This document shows, piece after piece, positions 1 through 64,000 of a DNA stretch of 64,000 nt. The position numbers and the translations under genes are program-made. Every line of letters starts with the position of its first letter. Within the stretch, counting starts at the first letter, position 1. This DNA comes from Bifidobacterium tissieri (GTDB lineage Bacteria; Actinomycetota; Actinomycetes; Actinomycetales; Bifidobacteriaceae). The stretch covers positions 124,001 to 188,000 of the forward strand of contig NZ_MWWV01000003.1 in NCBI RefSeq assembly GCF_002259645.1, written 5' to 3'. The notes beneath the pieces are model-generated. The model made no database searches. It had not been told where the DNA came from and was given only the letters and a program-made list of their open reading frames with translations.

Positions 1-1
1 G

Positions 2-3000
2 CTCGGCCGACTGCTGCTCACCGAACTGCTCAGCTGGCAGTTCGCGTCCCCGGTGCGTTGGATCGAAACGCAGGCGCTGCTGTTCGGCGACGCCGCGCAC
101 AACGGTCTCGGCGTGGAACAGTACGTGGAGGTGGGTCTCGGCAATGCGCCGACGCTTGCCAACCTCGGTGCCAAGACCCTGCGCCTGCCCGACTTCAAGC
201 ACCGTCACGTCACCGTGTACAACGTCGGGCGCGATGAGGGCCGTGTGTACATGACGGATTCCGACTCGCTGGTGCCTGAAGAGCCGGTTGAGGAGACCGT
301 GGCTCCGGCCGCCGCTCCGGCTGCTGCCGCGGCGCCGAGCGCAACGCCGGTTGCTGCTGCCGCTGCGCCCGCTCCGGCTCCGGTTGCTGCTGCCGCTCCC
401 GCCGCCGACACCGCCGTCGCACAGCTCGGTTCCGCGCCCGCCGGTCCGGTCGACGATCTGCCGTTCAAGGCGTCCGACGCCATCGGCGTGCTCATGGCCT
501 ACTCCACCAAGGTGCGCATCGACCAGATCGGCGCGAACGACACCACCGACACGCTCACCAACGGCGTCTCCTCCCGTCGCAACCAGCTGCTCATGGACAT
601 CAGCTCCGAGCTGGGCGTGGCCAGCGTGGACGGTGCCGCCGAGGCGACGCTCACCCAGCTCGCGCAGATCGTGAACAAGGTGGCCCCCAACTACAAGCCG
701 TTCGGTCCGGTGCTGTCCGAGGCGATCCGCGACCGTCTGCGCGCACTGTTCGGCGCGGCCGGCGTCAAGCCCGCGCACATCCGCGAGCGCGTGACCAACG
801 TCTGGCAGCTCGGTGAAGGCTGGGTTGCCGCCGTCACCGCGGCTCTGTTGCTCGACACCCGCGAGGGTGCCAGCTCCCGTGGCGACGATCTGGCCAAGCT
901 GCCCACCGGTGCCGTGGCCAACGCGGCCGCCGCGGACAAGCTCATCGACGACGCGGTGATGCTGGTCGGCCAGACCAAGGGCGTCGCCGTCTCCAAGCCG
1001 TCCGCAGGCGGTGCTGCTGGCGGTGCCGTGGTCGATTCCGCGGCCCTCGACGCATTCGCCGAAAAGGTCACCGGCAAGGACGGCGTACTCGCCGCCACCG
1101 CCCGGTTCGTGCTGCAGGAGCTCGGCGTGGCCGCGCCCGTGGCCGAACCCGGCGAGGACGAGAACGCGGCCGTCGTGGAGGCGGTGTCCGCCGAACTCGG
1201 CTCCGACTGGCCCAAGCAGGTCGAACCGCGATTCGACGCGAACAAGGCCATCCTGTTCGACGACCGCTGGGCGTCCGCACGCGAGGATCTGGCCCGCGCC
1301 TTCTACCACAACGATCCGGCCGAACTGGAAGGCAGCTTCCGCGGACTGGGCAAGGCCGTGGCCGACGAGGCCGCCTGGTTCGCCGGCAAGGCCCGTGCGA
1401 ACGGCAACGAGACCCTCGCCGCCGCGTTCGACGCGATCGCCACGCAGGCGCTCGAGCCTGCATCCGACGATGAGGCCACAAGCCGCTACGCGTCAGACGT
1501 GGCCGTGGTGACCGGCGTGTCCGCCAACTCCATCGCGGGCGAGGTCGTGGCCGGTCTGCTCGCCGGCGGTGCCACCGTGATCGCCACCTCGCACAGCTTC
1601 CGCCCGAGCATCAAGGCCTGGGCCAAGCGCATCTACCGCGAGCATGCGGCCGGCAACGCCAGCCTGTGGCTCGTGCCCGCCAACCTGTCCAGCTACCGTG
1701 ACGTCGACGCTCTCGTCGACTGGATCGGCAACGTGCAGAAGAAGGTGAACGGCGCCACCACCACCATCCTCAAGCCCGCCTACGAGCCCAGCCTGTTCTT
1801 CCCGTTCGCCGCACCGCCGGTGCACGGCACGCTCGCCGACTCCGGCGAACTGTTCGAATCGCAGGCTCGACTCATGCTGTGGGGCGTGGAACGCGCGATC
1901 GCCGGCCTGTCCGCCATCGGTGCCGACACCGACGTGCAGCACAAGCTCCACGTCGTACTGCCCGGTTCGCCGAACCGCGGCATCTTCGGCGGCGACGGCG
2001 CCTACGGCGAGGTCAAGAGCGCATTCGACGCGATCGTGAACCGCGCCCGTGCGGAGAAGGTCTGGTCCGGCCGCGTCACGTTCGCCCACCCGAAGATCGG
2101 CTGGGTGCGTGGAACCGGACTCATGGGCGGCAACGATCCGCTGGTCGACGTGGTCGAACGCCACGGCATCCACACGTACTCCACCGCACAGATCGCCGAG
2201 AAACTGCTCGGCCTGTGCACTGCGGACCAGCGTGCCGCCGCGGCCGTCGCCCCGCTCGACGTGGACCTGACCGGCGGACTCGGCAACGATCCGATCGACA
2301 TCAAGGCACTGCGCGCCGAGGCCATGGCCGACGCCGCCAAGCACGCTGCGGAGGCCGACTCCGATACGGACGACGCCACGGCGAACGCCGACGGCAAGAC
2401 CGTCGTCAAGGGCGCATCGCTCAAGGCACTGCCCACTCCGCACGTGCCGCATCAGGCACCCGTCGATCTGGCCGACTGGACGAACGTCACCGCCCGTCCG
2501 GAGGACGAGATCGTCATCGTGTCCGTCGGCGAACTCGGACCGTGGGGCTCCGGCCGTACGCGCTTCGAAGCCGAACTCGGCATCCACCCCGACGGCACCG
2601 TCGACCTGTCAGCAGGCGCGATCCTCGAACTCGCGTGGAACATGGGCCTGCTCACGTGGCAGGACAGCCCCAAGCCCGGCTGGTACGACACCGACGGCAA
2701 TCTCGTGCCCGAGGAGGACATCGCCGAACGCTACCACGACGAGGTCGTGGCCCGCTCCGGCATCCGCCCGTTCGAAGAGGGCATGGGCGCCGACTACAAG
2801 GACGGCGCCGACGAGGAGGAGACCGAGGTCTACCTCGACCACGACGTCGCCTTCTCCGTGCCCAACGAGGACGTCGCCCGCGAATACGTGAAGCTCGACG
2901 AGGCCCACACGACCATCGCCAAGGACGAGGAGTCCGGCGAATGGACCGTCACCCGCCACGCCGGCTCCATGATCCGCGTGCCGCGCCGCGCCACCATGAC

Positions 3001-4453
3001 CCGCACGGTCGGCGGACAGTTCCCGAAGGGCTTCGACCCGATCAAGTGGGGCATCCCCGCCTCCATGGTCGGCGACGTGGACGAGATCGCGCTGTGGAAC
3101 ATCGTGACCACCGTGGACGCCTACCTGTCCGCCGGTTTCACGCCCGCCGAGATCCTGCAGTCCATCCACCCGTCGCTCGTGGCCAGCACGCAGGGCACCG
3201 GCTTCGGCGGCATGCGCTCCATGCGCAAGCTGTACCTCGACCGGTTCCTCAACCACGAGATCCCGACCGACATCCTGCAGGAGGCGCTGCCGAACGTCGT
3301 CGCCGCGCACGTGATGCAGTCGTACATCGGCGGCTACGGCAACATGATCCAGCCCGTCTCCGCCTGCGCCACCGCCGCCGTCTCCCTCGAGGAAGGCGCC
3401 GACAAGATCGCACTCGGCAAGGCCGACTTCGTGGTCACCGGCGCGATCGACGACATCGGCGTGGAATCGGTGATCGGCTTCGGCAACATGAACGCCACCG
3501 CCAACTCCGCCGAAATGTACGGCAAGGGCATCGACGCGCGCTTCTTCAGCCGCGCGAACGACCGTCGCCGTGGCGGATTCCTCGAATCGCAGGGCGGCGG
3601 CACGATCCTGCTGACGCGCGGCGACATCGCGCTGAAGCTCGGCCTGCCCGTCGCCGGCGTGATCGGCTTCATCCACAGCTACGCGGACGGCGCGCACACG
3701 TCGATCCCGGCTCCGGGACTCGGCGCGCTCGCCGCAGGTCTGGGCGGTCGCGACTCGAAGCTCGTGCACGACCTCGCCAAGCTCGGCGTCACGCCCGACG
3801 ACATCGCCGTGGTCTCCAAGCACGACACGTCCACCAATGCGAACGATCCGAACGAGTCCGAGCTGCACAACACGCTCGCCCACGCCATCGGCCGCACGGA
3901 CGGCAACCCGCTGTTCGTGATCTCGCAGAAGACGCTTACCGGCCACGCCAAGGGCGGTGCCTGCATCTTCCAGGTCAACGGCCTGACGCAGCTGTTCAAC
4001 TCCGGTGTGATTCCGGCCAACGCGTCGCTCGACTGCGTGGACCCGAAGCTGCGCCGCGACGACCACATGGTGTGGCTGCGTTCGCCGCTCACCGTGGGCG
4101 CGGGTGCGGTGAAGGCCGGTCTGGCCACGTCGCTCGGCTTCGGCCATGTGAGCGGATTCGCCGCGATCGTGAACCCGGGTGCCTTCGAGGCCGCCGTGGC
4201 ACACACCGCCGGCGAGGATGCGCTTGCGGAATGGCGTCGTCGTGCCAACGCCCGACTGGCCGCCGGTCAGCGTCGTCTGGAGAACGGCATGATGGGTCGT
4301 GCCGCGCTCTACGAGCCGATCGACAACCGCCGCTTCCGCGAGGACGGCACCAAGCTCGCCGACGGCACGCGCTACAACGGTCACGAGGTGGAGAAGGCGA
4401 TGCTTCTGAATCCGAACGCTCGCTTGGGAGCTTCCGGGTACTTCGAGGCGTGA
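2..4453 (+). CDS. fas: Type I fatty acid synthase, C-terminal part (cut by window start)
   Basis: The reading frame is open from base 2, so the gene begins upstream; about 1,483 residues are visible. The order is: end of the malonyl/palmitoyl transferase region; an Ala/Pro linker (about 290-420); the acyl carrier domain, with motif NGVSSRRNQ whose first Ser (codon 569-571) aligns with the phosphopantetheine Ser of yeast FAS; a ketoreductase with the nucleotide-binding start VVTGVSANSIAGEVV near 1,500; and a ketosynthase with active-site Cys in SACATA (codon 3365-3367) and His motifs SKHDTST and TGHAKGG. This domain order is that of the fused fungal/actinobacterial FAS I. The enzyme makes long-chain fatty acids in the cytoplasm. 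The holo-ACP synthase needed to activate the carrier Ser is encoded 3 kb downstream. Confidence 0.95.
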   Translation, partial: LGRLLLTELLSWQFASPVRWIETQALLFGDAAHNGLGVEQYVEVGLGNAPTLANLGAKTLRLPDFKHRHVTVYNVGRDEGRVYMTDSDSLVPEEPVEETVAPAAAPAAAAAPSATPVAAAAAPAPAPVAAAAPAADTAVAQLGSAPAGPVDDLPFKASDAIGVLMAYSTKVRIDQIGANDTTDTLTNGVSSRRNQLLMDISSELGVASVDGAAEATLTQLAQIVNKVAPNYKPFGPVLSEAIRDRLRALFGAAGVKPAHIRERVTNVWQLGEGWVAAVTAALLLDTREGASSRGDDLAKLPTGAVANAAAADKLIDDAVMLVGQTKGVAVSKPSAGGAAGGAVVDSAALDAFAEKVTGKDGVLAATARFVLQELGVAAPVAEPGEDENAAVVEAVSAELGSDWPKQVEPRFDANKAILFDDRWASAREDLARAFYHNDPAELEGSFRGLGKAVADEAAWFAGKARANGNETLAAAFDAIATQALEPASDDEATSRYASDVAVVTGVSANSIAGEVVAGLLAGGATVIATSHSFRPSIKAWAKRIYREHAAGNASLWLVPANLSSYRDVDALVDWIGNVQKKVNGATTTILKPAYEPSLFFPFAAPPVHGTLADSGELFESQARLMLWGVERAIAGLSAIGADTDVQHKLHVVLPGSPNRGIFGGDGAYGEVKSAFDAIVNRARAEKVWSGRVTFAHPKIGWVRGTGLMGGNDPLVDVVERHGIHTYSTAQIAEKLLGLCTADQRAAAAVAPLDVDLTGGLGNDPIDIKALRAEAMADAAKHAAEADSDTDDATANADGKTVVKGASLKALPTPHVPHQAPVDLADWTNVTARPEDEIVIVSVGELGPWGSGRTRFEAELGIHPDGTVDLSAGAILELAWNMGLLTWQDSPKPGWYDTDGNLVPEEDIAERYHDEVVARSGIRPFEEGMGADYKDGADEEETEVYLDHDVAFSVPNEDVAREYVKLDEAHTTIAKDEESGEWTVTRHAGSMIRVPRRATMTRTVGGQFPKGFDPIKWGIPASMVGDVDEIALWNIVTTVDAYLSAGFTPAEILQSIHPSLVASTQGTGFGGMRSMRKLYLDRFLNHEIPTDILQEALPNVVAAHVMQSYIGGYGNMIQPVSACATAAVSLEEGADKIALGKADFVVTGAIDDIGVESVIGFGNMNATANSAEMYGKGIDARFFSRANDRRRGGFLESQGGGTILLTRGDIALKLGLPVAGVIGFIHSYADGAHTSIPAPGLGALAAGLGGRDSKLVHDLAKLGVTPDDIAVVSKHDTSTNANDPNESELHNTLAHAIGRTDGNPLFVISQKTLTGHAKGGACIFQVNGLTQLFNSGVIPANASLDCVDPKLRRDDHMVWLRSPLTVGAGAVKAGLATSLGFGHVSGFAAIVNPGAFEAAVAHTAGEDALAEWRRRANARLAAGQRRLENGMMGRAALYEPIDNRRFREDGTKLADGTRYNGHEVEKAMLLNPNARLGASGYFEA

Positions 4454-4511
4454 GGTGCTGTAGGTCGCGTTCGGATTCCGTGCGCGGCCCTGGCAACTGC
4501 CCTCTAGGTGC

Positions 4512-4649
4512 GTCACGTGGGCCGTGTTGTGTCACATGGGCCGGGTCGGGCATTGTGCGCGTGTTGAGAAAACGTTGAAATTGCAACGTTTTCACGCTGT
4601 GTATCACATGGTCCGCCCGGCCCGCGTGACGTAACCCGGCCCGCGTGAC
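4512..4649. repeat. Palindrome-core-palindrome intergenic element, copy 1
   Basis: Two left arms (4512-4526 GTCACGTGGGCCGTG and 4531-4545 GTCACATGGGCCGGG) face two right arms (4616-4630 and 4635-4649, both CCCGGCCCGCGTGAC). Between them is a 10-bp-stem hairpin (4568-4577 with 4584-4593) with core GTTGAAATTGCAACGTTTT. The core recurs at 28,874 and 42,615. The hairpin could also end fas transcription. Confidence 0.7.
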
Positions 4650-4717
4650 GCAGGACGGGTTACGTGACGGCGGTGCTGTGGAAGTCGGGTTGTTTGGAAT
4701 GAATTGAAGAAAATGGG

Positions 4718-4789
<72 letters not shown>

Positions 4790-5277
4790 GTGGAGCGATG
4801 AACGCTCCGTAACGTTGGATCTGACCGTGTGAGTCAGGTCTGACGGTGTTGAATCTGATTTTCGTCAATCCGGCCTGACCGTTATCAATCGGGTCCGGTT
4901 TGTCGATCGGACTTGACCGTGTCAAAAACAACCTAGGAATCATGACACGGTTTCGTATATTGCGCAAGTTATGTGATCGCTCCGCGAGTGTTGGCCCGGT
5001 GGGCGGCGTGAACGTCGTCGGTCAGTCGTTCCGTGGAGGTTGAGCCGTTCCGAAGGTATCGGGAATCGCGAATGCGTTCAATGAGATTGTTCCGCGGGCG
5101 TTGTGTCGTTCTCGGTTGCGCGCTGATGAATCCATATGTGCCTGTGTCTGTCCATCGCCTGTCAACGGGTTGACGCGTCCGACACAAGCGTGACTATATC
5201 AGCCATAAAATGCAAACGCTGTGATCATAGGGAATATTGCGGTTGTGGGTATTTGACACGCCGAATATCGAACCGGT
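4790..5277. other. Intergenic stretch without a supported gene
   Basis: This stretch lies between tRNA-Thr and the amylosucrase promoter. It holds short, loose repeats of a TCTGACCGTGT-like motif (4,820-4,920) and only short open frames without ribosome sites or recognisable products. Confidence 0.5.
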
Positions 5278-5305
5278 TTGATCAAGCTGTTATCTGAGGT
5301 ACACT
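5278..5305 (+). promoter_or_regulatory. Predicted promoter of the amylosucrase gene
   Basis: A -35 like TTGATC (5278-5283), a 16-bp spacer and a -10 like TACACT (5300-5305) lie about 130 bp ahead of the start codon. No other good hexamer pair is closer. Confidence 0.45.
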
Positions 5306-5433
5306 GAAAGCGCTGTGGATGATGCATGACGGACGTATCGAACACGTCACATGCACAATCATCAACGGCAACGAACGTGCCACATACCGCGCTCAACTGC
5401 ATCATGCGTCAGACTGAAACGAAGGAGTTTCCC

Positions 5434-7287
5434 ATGGCCAAGGCCGCCAAGCCCAACGCGTCATCCAGCGCCGCAACCGCGCCGGACACCACCATCTACA
5501 ACGAGCGTCTCGCGCGTCATTCCGCCGAACTCGATTGGCTGTTCATGGAGCTGTACAACGATCGTGCCGCGCTTGAGGATCTCAAGGCCGCCATGGCCGA
5601 CGCCTACGCCGCCCGTCCCGATGATCTCAAGGATCTCGACGCCAAGCGCGAGGCCGATCCCGACTGGTACAAGCGCGGCGACATGTTCGGCATGACCATG
5701 TACACCGATCTGTTCGCCGGCGATCTCAAGAAGCTCGCACGCCGCATTCCGTACCTCAAGGAGCAGAAGCTCACCTACCTGCACCTCATGCCGCTGCTGC
5801 AGATGCCGCACCCGCAGAACGACGGCGGCTACGCGGTGGAGGACTTCGACAACGTCGACCCGTCGCTCGGCACCAACGAGGACCTTGCCGCCCTCACCGC
5901 CAAGCTGCGCAAGGCCGGCATCAGCCTCTGCCTCGACTTCGTGATGAACCACACCGCGTCGTCGCACCGCTGGGCCAAGGCCGCGCAGGCCGGCGACCCC
6001 GAATATCAGGACTACTACTTCTGCTACGACGATCGCACCATCCCCGACCAGTACGACGCCGTGGTGCCGCAGGTGTTCCCCGGCTCCGCTCCCGGCAACT
6101 TCAGCTGGAACGAGCAGATGGGCAAATGGGTCATGACCCAGTTCTACCCGTTCCAGTGGGACCTCAACTACCGCAACCCCAAGGTGCTCATCGCCATGCT
6201 TTCCAGCGCACTGCACCTTGCCAACCTCGGTGTTGAGGTGCTGCGCATCGATGCCGTGCCGTACATCTGGAAGGTGCTCGGCACCAACTGCCGCAACCTG
6301 CCCGAGGTGCACACCATCGTGCGCATGCTGCGCATCGCGCTCGAATGCGTCTGCCCGGCGGTGATCCTCAAGGGCGAGGTCGTGATGGCCCCCAAGGAGC
6401 TCGCCGCCTACTTCGGCACCCCCGAAGCGCCCGAGTGCCACATGCTGTACAACGTGTCGATCATGGTGAACTTGTGGAGCGCGCTCGCCAGCCAGGATGT
6501 GCGCCTGCTCAAGACGCAGATCGACAAGCTCAACGCCCTGCCCGAGAACTGCTGGTTCGTCAACTATCTGCGCTGTCACGACGACATCGGCTGGGGACTC
6601 GACGAGGACGTGGAGAAGGAGCTGGACATCGACCCGCTCAAGCACAAGGAATTCCTCTACCACTTCTACGAGGGTTGCGTCCCCGGCAGCTGGGCCATGG
6701 GCGAGCTGTACAACTACGATCCGGTCACCAGCGACGCCCGCAGCTGCGGCACCACCGCCAGCCTGTGCGGCGTGGAGAAGGCGCTGATCACGCACGACAA
6801 GCCGATGCTTGAGAAGTCGGTGGAACGCGACCTGCTTATGCACCGTGCGATGTCGTTCCTGCGTGGATTCCCGATGCTCAACTGCGGCGACGAGATCGGC
6901 CAGCTCAATGGCTGGGATTACAAGGAGGATCCGGAGCGCGTGGCCGACAGTCGCAACCTGCATCGCAGCAAGTTCGACTGGGGAAAGGCCGAGCTGCGCG
7001 AGAAGCCCGGAACCCTGCAGAACCAGCTGTGGGAGGGCATGGATGGTCTGCGCGAGATGCGCGACGATCCGTGCTTCGCTCCCGACGCATGGGTGACGAC
7101 GTGGGACACGCACAACGATACGGTGCTCGGCGTGGTGCGTCGCTCCGGCGACCAGACGCTGGTCGGCCTGTTCAACTTCTCCGACGCCAAGCAGGACGTG
7201 TGGCTTGACGGAGCTGACGATCTCATGCCGCGCAACGGTGCCGAACTCGCCCCGTACGAGGCCCGTCTGGTGCGATTCCACCACTGA
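5434..7287 (+). CDS. Amylosucrase-type GH13 enzyme
   Basis: 617 residues, close to the 636 of Neisseria amylosucrase. It should use sucrose as glucosyl donor, either building an alpha-1,4-glucan or hydrolysing it, in the cytoplasm (no signal peptide). GH13 motifs are intact: DFVMNH (region I), VLRIDAVPYIWK with nucleophile Asp273, LKGEVV with acid/base Glu315, and YLRCHDDIGW with His382-Asp383. The phrase NYLRCHDDIGW is characteristic of the amylosucrase subfamily rather than of amylases or sucrose phosphorylase. I chose ATG 5434 because GAAGGAG (5421-5427) precedes it by 6 nt; the frame is open further upstream but without a ribosome site. It is a single-gene unit ended by a strong terminator. 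Whether polymerisation or hydrolysis dominates cannot be told from sequence. Confidence 0.88.
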   Translation: MAKAAKPNASSSAATAPDTTIYNERLARHSAELDWLFMELYNDRAALEDLKAAMADAYAARPDDLKDLDAKREADPDWYKRGDMFGMTMYTDLFAGDLKKLARRIPYLKEQKLTYLHLMPLLQMPHPQNDGGYAVEDFDNVDPSLGTNEDLAALTAKLRKAGISLCLDFVMNHTASSHRWAKAAQAGDPEYQDYYFCYDDRTIPDQYDAVVPQVFPGSAPGNFSWNEQMGKWVMTQFYPFQWDLNYRNPKVLIAMLSSALHLANLGVEVLRIDAVPYIWKVLGTNCRNLPEVHTIVRMLRIALECVCPAVILKGEVVMAPKELAAYFGTPEAPECHMLYNVSIMVNLWSALASQDVRLLKTQIDKLNALPENCWFVNYLRCHDDIGWGLDEDVEKELDIDPLKHKEFLYHFYEGCVPGSWAMGELYNYDPVTSDARSCGTTASLCGVEKALITHDKPMLEKSVERDLLMHRAMSFLRGFPMLNCGDEIGQLNGWDYKEDPERVADSRNLHRSKFDWGKAELREKPGTLQNQLWEGMDGLREMRDDPCFAPDAWVTTWDTHNDTVLGVVRRSGDQTLVGLFNFSDAKQDVWLDGADDLMPRNGAELAPYEARLVRFHH

Positions 7288-7351
7288 CATCCGGGTATGC
7301 GGAACCCTGCAATGCGGGCTCCCGCACTACGTCGGAAGTGGTAAACGGAAT

Positions 7352-7383
7352 AAAGCCGCAGGTGAACGAACGCCTGCGGCTTT
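7352..7383 (+). terminator. Rho-independent terminator after amylosucrase
   Basis: Perfect 11-bp stem AAAGCCGCAGG / CCTGCGGCTTT with a 10-nt loop, 64 bp after the stop codon. Confidence 0.85.
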
Positions 7384-7578
7384 GTCATATTCCGGGCCTT
7401 CCTGGTCAGATACTCCGGGGATGGGTTCCCTCGGCGGCGAGGTTTTGAAACGATGGCAACGATGAGCGCGTGGAGTGGTGATTATCGGCGATTGACCGTT
7501 CGGCGGGAACCGTATATTCCGATGATCTACGCTGGGCGATGGAACCAGTGAACACCGTGAACCGTGAGGGAGGGCAGG

Positions 7579-8040
7579 ATGCCGATTCTGGGACTGGGGC
7601 ATGACGTGGTGGATGTGAAGGCATTTGCCGAGCAGCTGAATGCACCGGGGGAGGGGGCGCGCAGGCTCTTCTCCGCGCGCGAGCTGCGGCAGGCCGTCAT
7701 GCGGGGGCGCGCTAAGAACGACGGCGAGGCCGTGCATCTCGCTGCGCGATGGGCCGGCAAGGAGGCCGTGCTCAAGGCGTGGTGCGAGGCGCTCGGAGAC
7801 AGGCCGGCTCCATACACGCTCGACGATTTCCCCTGGACTTCCATCGAGATCCTCGACGATTCACACGGTCGTCCGCAGGTGGCGGTGCCCGACGCCGTGC
7901 GTGCGGTTCTGGAATCCTCGGTGTTGTCGCTCGATGGTGTCGGTGGTGGCCCCGGACGCCGGCGTGCCCTCATCTGGCACATTTCTCTGAGCCACGACGG
8001 TCCGATCGCGTCCGCGGTCGCGATGCTCGAATCCCGGTGA
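7579..8040 (+). CDS. acpS: Holo-[acyl-carrier-protein] synthase
   Basis: 153 residues, AcpS-type 4'-phosphopantetheinyl transferase. It moves the phosphopantetheine arm of CoA onto the carrier Ser, here most likely that of the type I FAS encoded upstream. The metal-binding Asp sits in GLGHDVVD (Asp9), and the second family motif WAGKEAVLKAW carries Glu62. The start at 7579 is preceded by GAGGGAGG at 5 nt; an upstream in-frame GTG at 7564 would overlap that site. The linkage fas...acpS is common in actinobacteria with FAS I, although here an amylosucrase gene lies between them. Confidence 0.93.
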   Translation: MPILGLGHDVVDVKAFAEQLNAPGEGARRLFSARELRQAVMRGRAKNDGEAVHLAARWAGKEAVLKAWCEALGDRPAPYTLDDFPWTSIEILDDSHGRPQVAVPDAVRAVLESSVLSLDGVGGGPGRRRALIWHISLSHDGPIASAVAMLESR

Positions 8041-8340
8041 GAGGATCGCGACATGGGCTGGCATGGGCTATCTGCACTTCACTAGGCACTTGGAGGGTTG
8101 TGCAGTGGTCTACCACGCTTCGCTAGGTCCTTATCGAAATAGACCCCTACACGATCTCGCCATTTCTCAGGACGTTCCACCTCCAATATGCGGGTTTCTC
8201 CGCAAGCAAGTGCCTACCGAAGCGTGGTTAGACCTCAACAGATGTTCAAAAGTGCCTACCGAAGTGGGGATAGCTGCCAGACCGCGTCGCCACGGTGCCA
8301 ACGTCGCGGCAGATGCGGTGGAACCCCGCACGGCCGGCAC
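8041..8340. repeat. Nested inverted repeats between convergent genes
   Basis: Outer arms: 8075-8091 and 8250-8266 (AAGTGCCTACCGAAGTG and its near-complement, 15/17), with similarity continuing outward into GATAGC. Inner arms: about 8109-8134 and 8207-8235 share CGAAGCGTGGT..AGACC. All four arms share the motif AAGTGCCTACCGAAG. The roughly 200-bp structure lies between acpS and the convergent aminotransferase gene. Confidence 0.6.
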
Positions 8341-9549
8341 TCAGAACACGTATTCGCTCAGTCGTCGCATGGCCTCCTCCACACGCGACTTGGGCAGCGC
8401 CAGATTCATGCGGATCGCGCACGGATGCTGGAACTGCCGGCCGTCCTGCCATGCCACGCCCACATCCGATCCACGCTTCTCCAGCTCGTCGATCGTCGCG
8501 TCGTGCGCCGCACACCAGTCCGTGCAGTCGAGGAACAGCATGTACGTGCCCTCCGGCTTGGCCACGTGAATCCCCTCGAAATGCGTGCGAATATAATCCA
8601 CTGCATACTCCACGTTCTCGGTGAGCACGCCGCGCAGCTCATCCAGCCACGCATGCCCCGCAGGCCGGTATGCGCCGATCAGCGCATGCATGGACAGCAC
8701 GTTCATGGCGTTGTAGTGCGTCTTGCCGCTCACCGCGATCAGCCGATCACGCAGATATTTGCTGTAGACGATGTGATAGCTGCCCACGAGCCCCGCCAGA
8801 TTGAACGTCTTGCTCGGCGCGTAGAACGCGATCGTGCGATTGCGCGCGTCGTCGCTCACCGACTGCGTGGGGATATGCGTATGCCCGTCGAGAATGATGT
8901 CGGACCAGATCTCGTCGGAGATCACCACACAGTCGTTGGCCGCATACACCTCCATCGCGCGTTCGATCTCCCACCGTTCCCACACGCGACCGCACGGATT
9001 GTGCGGGCTGCAGAACACGACCGCGTGAATGTTGTTCTCTTTGATTTTGCGATCCATATCGTCGAAGTCCATGCGCCACACGCCGTTCTCGTCCGGCTTG
9101 AGCGGACTGTGCACGATCCGGTAGCCGTTGTCGCCGATCGAATGCGTGAACCCGACGTAGGTGGGGGAGTGCAGCAGCACCGCGTCGCCCGGCGTGGCGA
9201 ATGCCTTGAGCGCGCTGACCACGCCGCCGAGCACGCCGTTCTCGTAGCCGATATGCTCTGCGGCAAGGCCGGTCACGGCATTGCGCGTACGCTGCCAGTC
9301 GATGATCGCATCAAAGTACTCATCCGTCGGCTGGAAATAGCCGAACAGCGGGTGCTGTGCGCGACGGATGATCTCCTCCTGGATCGAGGGCGCGGTTGGA
9401 AAGTTCATGTCGGCCACCCACATGGGGATCACGTCGAATCCGGGCTTGGGGGCGGCCGGTGCCATGTCAGGCATGCGACCCACGGCGTCGATCGCGATGG
9501 CGTCCTTGCCGTGCCGGTCGATGATCGAAGTGAAATCGTACGTGCTCAT
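8341..9549 (-). CDS. MalY/PatB-family PLP aminotransferase (cystathionine beta-lyase type)
   Basis: 402 residues, fold-type I PLP enzyme. The Schiff-base Lys is Lys247 in APSKTFNLAGL, a motif typical of MalY/PatB; SPHNPCGRVW and SDEIWSDI form the cofactor pocket, and the N-terminal PMWVADMNF is the family hallmark. These enzymes usually cleave C-S bonds in cystathionine or cysteine; transaminase or regulatory roles also occur (E. coli MalY represses the maltose regulator). The start at 9549 is preceded by AAGGAG; the frame runs further upstream without a ribosome site. It converges on acpS and has no operon partner. Confidence 0.87.
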   Translation of the reverse strand: MSTYDFTSIIDRHGKDAIAIDAVGRMPDMAPAAPKPGFDVIPMWVADMNFPTAPSIQEEIIRRAQHPLFGYFQPTDEYFDAIIDWQRTRNAVTGLAAEHIGYENGVLGGVVSALKAFATPGDAVLLHSPTYVGFTHSIGDNGYRIVHSPLKPDENGVWRMDFDDMDRKIKENNIHAVVFCSPHNPCGRVWERWEIERAMEVYAANDCVVISDEIWSDIILDGHTHIPTQSVSDDARNRTIAFYAPSKTFNLAGLVGSYHIVYSKYLRDRLIAVSGKTHYNAMNVLSMHALIGAYRPAGHAWLDELRGVLTENVEYAVDYIRTHFEGIHVAKPEGTYMLFLDCTDWCAAHDATIDELEKRGSDVGVAWQDGRQFQHPCAIRMNLALPKSRVEEAMRRLSEYVF

Positions 9550-9770
9550 GTCAACTCCTTGACTCTTCCTGGGCGGATTCGTCGTGCGAGAACCCGCGTA
9601 ATCACTGTCATGTCGTGTCTCGATGCCCTTCGCCGTCGGAGGGCGCGAGGAAACAGGGATATTGTACGAGGTGTACATCGTGCGTGTGCGAATCGTTCCA
9701 TGGAATGCCATGACATTACGAAAAACCATGACGCCGGCACGGCCAAAACCAGCCCTCTGGAACACGCCGT

Positions 9771-9798
9771 TTGGCAAAATCGCTCAGGTATGTAATAA
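9771..9798 (+). promoter_or_regulatory. Predicted promoter of tRNA-Gly
   Basis: TTGGCA (9771-9776), a 16-bp gap, then TAATAA (9793-9798), 34 bp ahead of the tRNA 5' end. Confidence 0.5.
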
Positions 9799-9832
9799 TC
9801 GTGATTCGGAAGTTTGACATGTCGACTTCCAC

Positions 9833-9906
9833 GCGGATGTAGCTCAATGGTAGAGCCTCAGTCTTCCAAACTGATTACGCGGGTTCGATTCCCGTCATCC
9901 GCTCCA
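9833..9906 (+). tRNA. tRNA-Gly (anticodon UCC), CCA encoded
   Basis: Cloverleaf: acceptor GCGGATG/CATCCGC, D arm GCTC-AATGGTA-GAGC, anticodon arm TCAGT-CTTCCAA-ACTGA with TCC, T arm CGGG-TTCGATT-CCCG. Discriminator T at 9903 is followed by encoded CCA (9904-9906), unlike the tRNA-Thr above. Confidence 0.95.
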
Positions 9907-9982
9907 AGGAACCGTTGGGAAGCCAACGGTTTTTTTGTATCCGGTGCGCCGGCGACGGGCAAACGACCTTTCGGGAGGACAC

Positions 9983-10852
9983 ATGGCAACCGAACAGCAG
10001 TCCACTGATCAGTTCACCGCGCGGCAGTCCGCCGACACAGCCAACGTCGACACAGCCGACGTTGACACAGCCGACGCCACCGGTACCGCCGACGTCGTCG
10101 ACACCGTCAACGTCGGATCGACGGCGACAGTCGCCGATCCGGCCGGTTCCGGTATCAGTGCAGACATCGATTCCGGCACGCTCGGCACGCCTGAAACGTC
10201 CGACGCGCTCGGCACGCAGATCGGCCCGGGCCATCGTCCCGTCAGACGCACCGACCCGAGCGCATCGCATCCGCGCGTGCCATCGATGGCCGAACGCGAA
10301 CGCAGCGAATGGCACAAGAGTCGATGGATCGCGTTCATCGTCGCACTGCTCGTGGCGATCATCGTGCCGTACTGGTCCGGTCGTCAGCTGGCCATGACCG
10401 GCACGCAGACCGTGGTCGACGCGGTCTCCCCGATCGACCCGCGCGGTGCCGCGCTCATCGCATGGGTAGTCACATCGATGACGTTCATGACGTTGGGCAT
10501 GGCGGTGATGGAGACGCGCAAGGTGATCTGGCGCGTGCTGTTCATCCTGCTGCTGGCCGTGGAACAGCTGATCTCCGGCGTGGGACTGCTGCGACTCAAC
10601 TTCTGGTACTCCACCTATGTGGTGTACGGCGACGCGGCCGCGCCGATCAACGCGGCGAACCTCGGCATCCTCGCATCGGCGATCGGACTGGCGGTGTTCG
10701 CCGTGCTGTACGTGGGGCTGCTCGTGCTGATCCGCAAGGATTCACCGCTTAACGTGCTGACACGCAGCTGGTCGGCGCTGGCGATCTTTTTCGTGATCGA
10801 GCTGGTGGCGCTCGCCGTGGTGCTGTTCGGCGGACTGGTCACCACGGTGTGA
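9983..10852 (+). CDS. Membrane protein with a low-complexity N-terminus, function unknown
   Basis: 289 residues. The first ~110 residues are hydrophilic and Thr/Asp/Ala-rich, with DTA-type repeats such as NVDTADVDTADAT. After SEWHKSRW come about four membrane helices, starting WIAFIVALLVAIIVPYW, then WVVTSMTFMTLGM, VLFILLLAVEQLISG, a helix near NAANLGILASAIGLAV, and a C-terminal hydrophobic run. The long N-tail is probably cytoplasmic. I do not recognise the family. The start is set by GGGAGGA (about 6 nt) before ATG 9983. The gene sits between tRNA-Gly and rpsO, with no clear functional link. Confidence 0.7.
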   Translation: MATEQQSTDQFTARQSADTANVDTADVDTADATGTADVVDTVNVGSTATVADPAGSGISADIDSGTLGTPETSDALGTQIGPGHRPVRRTDPSASHPRVPSMAERERSEWHKSRWIAFIVALLVAIIVPYWSGRQLAMTGTQTVVDAVSPIDPRGAALIAWVVTSMTFMTLGMAVMETRKVIWRVLFILLLAVEQLISGVGLLRLNFWYSTYVVYGDAAAPINAANLGILASAIGLAVFAVLYVGLLVLIRKDSPLNVLTRSWSALAIFFVIELVALAVVLFGGLVTTV

Positions 10853-10975
10853 CGGCGTGGTCTTCGTCCGAGGGGTGAGTATACTTGAATGTTGGCGTGT
10901 TTCGCCCGCGGATAGAGAGCGCCATGAGCATCGTGCTGATGGCACCGCGCAACACATTCAATATAAGGAGGAGCT

Positions 10976-11245
10976 GTGGCTCTTAGCACCGCTGAAAAGC
11001 AGGCAATCATTTCCGAGTACGCGACGCACGAGGGCGACACCGGCTCGCCCGAGGTCCAGGTGGCGCTGCTGTCCAAGCGCATCTCCGACCTGACCGATCA
11101 CCTCAAGGAGCACAAGCACGACCACCACTCCCGTCGTGGTATGCAGCTGATGATCGGTGACCGTCGTCGTCTTCTCGACTACCTGAAGCGCAACGACATC
11201 GAGCGTTACCGTTCCCTGATCGAGCGCCTCGGTCTGCGCCGATAG
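10976..11245 (+). CDS. rpsO: 30S ribosomal protein S15
   Basis: 89 residues, the usual S15 length. It binds 16S rRNA in the central domain of the small subunit. Family motifs: [30 protein letters not shown] and [12 protein letters not shown]. The start is GTG 10976 behind AAGGAGGAG (10965-10973). A -10-like TATACT lies at 10880-10885. rpsO is followed by pnp as in many bacteria, but a strong terminator separates them. Confidence 0.97.
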
Positions 11246-11253
11246 TATTCTTC

Positions 11254-11284
11254 CGCCCGAGCATAACCTGCTCGGGCGCTTTTG
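11254..11284 (+). terminator. Terminator after rpsO
   Basis: 10-bp perfect stem CGCCCGAGCA / TGCTCGGGCG with loop TAACC, followed by CTTTTG. It separates rpsO from pnp transcription. The rest of the gap to pnp (about 260 bp) shows no gene. Confidence 0.85.
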
Positions 11285-11545
11285 CATGCCGGCTTTCGGA
11301 CGGTGGGATGACAACATGAGGGGCCCCGAGAATAGTGGAGGGGTCGGGGAAGTATGGAATTCTGATGCGAGGAGCACGCGGCCAGGTATGCCGCGCCCGG
11401 TGTGCTGAGATGATGAAGTGAATGGCCGACGGAACGAACACGGTCGATAATTAGCCGATAATTACAACTGAAGCAAGAACACGCACGTACAACGTAATCA
11501 AAAACGTAATCAAGCAAGTTCGAGTACGAAAAAAAGGAGGAACCC

Positions 11546-14275
11546 TTGGAGGGTCCCGAAATCAAGGCCGTAGAGGCCGTAATTGACAATGGTTCATTCG
11601 GTAAGCGCACGCTGCGCTTCGAAACCGGTCTTCTCGCCCAGCAGGCGGACGGTGCCGTCGCCGCCTATCTTGACGATGACTCGATGATTCTGTCCACCAC
11701 CACCGCCGGTTCCAGCCCGAAGGAGAACTACGATTTCTTCCCGCTGACCGTGGACGTGGAGGAGAAGATGTACGCCGCGGGCAAGATCCCCGGCTCCTTC
11801 TTCCGCCGCGAGGGTCGCCCGAGCTCCGAGGCCATTCTGGCCTGCCGCATCATCGACCGCCCGCTGCGTCCGCTGTTCCCGCACACGCTGCGCAACGAGG
11901 TGCAGGTCGTGGAGACCGTCCTCGCCGTGAACCCCGACGACGCATACGACGTGATTGCCCTGAACGCCGCCTCCGCCTCCACCATGATCTCCGGTCTGCC
12001 CTTCGAGGGCCCGGTGTCCGGTGTGCGTCTGGCCCTGATCGACGGCCAGTGGGTCGCCTTCCCGCGCTGGAGCGAGCGCGAGCGCGCCGTGTTCGAGATC
12101 GTGGTCGCCGGCCGTGTGATCGAGAACGGTGACGTCGCCATCGCCATGATCGAGGCCGGTGCCGGCAAGAACGCCTGGAAGCTGATCTACGAAGACGGTC
12201 AGGTCAAGCCCGACGAGACCGTTGTGGCCGGTGGTCTCGAGGCCGCCAAGCCGTTCATCAAGACGATCTGCGAGGCTCAGGACGAGCTCAAGCGCATCGC
12301 CGCCAAGGAGACCAAGGAATTCCAGCTCTTCCCGGAGTACACCGACGATCTCTACAACCGCATCGACCAGATCGCTCACGCCGATCTCGATCAGGCCCTG
12401 TCCATCGCGGAGAAGCTGCCGCGCCAGGACCGCATCGCCGAGATCAAGCAGAACGTGAAGGACACCCTCGCCGGCGAGTTCACCGAGATGGATGATGCCG
12501 AGAAGGAAAAGGAGATCGGCAACGCGTTCAAGGAGCTGCAGCGCCAGATCGTGCGTCGCCGCATCCTCACCCAGGACTACCGCATCGACGGCCGTGGCCT
12601 GCGCGACATCCGCACCCTGTCCGCCGAGGTCGACATCGTGCCCCGCGTGCACGGTTCCGCCCTCTTCCAGCGCGGCGAGACCCAGATTCTGGGCGTTACC
12701 ACGCTGAACATGCTCAAGATGGAGCAGCAGATCGACGCCCTGTCCGGCCCGACCTCCAAGCGCTACATGCACAACTACGAGATGCCGCCGTACTCCACCG
12801 GTGAGACCGGCCGCGTCGGTTCCCCGAAGCGCCGCGAAATCGGCCACGGTGCCCTCGCCGAGAAGGCCATCGTGCCGGTGCTGCCGGATCGCGAGGAGTT
12901 CCCCTACGCCATCCGTCAGGTCTCCGAGGCCATCGGCTCCAACGGCTCCACCTCCATGGGTTCCGTGTGCGCATCCACCCTGTCCCTGCTGGCGGCCGGC
13001 GTGCCGCTGAAGGCTCCGGTGGCGGGCATCGCCATGGGTCTGGTGTCCGGCGATGTGGACGGCCAGCACGTCTACAAGACGCTCACCGACATCCTGGGTG
13101 CCGAGGACGCGTTCGGCGACATGGACTTCAAGGTGGCCGGCACGAGCGAGTTCATCACCGCTCTGCAGCTCGACACCAAGCTCGACGGCATTCCGGCCGA
13201 CATTCTGGCCGCCGCCCTGCAGCAGGCGCATGAGGCCCGCGCCACCATCCTCGACCTGATCAACGAGTGCATCGATGAGCCGGCCGAGATGAGTGAGTTC
13301 GCCCCGCGCATCATCACCACCACCGTTCCGGTCGAGAAGATCGGCGAGGTCATCGGCCCCAAGGGCAAGATGATCAACCAGATCCAGGAGGACACCGGCG
13401 CCGAGATCGCCATCGAGGATGACGGTACCGTGTTCATCTCCTCCGAGGGTGGCGAGGCCGCCGAGAAGGCCAAGGCCATCATCGACCAGATCGCCAACCC
13501 GCACGTGCCGGAGGCCGGCGAGCAGTACAACGGCAAGGTCGTGAAGACCACGTCGTTCGGCGCGTTCGTGAACCTGACCCCGGGCACCGACGGTCTGCTG
13601 CACATCAGCCAGATCCGCAACCTCGCCAACGGTGAGCGCATCGATGCCGTTGAGGACGTGCTCAAGGAAGGCGACACCGTCGAGGTGGTCGTGCAGGGCG
13701 TGGACGATCGCGGCAAGATCTCGCTGGCCATCCCCGGCTTCGAGGATCAGGAGTCCGGTGCCGGTCGTGGTGCCGCTCGCGGTGACGATCGTCGTGAACG
13801 CGGTGATCGCCGTGGTGGTCGTGATGATCGCCGTGGCAGTCGTGATGACCGTTATGATCGTGACGATCGTCGTGGTGGCCGTGGCCGTCGCGATGATCGT
13901 GATGATCGTCGTCGTGACGATCGTGACGACCGTCGTCCGCGCCGCCGTCGCTACGATGATGACCGTTATGACCACGATGACCGCGACTACGATCGTGATG
14001 ACCGTCGTCGTGGCGACCGTTACGATCGTGATGACCGTGACGATCGTGATGACCGCCGTGGCAGCCGTGATGACCGTCGTCGTGACGATCGCTACGATCG
14101 TGATGACCGTCGCGATCGTGATGATCGTCGTGGTGGCCGTGGCCGTCGCGATGACCGCAACCCGCGCTACGCCGTCGACGACGCCTACGATGAGTACCGC
14201 GCCGATCGCGAGGAGCGTTCCGAGCGTCCTCGCCGCCGTGTGCGCCGCGACTTCGATCCGTTCGACGAGGACTGA
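11546..14275 (+). CDS. pnp: Polyribonucleotide nucleotidyltransferase (PNPase) with long Arg/Asp tail
   Basis: 909 residues against about 710-740 for typical PNPases. It performs phosphorolytic 3'-5' RNA decay. The order is: first RNase PH domain ([15 protein letters not shown]), alpha-helical linker, second RNase PH domain ([21 protein letters not shown]), KH domain near residue 600 ([13 protein letters not shown]), S1 domain near 660-730 (GFGAFV-like [15 protein letters not shown]). The extra ~165 residues are made almost only of Arg, Asp, Gly and Tyr (for example [13 protein letters not shown]). The start is TTG 11546, with AAGGAGG 5 nt before it; no ATG or GTG fits better. The tail may bind RNA or partner proteins, as in RNase E of actinobacteria (inference). 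Confidence 0.95.
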
Positions 14276-14350
14276 TCGCGTCGATCGCGTGATCGCGTGA
14301 TCAGATCGTGACCGTCTAGGTACACGATCGGATCACGATCTCAAACCTTC

Positions 14351-14386
14351 GCCCGCCTTGGTTTCCATGCCAAGGCGGGCTTTTCC
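14351..14386 (+). terminator. Terminator after pnp
   Basis: 11-bp stem GCCCGCCTTGG / CCAAGGCGGGC with an 8-nt loop, followed by TTTTCC. Confidence 0.9.
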
Positions 14387-14397
14387 GTATGCCTTCG

Positions 14398-14584
14398 TGC
14401 TTGTCGGACGCATGCATGCGTCGCATGAGCATTGGGGATGGGCGCAGATGCTTATTGGACGTATGCATGTGCCAAATGAGCACGGTGGCGGCACTTGGGT
14501 GCGTATTGGACGTATGCAGGCGTCGAAAAAGCACGGGGGAGATGCCTGGGTGCTTGTTGGACGCATGGGTGTGTCCGATAAGCA
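14398..14584. repeat. Array of four 34-bp palindromes, 51-bp period (family A, locus 1)
   Basis: Units at 14398-14431, 14449-14482, 14500-14533 and 14551-14584 are each 34 bp and imperfectly palindromic, roughly TGCTTrTyGGACGCATG followed by its complement. They are separated by non-identical spacers of exactly 17 bp. The period is 51 bp, a multiple of three, so several frames stay open and show 17-residue pseudo-repeats; I do not regard these as genes. The same family recurs at 59010-59280. Confidence 0.85.
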
Positions 14585-14748
14585 CCGGACGGGCGGTAAA
14601 ATCGACGATTGCTGTCATACGGGTGCTGTACCGCATCTGCCGTACTCGTCATACGGTCGTCGTATGCCGAGTCGTGAAATCCGCCGTGTTCTTTACGCTG
14701 AATGTGGACGATCATGACATATTCATGACGCGAATGAAGGAGCAGAAC

Positions 14749-15624
14749 ATGACGTTGCGGCGTAACATCGGTCCGTTCGAGACCACGGCCATCGGCATCG
14801 GCGAGATGGGCCTGACCATTGAGGGATATCCGAGTCATGAGCAGGCGTTGGAGACGATTCACGCCGGTCTCGACGCCGGCTCCCGCATGATCGACACCGC
14901 GTGGGCGTACTACGCGCCCGGCGAGGAGGAGCAGACCGGCGAGAAGCTCACCCGCGAGGCGCTCGACAGCTGGAACGGACCGCGCGACGAGGTGCTTGTC
15001 GCCACCAAGATCGGTCTGCGTCGTGATTTCGATGAGAACGGCAAGCCGATCTGGCCGCGCGACGGCAAGCCTGAACATCTGCTCGAGTACGGCAAGCAGT
15101 CGGCGATGGCGCTCGGCGTCGACACGATCGATCTGCTGTACATGCACCGTCACGATCCCGAAGTGCCGTACAACGAGTCGATCGAAGCCGTCCGCCAGCT
15201 GCTCGACGAAGGCGTGGCCCGCTATGCCGGCGTCTCCAATGTGATGATCGAACAGCTCGACATAGCGCGCGGTATTCTTGGCGACCGTCTGATCGCCGTG
15301 CAGAACCAGTATTCGCCGATCCATCGTGAAACGCGCGATACGCTGGACTACTGCGCGAAGCTGGGACTGGCGTTCGTGTGCTGGAGTCCGCTTGGCGGCT
15401 TCCGACACCCATACGACGAGCATCTGTTCGATCCGTTCCGCGAGGTGGCGGCGGCTCGCGGCGTGAGCTACCAGCAGGTCACGCTCGCGTGGGAGCTGGC
15501 ACAGGGCGACCACATGTTCGTGATCCCCGGATGCCACCGTCCCGCCACGTTCCTTGATTCGTTCAAGGCCGGCGATCTGACGCTCACCGACGAGGAACTC
15601 GCCAAGCTCAACGCGGGTGCGTGA
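14749..15624 (+). CDS. Aldo/keto reductase family protein
   Basis: 291 residues, (beta/alpha)8 NADPH-dependent oxidoreductase. The catalytic tetrad is visible: Asp in RMIDTAWAYY, the Tyr in the same segment, Lys in VATKIG and His in LYMHRHDP. The C-terminal cofactor region is IPGCHRPATFLDSF. The physiological carbonyl or sugar substrate cannot be named. ATG 14749 is chosen because GAAGGAG lies 6 nt upstream; the frame extends back into the palindromic array, which would be spurious. It is monocistronic, converging on the MocR gene. Confidence 0.88.
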   Translation: MTLRRNIGPFETTAIGIGEMGLTIEGYPSHEQALETIHAGLDAGSRMIDTAWAYYAPGEEEQTGEKLTREALDSWNGPRDEVLVATKIGLRRDFDENGKPIWPRDGKPEHLLEYGKQSAMALGVDTIDLLYMHRHDPEVPYNESIEAVRQLLDEGVARYAGVSNVMIEQLDIARGILGDRLIAVQNQYSPIHRETRDTLDYCAKLGLAFVCWSPLGGFRHPYDEHLFDPFREVAAARGVSYQQVTLAWELAQGDHMFVIPGCHRPATFLDSFKAGDLTLTDEELAKLNAGA

Positions 15625-15655
15625 ACGCCGGAGTCCGCACACGCATGTGACGAAT

Positions 15656-15701
15656 GCGAATGGGCGCGCGACCATGACTGCATGATCGTGCGCCCATTCG
15701 C
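15656..15701. terminator. Bidirectional hairpin between convergent genes
   Basis: 12-bp perfect arms GCGAATGGGCGC / GCGCCCATTCGC around a 22-nt loop, between the aldo/keto reductase and the MocR regulator. It has no long T-run. Confidence 0.55.
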
Positions 15702-15766
15702 GTCGCTGTGATTGCGCACGGTTCCGGACTCCGGTGCCGCTCGAACTCGTAGAAGTGCAGGCGTCC

Positions 15767-17488
15767 CTAGAGCTTTCTCGCCACGTCGGCGAGTGTGCGT
15801 GCGGCCGCGGCGAACTCCTCGGGCGTGGTATACGCGTAGCTCAGACGAAGCGAATTATCGCCCTCGAAATCGTAGATATCGCCGGGGTTGAGGAGTATGC
15901 CGGCCTCCACGGCCTTGGCGAACAGACGGTTCATCGGCATCGGCTGGTCAAAGGTCAGCCAGATGTAGAAGCCGCCGTCCGGCACTCTCCAATGCGCACG
16001 GCATGTGCCGGACGGTGCCGTTATGCCGGACGTTGCTGTCGCGCTCGACGTTGTTCTCGCGTTCGCTATTGTCACTGCGCTCGACGTTGTATCTTCTGAT
16101 ATTGCGTCCGGTGAATTCCCTGTCAAATCATTAGTCAAATCATTAGTTAAATCAGCAAACTTGCTGACTGCGGCATCGTCGTACTCGCTGTACGAACCGT
16201 TTGTTGAATCGCCAAACAATTCTTCAAGCGTATCCAACGCCGCATCCCGGCGGCGTCGCAACTCCCGCTTGAGCCCGGCAAGATACTCGTCGTACATGCC
16301 GTTGGTGAGGAACCGGGCGAACACCCACTGCGAGAGCAGACTTGCACCATAATCCATCTGCATCTTCACATCGGCCATACGATGCACGATCGGCTCGGGA
16401 GCCACGATCCACCCGATGCGCAGGCCGGGGGCAAGCGCCTTCGAGGCGCTCCCCAAGTAGATCACCATGCCGGTCTCGTCCATCGCCTTAAGCGGCAACG
16501 GCGGGCGATCGCCGAAGTGCAGGTCCTGATACGCGCCGTCCTCGATGATCGGCAGACGGTTGGCCACGCAGCATTCGATGAGCTCACGTCGTCGCACCTC
16601 GCTCATGGTGCGGCCGGTGGGGTTGTGGTTCGTGGGGATCGTATACAGTACGGACCCCGATCCGCGGTGTCGGGCACTCGCCGTACCGATGCCATTGCCT
16701 CCGTTTCGATTGAGACCGCTGCTGCTGAGCATATCCGACAGTCCGCTGACGCTTAGCCCGTCATCATCCATGGGCACACCCGTCAGATGCATGCCCGCCG
16801 ACTGGAATACCTGCAACGACTTGATATAGCTCGGAGCCTCGGCGAATACGGTGGAACCCGCGCCGAGCAGACTCACCGAAATGATCTGCAACGCCTGCAG
16901 TGCGCCCGACGTGACAAGGATCTGCGAGGCATCGGTGTCGATGCCGAGTCTGCGCATGTGGTCGGCGATCGCCTCGCGCAGTTCGGGAATGCCCTCGGGT
17001 TCGGGGTATCCCATCGAATCGATCTCGTCGGCGGCCTGCCGCATCACCGTGCGCCACATGTCGGTGGGGAAGAGGCGCGGATCGAGTTCACCGGTGCCCA
17101 GCCGGGCCATATGCGGTGCGAATTCGAGACGGTTGATCGCCTGGATCGTGTCATTGTTTGCCTTGAAGAATCCGGACGACACGTAGTCGGCCCAATCCGG
17201 CGCGCCAGGCAGCATCAGCGACCAGGTGTTGCTGACGATGCGCGTGCCGGCGCCGTGGGCCCCCTCCACGATGCCGTAGTCGGCGAGCTCGTTCACGGCG
17301 GCGATCACGGTGGATCGGTTCACACCGAACCCCTCGGCCAGCGCGCGCTGCGAGGGGAGACGCGCGCCGATGGGCCACGCGCCGCTCGACACCTGCCGAC
17401 ACATGTACTGCACGATCTGCTCGGTCACCGGCACGTTCAGCGTGCGGTTCGGCTTCCAGTCAATGACGAGCGGTGCCGGTCTAGCCAT
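15767..17488 (-). CDS. MocR/PdxR-type regulator (GntR HTH plus aminotransferase domain)
   Basis: 573 residues; MocR proteins usually have about 450-500. The N-terminal winged helix is GntR type (IGARLPSQRALAEGFGVNRS, then GAGTRIV near residue 80). The rest is an aminotransferase fold I domain with TNHNPTGR, IIEDGAYQDL and the PLP-binding Lys in LGSASKALAPGLRIGW. A Ser/Thr-rich insertion (roughly residues 430-515, with the tandem NDLTNDLT) interrupts the C-terminal part before RAHWRVPDGGFYIW. The gene is divergent from a LysE-type exporter gene, so it probably controls that gene in response to an amino acid or vitamin B6 (inference). Confidence 0.88.
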   Translation of the reverse strand: MARPAPLVIDWKPNRTLNVPVTEQIVQYMCRQVSSGAWPIGARLPSQRALAEGFGVNRSTVIAAVNELADYGIVEGAHGAGTRIVSNTWSLMLPGAPDWADYVSSGFFKANNDTIQAINRLEFAPHMARLGTGELDPRLFPTDMWRTVMRQAADEIDSMGYPEPEGIPELREAIADHMRRLGIDTDASQILVTSGALQALQIISVSLLGAGSTVFAEAPSYIKSLQVFQSAGMHLTGVPMDDDGLSVSGLSDMLSSSGLNRNGGNGIGTASARHRGSGSVLYTIPTNHNPTGRTMSEVRRRELIECCVANRLPIIEDGAYQDLHFGDRPPLPLKAMDETGMVIYLGSASKALAPGLRIGWIVAPEPIVHRMADVKMQMDYGASLLSQWVFARFLTNGMYDEYLAGLKRELRRRRDAALDTLEELFGDSTNGSYSEYDDAAVSKFADLTNDLTNDLTGNSPDAISEDTTSSAVTIANARTTSSATATSGITAPSGTCRAHWRVPDGGFYIWLTFDQPMPMNRLFAKAVEAGILLNPGDIYDFEGDNSLRLSYAYTTPEEFAAAARTLADVARKL

Positions 17489-17807
17489 GTGGAATCCCCC
17501 TCTGACGGTTGTGTGGTGTGCGCGGTGGCGGCGGTCGTGGCGCGAACGATATGCTATCCGTGGTGTTTGGCTGTCTACTCAACGATTTTGGTTGGCTGTT
17601 TGGTTGATGACGTTGATATCGTTTGGCCGGTTGCCAATTGTAGTGTCACCCATAGAATGATGGATAGAAATTGGCCAATATCACTATTTGCAACGATTTC
17701 TATTGGTTATGGTGTGGTGGGAATAGCGATTTTGGTTGAGTGAATATGATCCATCCAAAACTAATGTGGGTGGATCATGGCTGTGATTGGATGGGAAGAG
17801 GTAGGTC
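17489..17807. promoter_or_regulatory. Divergent regulatory region of MocR and LysE-type genes
   Basis: AT-richer than its neighbours, with repeated TTGG-containing words (GTTTGGCTGT, TTTTGGTTGGCTGTTTGG, GTTTGGCCGGTTGCCAAT, AATTGGCCAATA). A 10-11-bp hairpin at 17748-17778 (ATGATCCATCC / GGGTGGATCAT) sits 30 bp before the exporter gene. MocR regulators bind paired sites in such regions; the exact operator is not resolved. Confidence 0.5.
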
Positions 17808-18524
17808 ATGGGATTCTATTTGCAAGGCCTTACGATGGGGCTGGCCTATATCGCGCCGATCGGCATGCAGAACCTGTTCGTCATCAACTCGGCGTTGACC
17901 AAGACGCGTCGTCATGCACTGCTGACCGCGTTGATCGTGATCGTGTTCGACGTATCGCTGTCGTTGTCATGCTTCTTCGGCATCGGCACGCTTATGCAGC
18001 GTTACGACTGGCTGCGCCTCGCGGTGCTGGCCGTGGGTGGTGTGGTAGTGATCGGCATCGGCGGCGGTCTGCTGCGCCAGCGCGTGGATGCCGACTCCGC
18101 CCCGCATGCTGCGGTTACTTCGGATGCTCGCACCGCTGCACACACTGACACTGATGTCGCGAGGTCCTCCGACCGTATGGCGTCGGGCAAGTCAGGCAAG
18201 GGTTTGGGGACGCTGGGCGGCTTTCTGGGCAAGACCATCTCCACCGCATGCGTAGTGACCTGGTTCAACCCGCAGGCCATCATCGACGGCACGCTGATGC
18301 TCGGTGCATTCTCCGCCACGCTCACCGCCTCGCAGTCCACGCCGTTCATCACTGGTGTGGAGACCGCATCCATCGCATGGTTCATCGGTGTGACGCTACT
18401 CGTGTCCGCATTCCGCAACCGTTTCAGCCCCAAGGTGATCGGTGTGCTCAACAAGGTATGTGGCGCGGTGATCATCGCCTACGGTGTCAAGCTGCTCGTC
18501 CAGTTCGCGCTCGCCGTGATCTGA
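17808..18524 (+). CDS. LysE/ArgO-family amino acid exporter
   Basis: 238 residues. The N-terminus GLAYIAPIGMQNLFVINSAL is the LysE/ArgO signature. About six membrane helices are present, with a charged cytoplasmic loop (residues ~90-140). These proteins export basic amino acids. A divergent MocR regulator suggests ligand-induced expression. Start ATG 17808 is the first in frame; the ribosome site is weak (GGAAGAGG, about 9 nt). The exported substrate is unproven. Confidence 0.85.
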   Translation: MGFYLQGLTMGLAYIAPIGMQNLFVINSALTKTRRHALLTALIVIVFDVSLSLSCFFGIGTLMQRYDWLRLAVLAVGGVVVIGIGGGLLRQRVDADSAPHAAVTSDARTAAHTDTDVARSSDRMASGKSGKGLGTLGGFLGKTISTACVVTWFNPQAIIDGTLMLGAFSATLTASQSTPFITGVETASIAWFIGVTLLVSAFRNRFSPKVIGVLNKVCGAVIIAYGVKLLVQFALAVI

Positions 18525-18927
18525 CGTCCGTGTTGAGGGGTTCTGTGGGATTATGTGCGATTGGTCGCTGGGTCTCCGGAGCGGACAGCGCACAACTCGA
18601 AGATACCCTTCGGAAAACGCCCTATTTCGGGCCTTATATTGCAGTTCTGTGATTTGTGAACCGACGCCTTATCGATACTGCGGGAATTTGGGCTCGAAAA
18701 CCGAACATTTCTGACTGCGACACGTCCGTAACAACGGTCCGCAACGGTCTGTATCGGTTTGCACCGGGTTGCATCGGTTTGCATTGGGCTATTCCGCTAC
18801 GTCCGTCTCTTCCGATGGTCAATGAAGCCGCCCGTGCTCCGTTCATCCGGATGCCGGCCACTCCGCCCACTCCGAGAGCGAAGGGCCAGCGTTCCTGCCT
18901 CTGCCTGCCGCTAGACTTATGGGCGCT
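18525..18927. other. Intergenic stretch; promoter for trhP at its end
   Basis: No gene is supported. Short repeats of GCATCGGTTTGCA-like words occur near 18,745-18,785. A -10-like TAGACT at 18912-18917 lies directly ahead of the next start codon. Confidence 0.5.
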
Positions 18928-20247
18928 ATGAACGTTAACGAATCCCTGAACACCGCAGCCGGCATTGCGCAGACCGGCACCCCGACCATGATCCGCCGCA
19001 CCTCGCCCGAAGTGCTCGCACCGGCAGGCAACCTCAAGTCCTTCAAGGCCGCCATCGACTTCGGTGCCGACGCCGTCTACTGCTCAGGCAAGATGTTCGG
19101 CATGCGCTCCGCTCCCAAGAACCTTTCCCTCGAGGAGATCGCCGAGGCTCGCGACTACGCTCACGCCCGCGGCGCTCGCATCTACATCACCTGCAACATC
19201 CTGCCCCGCAACGAGGAGATCGCCGGCATCCGCGAATACATCGGCCAGCTTGCCGACATTGGTGTGGATGCGATCATTGTCACCGACATCGGCGTGATGA
19301 TGATGGCCCACCGCATCGCGCCGGACCTCGAACTGCACGTGAGTACCCAGGCGGGCGTGACCAACTGGCTCGCCGCGAACGAACTGCACGAACTCGGTGC
19401 CAAGCGCGTGGTCCTGGCCCGCGAGCTCAGCCTCGACACCGTGCGCGGCATTCGCGCCAACGTGCCTGCTGATCTCGACATCGAGGCGTTCGTGCACGGA
19501 TCGATGTGCATGGCGTTCTCCGGCCGCTGCCTGATCTCCAACTATCTGACCGGACGCGACGGCAACCACGGCGAATGCGCACAGCCCTGCCGCTGGAAGT
19601 ACCATCTGGTGGAGGAGAAGCGCCCCGGCCAGTACTTCCCGATCGAGGAGACCGACAAGGGCTCCTACATCTTCAACTCACAGGACATGTGCATGCTCGA
19701 ACACGTGGGCGACGTGATCGACGCCGGCGTGACCAGCCTCAAAATCGAGGGCCGCGCCAAAAGCGTCTACTACATCTCCGCCATGACCAACGCCTACAAG
19801 TGCGCGGTCAATCTGTGCCTGGAAGCCGACGATCCGCGTGACGTCGTACTCCCCGAATGGCTGCGCGCAGAACCGTACAAGGTCTCGCACCGCGACTACA
19901 GCACTGGATTCTGGTACCCCGAACACAAGGTCACCCAGAACGCCGACCGCAACGGCTACTACCGCGACTGGGTGCTCGTGGGCGAGACCCGCGGCTGGGC
20001 GGACGGCCGACTCACGTTCATGGGACACAACAAGATCACGCCCGGCCAGACCGTGGAGATCCTGCGTCCCGGCGAGCCCCCGGTACGCATCGAATCGGCC
20101 GACGACTCGTTCCTCGACGCGGACGGCGTGCCCGTCGCCGCGGCCGCATACCCCACGCGCACGTTCTCCATGGCCTGCCCCGAGCCTGTGGCCGACGGAC
20201 TGATGATGCGCTCGCCCGCACCCAACCGCACACTCAAGGCCGAATGA
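18928..20247 (+). CDS. trhP: U32 peptidase-family tRNA hydroxylation protein (TrhP type)
   Basis: 439 residues. It resembles E. coli TrhP/YegQ, which acts in prephenate-dependent 5-hydroxylation of tRNA uridine 34. Motifs: PEVLAPAGNLKSFKAAIDFGADAVY at the start; the U32 signature EAFVHGSMC; and Cys residues in SGRC and GECAQPCRW that can hold an iron-sulphur cluster. The length fits TrhP rather than the longer RlhA. There is no ribosome site: TAGACT (18912-18917) sits 10 nt before ATG 18928, so the message is probably leaderless. ATG 18919, in frame, would fall too close to the -10 box. Confidence 0.85.
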   Translation: MNVNESLNTAAGIAQTGTPTMIRRTSPEVLAPAGNLKSFKAAIDFGADAVYCSGKMFGMRSAPKNLSLEEIAEARDYAHARGARIYITCNILPRNEEIAGIREYIGQLADIGVDAIIVTDIGVMMMAHRIAPDLELHVSTQAGVTNWLAANELHELGAKRVVLARELSLDTVRGIRANVPADLDIEAFVHGSMCMAFSGRCLISNYLTGRDGNHGECAQPCRWKYHLVEEKRPGQYFPIEETDKGSYIFNSQDMCMLEHVGDVIDAGVTSLKIEGRAKSVYYISAMTNAYKCAVNLCLEADDPRDVVLPEWLRAEPYKVSHRDYSTGFWYPEHKVTQNADRNGYYRDWVLVGETRGWADGRLTFMGHNKITPGQTVEILRPGEPPVRIESADDSFLDADGVPVAAAAYPTRTFSMACPEPVADGLMMRSPAPNRTLKAE

Positions 20248-20362
20248 TCGGAACGCGCGGAATGATCGGAACGTTCGAATAATCGGCACGCGCGATCGCA
20301 ACGATCACAGAGCGCACATGATCGAACACAGATCGAATGCAAAGGACTAGCAAGGACCAACA

Positions 20363-21358
20363 ATGCCTAACGACAACACCAACTACGACAACGAAATCCT
20401 CAACAGCAACGCCATCCCCAGCCACGACAAGAACGGTCGCCCCATCCCCGTGACCATCCCGATCCAACTCGCCCCCGGCATCAAGGTGGTGTACACCACG
20501 CGTCTCGGCGGCGTCTCCACGGGCGACTGGGCCGGACTCAATCTCGGCGGACGCGGCGGCGACGATCCCGCGCACGTGGTCGCCAACCGCCAGGCGCTTG
20601 CCGACGAGCTTGGCGTGAAACTCTCCCTGATCGGTCAGGTGCACTCCGGCATCGCCGTGGACACTGACGAACTCTGGGAGGAAAACGCCCCCTACGGTTT
20701 CGACGCGTCCGGCACCGCACTGCCCGACGGCACCGAAGCCCGCCGTGTGGAGGCAGACGGACAGGTGACCAACCAGCGCGGCGTAGCCCTCGGCATGTTC
20801 GCTGCGGACTGCCTGCCCGTGCTGTTCGCCGACCCCGAATCCGGTGTGATCGGCGCGGCTCACTGCGGCCGTCGCGGACTGCAGAGCGGTGTGATCGGCG
20901 CCACCGTGGACCTCATGGTGGCCAAAGGTGCCAAGCGCGAATCCATCGTCGCCACGCTCGGCCCATGCATCTGCGGCGACTGCTACGAAGTGGGCGATGA
21001 GATCGCTGAGGACTTCCAGAACCGCTTCCCGCTCACGCGCACCGTCACACGATTCGGCGGTGCCGGCGTGGATCTCAACGAAGCCGCGATGATCGACCTC
21101 GCATTCGCCGGCGTGACCAAGGTCGGCCAGTCCATGCCGCGCGTGAACGCCGCCACCCAGTACCTCGATGCCGACGAGGAGCTCGCCGAGCTGTGCCGTA
21201 CCGACGGCGAAGGCCCCGAGTCCCTGCATGAGCGCCTCGAACAGATCCGTCACAGCATGTGCACGCTCGAGAACCCGCTGTGGTACTCGCATCGCCGCGC
21301 CGCGCTCGCCGGCAAGAGCCACGAAGGTCGCCTCCTCGCCCTGATCGTCCGCGAGTAA
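20363..21358 (+). CDS. YfiH/LACC1-family protein (multicopper-type purine nucleoside phosphorylase fold)
   Basis: 331 residues. Bacterial YfiH/YlmD proteins cleave purine nucleosides and have been linked to peptidoglycan editing. Family motifs: YTTRLGGVSTG at the start, IGQVHSG with a metal His, ADCLPVLF with Cys, AAHCGRRGLQSGV with the second His, and GPCICGDCYEVG. The usual HxGW is HCGR here. The N-terminal ~25 residues (Asn-rich) are extra. Start ATG 20363 has only a weak AAGGACC-like site. It follows trhP on the same strand with a 115-bp gap. Confidence 0.8.
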   Translation: MPNDNTNYDNEILNSNAIPSHDKNGRPIPVTIPIQLAPGIKVVYTTRLGGVSTGDWAGLNLGGRGGDDPAHVVANRQALADELGVKLSLIGQVHSGIAVDTDELWEENAPYGFDASGTALPDGTEARRVEADGQVTNQRGVALGMFAADCLPVLFADPESGVIGAAHCGRRGLQSGVIGATVDLMVAKGAKRESIVATLGPCICGDCYEVGDEIAEDFQNRFPLTRTVTRFGGAGVDLNEAAMIDLAFAGVTKVGQSMPRVNAATQYLDADEELAELCRTDGEGPESLHERLEQIRHSMCTLENPLWYSHRRAALAGKSHEGRLLALIVRE

Positions 21359-21553
21359 CCAAACCCGCTCCGCTCCACACCGAGCGCACGCCGCACCGTC
21401 CCGTAGCGTCACTTCCACGAGTGCGGGAATTCCCGAACCGCAGCATGAATAAAACACGGCGAACCCGTAGCGCCCGTACACGCGACGTGAAAGATTCGGG
21501 CAGTTGTCGATGGGCGGGCGCGGCATCCCCCCGAAGCGGCTACGGTGGTGCCC

Positions 21554-22516
21554 ATGTGTGAGAAGAGCGATGTTACCCAGAACGATCCGACTGTCGACTC
21601 CGCTGTCGACCCGACCGTCAGTGTGAATGCCGATCCGGCCGCCACAGCAGCAGTGCAGTCGGCAGCAGCAGTGCAGTCGGCACAGTCCGTGCATCCCGAA
21701 CAGTCCACCCCGCTGCCCACCGATGTCCCTGTGGTGGCCGTCGTGCTGGCCGCGGGATTCGGCACCCGCTTCGACCCCGACAACCCCAAGCAGCTCGTGT
21801 CGGTGGGTGGCAAGGAGATCGTCCTGTGGTCCATCGAGGCGTTCGAGCACAATCCGCTGGTCTCCGACATCATCGTCGTGGTCAATCCGCGTGTGCACGA
21901 GCAGGTGGAGAGTCTGATCGTCAACAATGGCATGAGCAAGGTGCGCATGGTGATCGAAGGCGGTGCCGAACGTTCCGACAGCACGCAGATCGCATTGCAG
22001 ACGCTTGCCGACGCCGGCATCCCCGACGATGCGAAGGTGCTGATCCACGACGCCGTGCGACCGTTCGTCGAACAGTCCGCCATCCGCGGCTGCATCGAGA
22101 CGCTCAACCAGTTCCGTGCCGCCACCGTGGCCGTGCCCTCCACCGACACCGTGCTGCTGACGCAGGATCTCGGTGACCGCAAGATCATCTCCTCGGTGCC
22201 CGAACGTCCTGACACGTTCCGCGCGCAGACTCCGCAGGCGTTCCGTTTCTCCACGATCCGCGAGGCGTACGCCAAGGCGGTGGGTGATCCCGACTTCCAT
22301 CCCACCGACGACACCCGTGTGGTGGTCGACTATCTGCCCGGCACTCCGGTGGCCATCGTGGCCGGTGCCGATACGAATCTCAAGATCACCACACTCGCCG
22401 ACATTCCCGTGGCGGAGAACATCGCCGCGAATCTGACGCAGGGCATGTCGAAGGAGGAGGCTCGCGCCCGTATGCATGCCATGCTGTCTGGCGCGCTCGA
22501 CCAGATGCGTCGATAA
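21554..22516 (+). CDS. ispD: 2-C-methyl-D-erythritol 4-phosphate cytidylyltransferase
   Basis: 320 residues; the IspD core (about 230-260) is preceded by ~55 low-complexity Ala/Val/Ser/Pro residues. It makes CDP-ME in the MEP isoprenoid pathway. Motifs: VVLAAGFGTRF with PKQL downstream (nucleotide loop), HDAVRPF, PSTDTV, RAQTPQAFRF and TDDTRVV. There is no ribosome site; TACGGT (21541-21546) lies 7 nt before ATG 21554, so a leaderless start is likely. No ispF is adjacent. Confidence 0.9.
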   Translation: MCEKSDVTQNDPTVDSAVDPTVSVNADPAATAAVQSAAAVQSAQSVHPEQSTPLPTDVPVVAVVLAAGFGTRFDPDNPKQLVSVGGKEIVLWSIEAFEHNPLVSDIIVVVNPRVHEQVESLIVNNGMSKVRMVIEGGAERSDSTQIALQTLADAGIPDDAKVLIHDAVRPFVEQSAIRGCIETLNQFRAATVAVPSTDTVLLTQDLGDRKIISSVPERPDTFRAQTPQAFRFSTIREAYAKAVGDPDFHPTDDTRVVVDYLPGTPVAIVAGADTNLKITTLADIPVAENIAANLTQGMSKEEARARMHAMLSGALDQMRR

Positions 22517-22573
22517 GCGGTCACCCCTACAACGTCACCCAACGTCAGCCCTACAGCACTTACACTAGGAATC

Positions 22574-23233
22574 ATGCAAGAGTTCAACGTCGTCATTTCC
22601 GGATTCGACCATTACGAGGACATCGACACCAACCCTTCGGCCGAAGTGTGCGCGGCGCTGGAATCACGTGGCGTTGAGCCGTCCGAAGACAGTGCCGGCA
22701 TCGTGCACATCAACGTCACATCCGTGTTGATTCCGTTGAGTTTCCAGAATGCGTGGCCAACGCTGCGTGACGCGATCGATCGTGTGCATCCGGACATGGT
22801 GCTTGCCACCGGACTCAAGACGCATGCGCATTCCGTGGCATTGGAACGCTGCGCCACCAATCTGATCGACGCATCGCGGCCTGATGCGGACAATATTCAG
22901 CCGCGTCGTGCGCCCATCGATCCGGATGGGCCGGCCGCCTACTGGACACGTCTGCCGTTGCGTACGATCCTGCATGATTTTGCCGAGCAAAACATTCCCG
23001 CCACATTGAGTTCCGATGCGGGCACGTTCGTATGCAATTCGTTGTTCTATCGTCTGCTGGACTGGAATTCCATGCAGTCGACGGCGTTGTCCGGATTCCT
23101 GAGCTTCCCCAAGATGAATGATGGTGGCAAGTACGGTTCGGGACTGTCGTTGGAGCAGATGATTGCCGCAGCGCAGGACGTGATCCGTGCCACCGCGGAC
23201 TATGCGATCCACCCGGTTTCCGACGAGATCTGA
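22574..23233 (+). CDS. pcp: Pyroglutamyl-peptidase I-like protein lacking the catalytic His
   Basis: 219 residues, the family length. Pcp enzymes remove N-terminal pyroglutamate using a Cys-His-Glu triad. The Cys is kept (Cys154 in GTFVCNSLFYR) and so is the Glu (Glu91 in ALERCATN). Where the family reads GFIHVP, this protein reads GFLSFP, with Ser177 in place of His. It may therefore be inactive or altered in function; this is read directly from the sequence. TACACT (22561-22566) lies 7 nt before ATG 22574 and there is no ribosome site, so the transcript is probably leaderless. Confidence 0.82.
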   Translation: MQEFNVVISGFDHYEDIDTNPSAEVCAALESRGVEPSEDSAGIVHINVTSVLIPLSFQNAWPTLRDAIDRVHPDMVLATGLKTHAHSVALERCATNLIDASRPDADNIQPRRAPIDPDGPAAYWTRLPLRTILHDFAEQNIPATLSSDAGTFVCNSLFYRLLDWNSMQSTALSGFLSFPKMNDGGKYGSGLSLEQMIAAAQDVIRATADYAIHPVSDEI

Positions 23234-23290
23234 ACCGTGATCTGAGACGAACACCGTTTGTACTCAGCTCGCACCACCATGCATGATCAC

Positions 23291-23322
23291 GACGATCGGA
23301 TTGTCCTCCGGTCGTCTTTTTT
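23291..23322 (+). terminator. Terminator after the pcp-like gene
   Basis: 10-bp stem GACGATCGGA / TCCGGTCGTC (one G-T pair) followed by six T. Confidence 0.85.
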
Positions 23323-23528
23323 CGTTACGTCATTCTCCACGTTTTGCATACGGATCAGCGGCTTTTCATCATGCTTCGAACAGCCTGTGATGACTGTGTG
23401 TGACATCTGTGCCAAGTATGAGCTGCTGCGGCGCGGCAGAGCGATGCGTGCGCTAAAGTTCCAAGCAGTCGGGGGCGAATCATGCTCCCGTGCAATCGAT
23501 CGAAGGTAGTGGCAAGGCAGGAGCTGTT

Positions 23529-25028
23529 ATGGCAGAGGAATTCCCCGTCGTTCTGCGTGGGTATGACAAGGAGCGGGTCGATCAGGCGATGGCCGGCATG
23601 CGTGAGAACACCGAACGCATGCGTGAGCAGATCAAGGCGTACGATCAGCGCATTTTGCAGTTGGAGGCCGAACTGCGCGAGGAGAAGTCCCGCAAGGCCG
23701 CTCCCCAGAAGAACTCCTTCGCATCGTTGGGCGCCTCCGCCCAGCAGCTGCTCGCCTCCGCTGAGCAGACCAGCCGTGAACTGCTCGACCGTGCCAAGCA
23801 GGACGCGGCCCGCATTCGCAAGACGGCTCAGGAAAAGGCCGACACCATGCTCAACAACGCGTCGATCGATGCCGCGCAGGTGCAGGATGACGCCAAGGCC
23901 GAAGCCGAGGCGATGACCTCCAAGGCCCGCACCGAAGCCGACACGATCCTCGCTTCCGCCAAGCAGACCGCGCAGCAGCTCAGGTCCGTGTCCGAGAAGC
24001 GCGCCGCCGAACAGCATGAGACCCTGCAGCTCGAACTTGCCGCCGCGCGTTCCGATCAGGAGAAGCAGCTTGCCGCCGAGAAGGCCGCGCATGAGCGTAC
24101 GCTCGCCGAGCAGCGCACTGAGCTGACCCGTGAGATCGCGGAGCAGCGCAAGATCGCCGACGAGGAGATCGCCAAGAAGAAGGCAGAGTCCGACGACCGT
24201 ATTCAGAGGGCGCTGGATCAGGCCAATGTCCGCCTCAACGAGATGCGTGATCAGGCAGGCAAGATGCTGTCCGACGCCAAGCGCCAGTCCGGCGAGATCC
24301 TCGAGAAGGCGAAGGCCGAGGCCCGTCGCATCACCGACGCCGCCGATGTCGAGCGCGCCGACAAGCTCGCCAAGGTGGGTGCCGAGGTCGAACAGATCCG
24401 CAAGGACATCGCCGCTCAGCAGGATGAGGCCACCGCGAAGGTGAAGGAAGTGCTCGCCAACGTCAAGGAGCGCAGCGAGCAGGCCCGTCGCGAGGCCGAC
24501 GAGCTGCTGGAACAGGCCAAGAAGGCCCGTTCCCAGGCCGACGATTACTCCGCGGTCAAGCACGACGAGGCCGACAAGCAAAGCAAGGCGCTGATCGACG
24601 AGGCCACTCGCAAGGCCGAGGCGCAGGTGGAGCAGCGTCGTCAGGCCGCCGAGAAGGAGATCAACGGTCTGCAGGAGCACATCACCGCACTGCAGAACCG
24701 TGAGGCGTCCATCACGGCTCGTGTGGATGAGCTGCGTTCGATCTTCGCTGACGCGTTCGGATTCGGTGGCGTGGCCGGTGCCGCGGCCGGGGTGTTTGGC
24801 GCAGCCAACGCCGAGAAGGCCGTTGTCGAGGATGCGAAGAACGTCGCAGCCGCTGCTGCGGAGGATGCCGCCGCCGCTGCGGATGAGGCCAAGCTGTCCA
24901 GTGCCAAGGGCGAGGCTCCGGATGTGCCCGTGGCCAACGCGGTGGCCGACCCCGTGGTCGCCGATGAACCGACCGAGCCCGCCAAGCCGTCCGCGGCAGG
25001 GAACGCAGGAAACGAAGGGAACCGCTGA
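23529..25028 (+). CDS. DivIVA-like coiled-coil protein
   Basis: 499 residues. The N-terminus FPVVLRGYDKERVDQAM resembles the DivIVA membrane-targeting segment. From about residue 20 to 420 it is nearly continuous coiled coil rich in Glu, Ala, Lys and Arg (AEREEKS, AQEKADTML, RKDIAAQQDEATAKV). The C-terminal 80 residues are Ala-rich with a glycine segment (FGFGGVAGAAAGVFG). Such proteins organise cell poles, division or cell-wall growth in actinobacteria; the specific role is unknown. ATG 23529 follows AGGCAGGAG at 5 nt. Its stop codon overlaps the pepC start (TGATG), so the two are likely translated together. Confidence 0.75.
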   Translation: MAEEFPVVLRGYDKERVDQAMAGMRENTERMREQIKAYDQRILQLEAELREEKSRKAAPQKNSFASLGASAQQLLASAEQTSRELLDRAKQDAARIRKTAQEKADTMLNNASIDAAQVQDDAKAEAEAMTSKARTEADTILASAKQTAQQLRSVSEKRAAEQHETLQLELAAARSDQEKQLAAEKAAHERTLAEQRTELTREIAEQRKIADEEIAKKKAESDDRIQRALDQANVRLNEMRDQAGKMLSDAKRQSGEILEKAKAEARRITDAADVERADKLAKVGAEVEQIRKDIAAQQDEATAKVKEVLANVKERSEQARREADELLEQAKKARSQADDYSAVKHDEADKQSKALIDEATRKAEAQVEQRRQAAEKEINGLQEHITALQNREASITARVDELRSIFADAFGFGGVAGAAAGVFGAANAEKAVVEDAKNVAAAAAEDAAAAADEAKLSSAKGEAPDVPVANAVADPVVADEPTEPAKPSAAGNAGNEGNR

Positions 25029-26398
25029 TGACCGCAGAAACTGCAACCGCGACTTCCGCAACCGCAACCGCTGATTTCACGCCGCTGTCCGACGCCCGTC
25101 TGGCCGAGTTGCGTGAGGGATTCGACTCCCGTGAGGCCAACCGCATCGCCATGAACGCGGTGACCGACGCCGGCATCGACAAGGTGGCCCGCAACTTCGA
25201 CCGCGCCCGTCTGATGCAGCGTCGCTTCTCCGTGACCGTGGATAATGGCAAGGTCACGTCTCAGGCACGTTCCGGCCGCTGCTGGCTGTTCAGCTCGCTC
25301 AATGTGGCGCGTTTCGTGGCGAAGAAGAACCTCGGCATCAAGGATTTCGAATTCTCGCAGAGCTACGCGATGTACTTCGACAAGCTGGAGCGCGTGAACT
25401 ACTTCATGCAGGACGTGGCCGCGCTGGTGGCCGCCGGCGAGCCGTCCGACTCCCGTCTGATGCAGCACCTGCTGCACGACGTGATGGGTGATGGCGGCCA
25501 GTGGACGATGGCGCTCAACGTGTACGTCAAGCATGGTGCCGTGCCCAAGGATCTGTTCCCGGAGACCGCGTCCAGCCAGAACACCGGTCAGATGAACACG
25601 AATCTGCGCGCGCTGCTGCGTGGTGCCGTGTGCAAGCTGTACGCCGGCGAGGATGCACAGTCGGTGATCGATGAGACGCTGGCCGCCGCGCATCGTATTC
25701 TGACGATCCACCTTGGTACGCCGCCCACCAGTTTCGATTGGGAGTGGACGGATGACGATGGCGAGTTCCACCGTGTGGGCGAGATCACGCCGGTCGAGTT
25801 CTGGCACAAGTACGTGGATGCCGGCCTTGAGGACTATGTATGCCTGGTCGACGATCCTCGTGCCGAGCATCCGAAGGGCGTGAAGATCGGCATCGAGCAT
25901 CTGGGCAACGTGGTGGGCGGTACGCCGACCGAGTACCTCAACGTGCCGGTGTCGTTCATGAAGGAGTGCGCTCGCAGGATCATGAGCGAGCAGGGCATTC
26001 CGGTGTGGTTCGGTGCCGACTGCCATCCCATGATGGATCGCGAAAACGGCGCATGGGCCACTGACCTGTTTGAATATGGTCGCGTGTATGACGTGGATTA
26101 TGCGATGGACAAGGAGGAGCGTGTGCGCTTCGCCGATTCCGCCATGAACCACGCGATGGCGTTCGTGGGCGTTGACGTGGCCGACGATGGCACGACCACG
26201 CGTCGCTGGCGTGTGGAGAACTCGTGGGGCGACAAGATCGCCGACAAGGGCTACTTCACGATGAGCGACGACTGGTTCAGCGAATACGTCTACGAGGTCG
26301 CCGTCCCCAAGTCCATGCTCCCCAAGGAATACCAGGAAGCCCTCACCACCCCCGCCCTTATGCTCCCCGCTTGGGACCCAATGGGCGCTTTGGCCTGA
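25028..26398 (+). CDS. pepC: Aminopeptidase C (bleomycin hydrolase family C1B)
   Basis: 456 residues, typical for PepC. It is a cytoplasmic cysteine aminopeptidase, usually a hexamer. Papain-like triad: Cys85 in SGRCWLFSSLN, His in MNHAMAFVGVDV, and Asn in VENSWGDKIADKGYF. Start ATG 25028 shares one base with the stop of the upstream coiled-coil gene; there is no separate ribosome site, which supports coupling. A hairpin at 26389-26420 (TTTGGCCTGACG and its complement) overlaps the stop codon. Confidence 0.95.
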   Translation: MTAETATATSATATADFTPLSDARLAELREGFDSREANRIAMNAVTDAGIDKVARNFDRARLMQRRFSVTVDNGKVTSQARSGRCWLFSSLNVARFVAKKNLGIKDFEFSQSYAMYFDKLERVNYFMQDVAALVAAGEPSDSRLMQHLLHDVMGDGGQWTMALNVYVKHGAVPKDLFPETASSQNTGQMNTNLRALLRGAVCKLYAGEDAQSVIDETLAAAHRILTIHLGTPPTSFDWEWTDDDGEFHRVGEITPVEFWHKYVDAGLEDYVCLVDDPRAEHPKGVKIGIEHLGNVVGGTPTEYLNVPVSFMKECARRIMSEQGIPVWFGADCHPMMDRENGAWATDLFEYGRVYDVDYAMDKEERVRFADSAMNHAMAFVGVDVADDGTTTRRWRVENSWGDKIADKGYFTMSDDWFSEYVYEVAVPKSMLPKEYQEALTTPALMLPAWDPMGALA

Positions 26399-26439
26399 CG
26401 GCCGCCGACGTCAGGCCAAACGAGGAAAGCGTTAAGCGT

Positions 26440-26625
26440 GACAGTCCGGTGGACTGTCACGTAGCTTTCCCGCGGTGGGTTGCCGACGCAACCCGCCGCA
26501 ACCGCTTTGGCCTGCTGTTTCCGCGGAGTGCGCGCTGGCCAATACGCGTGGAGGCGTAGGGAGACAGTCCGGTGGACTGTCGAGTAGCCGATTGCCGTCG
26601 CAACCCTTTGGGGTCCACTGTTTTC
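26440..26625. repeat. Two copies of a 19-bp palindrome with a shared tail (family C)
   Basis: GACAGTCCGGTGGACTGTC occurs at 26440-26458 and 26563-26581. Each is followed by a related segment (AGTAGC or CGTAGC, then GCAACC..TTTGG and CTGTTTT or CTGTTTC), suggesting a ~125-bp duplicated unit. A third copy with one changed base is at 48170-48188. Confidence 0.8.
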
Positions 26626-26926
26626 ACGAAATTCTTATCGACCAACACATACCAAGGCATGAAAATCTAGTCCTGCGAATCGTTGAGTAGCTCGCTCGTT
26701 ATCGTTGTGATCCGACATCTTCGGCATATCACTGTATCCTGCAGCACGCTCCTGCAACGACGTTATTGAACGCGTTCTTTCATTACTCTCGCCGGCTGTT
26801 GGCCGGACGACAGAGGCCGATAATAACAACATCAGTTACATTTAGAAAGACAGTCCCAGGACAATCCCCCGTACCCTTTCGGCATTGGCGAGAGGGTCTA
26901 TCGTGCGCGCGTCATGCCTTCGTATC
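26626..26926. other. Intergenic stretch without a supported gene
   Basis: AT-richer sequence between the two repeat families. It has only short unsupported frames and a small hairpin around GCCGGCTGTTGGCCGG near 26,790. Confidence 0.4.
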
Positions 26927-27349
26927 GTGGCAGAGAATGCAATATTGAGCACGTACAGCATTCTCTGCCACTGGCTGTGGCACAGAATCCACGGATGACG
27001 AATTGTTCCATTCTCTGCCATGGAAAACGGCATGAAATCGCGGATTATTGATCGATTTCTGGGTAATAACGGTCTATCCCATCCCTTGATGTCATGACGC
27101 TTGTGGCAGAGAAGCGTGATAGATCAATTTCGTGCATTCTCTGCCACATCGTCGTGGCAGAGAATACGAAAACAGGGTATTGCCGCATAATGTGGCAAGG
27201 AATCGTGGCAGAGAATGCAAAAATCAAGAGCATTGTCATTCTCTACCAAAGGCTGTGGCAGAGAATGGAAAAGTTGACAGTATCGTCGTTCGTTGCCACA
27301 GCCTGTGGCACAGAATCTCCAATACAGCCGATTGGTCGTTCGCTGCCAA
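26927..27349. repeat. Array of 45-bp palindromes, 50-bp period (family B)
   Basis: Well-formed units at 26927-26971, 26977-27021, 27103-27147, 27205-27249, 27255-27299 and 27305-27349, with a decayed one at 27154. The consensus left arm is GTGGCAGAGAATG and the right arm CATTCTCTGCCAC, around a variable ~19-nt loop. Spacers are 5-6 bp. Two inner positions (27027-27102) have decayed beyond recognition. Confidence 0.88.
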
Positions 27350-27485
27350 TCATCAGTACGCGATCGGGCGTATCGCATCGTCTCATATGAAAAATCTGCA
27401 GTGAGGACAGATGATGATGCAAGGAACGCATTGGTCCATCCTTGCAATCGTTCAATCAGCGGCCATAACAGTGCCCGATAAACAC

Positions 27486-27526
27486 GAAGGTGTCTGACTC
27501 GAAGCGTATACGAGTCAGACACCTTC
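27486..27526. terminator. Perfect 16-bp hairpin near the prs 3' end
   Basis: GAAGGTGTCTGACTCG and its exact complement flank a 9-nt loop. It lies 116 bp beyond the prs stop. No T-run is obvious, so it could be a terminator or an RNA-stabilising structure. Between it and prs are short ATCACGCATAAATGC-type repeats (about 27,595-27,655). Confidence 0.55.
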
Positions 27527-27641
27527 ATCATCGTGTGCCGTGTGCCGTGCGACGCACTTGATATCAGTCAGTAGCTAACCGCATCACACGCAACCACGCA
27601 TCACGCATAAATGCATCACACATAAATGCATCACACGCACA

Positions 27642-28655
27642 TCACGCATAAATATTGCGAGCGCGCATGTCGCTGGGCAGACCCTCGAGCAGATGGGTCA
27701 CGGAGTCGCTTTCGAACACGGAACGGATGCCGGCGGCCAGCAGCGGTGCGATCGACAGCACGGTCATGCCGTCGAAGCGCTTTTCGGCGGGAACCGGCAC
27801 GGTGTCGGTGAGGATGATCTCGCGCGCACCGCAGGACTTGAGTCGTTCCACGGCCGGGCCGGACAGCAGTCCGTGCGTGGCGACGAGCGTCACGCTCTTG
27901 GCACCGGCGTTACGCAGCACCTTCACGGCCTCGCAGATCGTGCCGGCGGTGTCGATCATGTCGTCGACGACGATGCAGTCGCGGCCTGCGACCTCGCCGA
28001 TGATGCCGTGCGCTTCGGCGTGGTTCGGACGGGTGATGTCGCGGGACTTGTGGATGAAGGCGAGCGGACGGTTGTCAAGCTTGGCGGCCCAGCGCTCGGA
28101 CACCTTGATGCGGCCGGCGTCGGGGGAAACGATGGTCACGTTGCCGAGTTCGCAGTGGTTGCGCACGTAGTCGATGAGGATCGGCATGGCGGTGAGATGA
28201 TCGACCACGCCGTCGAAGAATCCCTGCTCCTGCGATGCGTGCAGGTCCACGGTCATGATGCGGTCGGCGCCGGCGGTCTTGAACAGGTCGAACACGAGTC
28301 GTGCGGTGATGGGCTCGCGGCCCTGGTGCTTCTTGTCCTGACGGGAGTAGCCAAGGAACGGCAGCACGGCGGTGATGGAACGGGCGGACGCGCGCTTGAG
28401 TGCGTCGATCATGATGAGCTGTTCCATGATCCACTTGTTGATGGGATCGGTGTGGCTCTGGATCACGAACACGTCGGCACCGCGCACGGGCTGGGTGAAG
28501 CGCACGTACATCTCGCCGTTGGCGAAGTCATAGGCGGTTGTCGGAAGAATGTCAAGTCCCAGACATTTCGCCACTGCTTCGGACAGCTCCGGATATGCAC
28601 GTCCAGTAACGACGGCGAGTTTGCGAATGGGGGTTTCTTCCAATACCGTGGCCAT
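27642..28655 (-). CDS. prs: Ribose-phosphate pyrophosphokinase
   Basis: 337 residues, standard length. It makes PRPP from ribose 5-phosphate and ATP for nucleotide, His and Trp synthesis. Motifs: FANGEMYVRF, PVRGADVFVIQS, YSRQDKKHQGREPITARLV (ATP loop), TVDLHASQEQGFF (metal site) and the PRPP loop VVDDMIDTAGT. ATG at 28655 follows AAGGAG. It is divergent from the DAHP synthase gene, separated by a 426-bp region holding a palindromic composite element. Confidence 0.97.
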   Translation of the reverse strand: MATVLEETPIRKLAVVTGRAYPELSEAVAKCLGLDILPTTAYDFANGEMYVRFTQPVRGADVFVIQSHTDPINKWIMEQLIMIDALKRASARSITAVLPFLGYSRQDKKHQGREPITARLVFDLFKTAGADRIMTVDLHASQEQGFFDGVVDHLTAMPILIDYVRNHCELGNVTIVSPDAGRIKVSERWAAKLDNRPLAFIHKSRDITRPNHAEAHGIIGEVAGRDCIVVDDMIDTAGTICEAVKVLRNAGAKSVTLVATHGLLSGPAVERLKSCGAREIILTDTVPVPAEKRFDGMTVLSIAPLLAAGIRSVFESDSVTHLLEGLPSDMRARNIYA

Positions 28656-28848
28656 GTTGGCGATCTCCTTTCGACCTCAAGACATAGTAGTAGGTCGGCG
28701 CGTCATTTCCTTTATACAGGGTACGGGAATCCGCGGCGAGAATGGCCGGGGGAGCGGTTTTTCCTCAAACTCGTCCAATTTACGAAGTGGCAACCGTCCG
28801 TTCATTCCACATTGTGGAAGATCGCCGCTTTTTGACCCTCCTCACTCC

Positions 28849-28930
28849 TTAGTGTGATCACACTAAAAAACGGGGTTGTTGGAATTTCAACGTTTTGGAG
28901 GGATCCGTCACGATAGTGTGATCACACTAA
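28849..28930. repeat. Palindrome-core-palindrome element, copy 2, in the prs/aroF divergent region
   Basis: TTAGTGTGATCACACTAA at 28849-28866 and the same word with one change at 28913-28930 (starts 64 bp apart). Between them is the core GTTGTTGGAATTTCAACGTT seen in the copies at 4.5 and 42.6 kb. The spacing and the position between divergent promoters also fit a pair of operator sites. The same 18-mer heads the hxlB gene (60194-60211). Confidence 0.7.
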
Positions 28931-29081
28931 GGGAGAAGGGGCGGAGAAATGAACGGCAAGAATGTGAGACAAAGCGGCGGTTTCGCAGCGGCTCGTCTAT
29001 AGTGATGTAGTCCGTGCCCATGGAGGGGCATGGCAATTCACAGATGCTATCCAATACATAGCAATGAAAGAGGTGAGAAAT
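28931..29081 (+). promoter_or_regulatory. Leader of the first DAHP synthase gene
   Basis: A -10-like TATAGT occurs at 28998-29003, with no clear -35. No leader peptide rich in aromatic codons is evident. Confidence 0.35.
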
Positions 29082-30215
29082 ATGGCAGCTCTTCGCGGAC
29101 CTGACAGCAGCGAAGATGAACGGCGCAATCTCTCGGAGCGCGCGGTTTTTCCCGAAACGATGGATGTGAACATCTATCAGCTTGACCCTATTCCGGCACC
29201 TCGCTCCTTTATCCGTGACATCCCGCTCAGCGATAAGCAGCTGGATCTGGTGGCCCGTTCCCGTCAGGAGATTCGTGACGTGCTGCACGGCCGTGACGAT
29301 CGTCTGCTCGTGGTGGTGGGCCCCTGCTCGATTCATGATCCCAAGGCCGCGCATGACTACGCGCAGCGTCTTGCCAAGCTCAAGAGCGAGCTGAACGACG
29401 ATCTGGTGATCGTGATGCGTGTGTACTTCGAGAAGCCGCGTACGACGATCGGTTGGAAGGGCCTGATCAACGATCCTGATCTGGATGGTACGTTCAACAT
29501 CCGCAAGGGCATGTTCCTGGCCCGTCGCGTGCTGTCGGACGTGCTTGATCAGGGTGTGCCGGCGGCCACCGAGTGGCTTGATCCGATCACCCCGCAGTAC
29601 CTGTCCGACGCGATCAGCTGGGGTGCGATCGGCGCGCGCAACACCGAAAGCCAGGTGCATCGTGAGCTGGCCAGCGGCCTGTCGATGCCGGTGGGCTTCA
29701 AGAACTCCACCGACGGTTCGATCAAGGCGGCAGCCGATTCCTGCTACGCCTCGAGCTTCGAACACCACTTCCTGTCGATCAATCTCGACGGTCATGTGAT
29801 CGCCGCCGAGACCAAGGGCAACCCCGACTGCCATCTGATTCTGCGCGGTTCGAGTCATGGCCCGAACTACGATACCGAGTCGGTGAAGGCCGCGCTTGAG
29901 GCGCTGCGTAAGGCGAATGCCCCCGGTCCGAGCAAGGTCGGTCTGATCGTCGACGCCGCGCATGGCAACTGCGGCAAGGACGAGGTCGTGGAGGCCGAGG
30001 TGGTGGAGAATCTTGCCGAGCGTATCGCCGCCGGCGAGCAGGGCATCACCGGCATCATGATGGAGAGCTTCATCGAAGCCGGCGCGCAGAAGCCCGCCCC
30101 GCTCGATCAGCTTGTGTACGGCAAGTCCGTGACCGACCGTTGCGTGCCGTGGGATCGCACCGCCGAACTCCTGCGCACTCTGGCTCAGTCCGTACGCACT
30201 CGTCGCAATAACTGA
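29082..30215 (+). CDS. DAHP synthase, type I (copy 1)
   Basis: 377 residues. It joins phosphoenolpyruvate and erythrose 4-phosphate, the first step to chorismate and aromatic amino acids. Type I (AroFGH) motifs: VVVGPCSIHDPKAA, VMRVYFEKPRTTIGWKGLINDP, GARNTESQVHRELASGLSMPVGFKN and DAAHGNCGKDE. ATG 29082 follows AAAGAGGTG at 6 nt, preferred over ATG 29064, which would swallow that site. A second, clearly paralogous gene lies at 33593; the two may differ in feedback control. Confidence 0.94.
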   Translation: MAALRGPDSSEDERRNLSERAVFPETMDVNIYQLDPIPAPRSFIRDIPLSDKQLDLVARSRQEIRDVLHGRDDRLLVVVGPCSIHDPKAAHDYAQRLAKLKSELNDDLVIVMRVYFEKPRTTIGWKGLINDPDLDGTFNIRKGMFLARRVLSDVLDQGVPAATEWLDPITPQYLSDAISWGAIGARNTESQVHRELASGLSMPVGFKNSTDGSIKAAADSCYASSFEHHFLSINLDGHVIAAETKGNPDCHLILRGSSHGPNYDTESVKAALEALRKANAPGPSKVGLIVDAAHGNCGKDEVVEAEVVENLAERIAAGEQGITGIMMESFIEAGAQKPAPLDQLVYGKSVTDRCVPWDRTAELLRTLAQSVRTRRNN

Positions 30216-30453
30216 ACCTACACAACGATCTGGGTGTGATCGGGCATCGGGGGACGTGGAACCGTTCTCTCGTGATCTGGTCATACCCAGATCCGTTTCC
30301 GGTGTTTTCCGATGTCTCCCGATGATTATGTATATTGGCTAACAATACGGCCAATTCTTGGCAACATGCGGCATGGTCATTCCCCCGCTGGGCATATTCT
30401 GCGAGACAATGATTACGGCAACAATCATTTCCGTGCGAAGAGGCAGAGAGAAT

Positions 30454-33333
30454 ATGAGCAACGAGACGGTCGTCGTAGTCGTAGAGAGCAAGGCTCCCAC
30501 CAATCTGAGGGTCAATGATCGCATCGAACCGGTCGATCTGGAACCGGGCGGCGTTCCCGTATTGCGCTGGACCGTCCCGCTGGTGGACGTGGGCGTGGTG
30601 AACGCGGCGGATGAGGTCACCGCGAACAACACGGTCGTCGCGTACGAGGTGATCGTGTCGTCCACGTACGACAAAGCCGAATCCGGCAATGGCGACGTAT
30701 GGGATTCCGGACATGTGGAGGGCGACGGTTTCGACGGCGTTTCGCTTTCCGGCATCGACATGGCTCCCAGTCGTCGTTACTGGGCCTCCGTACGCGTATG
30801 GCGCGGCACCGAGGATTCCAGCAAACCCACCGCGTGGAGCGAACCGACCACGTTCGGCACCGGTGCCGGAAAGCACTGGGAGGCCGCCGAACCGATCTGG
30901 CCTGACCCGCTCACCGCCAACCCCTACCGCACCGTGGAACTGCCCGAGTCGATCGCGGGCAAGGATCGTGAGATCAGCACCGACGATCAGTTCGCCAAGC
31001 GCCCCGATCCCATGACCAGCGAGCACAATTCGCAGGGCTGGGCCCTGTTCCGCGGCTACATCACGTTGCCGAAGAAGCCGATCCGCTGGGCCACGCTCAA
31101 CGCGACGGCCGCCAGCGTGAGCCGCGCCCGTCAGTTCGTCTACCGCATGTGGCTCAACGGCCACTTTATCGGATTCGGCCCCACCTTCCCGATCGACGGC
31201 GAGGCTCGCTACGACGGCTACGATGTGACCCGCTATCTGGTGCCCGGCCGTGACAACTTCATCGGCGTGATCGCCTACGCGCTCGAGGATCAGCGTTTCA
31301 TGGCCCAGCTCGACGTCATGTACGAGGACGGCACGCTTGCACACTTCGGCACCGGCGAGGACTGGCTGTCCCGCGTGGGCAACAACGTATGGCTGGACGG
31401 CGCGTCCGTGGGCACGCATGTGTACGAGCTGCCCGCCGAGAACATTCAGGCGGCCGCCTACCCGCGTGGCATGTCCGAAGTGGGCTATGACGACATCGAC
31501 TGGGCCGTTTCCAAGGTCAAGCCCGCATTCGACGAACTCAAGGCCACACCGTTCGACAAGCCCACCCTGCGCGAGCGCAAGGCGGTGAAGAAGTGGATCA
31601 CCGACGACGGTCGTCTGATCGTCGACTTCGGCCGTGCCGTCGCCGGCGGCATCCGTCTCGCTGCCCGGGTGAGCCGTCCCACCGATCTGGTGATTCGTTT
31701 CGGCGAGCGCCTGAACGATCAGGGCACCGTGCAGTACCGTCTCGACGCATACAACGAGTATCAGGACGTGTGGCATTACGTGCCGAACAAACTGAACGTG
31801 CCGGTCACCGCGCGCACGTGGGGCCTCCGTGTGTTCCGCTACGTGGAGATCCTGCCCACGGAAAGCAATGACGAGAACGCCGAACTGCTGCGTGAACTGC
31901 TCGACAGCGACACCGCGCTCGAGGCGCAGGCGCTGCTGTATCCGTTCCACGGTCCGTCCGACGGCTTCGCGTCGTCGAATGAGACGATGAATCAGGTGTG
32001 GCAGCTGTGCCGCAACACCGTCGAATCACTCAATGTGAATATGTATGTGGATTCGTGGACGCGCGAACGCATTCCGTACGAGGCCGACGCGTGGCTGCAG
32101 CAGCGCGCGCACATGTCGCTGGATGCCGATTCCAAACTCGGCGAATACTCCATCGACTATCTGCTGGCCAACCGTACGTGGCCCACCGAGTGGCCGCTGT
32201 ATCTGGTACTCGCCGTGTACGACGCGTGGGTGCAGACCGGTTCCCTGCAGCAGGCCGCCGAGCAGTGGGACAGGATCGTTGCGATGCTGCCCGACAAGTA
32301 TCTCGATGACACGACCGGACTGATCGTGAAGGATCCCGGCGAGAGCAGCACCATGGACGGCGATCTGGTAGATTGGCCGCCGGCCGAGCGTGACGGATTC
32401 GTCTTCGGTCGTGTGAACACGGTGATCAACGCGCTCGCCGCACAGAGCTATATGTGCGCGGGAGTGCTCGCCCTGAAGCTTGGCAAGGTCGACGAGAGCC
32501 GTCGCTACCAGCGTATTGCGTCCCGCATGCGCAAGGCCATCAACAAGTATCTGTGGAACGACGAGGTGGGTGCCTACGCCGACGGTCTAGATACGGGCGT
32601 GGACGGCAAGCAGATCGCGCACTGCTCTGAGCATGCGTCCGCGTTTGCGCTGGCGTTTGCGCGCGTTCCCGCCGAGCGTCTGCCTCGCGTGGGTGCGTTC
32701 ATCCGCTCCAAGGGCATGGCGTGCAGCGTGTATGTGGCGTCCGTGCTGCTCGAGGGACTCTACAAGGGTGGTCAGGGCGTGTATGCCAACGAGCTGATGG
32801 CCGCTTCCGAGGGCGAGCGCACATGGCGGCACATGATCGATGAGGGTGCCGGTGCCACCATGGAGGCGTGGAGCCGCGATCTCAAGAGCAACACCACGTA
32901 TTCGCACCCGTGGGCCGCGTCGCCGGCGTTCCTGCTGCCGCGCTACATGGTGGGTGTGCACCCGCTGGAGCCTGGATTCCGTGAGTTTGTGATGGCGCCG
33001 CAGCCCGGTTCCATTGGCGAAGCGAGCGCCAAGGTGCCGATTGCGACTGGTGTGATCGAGGCTGGATACAAGGTGTTGGGCGATACGGTGCCCACCGCCG
33101 AGGACCAGTCGCTGGATGGCATCGAGATCACGCTGGTCGTGCCGATCGGTACGACCGCCGATGTGATCGTGCCGCCGACCAAATCCGGTGCGCCGATCGT
33201 GCTTGACGGTGTGGAGACGGTGGTCGCGGACGCGCGGTACGGCATGCCGTCCACGATTCCGCAGGGTTCGTATCCGGCCGGCGCGCGTCGTATTCATGGG
33301 CTGACCGCTGGGCGTCACGTCATTCAGGCGTGA
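30454..33333 (+). CDS. Intracellular alpha-L-rhamnosidase, GH78
   Basis: 959 residues, no signal peptide. It removes terminal alpha-L-rhamnose from plant flavonoid glycosides or oligosaccharides. The order is: fibronectin-like N-terminal domain (APTNLRVN...RYWASVRVWRG), bacterial rhamnosidase beta domains (FRGYITLPKKP, VDFGRAVAGGIRL, FGERLNDQG), the (alpha/alpha)6 catalytic domain (DSWTRERIPYEADAWLQQ, WPLYLVLAVYDAW) and a C-terminal domain after SHPWAASPAFLLPRYMVGV. ATG 30454 is chosen where the family similarity begins; the ribosome site (AGAGAG) is weak. It lies between the two DAHP synthase genes with no transporter alongside. The upstream gap holds TTGGCTAACAATACGGCCAA (near 30,336), a possible operator. 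Confidence 0.87.
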   Translation: MSNETVVVVVESKAPTNLRVNDRIEPVDLEPGGVPVLRWTVPLVDVGVVNAADEVTANNTVVAYEVIVSSTYDKAESGNGDVWDSGHVEGDGFDGVSLSGIDMAPSRRYWASVRVWRGTEDSSKPTAWSEPTTFGTGAGKHWEAAEPIWPDPLTANPYRTVELPESIAGKDREISTDDQFAKRPDPMTSEHNSQGWALFRGYITLPKKPIRWATLNATAASVSRARQFVYRMWLNGHFIGFGPTFPIDGEARYDGYDVTRYLVPGRDNFIGVIAYALEDQRFMAQLDVMYEDGTLAHFGTGEDWLSRVGNNVWLDGASVGTHVYELPAENIQAAAYPRGMSEVGYDDIDWAVSKVKPAFDELKATPFDKPTLRERKAVKKWITDDGRLIVDFGRAVAGGIRLAARVSRPTDLVIRFGERLNDQGTVQYRLDAYNEYQDVWHYVPNKLNVPVTARTWGLRVFRYVEILPTESNDENAELLRELLDSDTALEAQALLYPFHGPSDGFASSNETMNQVWQLCRNTVESLNVNMYVDSWTRERIPYEADAWLQQRAHMSLDADSKLGEYSIDYLLANRTWPTEWPLYLVLAVYDAWVQTGSLQQAAEQWDRIVAMLPDKYLDDTTGLIVKDPGESSTMDGDLVDWPPAERDGFVFGRVNTVINALAAQSYMCAGVLALKLGKVDESRRYQRIASRMRKAINKYLWNDEVGAYADGLDTGVDGKQIAHCSEHASAFALAFARVPAERLPRVGAFIRSKGMACSVYVASVLLEGLYKGGQGVYANELMAASEGERTWRHMIDEGAGATMEAWSRDLKSNTTYSHPWAASPAFLLPRYMVGVHPLEPGFREFVMAPQPGSIGEASAKVPIATGVIEAGYKVLGDTVPTAEDQSLDGIEITLVVPIGTTADVIVPPTKSGAPIVLDGVETVVADARYGMPSTIPQGSYPAGARRIHGLTAGRHVIQA

Positions 33334-33346
33334 TCCGACCGGGTGG

Positions 33347-33382
33347 CTGGCTACGTTGTTTCACGTGAAACAACGTAGCCAG
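33347..33382. promoter_or_regulatory. parS-like ParB-binding site inside a 36-bp perfect palindrome
   Basis: TGTTTCACGTGAAACA at 33357-33372 matches the ParB/Spo0J consensus TGTTNCACGTGAAACA at all defined positions. It is the centre of a perfect 36-bp palindrome whose left half is CTGGCTACGTTGTTTCAC. The site sits 14 bp after the rhamnosidase stop, so the outer palindrome could also act as a terminator. Confidence 0.75.
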
Positions 33383-33592
33383 TTTGCCGGAAAACAGAAC
33401 GTGGCTCTCCTCGTTCGTGCGGTTTCAACCATTCCGTAGATTCCGTACAATGAGGGGAGCTTTGTATAGTTGGACGATTGACATGGCAACGGATCGTCGG
33501 CAACCGGTGAGATGGCCGGTCATGATGCATGCGGATGACGATGCATGACGATGGACGATGGCGGCGACGGGCCATGTCGGGGGAGGATCTCG

Positions 33593-34858
33593 ATGAGCGA
33601 GAACACAGAGAACAACGAGAACAAGTCAAATACCACTACTGCACATACCGATGTTGCGAATACCGCATCCGATGCCGAGGGCTCCGTCAACCGCGGCGAT
33701 GAGCTGCGCGCTATCCGTCGCGCACTGGATGAAGGCAAGAACCCGCTCAACGTGCAGGGCATTCCGCGCTGGGAGGATCAGGTCGGCATCAGCCGCATCG
33801 TCAATCGACGGGTCATGGAACTCGACCCGCTGCCCACGCCGGCCGAAGTGCTGTCCGATCAGCCGTTGGAAGGCGAGGCCCGGGAGCTGGTCGCCAGTTC
33901 GCGTGATCAGGTGCGCGCATGTCTGTACGGGCAGGACGATCGACTGCTCGTCATCGTCGGCCCCTGTTCGGTACACGATCCCAAGGCCGCACTCGACTAC
34001 GCGCGTCGACTGTCCGCGTTGAACAAGGAACTGGACGGCGAGCTCATGATCGTGATGCGCGTGTATTTCGAGAAGCCGCGTACCACCGTCGGATGGAAGG
34101 GGCTGATCAACGATCCCGACGTGGATGGCAGCCATAACATCCACAAGGGTCTGCTGCTCGCCCGCCGCATCCTGCTCGACGTGCTGGATGCCGGACTGCC
34201 GGCGGCCACCGAGTTTCTTGAGCCGACGTCGCCGCAGTTCATCTCCGACGCCGTGACATGGGGTGCGATCGGCGCTCGCAACACCGAAAGCCAGATCCAT
34301 CGTCAGCTCGCCAGCGGACTGTCCATGCCCGTCGGATTCAAGAACGCGACCGACGGATCCGTCAAGGCGGCCATCAACGGATGCTATGCGGCCGCCCAGG
34401 AGCACACGTTCTTCGGCATCGATCACATGGGACGTGCCGCCGCCGTCGAAACGCTCGGCAATCCCGACTGTCATGTGGTGTTGCGCGGTTCGAGCCACGG
34501 TCCGAACTACGACGCCGAATCCGTGCGCATCGCCATGGAGGCGGTTCGTGACGAAATGCCCGCCGATTCCGCGGCGGCCCACGGACTCGTGATCGACGCC
34601 TCGCATGGCAACTCCGGCAAGGACGAACACCGTCAGGCCGAAGTCGTGCGCAACATCGCCGCGCGTGTGGCCGCAGGGGAACAGGGCATCACCGGCATCA
34701 TGATGGAAAGCTTCCTCGAGGGCGGCAACCAGCCGGCCGCGCCGCTGCCGCAGCTCATCTACGGCAAGTCCATCACCGACAAGTGCATCTCCTGGCCGGA
34801 GACCGAGAAGCTGCTGCGCGAACTCGCCGCCGCGGTCAGCGAACGCCGCTGGAACTGA
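33593..34858 (+). CDS. DAHP synthase, type I (copy 2)
   Basis: 421 residues, 44 more than copy 1. Most of the difference is an acidic, Asn/Thr-rich N-terminal extension (MSENTENNENKSN). The catalytic core carries the same motifs: VIVGPCSVHDPKAA, FEKPRTTVGWKGLINDPD, GARNTESQIHRQLASGLSM and DASHGNSGKDEH (Ser where copy 1 has Cys). ATG 33593 follows GGGGGAGGA. It is followed after 77 bp by the nucleosidase gene, probably in one unit. The extension may carry the allosteric or oligomer-specific differences (inference). Confidence 0.93.
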   Translation: MSENTENNENKSNTTTAHTDVANTASDAEGSVNRGDELRAIRRALDEGKNPLNVQGIPRWEDQVGISRIVNRRVMELDPLPTPAEVLSDQPLEGEARELVASSRDQVRACLYGQDDRLLVIVGPCSVHDPKAALDYARRLSALNKELDGELMIVMRVYFEKPRTTVGWKGLINDPDVDGSHNIHKGLLLARRILLDVLDAGLPAATEFLEPTSPQFISDAVTWGAIGARNTESQIHRQLASGLSMPVGFKNATDGSVKAAINGCYAAAQEHTFFGIDHMGRAAAVETLGNPDCHVVLRGSSHGPNYDAESVRIAMEAVRDEMPADSAAAHGLVIDASHGNSGKDEHRQAEVVRNIAARVAAGEQGITGIMMESFLEGGNQPAAPLPQLIYGKSITDKCISWPETEKLLRELAAAVSERRWN

Positions 34859-34935
34859 TCGACTGATTGACTGGCCGACGAACTGTCTGATCCGAATCCC
34901 ATCCCCCGAATCCATACCTATATAAAGGAGTGCAA

Positions 34936-35631
34936 ATGAGCAGAACGATCGCGATCATCGGAGCCATGGACGAGGAGGTCGCGCTCATCGCCCGTTCGCT
35001 GACCGACGCCGTCACGCATGCCGAAGCCGGTCTGAACGTCACCGAAGGCACATTCGCCGCCGCGTCCGGTGAGACGTTGCACGTGGTCGCCACCGTGGCC
35101 GGCATGGGCACGGTGAACGCCGCCTCCACCACGCAGCACCTCATCGACGTCTATGCGCCCGAGTCGGTGATCTTCTCCGGCATCGCCGGCAATCTCAACA
35201 AGGATCTGCACATCAACGACGTGGTGCTCGGCGGCACGCTGCGTTATCTTGACACCGACATGCGTCTGATTGCCCAGTCGGAACCCAAGACCGACGAATT
35301 CCACTCCGACCCGCATCTGCTGTCCGTGGCCGGCGAGGCACTTGACGAGATGGGCATCACGCATATCACCGGCGTCATCGCCACCGGCAACTACTTCGTG
35401 GAAGGCGACGAGAACACCGCCAAGGTGAAGGCCGAAACCGGTGCCGACGCCGTGGAGATGGAAGGTGCCGCCGTGGCGCACGTCGCCGCCCGCAACGGCG
35501 TCCCCGCACTGGTCATCCGCGCGCTGAGCGACAATGCCGACACCGAATACGAGACGTTCAAGGAGTTCGACATCAGCGAATACGCCGACACGGCCGCCAA
35601 GCTGGTGATCAATATTCTCGGACGGCTGTGA
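34936..35631 (+). CDS. mtnN: 5'-methylthioadenosine/S-adenosylhomocysteine nucleosidase
   Basis: 231 residues, the MTAN length. It hydrolyses MTA and SAH to adenine and a thio-ribose, recycling sulphur and removing methylation inhibitors. Family residues: Glu in GAMDEEVALI, the FSGIAGNL loop, AVEMEGAA, and Asp in RALSDNADTE, the catalytic acid. ATG 34936 follows AAAGGAG. It lies 77 bp behind the second DAHP synthase gene. Confidence 0.92.
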   Translation: MSRTIAIIGAMDEEVALIARSLTDAVTHAEAGLNVTEGTFAAASGETLHVVATVAGMGTVNAASTTQHLIDVYAPESVIFSGIAGNLNKDLHINDVVLGGTLRYLDTDMRLIAQSEPKTDEFHSDPHLLSVAGEALDEMGITHITGVIATGNYFVEGDENTAKVKAETGADAVEMEGAAVAHVAARNGVPALVIRALSDNADTEYETFKEFDISEYADTAAKLVINILGRL

Positions 35632-35654
35632 TGGCTGTTTGCACAATCGCACTG

Positions 35655-35689
35655 CTTGGCGTTCAGATGATTCGATGATGAACGCCAAG
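35655..35689. terminator. Hairpin after mtnN
   Basis: 11-bp arms CTTGGCGTTCA / TGAACGCCAAG with a 13-nt loop, 23 bp beyond the stop; no T-run. Confidence 0.55.
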
Positions 35690-35843
35690 TGAATCATGGT
35701 GAACGCAAGGTTGCGCGACATTGATTTCTCTCTGTCCGACGGTGCGCCTTGACCGACGTTCCCCCACACTGGGAACCGCAGTATGCCGATGACGACGAGG
35801 AACGCATCGGCATTGTTGTTTCCAGTGTGAGGATTGGAAGAAT

Positions 35844-38800
35844 ATGACACATGCATTCGCAACCGCGGTAAAGGGAGCCGTCGCCGGCTTCGCCGCCGTG
35901 GCCATGCTGACGCCGCTTGCCGCGTCCACGGCCTCGGCTGCCACCACGACAGGCAGCAATCAGCAGAGCTTCATCCAGTACGACGTGGCCGAAAGCCCGG
36001 CAGCCGATGGCGGCAAGGGACTGACCTCGCTGCTGACCGATTTCAACACCTACTGGACGCCCAACAAGGGCGTCACTGACGCCGGCGTCGCCACGCTGCA
36101 GCACGACGACGAGCTGACCGAAAGCATCAACAACGCCGCGTTCGGCGCCGATGGCAAGACCGCGCAGGATCAGCGCGCCCTGTCCGATGCCCAGATGAAC
36201 TCCACCAACACCCTGTACGACGCCCTCGGCCCGACCATCGGCGGCTACTTCAAGTCCGACATGGAAGACGGCAAGCTGCCCAAGACCGCGGCCTTCCTGG
36301 AGGCCATGGACAAGTCCGTGAGCACCGGCGACGCCAAGGGCACCTACGCCCACCCTCGCCCGTACGTGGATCGCGCCAACTACAAGGGCGAGAAGATCGA
36401 CCTCAAGGGACTCAAGAGCACCCTTGACATAAAGAAGGTCCCCGGCTACGAGAACTTCGACTGGGGTGACGGCGAGGCTCCCGACAACGAGTACGAGGGA
36501 CTGGCCGAATCCGGCTCCTTCCCGTCCGGTCACACCACCTTCGCCTTCACCCAGGGCGTGGGCCTGTCCGCCATCCTGCCTGAGCTCGGCCCGCAGATCA
36601 TGACCCGTGTGTCCGAGGCCGGCAACAACCGCATCGTGCTCGGAGTGCACTACCCGCTCGACATCATGGGCGGCCACATCGCCGGTGCGTACGGCGTGGC
36701 CACCGCGCTGAACGATCCCGCCGTCGCCAAGCAGGCCCAGGAGGCCCGCGCCGAGCTGCAGTCCGTGCTCGGTGCCGACTGCCAGGCCAACAAGGTGACC
36801 AAGAACGCCGACCTGCACTCCTGCATCAACACGACCAACGCCAACGGCCAGTCCAGCAAGAAGCCCTACGGCGGTTACACCAACGACTTCACCGACGCCG
36901 TGGTGAAGAACCCGGTCAAGGACGAGGACTCCGCCCTCGCCGCCTACGAAGCCCGCATGACCTACGGCTTCAAGCAGACCGGTGACACCACCAAGCGCCC
37001 GGTCGTGCCGGAAGGCGCTGAGAACCTGCTCGCCAACGTCGAGTACTTCAACACCGACGACGCCTCCGACCCGTCCGATGCCAAGCTCAAGTTCACCACC
37101 GACGAGCTGCGTCAGGTGATCGCCGCCAGCGAGATCCAGTCCGGCTACCCGCTCGACGCGAGTAGCGACGGCTGGGGCCGCATCAACCTCGCGAAGATCT
37201 ACACCGCTCGCGTGACCTTCGACGGCACTGATCCGACCACCCGTAAGATCACCAGCATCTCCTTCGGCCACCACCGCAACGAGGTGCGCATCGCCGCGAC
37301 CACCGCGCCCACCCAGCCGAAGGCCGACGAGCTGAGCACCTTGCTCAAGGACTACAACAACTACTTCGACTTCTACGCCGGCGGCGTCAACACCAATGAC
37401 AAGACCGGTACGCTGAAGCACGATGACGAACTGACCGAGGAGATCAACAACAAGGCCGCCGCCGAAACCAAGAACGGCACCAACGACCAGCAGGCCCGCG
37501 CCGTCTCCGACGCCGCCATGAACTCCACCGACACGCTGTACGACGCCCTCGGCCCCGTGCTCGGCGCCTACTACAAGAAGGCCATGGAGAACAAGCAGCT
37601 GCCCAAGACCGCCGCGTTCCTCGAGGACATGGACGGCTCCGTGAGCACCGGCACGGCCAAGAAGTACTACCAGCACCCGCGTCCGTACATCGACCGCGTG
37701 AACTATCAGGGCAAGACCCTGAACATGGGTGATCTCAAGCAGACCCTGAACATCGAGAAGGTTAAGGCCTACGAGGATCAGGGCCAGTACGACGGCCTCG
37801 CCAACTCCGGTTCCTTCCCGTCCGGTCACACCACCTTCGCCTTCACCCAGGGTGCCGGCCTGTCCTACATCCTGCCTGAGCTCGGTCCGGAGATCATGAC
37901 CCGTGTGTCCGAGGCCGGCAACAACCGCATCGTGCTCGGTGTGCACTACCCGCTCGATATCCTCGGCGGCCACATCGCCGGTCAGTACGGCGTGGCCACC
38001 GCGGTCAGCGGCAACGACAAGGCCAAGGCCGATGCCGCCGCTGCCCGTACCGAGCTGGTGAACTACCTCACCGCCCAGTGCAAGGCCGACGGCCACGGTG
38101 ACACCCTCGAGGCCTGCATCGCCAACACCGGTGCCAGCAGCGACAAGGGCTACACCAACGGCTTCACCGACGACGTGGTGAAGACCGCCGTCACCGACCG
38201 CAAGAGCGCCATCGACGCCTACACCGCCCGCATGACCTACGGCTTCCAGCAGACCGGCAAGGCCGGTCAGACCGCCGTGGTGCCCGACGCCGCAGTGAGC
38301 ATGCTCGACAACGTGGCTGCGTTCAAGAACCTCACCGCCGACCAGAAGAAGGCCGTGCTCGCCGCCACCGAAGGCGACTCCGGATACCCGCTCGACGCCT
38401 CCTCCGAAGGCTGGGCCCGTATCAACCTCGCCAAGGCCTACAGCGCCAAGGTGACGCTCGACAAGAGCGGCAAGGTCGTCAAGGTCGAGCCCGGCCAGAC
38501 CACCCCGTCCGTGGTGACCGTGAACACCGGTGACAACGGCAACAACAATGGTGGCAATAACGGTGGTTCCGACAACAACGGCAACAACAATGGTGGCCAG
38601 ACTGACAACAACCAGCAGGGCAACAATGGCCAGAACGGCCACAACGGTCAGAACGGCCAGAACGCCGGTACCAACAATGCCGGCAACAACGGTGCCAACG
38701 GCCAGCAGGGCTCCAACGGCTCCAACGGCAACGCCGGTACCAACAACGGCAAGACCAACAACGGTACGAACGCCGCCAAGACCGGCAAGCTCAGCCGCAC

Positions 38801-38888
38801 CGGTACCGCCATCGTGGGCATCGTGGTTGCGGTTGCTGTGATCGCCGTCGCCGGTGCCGCGATGGTCATCCGCCGTCGCCGCGCCTGA
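35844..38888 (+). CDS. Secreted, wall-anchored protein with two tandem PAP2 (acid phosphatase) domains
   Basis: 1,014 residues. It starts with a signal peptide (hydrophobic run, then ASTASA near residue 33). Two class A acid phosphatase/PAP2 domains follow, each with HPRPY (near 167 and 609), GSFPSGHTTFAF (near 222 and 654) and NNRIVLGVHYPLD (near 260 and 692); all catalytic Arg and His residues are kept in both. Each half ends with a copy of SGYPLDASS.GW.RINLAK, so the whole ~430-residue module is duplicated. Then come an Asn/Gly-rich linker (about 895-975), a sortase-like motif LSRTG near 982, a membrane helix and RRRR. It may release phosphate from external substrates. ATG 35844 is preceded by GGAAG. 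Confidence 0.88.
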   Translation: MTHAFATAVKGAVAGFAAVAMLTPLAASTASAATTTGSNQQSFIQYDVAESPAADGGKGLTSLLTDFNTYWTPNKGVTDAGVATLQHDDELTESINNAAFGADGKTAQDQRALSDAQMNSTNTLYDALGPTIGGYFKSDMEDGKLPKTAAFLEAMDKSVSTGDAKGTYAHPRPYVDRANYKGEKIDLKGLKSTLDIKKVPGYENFDWGDGEAPDNEYEGLAESGSFPSGHTTFAFTQGVGLSAILPELGPQIMTRVSEAGNNRIVLGVHYPLDIMGGHIAGAYGVATALNDPAVAKQAQEARAELQSVLGADCQANKVTKNADLHSCINTTNANGQSSKKPYGGYTNDFTDAVVKNPVKDEDSALAAYEARMTYGFKQTGDTTKRPVVPEGAENLLANVEYFNTDDASDPSDAKLKFTTDELRQVIAASEIQSGYPLDASSDGWGRINLAKIYTARVTFDGTDPTTRKITSISFGHHRNEVRIAATTAPTQPKADELSTLLKDYNNYFDFYAGGVNTNDKTGTLKHDDELTEEINNKAAAETKNGTNDQQARAVSDAAMNSTDTLYDALGPVLGAYYKKAMENKQLPKTAAFLEDMDGSVSTGTAKKYYQHPRPYIDRVNYQGKTLNMGDLKQTLNIEKVKAYEDQGQYDGLANSGSFPSGHTTFAFTQGAGLSYILPELGPEIMTRVSEAGNNRIVLGVHYPLDILGGHIAGQYGVATAVSGNDKAKADAAAARTELVNYLTAQCKADGHGDTLEACIANTGASSDKGYTNGFTDDVVKTAVTDRKSAIDAYTARMTYGFQQTGKAGQTAVVPDAAVSMLDNVAAFKNLTADQKKAVLAATEGDSGYPLDASSEGWARINLAKAYSAKVTLDKSGKVVKVEPGQTTPSVVTVNTGDNGNNNGGNNGGSDNNGNNNGGQTDNNQQGNNGQNGHNGQNGQNAGTNNAGNNGANGQQGSNGSNGNAGTNNGKTNNGTNAAKTGKLSRTGTAIVGIVVAVAVIAVAGAAMVIRRRRA

Positions 38889-38931
38889 AGCCATCGGCAA
38901 CTGAATAACTGAATACACAACTGAATAATTA

Positions 38932-38973
38932 GGGGAGTGATCGTGGCTTTTACGTCCGATCACTCCCCTTTTT
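38932..38973 (+). terminator. Terminator after the PAP2 gene
   Basis: 12-bp stem GGGGAGTGATCG / CGATCACTCCCC followed by TTTTT. Confidence 0.92.
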
Positions 38974-39008
38974 GATCAAATAACCAACCAAATAACCAAT
39001 CGAATATC

Positions 39009-39043
39009 AATACGGGCGGCTGATCGAATCAGTCGCCCGTATT
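39009..39043 (-). terminator. Hairpin after the minus-strand regulator
   Basis: AATACGGGCG...CTGAT pairs with ATCAG...CGCCCGTATT (one bulge). It lies just beyond the regulator's stop. Confidence 0.55.
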
Positions 39044-39077
39044 CACCAAGTCACAAGCCAGCGTATACAACGTATAC

Positions 39078-40445
39078 TCAGTCACCGATCGTGGCGACGG
39101 AGCCGCGATCGATCAGCCGCGGATCGATCAACATATGACGCGACGGCCACTCGGGATGCTCAAGACGCCACAGCAACGTGTTCAGGCATTCCGTGGCGAA
39201 CTCGTGCTGCGGCGAACGCAGCACGGTCAGCGGCCGCGAACTGGGCGTGGCATAGCCGTCGATGGAGATCAGCGAGATATCCGTGGGTACACGCTTGCCA
39301 TGTCGCTCGAACGCCTGCGCGAGTGCGATGGCCAGATAATCGGAATGCACGAGCAGGCCGGTCGCCTCGGAGTCGAGCGTGCGTTCCACGATCTCCTCCA
39401 CGCCGTGCGTGTCGTAGGGCTGGATGCCGTCGAACACGAACGGGCATTCCAGCAGATTCGTCTTGTCGACGAGCTGATGCCACGCCTCCTCGATGATCTC
39501 GGAGGTCGGGGTGAGCGTGAACGCGGCCGCCACATGACGATGTCCTCGCTCACGGAAGTGGTTGATGGCCTTGCGTACGCCATACGGATGGTTGGTGCGC
39601 ACGGAGTCGTGGAACACGTTGGACGAGTATGGCTGATCGCGTTCGGCGATGACCACCGGGACGGGGGAGTGGTTGATCCAGTTCCACGACGCCTGCGAAA
39701 CGTCCTCCTCGGAGCTGGGGGAGGTGATGATGCCGACCAGATTGTTCACGGAGCCGAACGTGTCGAGGATCTCGTTCTCGCGAATGCGTTCGTAGGAGGA
39801 TTCGCGGATCTCCACCTGATAGCCGAGTTTGGCGGCCTCGGTCTGGATCTCGCCGATCACGGTGGGCCAGAAGAAGCTGGGTTCGGGGAACATGAGTCCG
39901 ATCACGCCGTTGTTGCCGTGGTTGTTGCGCGCGGTCGGGGTCGCAGTGGCCGCAGGAATGACAGGTTGCGGAACGCCGATGCTCATGTCGCGAAGATCCT
40001 CGTCGTTCAGCGGCATCATGGTGCGGTCGAGCCGGTCGATCGTGGTGTCGTTCAGCAGCGGTTCGCTGTTTCGTGCCGTAATGTTCGCGGTGACGGCGGC
40101 GTGTTCGGCGATGGTGGCGGCTGCCCCTGCGGGAATAGTTTCGGCAATCGCCGCGCGGGTTCCACCGGCCGACACCGCGTGGTCCGTGCCTGAACCGTCG
40201 GATTCGGTGCTGCCGATCGACATGGCACCGCCTCGCACCCTACGCAGCAGTCCGGCGTTGGCGAGCACGGACAGATCACGCCGCACGGTGATCTCGGTGG
40301 TGCCGAGATACTTCGCCAATGCGGGGACGGTCACCACATTCTCTCGAGTGAGCAGACTCAGGATCATATCCTGTCGTTCTGCGGGCAGATAACTGCGTTG
40401 TGCAGCGGTCGTGGTGCCGTCCGAGGCGGCGTTGAAGGTGGACAT
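39078..40445 (-). CDS. Transcription regulator: DeoR-type HTH fused to LacI-type sugar-binding domain
   Basis: 455 residues. Residues ~18-75 are a DeoR-type helix-turn-helix (RQDMILSLLTRENVVTVPALAKYLGTTEITVRRDLSVL and GLLRRVRGGA). A ~100-residue Ala/Thr-rich linker follows. From NGVIGLMFPEPSFFW onward it is a LacI-family ligand domain (GIITSPSSEEDVSQ, GHRHVAAAFT, THGVEEIVERTL, DISLISIDGYATPSS, LIDRGS). This hybrid is less common than plain LacI or DeoR. The gene is divergent from the first GH30 gene and is the likely regulator of the GH30/ABC locus (inference). Confidence 0.85.
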   Translation of the reverse strand: MSTFNAASDGTTTAAQRSYLPAERQDMILSLLTRENVVTVPALAKYLGTTEITVRRDLSVLANAGLLRRVRGGAMSIGSTESDGSGTDHAVSAGGTRAAIAETIPAGAAATIAEHAAVTANITARNSEPLLNDTTIDRLDRTMMPLNDEDLRDMSIGVPQPVIPAATATPTARNNHGNNGVIGLMFPEPSFFWPTVIGEIQTEAAKLGYQVEIRESSYERIRENEILDTFGSVNNLVGIITSPSSEEDVSQASWNWINHSPVPVVIAERDQPYSSNVFHDSVRTNHPYGVRKAINHFRERGHRHVAAAFTLTPTSEIIEEAWHQLVDKTNLLECPFVFDGIQPYDTHGVEEIVERTLDSEATGLLVHSDYLAIALAQAFERHGKRVPTDISLISIDGYATPSSRPLTVLRSPQHEFATECLNTLLWRLEHPEWPSRHMLIDPRLIDRGSVATIGD

Positions 40446-40782
40446 AGCGATTCCTTGATGTTGGGGATTGCGTCAATTTATCATCGAACTGGTTATAAGT
40501 ATACCGTTTTGATCACAAACAATCATACCATCGATGGCAAAACCGTCGCTTGATATCGGTAAAGTTCTTAGAAATTATACGGTTTTCACGAATGGTCAGA
40601 CGTCATATTTTCAACTTTTTCATCTTTTGCCAGTGTGTCATAGTGATCATCGATGAAACAAACTGTGGAAAATGATTGAAAGTGATTATATGTGAACAAA
40701 AGTGCGATATACTGAAATGGTCATCAATGGAAGAGCGTGGTCGGCAAAGAGGCGACCGCGAAGAACAAGACAAAGGACAGTC
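40446..40782. promoter_or_regulatory. Divergent regulatory region: regulator / GH30-A
   Basis: AT-rich. It holds TTGATCACA (40509-40517), repeated ahead of the transporter genes at 44570-44578, plus several GTGATCA/GTGATTA words that may be operators. A -10-like TATACT at 40708-40713 faces the GH30-A gene. Confidence 0.45.
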
Positions 40783-42372
40783 ATGGCAGACGATTCCGTA
40801 CTCACCGCAGCACAGGCCCGGTACGCCAACGAATTCTGGACGGCCACCTCGGGCGATCTCACGCAGCGTCGCGAAACGATCAACGCTCCCGAATATGTCG
40901 CCGAACCCGGCGATGCCACGCCGATCGTGATCGATCCGGCCGACCGCAAGCAGCCGTGGATCGGTGCGGGCGCGGCCATCACCGACGCCGCCGCATCCCT
41001 CATCTGGGGATCCATGGACGCCGAACAGCGTCATGCGTTCCTCGACGATTGCTTCAATCCCGCCAAGGGCGGTTTCTCCGTGATCCGCATCCCGCTCGGC
41101 TCCTGCGAGCCCAGCGCCCAGCCGTACTACACGTACGACGATCTGCCCTTCGGCGAGCATGACAACGCGCTCACCAAGTTCTCGCTGGGCACCGGCGAAC
41201 CCGGCGCGCCCGACGCCACCAAGGACTTCAAGTACATCATCCCCGTGGTGCTCGAGATCCTCAAGATCAACCCGGCCGTGAAGATCATCGCCTCCCCGTG
41301 GAGCGCCCCCGCATGGATGAAGAACACCGGCCACCTGTGCCAGGGCGGTCACCTGCGCTTCGACGAGTGGACCGGCAACGGCTTCGACCCCATGCTCGAC
41401 AGCTTCGAGGGCTGCTACGCGCGCTACTTCGTCAAGTACGTCGAGGAGATGGCCAAGATCGGCATTCCGATCTGGGGCGTGACCGTGCAGAACGAGCCGA
41501 GCAACGCGCCCAAGTGGCCCGCCATGATGTGGACGCTCAAGCAGCAGGCCGAATTCGCCCACAAGTTCCTGCGCCCGGCCATGAACACCAAGTTCCCGGA
41601 GATGCGCATCTTCATCAACGACGACTCCACGCACAACATCCTGTGGCCGGTCAACGAGATCGTCACCCCGCAGCAGGCGGCCAGCGTCGACGGCTTCACC
41701 GTGCATACGTACGAGGGCCCGTACTCCAACTTCTTCAATGCATCCCGCTCGTTCCCGCACTGGATGTTCGGCATGACCGAGCGCCGCTGCATGATCGACG
41801 AGACGCCCGAGGACGCCGCGCACATCATGCTCGGCATCATCGGCAACTGGCTCGTGCGCAACGGCGAGAGCTTCATTGCGCTGTGGAACATCGCGCTTGA
41901 CGAACGCGGTCTGCCGAACCAGGTGGGTGCCACCGGCCGTCGTGGCGTGGTGACGATCCAGCACGAGACCGGCGAGGTGATCCGCAACCTCGAGTACTTC
42001 ATGCTGCGTGCGTTCGGCCAGGACGTCAAGCCCGGCTCCGTGGTGGTGCGATCCACCAACCACACGCCCGACGGATGGTCCGGCGGACTCGGCTCGGTCG
42101 CGTTCCTCTCGCCCGAAGGCGATGTGGCCGCGCATGTGTACAACCCGACCGGCGAGCCGATCGAGGCCGCGGTGACGATCAACGGTCAGGGCGGCGCGTG
42201 GCAGAAGGTCACCGTTCCGGCCTGGGGCGTGGTGACCGTGCACAAGTCCAACGGCGCGATCAACGTGTCCGAGCCGCCGGCCGACGACGAGTTCGAGCTC
42301 AACCCGGCGCCGAAGCACCTGCTCGGCGACGTGGCCCCCGGCAAGGTTCGCGTCTGGGGTCAGGACGAGTGA
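40783..42372 (+). CDS. GH30 glycoside hydrolase A (intracellular)
   Basis: 529 residues, no signal peptide. GH30 enzymes are retaining beta-glucosidases, beta-xylosidases, beta-1,6-glucanases or glucosylceramidases. Motifs: GAGAAITDAAASLI (N-terminal strand), SPWSAPAWMK, acid/base Glu238 in VQNEPSNAP and nucleophile Glu333 in MTERRCM; the C-terminal beta-sandwich ends about residue 500. ATG 40783 follows AAAGGAC. It is paralogous to GH30-B at 42815 on the opposite strand, sharing SPWSAPAWMK, RNLEYFMLR and ADDEFE-type ends. The exact substrate is unknown; cytoplasmic location implies imported short beta-glycosides. Confidence 0.88.
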   Translation: MADDSVLTAAQARYANEFWTATSGDLTQRRETINAPEYVAEPGDATPIVIDPADRKQPWIGAGAAITDAAASLIWGSMDAEQRHAFLDDCFNPAKGGFSVIRIPLGSCEPSAQPYYTYDDLPFGEHDNALTKFSLGTGEPGAPDATKDFKYIIPVVLEILKINPAVKIIASPWSAPAWMKNTGHLCQGGHLRFDEWTGNGFDPMLDSFEGCYARYFVKYVEEMAKIGIPIWGVTVQNEPSNAPKWPAMMWTLKQQAEFAHKFLRPAMNTKFPEMRIFINDDSTHNILWPVNEIVTPQQAASVDGFTVHTYEGPYSNFFNASRSFPHWMFGMTERRCMIDETPEDAAHIMLGIIGNWLVRNGESFIALWNIALDERGLPNQVGATGRRGVVTIQHETGEVIRNLEYFMLRAFGQDVKPGSVVVRSTNHTPDGWSGGLGSVAFLSPEGDVAAHVYNPTGEPIEAAVTINGQGGAWQKVTVPAWGVVTVHKSNGAINVSEPPADDEFELNPAPKHLLGDVAPGKVRVWGQDE

Positions 42373-42467
42373 CGTCTTGCCGCCGGTGATCTGAACGCCG
42401 GGCCGGTTCCGGGGTGTTTTCGGTGCTCTGTGCACTCGGCGCTTTGCACTCCCGGGTTCTGGCCTGT

Positions 42468-42500
42468 GGGCTCTCCCAGTTGATGGGGGAGCCCTTTTTT
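42468..42500 (+). terminator. Terminator after GH30-A
   Basis: 10-bp stem GGGCTCTCCC / GGGGGAGCCC, followed by six T. Confidence 0.88.
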
Positions 42501-42571
42501 CATGCCCAATTCTCGCCGTCACATGGGCCGTGTTATTTCGTCACGTGGGCCGTGTACGTGGGCCGTGTTGT

Positions 42572-42674
42572 GTTACGTGGGCCGTGCACGGCCCACGTAA
42601 CGGGGTCGCAAAATCGTTGAAAATTCAACGTTTCTATCGACTGTTACGTGGGCCGCGGACGGCCCGCGTAACAG
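42572..42674. repeat. Palindrome-core-palindrome element, copy 3
   Basis: A perfect 30-bp palindrome at 42572-42601 (left half GTTACGTGGGCCGTG) and a near-palindrome at 42641-42674 (left arm CTGTTACGTGGGCCG) flank the core CGTTGAAAATTCAACGTTT (42615-42633). Degenerate single arms occur just outside on both sides (42520-42570 and 42675-42720). It lies between two convergent GH30 genes. Confidence 0.8.
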
Positions 42675-42743
42675 TCGCGGCCCACGTAACGCGGCCCACC
42701 TAACGTTACGCGGGCCGACGTGGTCTGGGGAACGGCTGCATGA

Positions 42744-42779
42744 CGAAGGCCCGCACCGAATGTTCGGCACGGGCCTTCG
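42744..42779. terminator. Hairpin after GH30-B
   Basis: CGAAGGCCCG pairs with CGGGCCTTCG, with an inner ACCGAA/TTCGG stem; it lies 35 bp beyond the minus-strand GH30-B stop. Confidence 0.65.
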
Positions 42780-42814
42780 CGAGTGAATAGTGAGTTTATG
42801 ATTCGATCGCGCGA

Positions 42815-44362
42815 CTACTCGAAGAGCGTTTCGTCGTGATCGTCGGCGGGGTGCGGCGTGTAGGTGATCTCGAATTCGTCGTCGACGGGGGCCTGCGTGG
42901 TGTTCACGGACTCCTCGACCGATTTGTGGAAGCTCACCGTGCCGTAGGCGGGTACGGTCACCGTCTGCCAACGCGCGCCGTCGCCGTTCACTGTCACCGC
43001 GGCCTCGATCGGCTCGCCGGTCGGGTTGTAGAGGAATCCGGCCAGATCGCCTTTCGGTGCGAGGAAGGCGACCGAACCGAGTCCGCCGTGACGACCGTCG
43101 GGCGTATGGTTCGTGGATGCCACGCGACGGGAGCCCACGGCCACGTCCTGACCGTAGTTGCGCAGCATGAAGTACTCGAGATTGCGGATCACCTTGCCGG
43201 TGCTCGAATCGATGGTGATCACGCCGCGGCGTCCGGACGTGCCGGCCCACGACGGGAAGCCCTGCTCGTCAAGCGCCATGTTCCACAGGTTGATCAGGCC
43301 CACGCCGTTGCGCACGAGCCAGGTGCCGATCTCGCCGAACATCACGTGCGACGCCTCGGCCACGGTGTCGTCGAGCATGCAGCGGCGTTCGGTCATGGCG
43401 GCCTTCCAGTGCGGGAACTGACGGGTGCCGTTGTGCACCCAGTGCGGCAGGCCGGAGTAGGTGTGGAACGCGGCGCCGGCGAATGCGTTCGCCTGCTCGG
43501 GGGTCATGTAGTCGCTGGCCGGACGCTGCCAGAAGCGCAGCGAGTCGTCGCCGAAGTAGATCTCCACGTCGGGATAGGTCTTGTCGAGCGCCGGACGCAG
43601 ATAGTTCGCGCCCCATGCGGTGAGTTCCTCGGGCGTCCACACGGTGATCGGCCACGGGCAGCCGTTGCTCGGCTCGTTCTGCATGGTCACGGACGAGATC
43701 GGAATGCCGTACGATTCGTAGGCGGCGATGAACTTGACGAAGTACTGCGCGTACACGTAGTCGATGGTGTCCTGGTACCGGTAGCCGTTGCCCACGTACT
43801 CGCCGAGACGCAGACGCCCGGCACCGTCGAGTCGGCCGCTGGTCTTCATCCAGGCGGGTGCGCTCCACGGGGAGGCCATGACCTTGACTGCCGGATTGAT
43901 CGCTAGGATCTCCTGCAGCACGGGCACCACGTTCTTGAGATCCTTGGTGGCGTCGGGCGCACCGGGCTCGCCTTCGCCAATGGAGAAGTGGTCGAGCGCG
44001 GGATCGGCGGCCACGCCGTCGGGCAGATCGTCGTAGGAGTAGTAGGCCTGGCTGGAGAAGTCGCACGAACCGATGGAGATACGTACGGAGGAGAAGCCGC
44101 CCTGCTCGGGATCGAACATCTCGGTGAGGATGGCGTGGCGCTGTTCCGGACTCATGGACTGCATGAACAGGGATGCGCTGGAGTCGGTGATGGCCGCGCC
44201 GGCACCCTCCCACAGCTGGTATTGACGGGTGGGGTCGATCACGATCTTGACGGCGTTCGCGGCATCATCGTTGCCCTTGATCTCCGGCGTGGGGATCGGG
44301 GTACGACGATCGGCGAGATCGCCGCTCGTGCGAGTCCAGTATTCCGTACGGTAGCTGGTCAT
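42815..44362 (-). CDS. GH30 glycoside hydrolase B (intracellular)
   Basis: 515 residues, no signal peptide. Same family and architecture as GH30-A: GAGAAITDSSASLFM, ASPWSAPAWMK, acid/base Glu230 in MQNEPSNG, nucleophile Glu325 in MTERRCM. Two ATG codons are adjacent; the second (44362) stands 5 nt from AAGGAG and is preferred over 44365 (2 nt). The gene is divergent from the binding-protein gene, so import and hydrolysis are likely controlled together. Two GH30 paralogues in one locus suggest different linkages or aglycones. Confidence 0.88.
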   Translation of the reverse strand: MTSYRTEYWTRTSGDLADRRTPIPTPEIKGNDDAANAVKIVIDPTRQYQLWEGAGAAITDSSASLFMQSMSPEQRHAILTEMFDPEQGGFSSVRISIGSCDFSSQAYYSYDDLPDGVAADPALDHFSIGEGEPGAPDATKDLKNVVPVLQEILAINPAVKVMASPWSAPAWMKTSGRLDGAGRLRLGEYVGNGYRYQDTIDYVYAQYFVKFIAAYESYGIPISSVTMQNEPSNGCPWPITVWTPEELTAWGANYLRPALDKTYPDVEIYFGDDSLRFWQRPASDYMTPEQANAFAGAAFHTYSGLPHWVHNGTRQFPHWKAAMTERRCMLDDTVAEASHVMFGEIGTWLVRNGVGLINLWNMALDEQGFPSWAGTSGRRGVITIDSSTGKVIRNLEYFMLRNYGQDVAVGSRRVASTNHTPDGRHGGLGSVAFLAPKGDLAGFLYNPTGEPIEAAVTVNGDGARWQTVTVPAYGTVSFHKSVEESVNTTQAPVDDEFEITYTPHPADDHDETLFE

Positions 44363-44751
44363 CATTGCTCCTTCTGCTTCCTTATATACAGGTGACTGAG
44401 TTCATCATTGAACAATCGACATTGATAAACTTACAATCAATTATAATCACAAATGAACATGGTCATATCTGATCATTCGGCGTGTTGGGCGTGTTCTTCT
44501 GGTGATCAAGTCGATGCTTTCGTTGAAAATACTGAACGTTTGCGTAATCATCGCTATGATCGGATGGCATTGATCACAGAAAAAGCGAAGACAAATTTTG
44601 GCAACATTCCGAATTGATCATTAATGAACGTGTATGATCGAAAGCAACAGATAACGAAAGACCCGAAACGAACGGAACGTGAAGTTGGTTCAATCGGGTT
44701 GACGGGACTCTGATAGCGGCAATGCAGCCGAAGTAAACGAAAGGAAGAACA
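44363..44751. promoter_or_regulatory. Divergent regulatory region: GH30-B / ABC transporter
   Basis: AT-rich. It contains TTGATCACA (44570-44578) as in the regulator/GH30-A region, and other TGATCA words at 44475, 44502 and 44614. A -10-like TATGAT is at 44633-44638. No gene is present. Confidence 0.45.
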
Positions 44752-46101
44752 ATGAAGTTGAATCGCGTGTTCAAGGCTGTCGCGGTGGCTTCTGTCCTGG
44801 GTCTGGCTCTGACCGGATGCGGTGGCGGCAGCGACTCCGCGGCTTCCGGAAGCTCCGATGCCTTCGACAAGAACGCCAAGACGGAGATCACCTTCGCCGG
44901 TTGGTCCCTGAGCTCCACCCCTGAGTTCCAGACCCTCGCCGACGCCTTCATGGCCAAGTACCCGAACGTCAAGGTGAACGTCAAGGAATACTCCGCAGAC
45001 GACTACGACAAGCAGCTGACCGCCGATATCTCCTCCGGCGCCCAGCCCGACGTCTTCCCGATCAAGAACCTGCAGAAGTACTACACGTACTCCCAGTCCG
45101 GTGGTCTGGCCGAGCTCAACGACATCGCGGACACCTACAAGTCCGACAAGAACATCGACATCTCCAACTACGAGCTGGACGGCAAGTACTACGCCATGCC
45201 GTACCGTCAGGATTCCTGGGTTCTCTTCTACAACAAGGACATGATGGAGAAGGCCGGCGTGGCCACTCCGGACGGCACCTGGACGTGGGATGACTACACC
45301 AAGGCCGCCGAGGACCTCAAGACCAAGCTCCCGGCTGCCGGCTACGACGCCAACTCCGTCTACCCGATCTACCAGCACAACTGGCAGTCCGTGGTTCAGG
45401 CCTTCGCCCTGGCCCAGACCGGCTACAAGCCCGACACCAACTTCTTCAAGGCCAAGTTCGACTACATGAAGCCGTTCTACGAGCGTGCCCTGAAGTGGCA
45501 GGACGAGAAGCTGACCATCGACTGGAACACCTCCAACTCCACCGCCGTCCAGTATCAGGCCCAGTTCGGTACCCAGAAGGCCGCCATGATGCCGATGGGC
45601 ACCTGGTACGCCGCCACGCTGGTGAAGCAGCAGAAGTCCGGTGACGCCGACCAGTTCACCTGGGGTATCGCTCCGATCCCGCAGAACCCGGATACCAAGA
45701 GCTCCGACAAGCCGGTGACCTTCGGTGATCCGACCGGTCTGGCCGTCTCCTCCAAGTCCACCGGTCAGAAGCTGGCCGCTGCCAAGGAGTTCGTGAAGTT
45801 CTGCGCCGGTGAAGGCGGTGCTGAGGCCCTCGCCAAGATCGCTACCACCCCGGCCTACTTCTCCGACGCCGTTGCCCAGACCTACTTCTCCGTGGACGGC
45901 ATGGCTACCGATGACCTGACCAAGAAGGCCTGGCAGGAGCACGACACCAAGCCGGAGAACCCGGTTGGTGAGGGCTCCGATACCATCATCTCCCTGCTCA
46001 AGGATGCCCACTCCTCGATCATGACTGAGACCGCCTCCGCGAACGACGCGCTCGCCAAGGCGACCCAGGACATCAAGGATCAGGGTCTGGTCACCGAGTG
46101 A
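44752..46101 (+). CDS. ABC transporter sugar-binding lipoprotein
   Basis: 449 residues. The signal peptide ends in lipobox ALTGC (Cys23), followed by a Gly/Ser-rich tether. The family-1 solute-binding fold shows in TEITFAGWSLSSTPEFQTLADAF, SSGAQPDVFPI, GKYYAMPYRQDSWVLFYNKDMM and KAAMMPMGTWY. It captures an oligosaccharide or glycoside outside the membrane for the two permeases that follow. ATG 44752 follows AAAGGAAG. Base composition is typical of highly expressed genes (many CTG/GCC/AAG codons). Confidence 0.93.
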   Translation: MKLNRVFKAVAVASVLGLALTGCGGGSDSAASGSSDAFDKNAKTEITFAGWSLSSTPEFQTLADAFMAKYPNVKVNVKEYSADDYDKQLTADISSGAQPDVFPIKNLQKYYTYSQSGGLAELNDIADTYKSDKNIDISNYELDGKYYAMPYRQDSWVLFYNKDMMEKAGVATPDGTWTWDDYTKAAEDLKTKLPAAGYDANSVYPIYQHNWQSVVQAFALAQTGYKPDTNFFKAKFDYMKPFYERALKWQDEKLTIDWNTSNSTAVQYQAQFGTQKAAMMPMGTWYAATLVKQQKSGDADQFTWGIAPIPQNPDTKSSDKPVTFGDPTGLAVSSKSTGQKLAAAKEFVKFCAGEGGAEALAKIATTPAYFSDAVAQTYFSVDGMATDDLTKKAWQEHDTKPENPVGEGSDTIISLLKDAHSSIMTETASANDALAKATQDIKDQGLVTE

Positions 46102-46107
46102 TGACAC

Positions 46108-46137
46108 TTGGCTCCCGCCTCTGACAGCGGGAGCCAA
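46108..46137 (+). terminator. Intra-operon hairpin after the binding-protein gene
   Basis: Perfect 11-bp stem TTGGCTCCCGC / GCGGGAGCCAA with no T-run. Such hairpins often stabilise the binding-protein part of the message relative to the permease part (known for other ABC operons; inference here). Confidence 0.6.
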
Positions 46138-46304
46138 ATCCACCTCTCTTCATATCTCTCCTATTTCCTCTTTCTTCCACAGGCGCGGTCCTGGCTCATA
46201 ACCCGGGCCGTGCCTTTTCAATGCCATAAATCGATCGCGAACCGCACAAAACACAGAAAAACGAACAACAACATGAGCGGTTCAAGCGAAAGGAGTCAGC
46301 GGTC

Positions 46305-47264
46305 ATGTCCCACACGGCTGCCCAGGCCGATTCGAAGACGGCCACTCGCGGGGGCGGAAACAAGCCCCAGCACAACACGGGGAAGATGTCGAGCGCGGCT
46401 ATTTCGCGACGTAACTTCCTGCATGGCGTAGCATTCATCACGCCGAACTTCCTCGGATTCATCTTTCTGATTCTCATCCCGGTCTGTGTGCTGTTCTACA
46501 TCGCGAACACGCGTTGGAGCGCATTCGGCGATCCGGTCTGGACAGGTGCCACCAACTGGAAGCGTCTTACACGCGATAGCGTGTTCCAGGATGCATTCTG
46601 GAACACCATCTACTACTCTGTCGTCCACATCCCGCTGACGCTGATCATCGCCTTCGGTCTGGCGGTGCTGCTCAACTCCAAGCTCAAGGGACGCGCCTTC
46701 TTCCGTACGGTCGCCTTCTTCCCCTACATCACCTCGATCGTGGCCGTCGCCCAGGTGTGGAACATGCTGTTCGACGCCAGGAGCGGTGTGATCAACCAGT
46801 TCCTCGGCATCTTCACTGACAACGTGCCCGGCTGGCTCGGATCCACCACGTGGGCAATGCCCGCCGTGATCATCGTGGCCACGTGGCGTGAGGCCGGCTA
46901 CTTCATGATCCTGCTGCTCGCCGGTCTGCAGACCATTCCGAACGAGCTCTACGAGGCCGCCGAACTCGACGGTGCCAACGCATGGCAGCGTTTCTGGAAG
47001 GTCACCGTGCCCTGCATGCGCCCCACCCTGTTCTTCGTGATGGTCACGCTGACCATCGGCTCCTTCAAGATCCTTGATCTTACCTTGGTCATGACCAACG
47101 GTGGACCTGGTACCAGCACCCTCGTGCTTGCGCAATACGTCTACCGTGTGGCATTCGAACGCAGCGACTTCGGCTACTCCAGCACGGTCTCGCTGGTGCT
47201 GTTCGCGCTCTGCATGGTCATCACTCTGATTCAGTTCTGGTACAACAACGCTAAGGAGAAGTGA
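46305..47264 (+). CDS. ABC sugar transporter permease (MalF/UgpA type)
   Basis: 319 residues with six membrane helices after a ~45-residue cytoplasmic N-tail. The EAA loop that contacts the ATPase reads ELYEAAELDGANAWQRFWKVTVP. ATG 46305 has AAAGGAG upstream with a spacing of about 9 nt. No ATPase gene is in the locus, so a shared MsiK-type ATPase elsewhere is expected, as is common in bifidobacteria and streptomycetes. Confidence 0.93.
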   Translation: MSHTAAQADSKTATRGGGNKPQHNTGKMSSAAISRRNFLHGVAFITPNFLGFIFLILIPVCVLFYIANTRWSAFGDPVWTGATNWKRLTRDSVFQDAFWNTIYYSVVHIPLTLIIAFGLAVLLNSKLKGRAFFRTVAFFPYITSIVAVAQVWNMLFDARSGVINQFLGIFTDNVPGWLGSTTWAMPAVIIVATWREAGYFMILLLAGLQTIPNELYEAAELDGANAWQRFWKVTVPCMRPTLFFVMVTLTIGSFKILDLTLVMTNGGPGTSTLVLAQYVYRVAFERSDFGYSSTVSLVLFALCMVITLIQFWYNNAKEK

Positions 47265-47265
47265 G

Positions 47266-48159
47266 ATGACTGCACAGACTGCATTCCCGAACGCGGTCAG
47301 CTCCGCCGACGTTCCCTTCAACAAGAAGCCCACATCGCCGGGTAAGATCATCGGCACAATCATCGGCTATGTCGCCATGATCCTGTGCTCCCTGTTCGTC
47401 TTGCTGCCGTTCATCTGGATGACCCTCGCTTCCTTCAAGCCCAACAACGAGGTCTTTCTGGTTCCGATGAAGTGGCTGCCGAGCGTGTGGCACTGGGAGA
47501 ACTACATCAACATCTGGTCCGACTCGAACATGCTCGTCTGGGTGGGCAACACCGTGTTCTTCGCCATCTGCGTGACGTTCCTGCAGGTGTTCACCGGTTC
47601 GTTCGCCGCCTACGGCTTCTCCAAGGTCAAGTTCCGTGGTCGCAACGTGCTGTTCCTGATCTACATCGCCACCATGGCCGTGCCGTGGCAGGCCTACATG
47701 ATCCCGCAGTTCAAGATCCTGTCCGCGATCGGTCTATCCGATACCCGTTGGTCCATCATCCTGCTGCAGGCGTTCGGTGCGTTCGGTGTGTTCATGATGA
47801 AGCAGTTCTACGACACCATCCCGGAGGAGCTTTCGGAGGCCGCCCGACTCGATGGTCTGTCGGAGTTCGGCATCTACCGTAGGATCGTGTTGCCGTTGTC
47901 CGGCCCGTCGATCGCCGCCCTGGGTATCATCACCTTCACGAATACGTGGAACGACTACATGGGTCCGTTGATCTACCTGCGTAGCCCCAGCCTCTACACC
48001 ATCCAGCTTGGTCTGAAGACGTTCATCTCGCAGAACTCCGCGGATTACGCCATGATCATGACCGGCTCCGTGATGTCGGTGATCCCGATCCTGATCGTCT
48101 TCCTCATCGGTCAGAAGCAGTTCATCGAAGGCATCGCAACTTCTGGTATGAAGGGCTGA
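47266..48159 (+). CDS. ABC sugar transporter permease (MalG/UgpE type)
   Basis: 297 residues, six membrane helices. EAA loop: ELSEAARLDGLSEFGIYRRIVLP. It begins one base after the previous permease's stop, with AAGGAG inside that gene's end. It pairs with the upstream permease to form the channel. Confidence 0.93.
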   Translation: MTAQTAFPNAVSSADVPFNKKPTSPGKIIGTIIGYVAMILCSLFVLLPFIWMTLASFKPNNEVFLVPMKWLPSVWHWENYINIWSDSNMLVWVGNTVFFAICVTFLQVFTGSFAAYGFSKVKFRGRNVLFLIYIATMAVPWQAYMIPQFKILSAIGLSDTRWSIILLQAFGAFGVFMMKQFYDTIPEELSEAARLDGLSEFGIYRRIVLPLSGPSIAALGIITFTNTWNDYMGPLIYLRSPSLYTIQLGLKTFISQNSADYAMIMTGSVMSVIPILIVFLIGQKQFIEGIATSGMKG

Positions 48160-48169
48160 GCCGTTATGC

Positions 48170-48188
48170 GACAGTCCAGTGGACTGTC
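48170..48188. repeat. 19-bp palindrome, third copy of family C
   Basis: GACAGTCCAGTGGACTGTC, one base different from the copies at 26440 and 26563; it lies 11 bp after the permease stop. Confidence 0.75.
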
Positions 48189-48197
48189 GCATAGGCT

Positions 48198-48641
48198 CAG
48201 GCGAAGGCCGCCCGCCAAGGGCGGCCGAAGCCAGCAAGGCGGAATCCGAAGGATTCTCCATAATTGCAGGACTGAGCCGTTGGCGATCAGGCGAAGGCCG
48301 CCCGCCAAGGGCGGCCGAAGCCAGTAAAGCGGAATCCGAAGGATTCTCAACTCTTGCAGGACTGACGGGCACAAAGTCGACTGCCCGTCAGGCGAAGGCC
48401 GCCAGCCTTCTCTCCATAACACCAAACTCGTCCTTCAGACTCCTCCCAAATAAGGAATCCGAAGGACCTCAAATCCTTCTTTCCAGACCTTTTCCCAAAG
48501 AAAACGGAAACCGAAGGACCTCAAAATCTCATCACCCTTCCCGACTCCAACCAATCCATCAAAGAATCCGAAGGACATCACCCCCTCACTCCTCAGCTTT
48601 CCAGCAAGCGAAAACCGAGGAGTCCGAAGGACCTCAAATCC
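48198..48641. repeat. Decayed direct-repeat field
   Basis: Three copies of a unit beginning CAGGCGAAGGCCGCC start at 48198, 48288 and 48389 (the first two are a ~90-bp near-identical repeat with inner hairpin GCCGCCC/GGGCGGC; the third is truncated). Then come four copies of GGAATCCGAAGGACCTCAAA-like words at 48454, 48506, 48563 and 48619, spaced 52-57 bp. The GGAATCCGAAGGA word is also inside the first two units, tying the two parts together. Confidence 0.8.
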
Positions 48642-48916
48642 CACTCCCAGCTCTCCCTATGAAGAGCTGCAAAACCTTACCCCACGGCGGTCCCACTCCC
48701 ACACCCGCCCCCCATTCTTCCCCTCCCGAATCAATCGCGCAGCCGTGTTTCTTCCTTCCTGTGGCTGCGTCGGCCGTTTGCGAAGACCGCCTGCCAAATC
48801 GGCCTTCGCAAACGGCCTTTTCCATATCCGTCACATCACCCGACCCGCACGCGCCCTCGTCCACCCCACCTTTCCCCAGTCCACCCACCCATCCACCTCA
48901 ACCTTGAAGGAGTACC
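48642..48916. other. Intergenic stretch, C-rich, before the YesL-like gene
   Basis: It holds a hairpin around GGCCGTTTGCGAAG...CTTCGCAAACGGCC (48771-48820), a possible terminator ahead of four T, and a strand-biased CCC-rich run. No gene is supported. Confidence 0.5.
48771..48824 (+). terminator. Hairpin with T-run upstream of the YesL-like gene
   Basis: GGCCGTTTGCGAAG and CTTCGCAAACGGCC are exact complements, followed by TTTT. It may end transcription arriving from the ABC operon. Confidence 0.65.
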
Positions 48917-49810
48917 ATGACGGCCATGGCAGAAAACACTCCACAGAAGCAGTCGTCCTCGAATTTCGCCGGCACGTTCCTTACGGTCGCGAATTCCATC
49001 TTCGTTATCCTGGCACTTGGATGGTGCTCGTTGGTGGGCATGCTGCCGCTGCTGCTGGTCTCCGGATTCGTGCACGATCTTTCGTACTACGCGCTGTATC
49101 TGGTCGCCCTTGCGCTGAGCACGCCGGGCATCGCCGCCCTGTTCGCCGTCTTCCGCGATCAGCCCACGCTGTTCTCGGGCAATTCCGCGCTGCGCGCCAA
49201 GGTGTGGCAGGACCATGCCGGCGAGAAGGATTTCCCGCCGGACTGGATCGCCCGTCCGTATGTGGATCCGAACCACAACGCCGCCGTGATCAGGCCGTAT
49301 TTCCGCGCCTACGCCCGTGTGTTCGTCCGTTCGCTGATCATGGGCTTCACGTTCGCTCTGCTGGCGTTCTGCTTCCTGTACAACATGCAGATCTTCGCGC
49401 AGATGCCGTTCGGCGTGTATGTGACGCCGATGCTGGCCGTGTGCCTGGTGTTCCTCGCGCAGGCCTGGCTGATCTCGCTGGTGCTGGTGGCCGAGTATCC
49501 GAAGGCGAAGTGGCTGGTCACGGTGAAGAACGCGGTGATGCTGTCGGTTCGCCGTTTCTACATGATCATCGTGTCGGGCATCGTGCTGGCGGCGTTCGGG
49601 TTTGCGCTGGTCACGTGGAGTCCGATCCTGTTCCTGCTGCTCGGCACCGGTGTGGTCGGCTACATGCTGTGGGCGTCGGCCCGCTGGCAGGCGGATAAGC
49701 TGTTCGTGCTCATGGCCAATGAGAGCAAGGACAAGCGCATCATCGACATGTACAGCGCGCAGAGTCGCGGCAACAACTTCTTCAACGCCCAGTCCGACTG
49801 GCAGCAGTGA
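48917..49810 (+). CDS. YesL-family (DUF624) membrane protein
   Basis: 297 residues, about five or six membrane helices (LTVANSIFVILALGW, LLLVSGFVHDL, ALYLVALALSTPG, FTFALLAFCFLYNM, LAVCLVFLAQAWLI and two near the C-terminus). YesL-like proteins of unknown biochemical role lie beside glycoside transporters in many bacteria. ATG 48917 follows GAAGGAG. The next gene starts 47 bp after its stop, so the two form a unit. Confidence 0.75.
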   Translation: MTAMAENTPQKQSSSNFAGTFLTVANSIFVILALGWCSLVGMLPLLLVSGFVHDLSYYALYLVALALSTPGIAALFAVFRDQPTLFSGNSALRAKVWQDHAGEKDFPPDWIARPYVDPNHNAAVIRPYFRAYARVFVRSLIMGFTFALLAFCFLYNMQIFAQMPFGVYVTPMLAVCLVFLAQAWLISLVLVAEYPKAKWLVTVKNAVMLSVRRFYMIIVSGIVLAAFGFALVTWSPILFLLLGTGVVGYMLWASARWQADKLFVLMANESKDKRIIDMYSAQSRGNNFFNAQSDWQQ

Positions 49811-49857
49811 TCACAGCCGATCGGTCATCACCAGCTACCACGATTCAGGGGGTCATC

Positions 49858-52650
49858 ATGGCATCATCCGCATCCGCATCATTCTCATCGCCGGCCACGC
49901 CGCAGTTTCCGGCCCCGTCGTCACCACTCGGCGCGGTGGATATCCGCATCGACGCCGAAGCTGTCGACAACGCCATCGCCAGCCGTCATGGTCTGACCTT
50001 CAAGGGCTTCGGCGTGCTGTCCGGCAACGCCACGTCAAGTCTGCTCATGGACTACAAGGCAGCCCATCCGGACGACTATTGGCGTCTGATCGAAACGCTG
50101 TTCGGCGGTCCGCGCCCGATCATGAACCTTGTCAAGGTGGAGATGGGCAACGATCGCAACAATTCCACCGGGCCGAACGTCGCCACCATGCGCGACCGCG
50201 ACGAATACCCGGCCGTGCGACGCGAGCCCGGCTTCCAACTCGCCGCCGATGCCCGCCGCTATCAGCCGCGGCTGCACGTAAGCATGCTGCGCTGGCACGC
50301 CCCCACCTGGGTGCGGTCGAACGACGACATCTACCACTGGTACAAGAACACCATTCTCGCCGTCTACCGCGAATACGGCTACATGGTCGACACGGTGAAT
50401 CCCGACGTAAACGAACGCACCGCCGATCTGGCGTGGGTGGCCGAATTCCGGCATCGCGTGGCCAACGACACGACCGGATTCATCGGCAACGGCCCGGATG
50501 ATCCGAACGCCGGGTTCCGTGACGGGCGTGAGCAGGAACTGTTCCGCTGCATCCGCGTGATCACGTCCGACGAGGAGACGACGGGCACATTCGGCGACGA
50601 TCTGGTGGCCGACCGGGAGTTGCGCGATACGATCGACATCGCCGCCTACCACTACAGCGTGCGCGACGACGACGAGGGCAATTTCACCCGTCTGGCGGAC
50701 GAATTCGACAAGGAGATCTGGAATTCGGAGGCGCAGGCCACGTTCTCGAATTCCGCCGATCGTCCGAACAACACGATGGACGATGGCCGTGGCGCCGGTC
50801 GTGTGGGCACCCGTCTGGGCGGCATCGGCTCGCCGCTGGAAATGGGAAATACGATCATCAAGGGCTTTGTGAAGTCCCGTCGTACGAACGCGATCTATCA
50901 GCCGGCCATCGGATCGTTCTACGAGGGTCTGGAGTATTCGCATAAGGAGCTGATCTCCGCACGTGACCCGTGGAGCGGCTGGATCTACTACGACGCCGGT
51001 CTGACCGTGTTGGAGCATTTCTGCCGATTCGCGGAACTGGGCTATGACGATCGTGCGTGGCGCGCGGTGCCCGAGGCGAGCGTATGCGAAGTGGATGGCA
51101 ACAATCCGGTGTGCGGCGCCCGTCATGGCGAGCCGTCCGCGCTGACGCTGGTGTCGCCCGACGCATCGAACTATTCCACGGTGATCGTGAACGACAGCGG
51201 CTACGAGCGCGTCTACCGCATCGAGGCGCGTGGATTCGCCGGCGAGGGCCGTCCGCTGCACGTGTGGCGGACGCGCGCCGCCGAACCGGGCCGTGCGTAC
51301 GACAGCGACTATCTGCAGGTCGTCAACGCGGTCGAGCCGGCGAACGGTGTGTGCACGATCGTGGTCGAACCGTGGTCGGTGGTGACCGCCACCACGCTGT
51401 CGCCGGACGAGGTGCCCGCGGTGGGCGTGCCGCATACGGACGAGCGGACGCGCGATGTGCTCGATGTGGATCCGAACGGCACGCTGCTGTACGCCGACGA
51501 TTTCGACTACGCCGACCAGCCTCCGGTGGACGTGTTCAAATACGACGATCTGGTGAAGGATGACTACCTGACCAGTCGTGGCGGCGAAACGGGCGCGTCG
51601 GCGCGGTACACGACCGATACGAACGGCGCGTTCGAGGTCGTGGCCACCAATGTGCTGGTGGACAACGGCTATCTGACCGGTGACGCGTCGCGTGGCCATG
51701 GCGGTCATGTGCTGCGTCAGCAGATCGACTGGAACCACGCCGGCAACGCGTGGATCGAGGGCGATCCTCGTACGTCGATCGGCGACCTGCGGTGGGCCAA
51801 CTATCGCGTGGGCGTGGACGTGCTGTTCGAGGAGTATCCCGGTCGTGCGCCATACGTACTGATCGGCGCCCGCGAGATGGGCGGCTCCAAGTTCAGCACC
51901 GATCTGGCCGCATACGATTTCAAGCTGCGTGCCGACGGCGTGTGGCTGCTACGCAACTACGGCAACGAGGTGCGCCGCGGTCACGGCGTGGATCTTGAAC
52001 TCGACGGCACCGGATTCAAGACCGGATCGGGGGAGTGGAACCGCGTGGAGCTCGAAGTGGCCGCCGATACGGTCACCGTGTTCATCAACGGTGTGCGCGT
52101 GACCTCGTGGCGCGATCCGCATCCGCAGACCGCGGGACGTGTGCAGTTGGGCACCAGTTTCGACCATGTGCTGTTCGACAATCTGCGTGTGGAACGACTG
52201 CCCGGATTCGCGCCGTATTATCGTCATCTGATCGACGACATGCATATGACCTCGTGGGAGGGGAGTCGCGACGACTGTGCCGAAGACGTCGACGAATGCG
52301 ATACCACGGTGCCGGTGCTCGAATACTCCGGCGAATGGACGCACGACAACGGCAAGGGCATGTACACGTATCAGCGCACCGAATCGGTGGCGCTCGCGGC
52401 CGGCGCCTCGGTGAGCCTGACGACCGACGGTTCCGGCGTGGACCTGTTCGGTCCGAGTGACGGCAGCGCGCGACTCAACGCCTACGTGGACGGCGTGTTG
52501 GTACGGTCCGGCATGACCGTGCACCCCACTACGGCATCGCTGCGCACCGCATTCCAGCTGCGTGGGCTACCGGCCGGTACGCATCGCATCACGTTCGCGC
52601 TCGCGGACGGCAGCACGCCGTTCACGCTTGACGCGGTCGGCGTGCTGTAA
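49858..52650 (+). CDS. GH59-like glycosidase (galactocerebrosidase family), intracellular
   Basis: 930 residues. After a ~30-residue Ser/Pro-rich tail comes a TIM barrel resembling GH59: LTFKGFGVLSGNATSSLLMDY, NLVKVEMGNDRNNSTG, LRWHAPTWV, candidate acid/base Glu186 in DVNERTADL, and nucleophile Glu291 in WNSEAQATF. A small beta-sandwich and a ~200-residue laminin-G-like domain follow (from RGGETGASARYTTD; VLFEEYPGRAPYVLIGAREM), then a C-terminal beta domain. No signal peptide is seen. GH59 members cleave beta-galactose from galactosylceramide or related glycosides. ATG 49858 follows AGGGGG; a GTG at 49807 overlapping the previous stop is possible but lacks a site. Confidence 0.75.
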   Translation: MASSASASFSSPATPQFPAPSSPLGAVDIRIDAEAVDNAIASRHGLTFKGFGVLSGNATSSLLMDYKAAHPDDYWRLIETLFGGPRPIMNLVKVEMGNDRNNSTGPNVATMRDRDEYPAVRREPGFQLAADARRYQPRLHVSMLRWHAPTWVRSNDDIYHWYKNTILAVYREYGYMVDTVNPDVNERTADLAWVAEFRHRVANDTTGFIGNGPDDPNAGFRDGREQELFRCIRVITSDEETTGTFGDDLVADRELRDTIDIAAYHYSVRDDDEGNFTRLADEFDKEIWNSEAQATFSNSADRPNNTMDDGRGAGRVGTRLGGIGSPLEMGNTIIKGFVKSRRTNAIYQPAIGSFYEGLEYSHKELISARDPWSGWIYYDAGLTVLEHFCRFAELGYDDRAWRAVPEASVCEVDGNNPVCGARHGEPSALTLVSPDASNYSTVIVNDSGYERVYRIEARGFAGEGRPLHVWRTRAAEPGRAYDSDYLQVVNAVEPANGVCTIVVEPWSVVTATTLSPDEVPAVGVPHTDERTRDVLDVDPNGTLLYADDFDYADQPPVDVFKYDDLVKDDYLTSRGGETGASARYTTDTNGAFEVVATNVLVDNGYLTGDASRGHGGHVLRQQIDWNHAGNAWIEGDPRTSIGDLRWANYRVGVDVLFEEYPGRAPYVLIGAREMGGSKFSTDLAAYDFKLRADGVWLLRNYGNEVRRGHGVDLELDGTGFKTGSGEWNRVELEVAADTVTVFINGVRVTSWRDPHPQTAGRVQLGTSFDHVLFDNLRVERLPGFAPYYRHLIDDMHMTSWEGSRDDCAEDVDECDTTVPVLEYSGEWTHDNGKGMYTYQRTESVALAAGASVSLTTDGSGVDLFGPSDGSARLNAYVDGVLVRSGMTVHPTTASLRTAFQLRGLPAGTHRITFALADGSTPFTLDAVGVL

Positions 52651-52653
52651 GAG

Positions 52654-52692
52654 CCCTAGTGCAGTCGCAGTGAACCCCTAGTGCAGTCGCAG
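52654..52692. repeat. Short direct repeat spanning the LacI gene's stop codon
   Basis: CCCTAGTGCAGTCGCAG occurs at 52654-52670 and 52676-52692, 22 bp apart. The second copy encodes the last residues and stop of the minus-strand LacI gene; the first repeats them in the gap. Confidence 0.75.
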
Positions 52693-53853
52693 CAGATGGA
52701 TGTCCGACGACGCGGGGCCGGTGCTGGCGCGCGGAATGAACGTCGATCTGAGGAACTTCGTCGTCGGCATGGCCGACTCGGCCTGTGCGTGACGCAGCTG
52801 CGCGATGATCTCGTCGACCGCCTGCTCGGCGGGTTCCTTGCGCGGCAGTCGCACCGTTGACAACGCCGGGTCCACCAGCGAACTGATCGGGGTGTCGTCG
52901 ATGCCGATCACGCTCACCTCTTCCGGTACGCGCATGCCCTTGGCCTGCAACGCCTTGATGAATCCGATGGCCACGATGTCGTTGTATGCGATCACCGCGG
53001 TTGTCGGATTGTGCATGAATTCGTCGGAATACCGGTATCCGCCGCTGTACGACGGCGCATTGGAGGAGATGCGGCGCAGTCGCATGCCCGCCTTCGAGCA
53101 GTACTGCGACAGCACGCGCCAACGTCGGCCATCCTGCCATGACGCCTCGGGGCCGGACAGATACGTCAGCTCGCTATGACCTAGTTGCATCAGATATTCC
53201 ACGGCCTCGGCCACGCCCTGCTGCGCGTCGGGGACGATTGAATGCACGCCGCGAATGGGCCTGTTCAGTACGATCAGCGGCTTGATCTCGGCGAGTTTGC
53301 GAATCGTGGCATCGGAGGAGCGCGACGACGCGAGGATCAGTCCATCCACATGATGCATGGCCAGCTTCAGCGCCTTGCGTTCGATCAGATGCGTCTCCTC
53401 GAAATCGATGATCAGCAAACCGAATCCCTTGCGCAGACACTGATGCTGCGCGCTTTTCACGTAGTCGGCGAAGATCGGATTGCCCAGATCGGCCACGGTG
53501 ATGGCCAGCAGTCCGTTGAGCTGATCGGAATCGTTCATGTTCAGCGAAGTGATCGCCTTTGCGCGATAGCCGAGACGATCGGCGGCGTCGCGGATACGTC
53601 GTGCGGTTTCCGCGCTCACGCGGCCCGGTCGCGCGAACGCACGCGACACCGTGGATGGCGATACGCCCACCGCCTTGGCCACGTCGCGGATCGTGGCCAT
53701 CTTGCGCCTACCTGTGCCGCCCGTGCTGGCGTGATCGCTGGCGGTATCGGTGTCATCGGGGCCGTTCATGCCGGCGTCGGCGGTCTTCGGGTCGGCGATA
53801 TCATGATCTTCGGCGGTCTCGTTGCCGTCGTTGGCATCCATCGGTGAGTTCAT
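52678..53853 (-). CDS. LacI-family repressor, probably of hexuronate genes
   Basis: 391 residues, of which the first ~50 are an acidic extension (many Asp/Thr). The HTH is MATIRDVAKAVGVSPSTVSRAF, the hinge GYRAKAITSLNM, and the ligand domain includes DLGNPIFADYV, DGLILASSRSSD and VIGIDDTPISSLVDP. It is divergent from uxaC, so it most likely controls glucuronate or galacturonate use. The first Met (53853) lies about 10 nt from GGAG. An alternative is Met52, directly at the HTH (MATIRD), without the extension. Confidence 0.87.
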   Translation of the reverse strand: MNSPMDANDGNETAEDHDIADPKTADAGMNGPDDTDTASDHASTGGTGRRKMATIRDVAKAVGVSPSTVSRAFARPGRVSAETARRIRDAADRLGYRAKAITSLNMNDSDQLNGLLAITVADLGNPIFADYVKSAQHQCLRKGFGLLIIDFEETHLIERKALKLAMHHVDGLILASSRSSDATIRKLAEIKPLIVLNRPIRGVHSIVPDAQQGVAEAVEYLMQLGHSELTYLSGPEASWQDGRRWRVLSQYCSKAGMRLRRISSNAPSYSGGYRYSDEFMHNPTTAVIAYNDIVAIGFIKALQAKGMRVPEEVSVIGIDDTPISSLVDPALSTVRLPRKEPAEQAVDEIIAQLRHAQAESAMPTTKFLRSTFIPRASTGPASSDIHLLRLH

Positions 53854-53927
53854 TAATGTTCACTCCTGATCGTTGTCTACTGTTTCCTTACTTTACCGGT
53901 CTGCATCAAAGTTCTCCATCAGTCGCA

Positions 53928-53951
53928 TTATCGGAACGATGTGCACGATAA
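53928..53951. promoter_or_regulatory. Candidate operator between lacI-type gene and uxaC
   Basis: Inverted repeat TTATCG...CGATAA with a 12-bp gap, in the 203-bp divergent region. This is a visual match only. Confidence 0.3.
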
Positions 53952-54056
53952 AACCGTCACCGATGCCAAACGTCGGCAAATAGTGGCAACATCATGATGC
54001 GCGGCGTCCTCAATCCGATAATCGAAATGGAGGATATAGCAAACAAAGGAGTTTCC

Positions 54057-55463
54057 ATGGTTAACGCTGATAGGCTGTTTCCCGCCGATCCCGCGCTGCG
54101 CGACATCACTCGCGAACTGTACGCGGAAGTGAAGGATCTGCCGATCATCTCCCCCCACGGCCACGTGCCGATTCAGTGGTTCCACGACAAGGACTACCAC
54201 TTCGCCAACCCCACCGAGCTGTTCATCACGCCCGACCATTACGTGACCCGCATCATGCACTCGCAGGGCGTTGAGCTCAAGGACCTGGGCGTGAACCAGA
54301 AGGAGTTCACCCCTGAGCAGTCCAAGCACGCGTTCGAACTGTTCGGCAAGTACTGGTACGCCTACGCAGGCACCCCGATGCGCTACTGGTTCGAGGACGC
54401 ACTGGCCAACGTATTCGGCATCGATAAGGAATTCGGCCCCGACACCGCCGGCGAGATCTACGACGAGCTCGACGCGCTGCTGAAGACCGACGAATTCTCC
54501 ACTCGTGCCCTGGTGAAGAAGTTCAACCTCGAGTTCATCTCCACCACCGACGACACGTTCGATGACCTGCACCTGCACGACGAGACCAACGCCGACCCCG
54601 ACTTCCCGGCCCGCCTTGCGCCGGCCTTCCGCCCCGACAAGCTGCTCGAGCCCAAGAAGACCCCGGACTGGGCCGCCCAGGTGGCCAAGCTCGGCGAGGT
54701 GACCGGTGAGGACACCTCCACCTACGAAGGTTTCTTCGAGGCCATGCGCAAGCGCCGTCTGTACTTCAAGGAGCACGGTGCCGTGCTGTCCGACCACTCC
54801 CACGACGACGTGCGCTCCGACCGCGTGCCGGACGACGAGCTGCCCGCCCTGTACAAGGAGGCCCTCGACGGCACGATCAGCGAAGAGGACGCCACCCGTC
54901 TGCGCCGCACGTTCTTCAACGATCAGATCCGCCTCGCCCAGGAGGACGGCCTGGTCATGACCGTGCACCCGTCCGTGTTCCGTAGCTACGACAAGGGCAA
55001 CCTCGCCACCTACGGTCCCGATACCGGTGCCGATATCCCGGCCCGCGCCGAGTTCGCCGCCGCCCTGCAGCCGATGCTCAACCAGTACGGCTCCAACAAG
55101 GACTTCCACTTCGTGGCCTTCACCATGGACGAGACCGTGTACTCCCGCGAGCTCGCCCCGCTGGCCGGCTTCTACCCGGGCTTCTACGTGGGTGCCCCGT
55201 GGTGGTTCATCGACTCCCCGGAACCGATCCTGCGCTACCTCAACGCGGTGACCACCGCCGCCGGCTTCACCAAGCTGTCCGGCTTCATCGACGACACCCG
55301 CGCCCTGTGCTCCATCCCGGCCCGTCACGACATGAACCGTCGTCTGACCTGCCGTTTCGTCGCCGGACTGGTGGCCGACCACCGTCTGAGCCTCGAGGAA
55401 GGCAAGCGCGTGGTCCGCGACTCCGTGCAGGCCGTGCCGCGCAAGGTCTTCAAGCTCGACTGA
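54057..55463 (+). CDS. uxaC: Uronate isomerase
   Basis: 468 residues, full length. It converts D-glucuronate to D-fructuronate (and galacturonate to tagaturonate). Motifs: LPIISPHGHVP with the metal-binding His pair, NLEFISTTDD, the Trp/Pro-rich APWWFIDSPEP and DDTRALCSIPARHDMNRR near the end. ATG 54057 follows AAAGGAG; the open frame upstream lacks a site. It is first gene of the hexuronate set uxaC-uxuB-uxuA. Confidence 0.95.
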   Translation: MVNADRLFPADPALRDITRELYAEVKDLPIISPHGHVPIQWFHDKDYHFANPTELFITPDHYVTRIMHSQGVELKDLGVNQKEFTPEQSKHAFELFGKYWYAYAGTPMRYWFEDALANVFGIDKEFGPDTAGEIYDELDALLKTDEFSTRALVKKFNLEFISTTDDTFDDLHLHDETNADPDFPARLAPAFRPDKLLEPKKTPDWAAQVAKLGEVTGEDTSTYEGFFEAMRKRRLYFKEHGAVLSDHSHDDVRSDRVPDDELPALYKEALDGTISEEDATRLRRTFFNDQIRLAQEDGLVMTVHPSVFRSYDKGNLATYGPDTGADIPARAEFAAALQPMLNQYGSNKDFHFVAFTMDETVYSRELAPLAGFYPGFYVGAPWWFIDSPEPILRYLNAVTTAAGFTKLSGFIDDTRALCSIPARHDMNRRLTCRFVAGLVADHRLSLEEGKRVVRDSVQAVPRKVFKLD

Positions 55464-55818
55464 GCGTTGAGCGATAGCAGAATCGGTCTTCGGCCGGTGC
55501 GATGACACTTCGGAATCATGACACGCTGATCATGCATCATCGATCATGAACCGTTGGAATCACACCGGCCGCAAGGCCGATTCTCATGTACGGCGTTGCA
55601 CATTCGATATATACGGATATATACGAATAGATACGACGATATATACGAATTGCACGGTGAATCGCAATGATGAATTGCAACGTCGTTTTGGCCATGGATC
55701 ACGACTGTGGCAAACCATGGCTACTTGCCAATATCGAACACGAATTCACATAGACTGAATATCAGCGACGCGTGCCAACGAAGGTGCGCGGCACATCAAT
55801 GGAAGGAAAACGTCAATC
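55464..55818. other. Gap with short AT-rich tandem repeats, upstream of uxuB
   Basis: From about 55606 to 55651 the word GATATATACG recurs (three good copies and one changed, spaced 11-22 bp). A -10-like TAGACT is near 55,750. It probably carries a separate promoter for uxuB. Confidence 0.5.
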
Positions 55819-57456
55819 ATGGTTCTTCATCTGACTGATGATTTCAAGGCCAATGCAGCCGAATGGGAGGCTGCCGGCGTTACGCTGCCGCAGTACGATC
55901 CGGAGGCCGTCAAGGCCTACACCGCCGAACACCCCTACTGGGTGCACTTCGGCGCGGGCAACCTGTTCCGTGAGGTTCACGCGCTCATCGCGCAGAGCCT
56001 GCTCAATCAGGGCCTGACCAAGTCCGGCGTGATCGTCGCCGAGACCTTCGATGCCGACATCGTCACCGACGCGTTCAAACCGTTCGACAACCGCGGCCTG
56101 TCCGTCATCCTCAAGTCTGACGGCTCGATCGACACCGAGCTCGTGGCCTCCGTCGCCGAATCCTTCGGTGTCAAGCAGCACGATGAGGTGTGGGACGGTC
56201 TGGTCAAGGTCTTCACCAACCCCGAACTGCAGTTCGTCACCGTCACCATCACCGAGAAGGGCTACTCGATCAAGAACAACGACGGCGAACTGCTGCCGTG
56301 GATCAAGCCCGAGGTCGAAAACGGCCCCGACTCCGCCGTGTCCGCCATGGGTGCCATCACCGCGCTGCTGTTCGAGCGCTTCAAGGCCGGTGCCAAGCCG
56401 ATCTCCATGGTCAGCACCGACAACTTCTCCCAGAACGGCGACCGCTTCCGTGCCGTCATCGTCGAGTTCGCCCAGCTGTGGGCCGACAAGGGCTTCGTGC
56501 CGGACGAGTTCGTCACCTACGTGGACGACCCCGACAAGGTGGCCTTCCCGCTGAGCATGATCGACCGCATCACCCCGAACCCGGCCGAGTCCGTCTCCAA
56601 GCTGCTCGCCGACAAGGGCTTCGCCGACAACGAGATCTTCCACACCGCCAAGGGCACCAACGTGGCTCCGTTCGCCAACTCCGAGGAGACCTGGTACCTG
56701 GTTATCGAGGATCAGTTCCCGAACGGACGCCCCGAGCTCGAGAAGGCCGGCGTGTTCCTGGGCGACCGCGACACCGTCAACGACTCCGACGAGATGAAGG
56801 TCACCACCTGCCTCAACCCGGTGCACACCGCGCTGGCCACCACCGGTCGCCTGATGAGCTACGACTCCATGAGCAAGACCATCGCCGACCCGGATCTCAA
56901 GGCTCTTGCTGAGCGCCTGTCCTACGTGGAGGGCCTGCCGGTCGTGGCCGACCCGGGCATCTTCTCCCCGAAGGACTTCGCCGAGAAGGTCATCGACGTG
57001 CGTGTGCCGAACCCGAGCCTGCCTGATTCCCCGGCCCGCATCTCCACCGACACCTCGCAGAAGGTGCCGATCCGCTACGGTGTGACCATCAAGAAGTACA
57101 TCGAGTCCCCCGACCACGACGTGAACGAACTCGTCGCCATCCCGCTGGCCATCGCCGCCTGGCTGCGTCTGCTGCTTGGCAAGGACGGCAAGGCCACCGA
57201 CGACAACGGCAACGAGATCACGCTGAGCCCGGATCCGCGCATGGCCGAGCTGCAGAACGCTCTGAGCCCGCTCACCCTGGGCGGCGATCTGTCCAAGGCC
57301 GACGAGGTGCTCAAGCCGATTCTCGCCGACGCGACCCTGTGGAACGTGGACCTCACGCAGACCCCGCTCGCCGAGAAGATCGTCAAGTACTTCAAGGAGT
57401 TCGCGGCCGGCACCGGTACGCTGCACCCGGTTCTTGAGAAGGAGCTCGGTCTCTGA
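55819..57456 (+). CDS. uxuB: D-mannonate oxidoreductase (fructuronate reductase)
   Basis: 545 residues, mannitol-dehydrogenase family. It reduces D-fructuronate to D-mannonate with NADH. Motifs: YWVHFGAGNLFREVH (nucleotide fold start), VSTDNFSQNGDRF, SMIDRITPNP and TTCLNPVHTALATTG, the substrate/catalytic segment. ATG 55819 follows AAGGAAA. Its place between uxaC and uxuA supports mannonate over mannitol as substrate. Confidence 0.9.
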   Translation: MVLHLTDDFKANAAEWEAAGVTLPQYDPEAVKAYTAEHPYWVHFGAGNLFREVHALIAQSLLNQGLTKSGVIVAETFDADIVTDAFKPFDNRGLSVILKSDGSIDTELVASVAESFGVKQHDEVWDGLVKVFTNPELQFVTVTITEKGYSIKNNDGELLPWIKPEVENGPDSAVSAMGAITALLFERFKAGAKPISMVSTDNFSQNGDRFRAVIVEFAQLWADKGFVPDEFVTYVDDPDKVAFPLSMIDRITPNPAESVSKLLADKGFADNEIFHTAKGTNVAPFANSEETWYLVIEDQFPNGRPELEKAGVFLGDRDTVNDSDEMKVTTCLNPVHTALATTGRLMSYDSMSKTIADPDLKALAERLSYVEGLPVVADPGIFSPKDFAEKVIDVRVPNPSLPDSPARISTDTSQKVPIRYGVTIKKYIESPDHDVNELVAIPLAIAAWLRLLLGKDGKATDDNGNEITLSPDPRMAELQNALSPLTLGGDLSKADEVLKPILADATLWNVDLTQTPLAEKIVKYFKEFAAGTGTLHPVLEKELGL

Positions 57457-57511
57457 GCTTGGTCTCTGAGTCTGAGTCGTCTTACGACTACGACCAACTG
57501 AATCATTCAAT

Positions 57512-57539
57512 CGAGGGAAGGGAACGACCCCTTCCCTCG
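57512..57539 (+). terminator. Hairpin between uxuB and uxuA
   Basis: CGAGGGAAGG pairs with CCTTCCCTCG; the T-run is absent, so read-through is possible. Confidence 0.55.
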
Positions 57540-57598
57540 TCAGACAATACAGACAACACAGACAACCAAAAACCGACAACAAGCAAAGGATCATCATT

Positions 57599-58729
57599 AT
57601 GAAGATGGGTTTCCGCTGGTACGGCGAGGGTAACGACACCATTTCGCTGGATGACATCCGCCAGATTCCCGGTGTCGAGACGATCGTCTGGTCCCTGCAC
57701 CACAAGCAGGCCGGTGAACTGTGGGAGCCGGAGGAGATCGAGCATGAGATGAAGCTCATCACTGGTCTCTCCGAGGATGACCGCAAGCGCGGCATCACCA
57801 AGACGTTCAACGCCGACGTCGTCGAATCCGTCAACGTGCACGAGTCCATCAAGACCGGCAAGACCATGCTCGGCATGAGCCGCGACGAGGCGCTCGACAA
57901 CTACATCAAGACCATCGAGAACCTCGGCAAGGCCGGCGTGAAGGTCGTCACCTACAACTTCATGCCCGTGTTCGACTGGCTGCGCACCGACATGTTCCAC
58001 CCGAGCCCGGACGGCTCCACCGCCCTGTACTACGATGCTCACAAGGTCGCCCAGCTCACCGATCCGCAGGCTCTGATCGACGAGACCCTCAACGGCGCCG
58101 GCAACCTGACTATGCCGGGTTGGGAGCCGGAGCGTCTGGCCCACCTGCCTGAGTTCATCGAGGCCTACAAGGGCATCGATCACGACAAGTACTACGAGAA
58201 CTACAAGGTGTTCCTGGACGCCGTGATCCCCACCTGCGAGAAGTACGACGTCAAGCTCGCCGTGCACCCCGACGACCCGGCCTTCGATCTGTTCGGCTGG
58301 CCGCGCGTCGTGTCCTCCAAGGAAGGCATCCAGCGCGTGCTCGACCTCAACCCGAGCCCGTACAACGGCCTGTGCCTGTGCCTCGGTTCGTTCTCGTCCC
58401 GCCGCAGCAACGATCCGGTCGACGCCGTCAAGACGTTCATGGACCGCATCCACTTCAGCCACGTGCGCAACATCAAGTTCCTCGACGAGGCCGGCTCCTT
58501 CTCCGAGGTGGGCCACCGCGCATCCGAGGGTGACGTGGACACCATCGGCATCATGAAGGCGTACGCCGAGGCCGACTACCAGGGCTACATCCGTCCGGAC
58601 CACGGCCGTCACCTGTGGAACGAGAACACCCCGGAGCACAAGCCGCGTCCGGGCTACGGCCTGTACGACCGCGCCCTCGGCATCCAGTACCTGCTGGGTG
58701 TGTGGGACACCGTCAAGTACAACAAGTAG
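57599..58729 (+). CDS. uxuA: Mannonate dehydratase
   Basis: 376 residues, family length. It dehydrates D-mannonate to 2-keto-3-deoxygluconate. Motifs: MGFRWYGEGNDTISLDDIRQIPG at the start, VYNFMPVFDWLRT-type segment TYNFMPVFDW, KLAVHPDDPAFDLFGWPR, NGLCLCLGSFSSR, HVRNIKF and IRPDHGRHLW, which hold the metal-binding His, Cys and Asp. ATG 57599 follows AAAGGA. Neither a KDPG aldolase nor a typical kdg operon follows directly; the PfkB kinase at 60884 is the nearest candidate kinase. Confidence 0.95.
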   Translation: MKMGFRWYGEGNDTISLDDIRQIPGVETIVWSLHHKQAGELWEPEEIEHEMKLITGLSEDDRKRGITKTFNADVVESVNVHESIKTGKTMLGMSRDEALDNYIKTIENLGKAGVKVVTYNFMPVFDWLRTDMFHPSPDGSTALYYDAHKVAQLTDPQALIDETLNGAGNLTMPGWEPERLAHLPEFIEAYKGIDHDKYYENYKVFLDAVIPTCEKYDVKLAVHPDDPAFDLFGWPRVVSSKEGIQRVLDLNPSPYNGLCLCLGSFSSRRSNDPVDAVKTFMDRIHFSHVRNIKFLDEAGSFSEVGHRASEGDVDTIGIMKAYAEADYQGYIRPDHGRHLWNENTPEHKPRPGYGLYDRALGIQYLLGVWDTVKYNK

Positions 58730-58874
58730 TCGTCGGTTTCCGTTCTCCGAGCGCGATCCGGTGACAGTTCGGTCTGCGCAATCGTTGTGATGGTGCAGAC
58801 GGTTCGGTCCAACGGGTCGATGCTCGCTCCAGCCAAAGCGATCGACTGATCGTGGTGGCTGATCCTCCGTTGAC

Positions 58875-58914
58875 CGAGGGGCTTCCTGCGTGAATATGCG
58901 CGGGGAGCCCCTCG
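58875..58914 (+). terminator. Hairpin after uxuA
   Basis: CGAGGGGCT pairs with AGCCCCTCG around a 22-nt loop, 145 bp after the stop. Confidence 0.5.
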
Positions 58915-59009
58915 TCGTATATGTGCGTCGTATATGTCGTATATGCGCGTGGCACCGAGTCGAAACGGTGAACATCATGCCCAATAGGGTGCATGTCGTA
59001 TGCCGTAGG

Positions 59010-59280
59010 TGTGGGTCCGACGCATAGGTGCGGCAAACACGCATCGGAGATCCACTCCGGTGCTTATCCGACACACGCACGCGTCGAACAGGCATTGGAA
59101 ACACGCCTCGGTGCTCAACCATCGCACGCACACGTCGTATAAGCACAGAAAACGAGCTTCGGTGTTTATATGACGCATAGGCGCGTCGGACAAGCATCGC
59201 GGAATGCATGCCATGCCTATGTGACACACGTATACGTCAAACAAGCACCGGAAAGACACGTTCAATGCGTATCTGACGCA
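59010..59280. repeat. Array of 34-bp palindromes, 51-bp period (family A, locus 2)
   Basis: Units at 59010-59043, 59061-59094, 59112-59145, 59163-59196 and 59214-59247, each 34 bp with 17-bp spacers. A truncated sixth starts at 59266 after an 18-bp spacer, and traces occur upstream. The layout and consensus (TGCTTATyyGACrCA...CGTCrrACAAGCA) match the array at 14398. Confidence 0.85.
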
Positions 59281-59291
59281 ATCTGTCACCG

Positions 59292-59519
59292 AACCCGCAG
59301 CGTACGGAGTCCTTTACTGCGGGTCTGATATGGGCCGATAGAAAAACCGCAGTGTGCGTGATTCCACACTGCGGGTTTGATGACGTTGCGGCATCGACCC
59401 GCAGATAAGAGGCGTATACGTTGCGGGTTCGTGATCCACTGACAACAGACCCGCAGCGAGTGGTATCCCTCACTGCGGGTCTGGAACGGATTGATGATCA
59501 ATCCGCAGTAAACAATACG
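59292..59519. repeat. Array of ~34-bp palindromes, 52-bp period (family D)
   Basis: Hairpins begin at 59292, 59344, 59396 and 59448, with a truncated fifth near 59500. The left arm is ACCCGCAG or AACCGCAG, the right arm CTGCGGGT or TTGCGGGT, with additional inner pairing (for example CGCAGTGTG/CACACTGCG). The period is exactly 52 bp. It directly adjoins the family A array and has the same build but an unrelated sequence. Confidence 0.85.
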
Positions 59520-59542
59520 AACAGTCGGTGCGGCCGTCGCGA

Positions 59543-60142
59543 TTACTCCACGTTGGCGTGATTGGCGTTGGCCTGCGCGTCGGACACGTTGTCGCGGCGT
59601 GAGAGCAGCAGGCACAGCGCGTCGAGGGCGATATGCACGCTCTGATCGAACAGCGAGCTCAGCAGCTGGATCGAACCGCCGGCCTCACCCTTCACACGGC
59701 CCGGCACCAGAATCACGACGTCCGCGGCGGCGGCCAGCGGCGACTCCGGCTTCGACGTGACGGCGATCACCTTCACGCCGAGCTTCTTCGCGGCCTCGGC
59801 GTCCTCCACGGTCTTGCGGGTCTTGCCCGAGCCGGAGATGCCGAGCAGCACATCGCCCTCGTGCATGGACGGGCAGATCGTTTCGCCCATCATGTAGCTT
59901 GTGTATCCGATGTGCATCATGCGCATGGCGAAGCTGCGTGCCTGGAATCCGGAGCGGCCCTCACCGGTGGCGTACACGCGGTCGTTGCGGCCGATGATGT
60001 CACGCGCGGCGATGAGATCGTGTTCATCCATCTTGGCGATGACGCCCTGGATCTCCTCGACGATCTGATCGAGCACGCGCGGCTCGGTCGTCGTGACGGA
60101 TGCGGTGGTGGTTGCGTTGACAGTGGTGGTTTCGTTGGTCAT
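59543..60142 (-). CDS. hxlB: 6-phospho-3-hexuloisomerase-like SIS-domain protein
   Basis: 199 residues. The SIS sugar-isomerase fold shows in VYATGEGRSGFQARSFAMRMMHIG, LLGISGSGKTRKTVEDAEAAKKLGVKVIAVTSKPESPLA and SSLFDQSVHIALDAL. HxlB (PHI) converts D-arabino-hexulose 6-phosphate to fructose 6-phosphate. The start Met at 60142 follows an AAAAGAG site. The hxlA homologue lies 118 bp upstream on the same strand, separated by a 32-bp palindrome. The first 20 residues are Thr-rich. Confidence 0.85.
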   Translation of the reverse strand: MTNETTTVNATTTASVTTTEPRVLDQIVEEIQGVIAKMDEHDLIAARDIIGRNDRVYATGEGRSGFQARSFAMRMMHIGYTSYMMGETICPSMHEGDVLLGISGSGKTRKTVEDAEAAKKLGVKVIAVTSKPESPLAAAADVVILVPGRVKGEAGGSIQLLSSLFDQSVHIALDALCLLLSRRDNVSDAQANANHANVE

Positions 60143-60186
60143 GATCAACTCTTTTCCTTGGTGTTTTGATTGGTGACGGTCGTATG

Positions 60187-60218
60187 CAATCTCTTAGTGT
60201 GATCACACTAAGAGATTG
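60187..60218. promoter_or_regulatory. 32-bp perfect palindrome between hxlA and hxlB
   Basis: The left half is CAATCTCTTAGTGTGA and the right half its exact complement. The central 18-mer TTAGTGTGATCACACTAA (60194-60211) also occurs twice between prs and the first DAHP synthase gene. It could be an operator or a solo repeat. Confidence 0.7.
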
Positions 60219-60260
60219 AGGTCTTAAGTCCGGTCTTGCCTGCAGGTTCGCATTCGGCCG

Positions 60261-60887
60261 TCACGCGGTTCTGCACGCGGCCTTGCACTCGGCGCAGGCG
60301 GCGGCGATATCGGCGGCCTTGGTGATGGCCGACCCCATGATCGCGATCTCCACGCCCTCGGCGGCGAGCCCGGCCAGCTGATCCTTCGTGATGCCTCCGG
60401 CGATGGCGATATGACGAATCCGCGGATACCGCGCCTTGAACGCACGCACCTGACCGACCGGATCGGCCGTCGCGCCGGAATCGACCGACGTGTGCAGACA
60501 ATACACGGCATTGTCGTAGTCGCTGATCCGCTCGATACGATCGTCGTCGCACTCTAGCAGATCGATCATCATCACGCCGTCATGCGTTTCGGCGGACGCA
60601 TAACACACGTCGAGCGTGCCCTTCGACGACGATCCCATCACGGTCAGATACCGGAATCCGCAGTCGAATCCGAGATCGAATTCGTACCGTCCTTCGTCGC
60701 ATGTCTTGATATCGCCGAGTACGGCAGTGCCGTTCGCCGCCTCGATCAGCGGACCGAGTGCACGCACACCGAACTCCTTGGTCAGCGACGTTCCCACTTC
60801 GATCACATCGGCCGAATCGGCCACCTGGCGGATGATCTCCACCGCGCGTGGAATATCCACGCGATCGATTGCAACCTGCAGTTTCAC
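60261..60887 (-). CDS. hxlA: 3-hexulose-6-phosphate synthase-like protein
   Basis: 208 residues, orotidine-decarboxylase superfamily. The N-terminus MKLQVAIDRVDIPRAVEI and the metal/substrate motif GDIKTCDEG are nearer to hexulose-phosphate synthase (DMKTMDAG in known HPS) than to keto-gulonate-phosphate decarboxylase (DAKIADAG). HIAIAGGI near the end is the phosphate loop. HPS interconverts ribulose 5-phosphate plus formaldehyde and hexulose 6-phosphate. GTG 60887 overlaps the stop of the PfkB gene (GTGA), so translation is coupled. Confidence 0.82.
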   Translation of the reverse strand: MKLQVAIDRVDIPRAVEIIRQVADSADVIEVGTSLTKEFGVRALGPLIEAANGTAVLGDIKTCDEGRYEFDLGFDCGFRYLTVMGSSSKGTLDVCYASAETHDGVMMIDLLECDDDRIERISDYDNAVYCLHTSVDSGATADPVGQVRAFKARYPRIRHIAIAGGITKDQLAGLAAEGVEIAIMGSAITKAADIAAACAECKAACRTA

Positions 60888-61855
60888 AGCGATACTTCCT
60901 TTCTGGGGGTGTTGGCGATGAATGAGTCAAGCTGTTCGCGGCTCGGCAGCCCCTCCGAATCGGAGACGCTGGTCACCTGGATCGCGCCCACGGCATTCGC
61001 GCGCTCGAGCAGACGATCGGCGGGCAGATCCTCCAGCAGCGCGGTGATCGCGCCGGATGCGAATCCGTCGCCGGCGCCCACGGTGTCGACCACATCCACC
61101 ACGAAACTGGGCACTACGGTCTCCACGCGCTCGCCGTCGTCGTTGCGTGAGAACAGTGCCGATCCGTTGGCACCGAGCTTGATGATCACCTGCCGCACGC
61201 CCATGTCGAGATAGAAGTCGGCCACGTCGCGCGCGTCCTCGCGTCCGGAGAACATCTGCCCCTCCGACAGGCCGGGCATGAACACGTCGCACTTGGCGGC
61301 GAGCGCGTTGGTGGCGCGAATCATCTCCTCTTCGCTGGACCACAGGGTGGGGCGCGGGTTCGGGTCGAACGTGACGGTCGCACCGTGGTCGTGGGCGGCG
61401 TCGATCAGCCGCTCGATGGTGGCGTATGTGTTGTCGGCGAGCGCTGCGAACACGCCGGATACATGCAGGATGCGCAGCCCACCGAAGTCGATGTCGTCGA
61501 CGATGTCGGGCGTGGTGCGGCTGGCGGCGGAACCCTTGCGGAAGTAGATGACCTTGGGGTCGCCGTCGGGCAGGACTACTTTGAGCTGGGAGCCGGTGGC
61601 GGCTTCGCTGCTGCGGCTGATGTTGGCGGTGTCGATGCCGGCGTTGGTCATGTAGTCGACGATCATGTCGCCCTGCCAGTCGCTGCCGAGCGTGGTCACG
61701 TAGCTGACGGTGTGGCCTTGACGGCGTACACCGATGGCGACGTTGAATTCGGCGCCGGCCATCTGGGTGGGCAGGGTGCGGGCTTCCATGTAGGTCTGGT
61801 CGGAGTCGGCGATGAGGTTCACCATGGGTTCGCCGATGGTCATGACTTCTGGCAT
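60884..61855 (-). CDS. PfkB-family sugar kinase (KDG-kinase-like)
   Basis: 323 residues. Ribokinase-family landmarks: MTIGEPMVNLIA at the start, the GAEFNVAIGVRRQGH substrate region, VTFDPNPRPTLW, and the ATP/catalytic motif DTVGAGDGFASGAI with the catalytic Asp. The sequence resembles 2-keto-3-deoxygluconate kinases and could serve the uxaC-uxuB-uxuA pathway. But it is translationally coupled to hxlA, so it may instead phosphorylate a hexulose for that enzyme. Confidence 0.85.
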   Translation of the reverse strand: MPEVMTIGEPMVNLIADSDQTYMEARTLPTQMAGAEFNVAIGVRRQGHTVSYVTTLGSDWQGDMIVDYMTNAGIDTANISRSSEAATGSQLKVVLPDGDPKVIYFRKGSAASRTTPDIVDDIDFGGLRILHVSGVFAALADNTYATIERLIDAAHDHGATVTFDPNPRPTLWSSEEEMIRATNALAAKCDVFMPGLSEGQMFSGREDARDVADFYLDMGVRQVIIKLGANGSALFSRNDDGERVETVVPSFVVDVVDTVGAGDGFASGAITALLEDLPADRLLERANAVGAIQVTSVSDSEGLPSREQLDSFIANTPRKEVSL

Positions 61856-62261
61856 TGCGGGGTCCTTACGGGTTGGGTGTGTGGTGTGTGGGGTGGGGAA
61901 AGCGAGTGAGGGCGGGGAGTTGTGGAGTTGAGAAGTGCGTGCGGGGGGAGCGGGATGAAGACCGTTTGCACGCTGTGGATGGCGTGGAAAAGATTGGGGA
62001 TGGAGTCCGGTGCGTCCGGTGCTGTCAGTACACAGGCTGTTGGTACACAGGCTGTTGGTACACAGGCTGTTGGTACACAGGCTGTTGGTACACAGGCTGT
62101 CAGTACATAGGCTGTTGGGATCGAGACTGTCAGTGCCGAGACCGTCGGTACTCAGTCAGGCCGGTGCTGGACTCCATGAATCAGGATGAATCAGCGGCGG
62201 ATCCGTGACGAATCAGCGGCGCATCAGTGTGGTGTTACCGCAGTTCGAGTTCGACACGTTC
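61856..62261. other. Gap between the kinase and isomerase genes, with tandem repeats
   Basis: It contains the 15-bp tandem array below (62026-62145) and two copies of GAATCAGCGGCG (near 62187 and 62210). No gene is supported; the open frames here are by-products of the 15-bp period. Confidence 0.5.
62026..62145. repeat. 15-bp tandem repeat, eight units
   Basis: Consensus TGGTACACAGGCTGT. Units 2-5 (62041-62100) are identical, and units 1 and 6-8 diverge step by step. This looks like a variable-number repeat upstream of the PfkB gene. Confidence 0.92.
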
Positions 62262-63038
62262 CTACGCCAGCGCGGCACGAACCTGCTCGACCTGCGCGGC
62301 GACATTCGCGGCGTCGATCGGGAACTCAAGGAACACGGGGACGTCGGCGGGCAGCTGGGAAAGCAGGGTCTTCCAGTCGATCACACCGTTTTCGAGCATG
62401 GTGGTGGCGAGTTCGTCACGCTCGGTGGCACCGTTCACGTTCTTGAGGTGGAACACGCTGACCGAGTCCTTGAGTTCGGCGAATGCGGCGGCCGGGTCCT
62501 CGCCGCGCCAGAACCAGTTGCCGAGGTCGAACGTGTATCCGATCGCGCTGCCGGCGGCGGCCACGTTGGCGAGCGAGGCACGCGTGCAGTCGAGCGTGCC
62601 GTTTTCGGGGGTCTGATCGTTTTCGATGGTCACGGTCACGCCGTATTCGGCGGCGAGCGCGTCGATGCCGTGCAACACGTCGGCGGCAACGTCCTTCACA
62701 TCACCCTGATTGAGTTTAACGTTCGTGGCGCCCATGCGCTTCGCCTCGGTAAAGTACTGCTGCAATGCCGGATTGGCGACGCCGTTCGCGGTGATGATCT
62801 CCGGCACGGAGTAGAAGAGCGCGAGTCCACCGGCCTTGGCCGCGGCTGCGATGCGGTCGAATTCGGTGTCGTCGGCGATGTATTCGCGGCGGACCTCGGC
62901 GAGCGTGATGCCGAGATCGGCGATACGCGGCAGTAGTTCGGACTGCGGGACACTGTTGGTGAGATCGGTCAGGTAAACGAGCGTATTAATGCCGATGGTG
63001 TGGGTCTGTGTTGCTGCGGAGGTGGTCTGTGCGGTCAT
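62262..63038 (-). CDS. Sugar phosphate isomerase/epimerase (xylose-isomerase-like TIM barrel)
   Basis: 258 residues. The AP-endonuclease-2/xylose-isomerase-like barrel has a full set of metal ligands: Glu in VTIENDQT, Asp in YTFDLGNW, His in VFHLKNVNG and Glu in VFLEFPID. Such enzymes isomerise or epimerise ketoses, keto acids or inositol derivatives. The ATG at 63038 follows AAAGGA. It lies between the permease and kinase genes, on the same strand, so it probably prepares the kinase substrate (inference). Confidence 0.8.
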   Translation of the reverse strand: MTAQTTSAATQTHTIGINTLVYLTDLTNSVPQSELLPRIADLGITLAEVRREYIADDTEFDRIAAAAKAGGLALFYSVPEIITANGVANPALQQYFTEAKRMGATNVKLNQGDVKDVAADVLHGIDALAAEYGVTVTIENDQTPENGTLDCTRASLANVAAAGSAIGYTFDLGNWFWRGEDPAAAFAELKDSVSVFHLKNVNGATERDELATTMLENGVIDWKTLLSQLPADVPVFLEFPIDAANVAAQVEQVRAALA

Positions 63039-63149
63039 GACATTGTCCTTTCGTGACGTTCGGTGTTGTCCGATGGCGTCGATGATGCGTGTTGGTTATG
63101 GTCCGGAACCGCGGTCGGGAACGATCCGATCCATGGTTCCGGATTCCGT

Positions 63150-63185
63150 TGTAGTCGTTGTAGTCGTTGTAGTCGTTGCAGTCGG
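63150..63185. repeat. 9-bp tandem repeat
   Basis: GTTGTAGTC occurs three times in tandem, then once as GTTGCAGTC, in the gap between permease and isomerase genes. Confidence 0.85.
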
Positions 63186-63210
63186 GGAACGGTTGGGAAT
63201 ATGGCGGTGA

Positions 63211-64000
63211 TTAGAACAGCAGCAGTCCGGCGAGGCCCATGATCGGGAAGGTACAGGCCCAGTAGACGGGCACGCCGTTCTTGAGGAAGGTCTTGGGTTC
63301 GAGTCCGGTGTAGCCCACCGACCAGGTGTTCCACGACTGCGTGATGCAGGCGGAGATGCAGGTCATGGACGGCACGACGAGCAGTGCGAACAGGAACCAG
63401 GCGTTGAACATGCCGGTGGCCATGAAGATGCTGATCACCGCGGAGCCGGCGCCGTACAGTTCCAGCGGACCGCGGAACAGGGCGAGCGGGGCGAGGATGC
63501 AGAAGGCGAGACCGAGGATGAACGTGTTGTTCGGGATGAGCGGGGTGAGCACCGGGCCGAAGTCCTTCATCACGGTGACGGCCGTCTCCTGGAAGAAGCG
63601 CAGCACGAGCAGCATGATGATCAGCGGGCCGATGTCGCCGATGGCGGTCTTGGCGGTGGATTCGATCATACGGCCGAAGCCCTTGAGGGTCTTCATGTGA
63701 CCGGTGAACGCGAAGGTGAGGATAGTGGCGAGCATGAGGGCCGGCACGGCGTTCCACTGCAGGACGATGCACAGGGCCACGGGCACGATCGGCATGATGT
63801 AGGTCCACACCGGCACATCGGGGATGTCGGTCGGACGTTCGTCGGGATCGCCCACCTCGTACGGGGTGCCGTTCTTGATGGCCTTGGCGTTGATGAGGAT
63901 GAAGATGATTACGCCGAGCATCTGCACGGCCAGTGCGGCGATGCCGAAGCGCAGATAGTGAGTGCCCCAGCCCACCACGGATCCGTCGGGGGACTTGTAG
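63211..64000 (-). CDS. Carboxylate/sugar-acid permease of the ion-transporter type, C-terminal part (cut by window end)
   Basis: The frame remains open to base 64000 (YKSPDGSVVGWGTHYLRFG), so the start is outside; about 262 residues are seen. There are seven or so hydrophobic helices (GIAALAVQMLGVIIFILI, MPIVPVALCIVL, IGPLIIMLLVLRFF, NNTFILGLAFCILAPLALF and others) and the polar segments PLELYGAGSAVISIF and ITQSWNTWSVGYTG. I read it as a secondary transporter of the ArsB/NhaD/GntP-like group; the substrate is unknown. It heads the minus-strand set with the isomerase, kinase, hxlA and hxlB, so it likely imports their substrate. Confidence 0.7.
   Translation of the reverse strand, partial: YKSPDGSVVGWGTHYLRFGIAALAVQMLGVIIFILINAKAIKNGTPYEVGDPDERPTDIPDVPVWTYIMPIVPVALCIVLQWNAVPALMLATILTFAFTGHMKTLKGFGRMIESTAKTAIGDIGPLIIMLLVLRFFQETAVTVMKDFGPVLTPLIPNNTFILGLAFCILAPLALFRGPLELYGAGSAVISIFMATGMFNAWFLFALLVVPSMTCISACITQSWNTWSVGYTGLEPKTFLKNGVPVYWACTFPIMGLAGLLLF

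Follow-up and report, generated by a model that had tools for sequence, protein, structure and literature searches.

A parS-type sequence within a perfect 36-bp palindrome behind a rhamnosidase gene of Bifidobacterium tissieri: a candidate dual-use gene-end hairpin

The window, a 64,000-nt stretch of a single Bifidobacterium tissieri contig, contains an alpha-L-rhamnosidase gene on the forward strand (30454..33333; 960 codons with the stop; Pfam PF17389, PF17390 and PF05592), followed on the same strand by a second DAHP synthase gene, aroG2 (33593..34858). Between the two lies a perfect 36-bp palindrome, CTGGCTACGTTGTTTCACGTGAAACAACGTAGCCAG, which direct reading of the sequence places at 33347-33382. 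It begins 13 nt after the end of the rhamnosidase stop codon at 33333, and the aroG2 start lies 210 nt past it. At its center is TGTTTCACGTGAAACA (33357-33372), an exact parS 16-mer, flanked by a left arm, CTGGCTACGT (33347..33356), and a right arm, ACGTAGCCAG (33373..33382), that are exact complements of one another; palindrome, core and arms are all listed without a strand. An earlier note on this DNA had described a perfect palindrome of this length right after a rhamnosidase gene and, at these core coordinates, a match to the ParB consensus at every defined position, and both descriptions are correct. The neighborhood has further features of its own. DAHP synthase paralogues at 29160-30215 and 33593-34858 bracket the rhamnosidase gene, and two DAHP synthase matches per genome were found in 9/9 genus genomes searched, this one included. 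Upstream of aroG2, at 33404-33460, an inverted repeat, GCTCTCCTCGTTC ... ACAATGAGGGGAGC, surrounds a TACAAT -10-like box, and similar repeats are visible by eye 5' of aroG2 in genomes G003 and G008.

The core matches the parS consensus TGTTNCACGTGAAACA, as given in the accessible text of PMC7022226 and PMC10197239, at 16/16 positions, and it is the only site in the window that does so with three or fewer mismatches. A genome-wide scan recovers 9 exact copies, against 0 for a reversed control and about 0.0002 expected in 2.87 Mb at the genome's own base composition; with up to three mismatches the counts are 28 and 5. Palindromes at the other eight exact copies are only 16-18 bp long, and the ten extra base pairs at the window site have a chance probability of about 2e-6 per site, or 1.5e-5 across the 9 sites. 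Two general sources of such a structure were considered and rejected. One is a phage origin, for which the inner 32 bp have 0 matches in viral_contigs. A general excess of loopless palindromes is not seen in 922 kb, where there are 1192 at 10 bp, falling to 4 at 18 bp. Five loopless palindromes of at least 28 bp occur in those 922 kb, and two of the five are the window's parS and TTAG copies.

In the rhamnosidase transcript the palindrome is predicted to fold into a 3'-end hairpin whose apex is the parS 16-mer. The fold of 33334-33400 has a predicted energy of -37.7 kcal/mol (z -6.7), which 0 of 200 shuffles equal in stability, and it includes an outer helix in which CCGG at 33339..33342 pairs with CCGG at 33387..33390, both on the forward strand. 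A hairpin this stable, 13 nt past a stop codon, is a feature shared with intrinsic (Rho-independent) terminators, from which the window copy differs in being almost loopless, in having a predicted protein-binding site as its apex and in its tail. In the bases 3' of the palindrome, TTTGCCGG, 3 of 8 nt are T, a weak U-tail that does not amount to the U-tract expected after a terminator stem. The window hairpin is also absent from the output of a consensus terminator scan, and for these two reasons we do not class it with the canonical intrinsic terminators. Gene-end hairpins poor in U are nevertheless common in the genus: among 86 gene-end hairpins, taken from 58 loci of relatives as well as from the window, 13 have at least 4 T in 8 nt and 73, the window hairpin among them, have three or fewer.

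The genome has the partners that a parS site calls for. The assembly comprises 2.87 Mb in 38 contigs, of which the 52-kb contig C6 carries parB (C6:5752, with a PF02195 match), dnaA (C6:13454) and three exact parS. Residues 202-399 of ParB align to the Spo0J structure 6sdk (E 2e-48), and a ParA-like ORF adjoins parB, giving the genome both a cognate ParB and a ParA-like protein. The window lies on a different contig, C23. The earlier note had argued that the window, if its parS is real, belongs to the origin-proximal domain, and the gene order does not support this. We inferred the origin distance of the window from relatives, with aroG2 and dnaA as markers, and in the 6 of 10 genomes searched that carry both genes on one contig the two are 377-463 kb apart, or 17.5-21.2% of rounded genome size. 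The ori domain has been defined as 20% of the genome, 10% on each side (PMC7022226, accessible text), and in all 6 measured relatives aroG2 falls outside it.

The same note held that a position far from oriC would count against the site, and this holds only in part. By the gene order of relatives the site is distant, but sister species have counterparts of other parS that lie far out in this genome, so distance alone does not mark it as dead. Two of them adjoin genes that in G008 lie about 95 kb and about 165 kb from the parS at the parB end, and a third adjoins a CydDC-type gene that in G008 is about 457 kb from the parB-end parS on the same contig. Outlying parS are thus not unusual in this genome, and we did not treat proximity to the origin as a strict requirement for membership of the parS class. 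By gene context, 7/9 of the genome's own parS can be matched to a site in G002 and to one in G003 (in one case as a 14-mer there); for the window site and the site at C36:73389, gene context revealed no counterpart in these two genomes.

The relatives found with the aroG2 protein are Bifidobacterium, the nearest of them including B. vansinderenii and B. callimiconis, and the aroG2 slot can be followed through the genus. The parS 14-mer is missing from the aroG2 loci of 8 other genus genomes (in G006 only about 240 nt upstream are covered) and from 80 aroG2 loci of relatives, and these parS-free loci lend no support to a conserved ancestral site. In B. vansinderenii, ordinary hairpins stand in place of parS, as judged by eye. 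Because the aroG2 loci of relatives are without parS, and because gene context gives no counterpart, the window parS has most likely been gained recently, unless the other genomes have lost theirs.

Long arms around parS are found elsewhere in the Bifidobacteriaceae. We gathered the parS 14-mers of this genome, G001-G008, G025 and G030, counting sites identical over 30 bases on either side once, which gave 87 sites that include those of G025, a genome chosen for its number of sites, and one from G030, chosen for its known 38-bp palindrome. Perfect palindromes of at least 30 bp surround 12 of the 87 (11/86 when the G030 site is set aside), against a chance expectation of about 0.008. The remaining 75 have shorter palindromes, two of them of 24 bp and none of 26 or 28 bp.

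The extended sites differ from the others in position. Gene position was scored at 64 sites in eight genus genomes (this one, G001-G006 and G008; G007, G025 and G030 have few or no called genes and were left out), and palindromes were classed as extended from 28 bp in Bifidobacterium and from 26 bp in the Streptomyces-like set described below. Nine of the 64 are extended, and 7/9 start no more than 45 nt past a stop codon, as against 3/55 of the others (Fisher 6e-6 with sites treated as independent; this and the later Fisher value overstate the evidence, as sites are partly orthologous or neighboring, and the arm shuffles below likewise ignore relatedness). The exceptions are a 30-bp parS palindrome within a coding gene (L187) and a site scored as not near a stop (L204), though an ORF overlooked by the gene caller ends 22 nt from that palindrome. 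Four of the nine extended sites, in G001, G005, G006 and G008, sit 3' of a gene encoding a ParB C-terminus. Between G005 and G008 the arm bases are identical at 22/22 positions, compared with 26/40 for flanking bases (p 0.001). At the parB 3' hairpins of the four Bifidobacterium genomes, arm covariation is not significant, being reached by 179/2000 shuffles.

Outside the family, we sampled 296 genomes of the phylum, of which 116 have an exact parS, and parS palindromes of 30-44 bp occur there in the 7-10-Mb genomes of genus g39, which from genome size and gene order we take to be Streptomyces and call Streptomyces-like. In other families of the first phylum sample, three of five extended parS lie at gene ends and the other two elsewhere. 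The Streptomyces-like set itself comprises 40 regions from seven genomes and their listed exact sites (12/13 in G259 and all listed in the other six). Palindromes of 26-52 bp surround 22/88 of these parS, 20/88 reach at least 28 bp, and 66/88 are shorter. A stop codon lies within 45 nt of 21/22 extended sites and of 26/66 others (Fisher 3e-6, shared gene slots ignored), and at a cut-off of 28 bp the proportion is 20/20. Nearly all of the extended sites, 20/22, are located between convergent genes; they occupy about five gene slots, so the independent cases are far fewer than these counts.

Two of the recurrent slots allowed the arms to be compared across species. One lies between an acetyltransferase gene and a serine-hydrolase-like gene in 6 genomes, and the other, in 7 genomes, next to a gene with the ending ALK/QEWW or one like it. 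Complementarity was scored at positions 9-16 from the center, with sites picked by slot and not by palindrome length. In the first slot the arms vary by species and are complementary in 47/48 cells, a value reached by 2/2000 arm shuffles. In the second they also vary by species and are complementary in 102/112 cells, which 0/2000 shuffles reach; this count takes in an orthologous-looking site that is extended to only 20 bp (L373:1560).

In two genomes of another family, f42, the parS sequence is abundant, with 108 exact copies in G208 (L275-L335) and 109 in G336 (L276-L297, L336 and L337); for scale, the largest number among 20 closed streptomycete genomes in a matrix search is 65, according to the accessible text of PMC8743542. 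We examined 99 of the 108 sites in G208 and a few of the 109 in G336. In G208, 92/99 are intergenic (21% of sampled bases are), 41/99 start at most 45 nt beyond a stop codon (noncoding bases within 60 nt after a stop make up 3.4%), and 62/99 lie outside a cluster at 2.19-2.375 Mb that has dnaA- and rpmH-like motifs. Palindromes of 28-50 bp surround 10/99, and 8/99 have a T- or A-rich tail. Eight pairs spaced 34-36 bp occur among the 100 parS listed, and by eye many sites have a longer flank in common, about GTTTTAGCACRAA. The f42 parS has the appearance of a core within a dispersed palindromic repeat.

Other palindromes and repeats populate the window. The palindrome TTAGTGTGATCACACTAA occurs at 60187-60218 and again near 28851 and 28915, and the genome holds 69 copies with up to two mismatches, against 0 in the reversed control. 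Of 42 exact copies examined, 6 are extended to perfect palindromes of 28-36 bp with site-specific arms, which shows that arms also grow around sequences other than parS. AraQ is not supported as the protein that binds TTAGTGTGATCACACTAA, its published consensus being TGTGAGCGCTCACA instead (PMC4746261, accessible text), and GTGTGATCACAC has no occurrence in the open-access literature searched. Hairpins of the form GACAGTCC-N3-GGACTGTC are found at 26440, 26563 and 48170; the genome has 5 copies, all on C23, and the outer arms of at least two are extended differently. A cluster of GTTACGTGGGCC-like repeats at 42520-42710 contains a perfect 30-bp palindrome at 42572-42601.

Set beside known systems, the window site has the exact core of chromosomal parS, the TGTTNCACGTGAAACA sites bound by ParB/Spo0J, along with parA-like and parB genes in the genome and several copies. 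It departs from them in its 36-bp palindromic arms, its gene-end position and, relative to chromosomal parS in the ori domain, a distance of about 0.4-0.5 Mb from oriC by the gene order of relatives. Neisserial DNA uptake sequences offer a parallel: in the accessible text of PMC2397512, inverted pairs of them are Rho-independent terminators, so that there too a short sequence that has a different function doubles as the stem of a gene-end hairpin. The concentration of extended parS at gene 3' ends, in copies that are partly orthologous, fits reuse of this kind; the window hairpin differs in having a single palindromic centromere site as its apex and site-specific arms, where the uptake pairs consist of two motif copies.

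The Streptomyces parS clusters of PMC8743542 likewise contain many parS, and in the seven g39 genomes a quarter of the 14-mers are extended, nearly all at gene ends. The main text of that paper covers the number and position of parS; the words 'intergenic' and 'convergent' do not appear in it, and 'terminator' is absent from the main texts of PMC8743542, PMC7174722 and PMC7022226 alike. Among the open-access matches listed, no title or abstract opening mentions a parS-cored terminator, in a search outside which most subscription papers fall. parS, ParB and gene-end hairpins are themselves established, as is, for the neisserial sequences, the use of a motif as a terminator stem.

We favor, with little better than even confidence, an interpretation in which the window feature is the parS-type apex of a 3'-end hairpin that ends or protects a transcript, in dual use with ParB loading. 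A short palindromic protein-binding site after the stop codon would have been lengthened by complementary arms into a long 3'-end hairpin of the rhamnosidase transcript, almost without a loop and with the parS-type sequence as its apex. Such a hairpin may end or protect that transcript, shielding the downstream aroG2 from read-through. The 16-bp core would still be readable by ParB, and the site could then serve both as an outlying ParB loading site and as a 3'-end hairpin. The computed basis for this interpretation consists of the core, the arms, their post-stop position, a stable predicted fold, recurrence at gene ends and compensatory arm divergence at orthologous loci elsewhere. Because extended sites recur at gene ends and keep their complementarity while the arms diverge, the arms look selected as hairpins with parS as the apex. 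The post-stop position, the location between convergent genes, the kept complementarity and the predicted RNA stability suggest that ending or protecting transcripts is their most likely role. From this we infer termination of transcription by the hairpin, binding of ParB here and coexistence of the two uses. The earlier note had suggested either a terminator formed around parS or a site with two uses; related sites at gene 3' ends and covarying arms lend weight to that suggestion, while the lack of a U-tract in the window hairpin and the presence of orthologues among the recurrent sites take some of it away.

A tighter connection is conceivable, in which the two functions are coupled and the composite has been selected as one device. 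ParB at the parS apex could alter termination, through road-block or anti-termination, or the hairpin could stop RNA polymerase from sweeping ParB clamps off their loading site. The exact coincidence of hairpin and parS points this way, as do the extended parS hairpins 3' of parB in four species, the convergent-gene setting of 20/22 extended Streptomyces-like sites, and arms that change in concert around a fixed core. Most parS nevertheless lie outside such hairpins, as the shorter palindromes at 75/87 and 66/88 sites indicate, and we consider coupling unlikely.

It is quite unlikely, in our view, that the site is a hairpin only, a terminator-like structure with parS letters at its apex that were inherited or arose by chance and that ParB does not use in the cell. 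The distance from oriC in the relatives measured and the lack of parS at the same place in related genomes would be consistent with this. Against it stand an exact 16/16 match where the genome-wide expectation is about 0.0002, and the company of 8 other exact parS, 7 of which can be matched by gene context in G002 as well as in G003.

The arms could also be mutational in origin, DNA polymerase having switched templates at the 16-bp palindrome and copied one flank, which would yield perfect arms devoid of function. Their perfection and site-specificity agree with such an event, the second dispersed palindrome, TTAGTGTGATCACACTAA, has extended arms at 6/42 exact copies as well, and in G001 one arm is common to a neighboring site that is without the other arm. 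Template switching is harder to square with the bias of extended sites to gene 3' ends and with arms that are better conserved than their flanks between G005 and G008. Complementarity is also kept at orthologous loci, although repeated switching could match arms too. The gene-end bias and the covariation together argue that the arms are kept by selection, and we regard a purely mutational extension as very unlikely. That the palindrome serves some unrelated regulator of the rhamnosidase gene or aroG2 as an operator is hardly credible, since for all its operator-like form and closeness to a sugar-catabolic gene it is located 3', not 5', of the rhamnosidase gene and matches parS at 16/16 positions.

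The dual use favored here for the window site might extend well beyond it. As a tentative possibility, there may be an Actinomycetota-wide class of parS in gene-end hairpins, often bidirectional between convergent genes, that would load ParB where transcription stops; the hairpin would bar RNA polymerase from the loading site, or ParB would help to end transcription, or both. The window copy would then be a recent, origin-distant member of the class, and the 108-109 copies per genome in f42 a case in which the motif has multiplied. If parS regularly lies within transcript-ending hairpins, centromere placement and transcription would be linked by sequence design, beyond position. The survival of ParB clamps under transcription could then be tested directly, the orthologous site series would provide experiments in laboratory Streptomyces with natural arm swaps, and terminator annotation would help to find parS and parS to find terminators.
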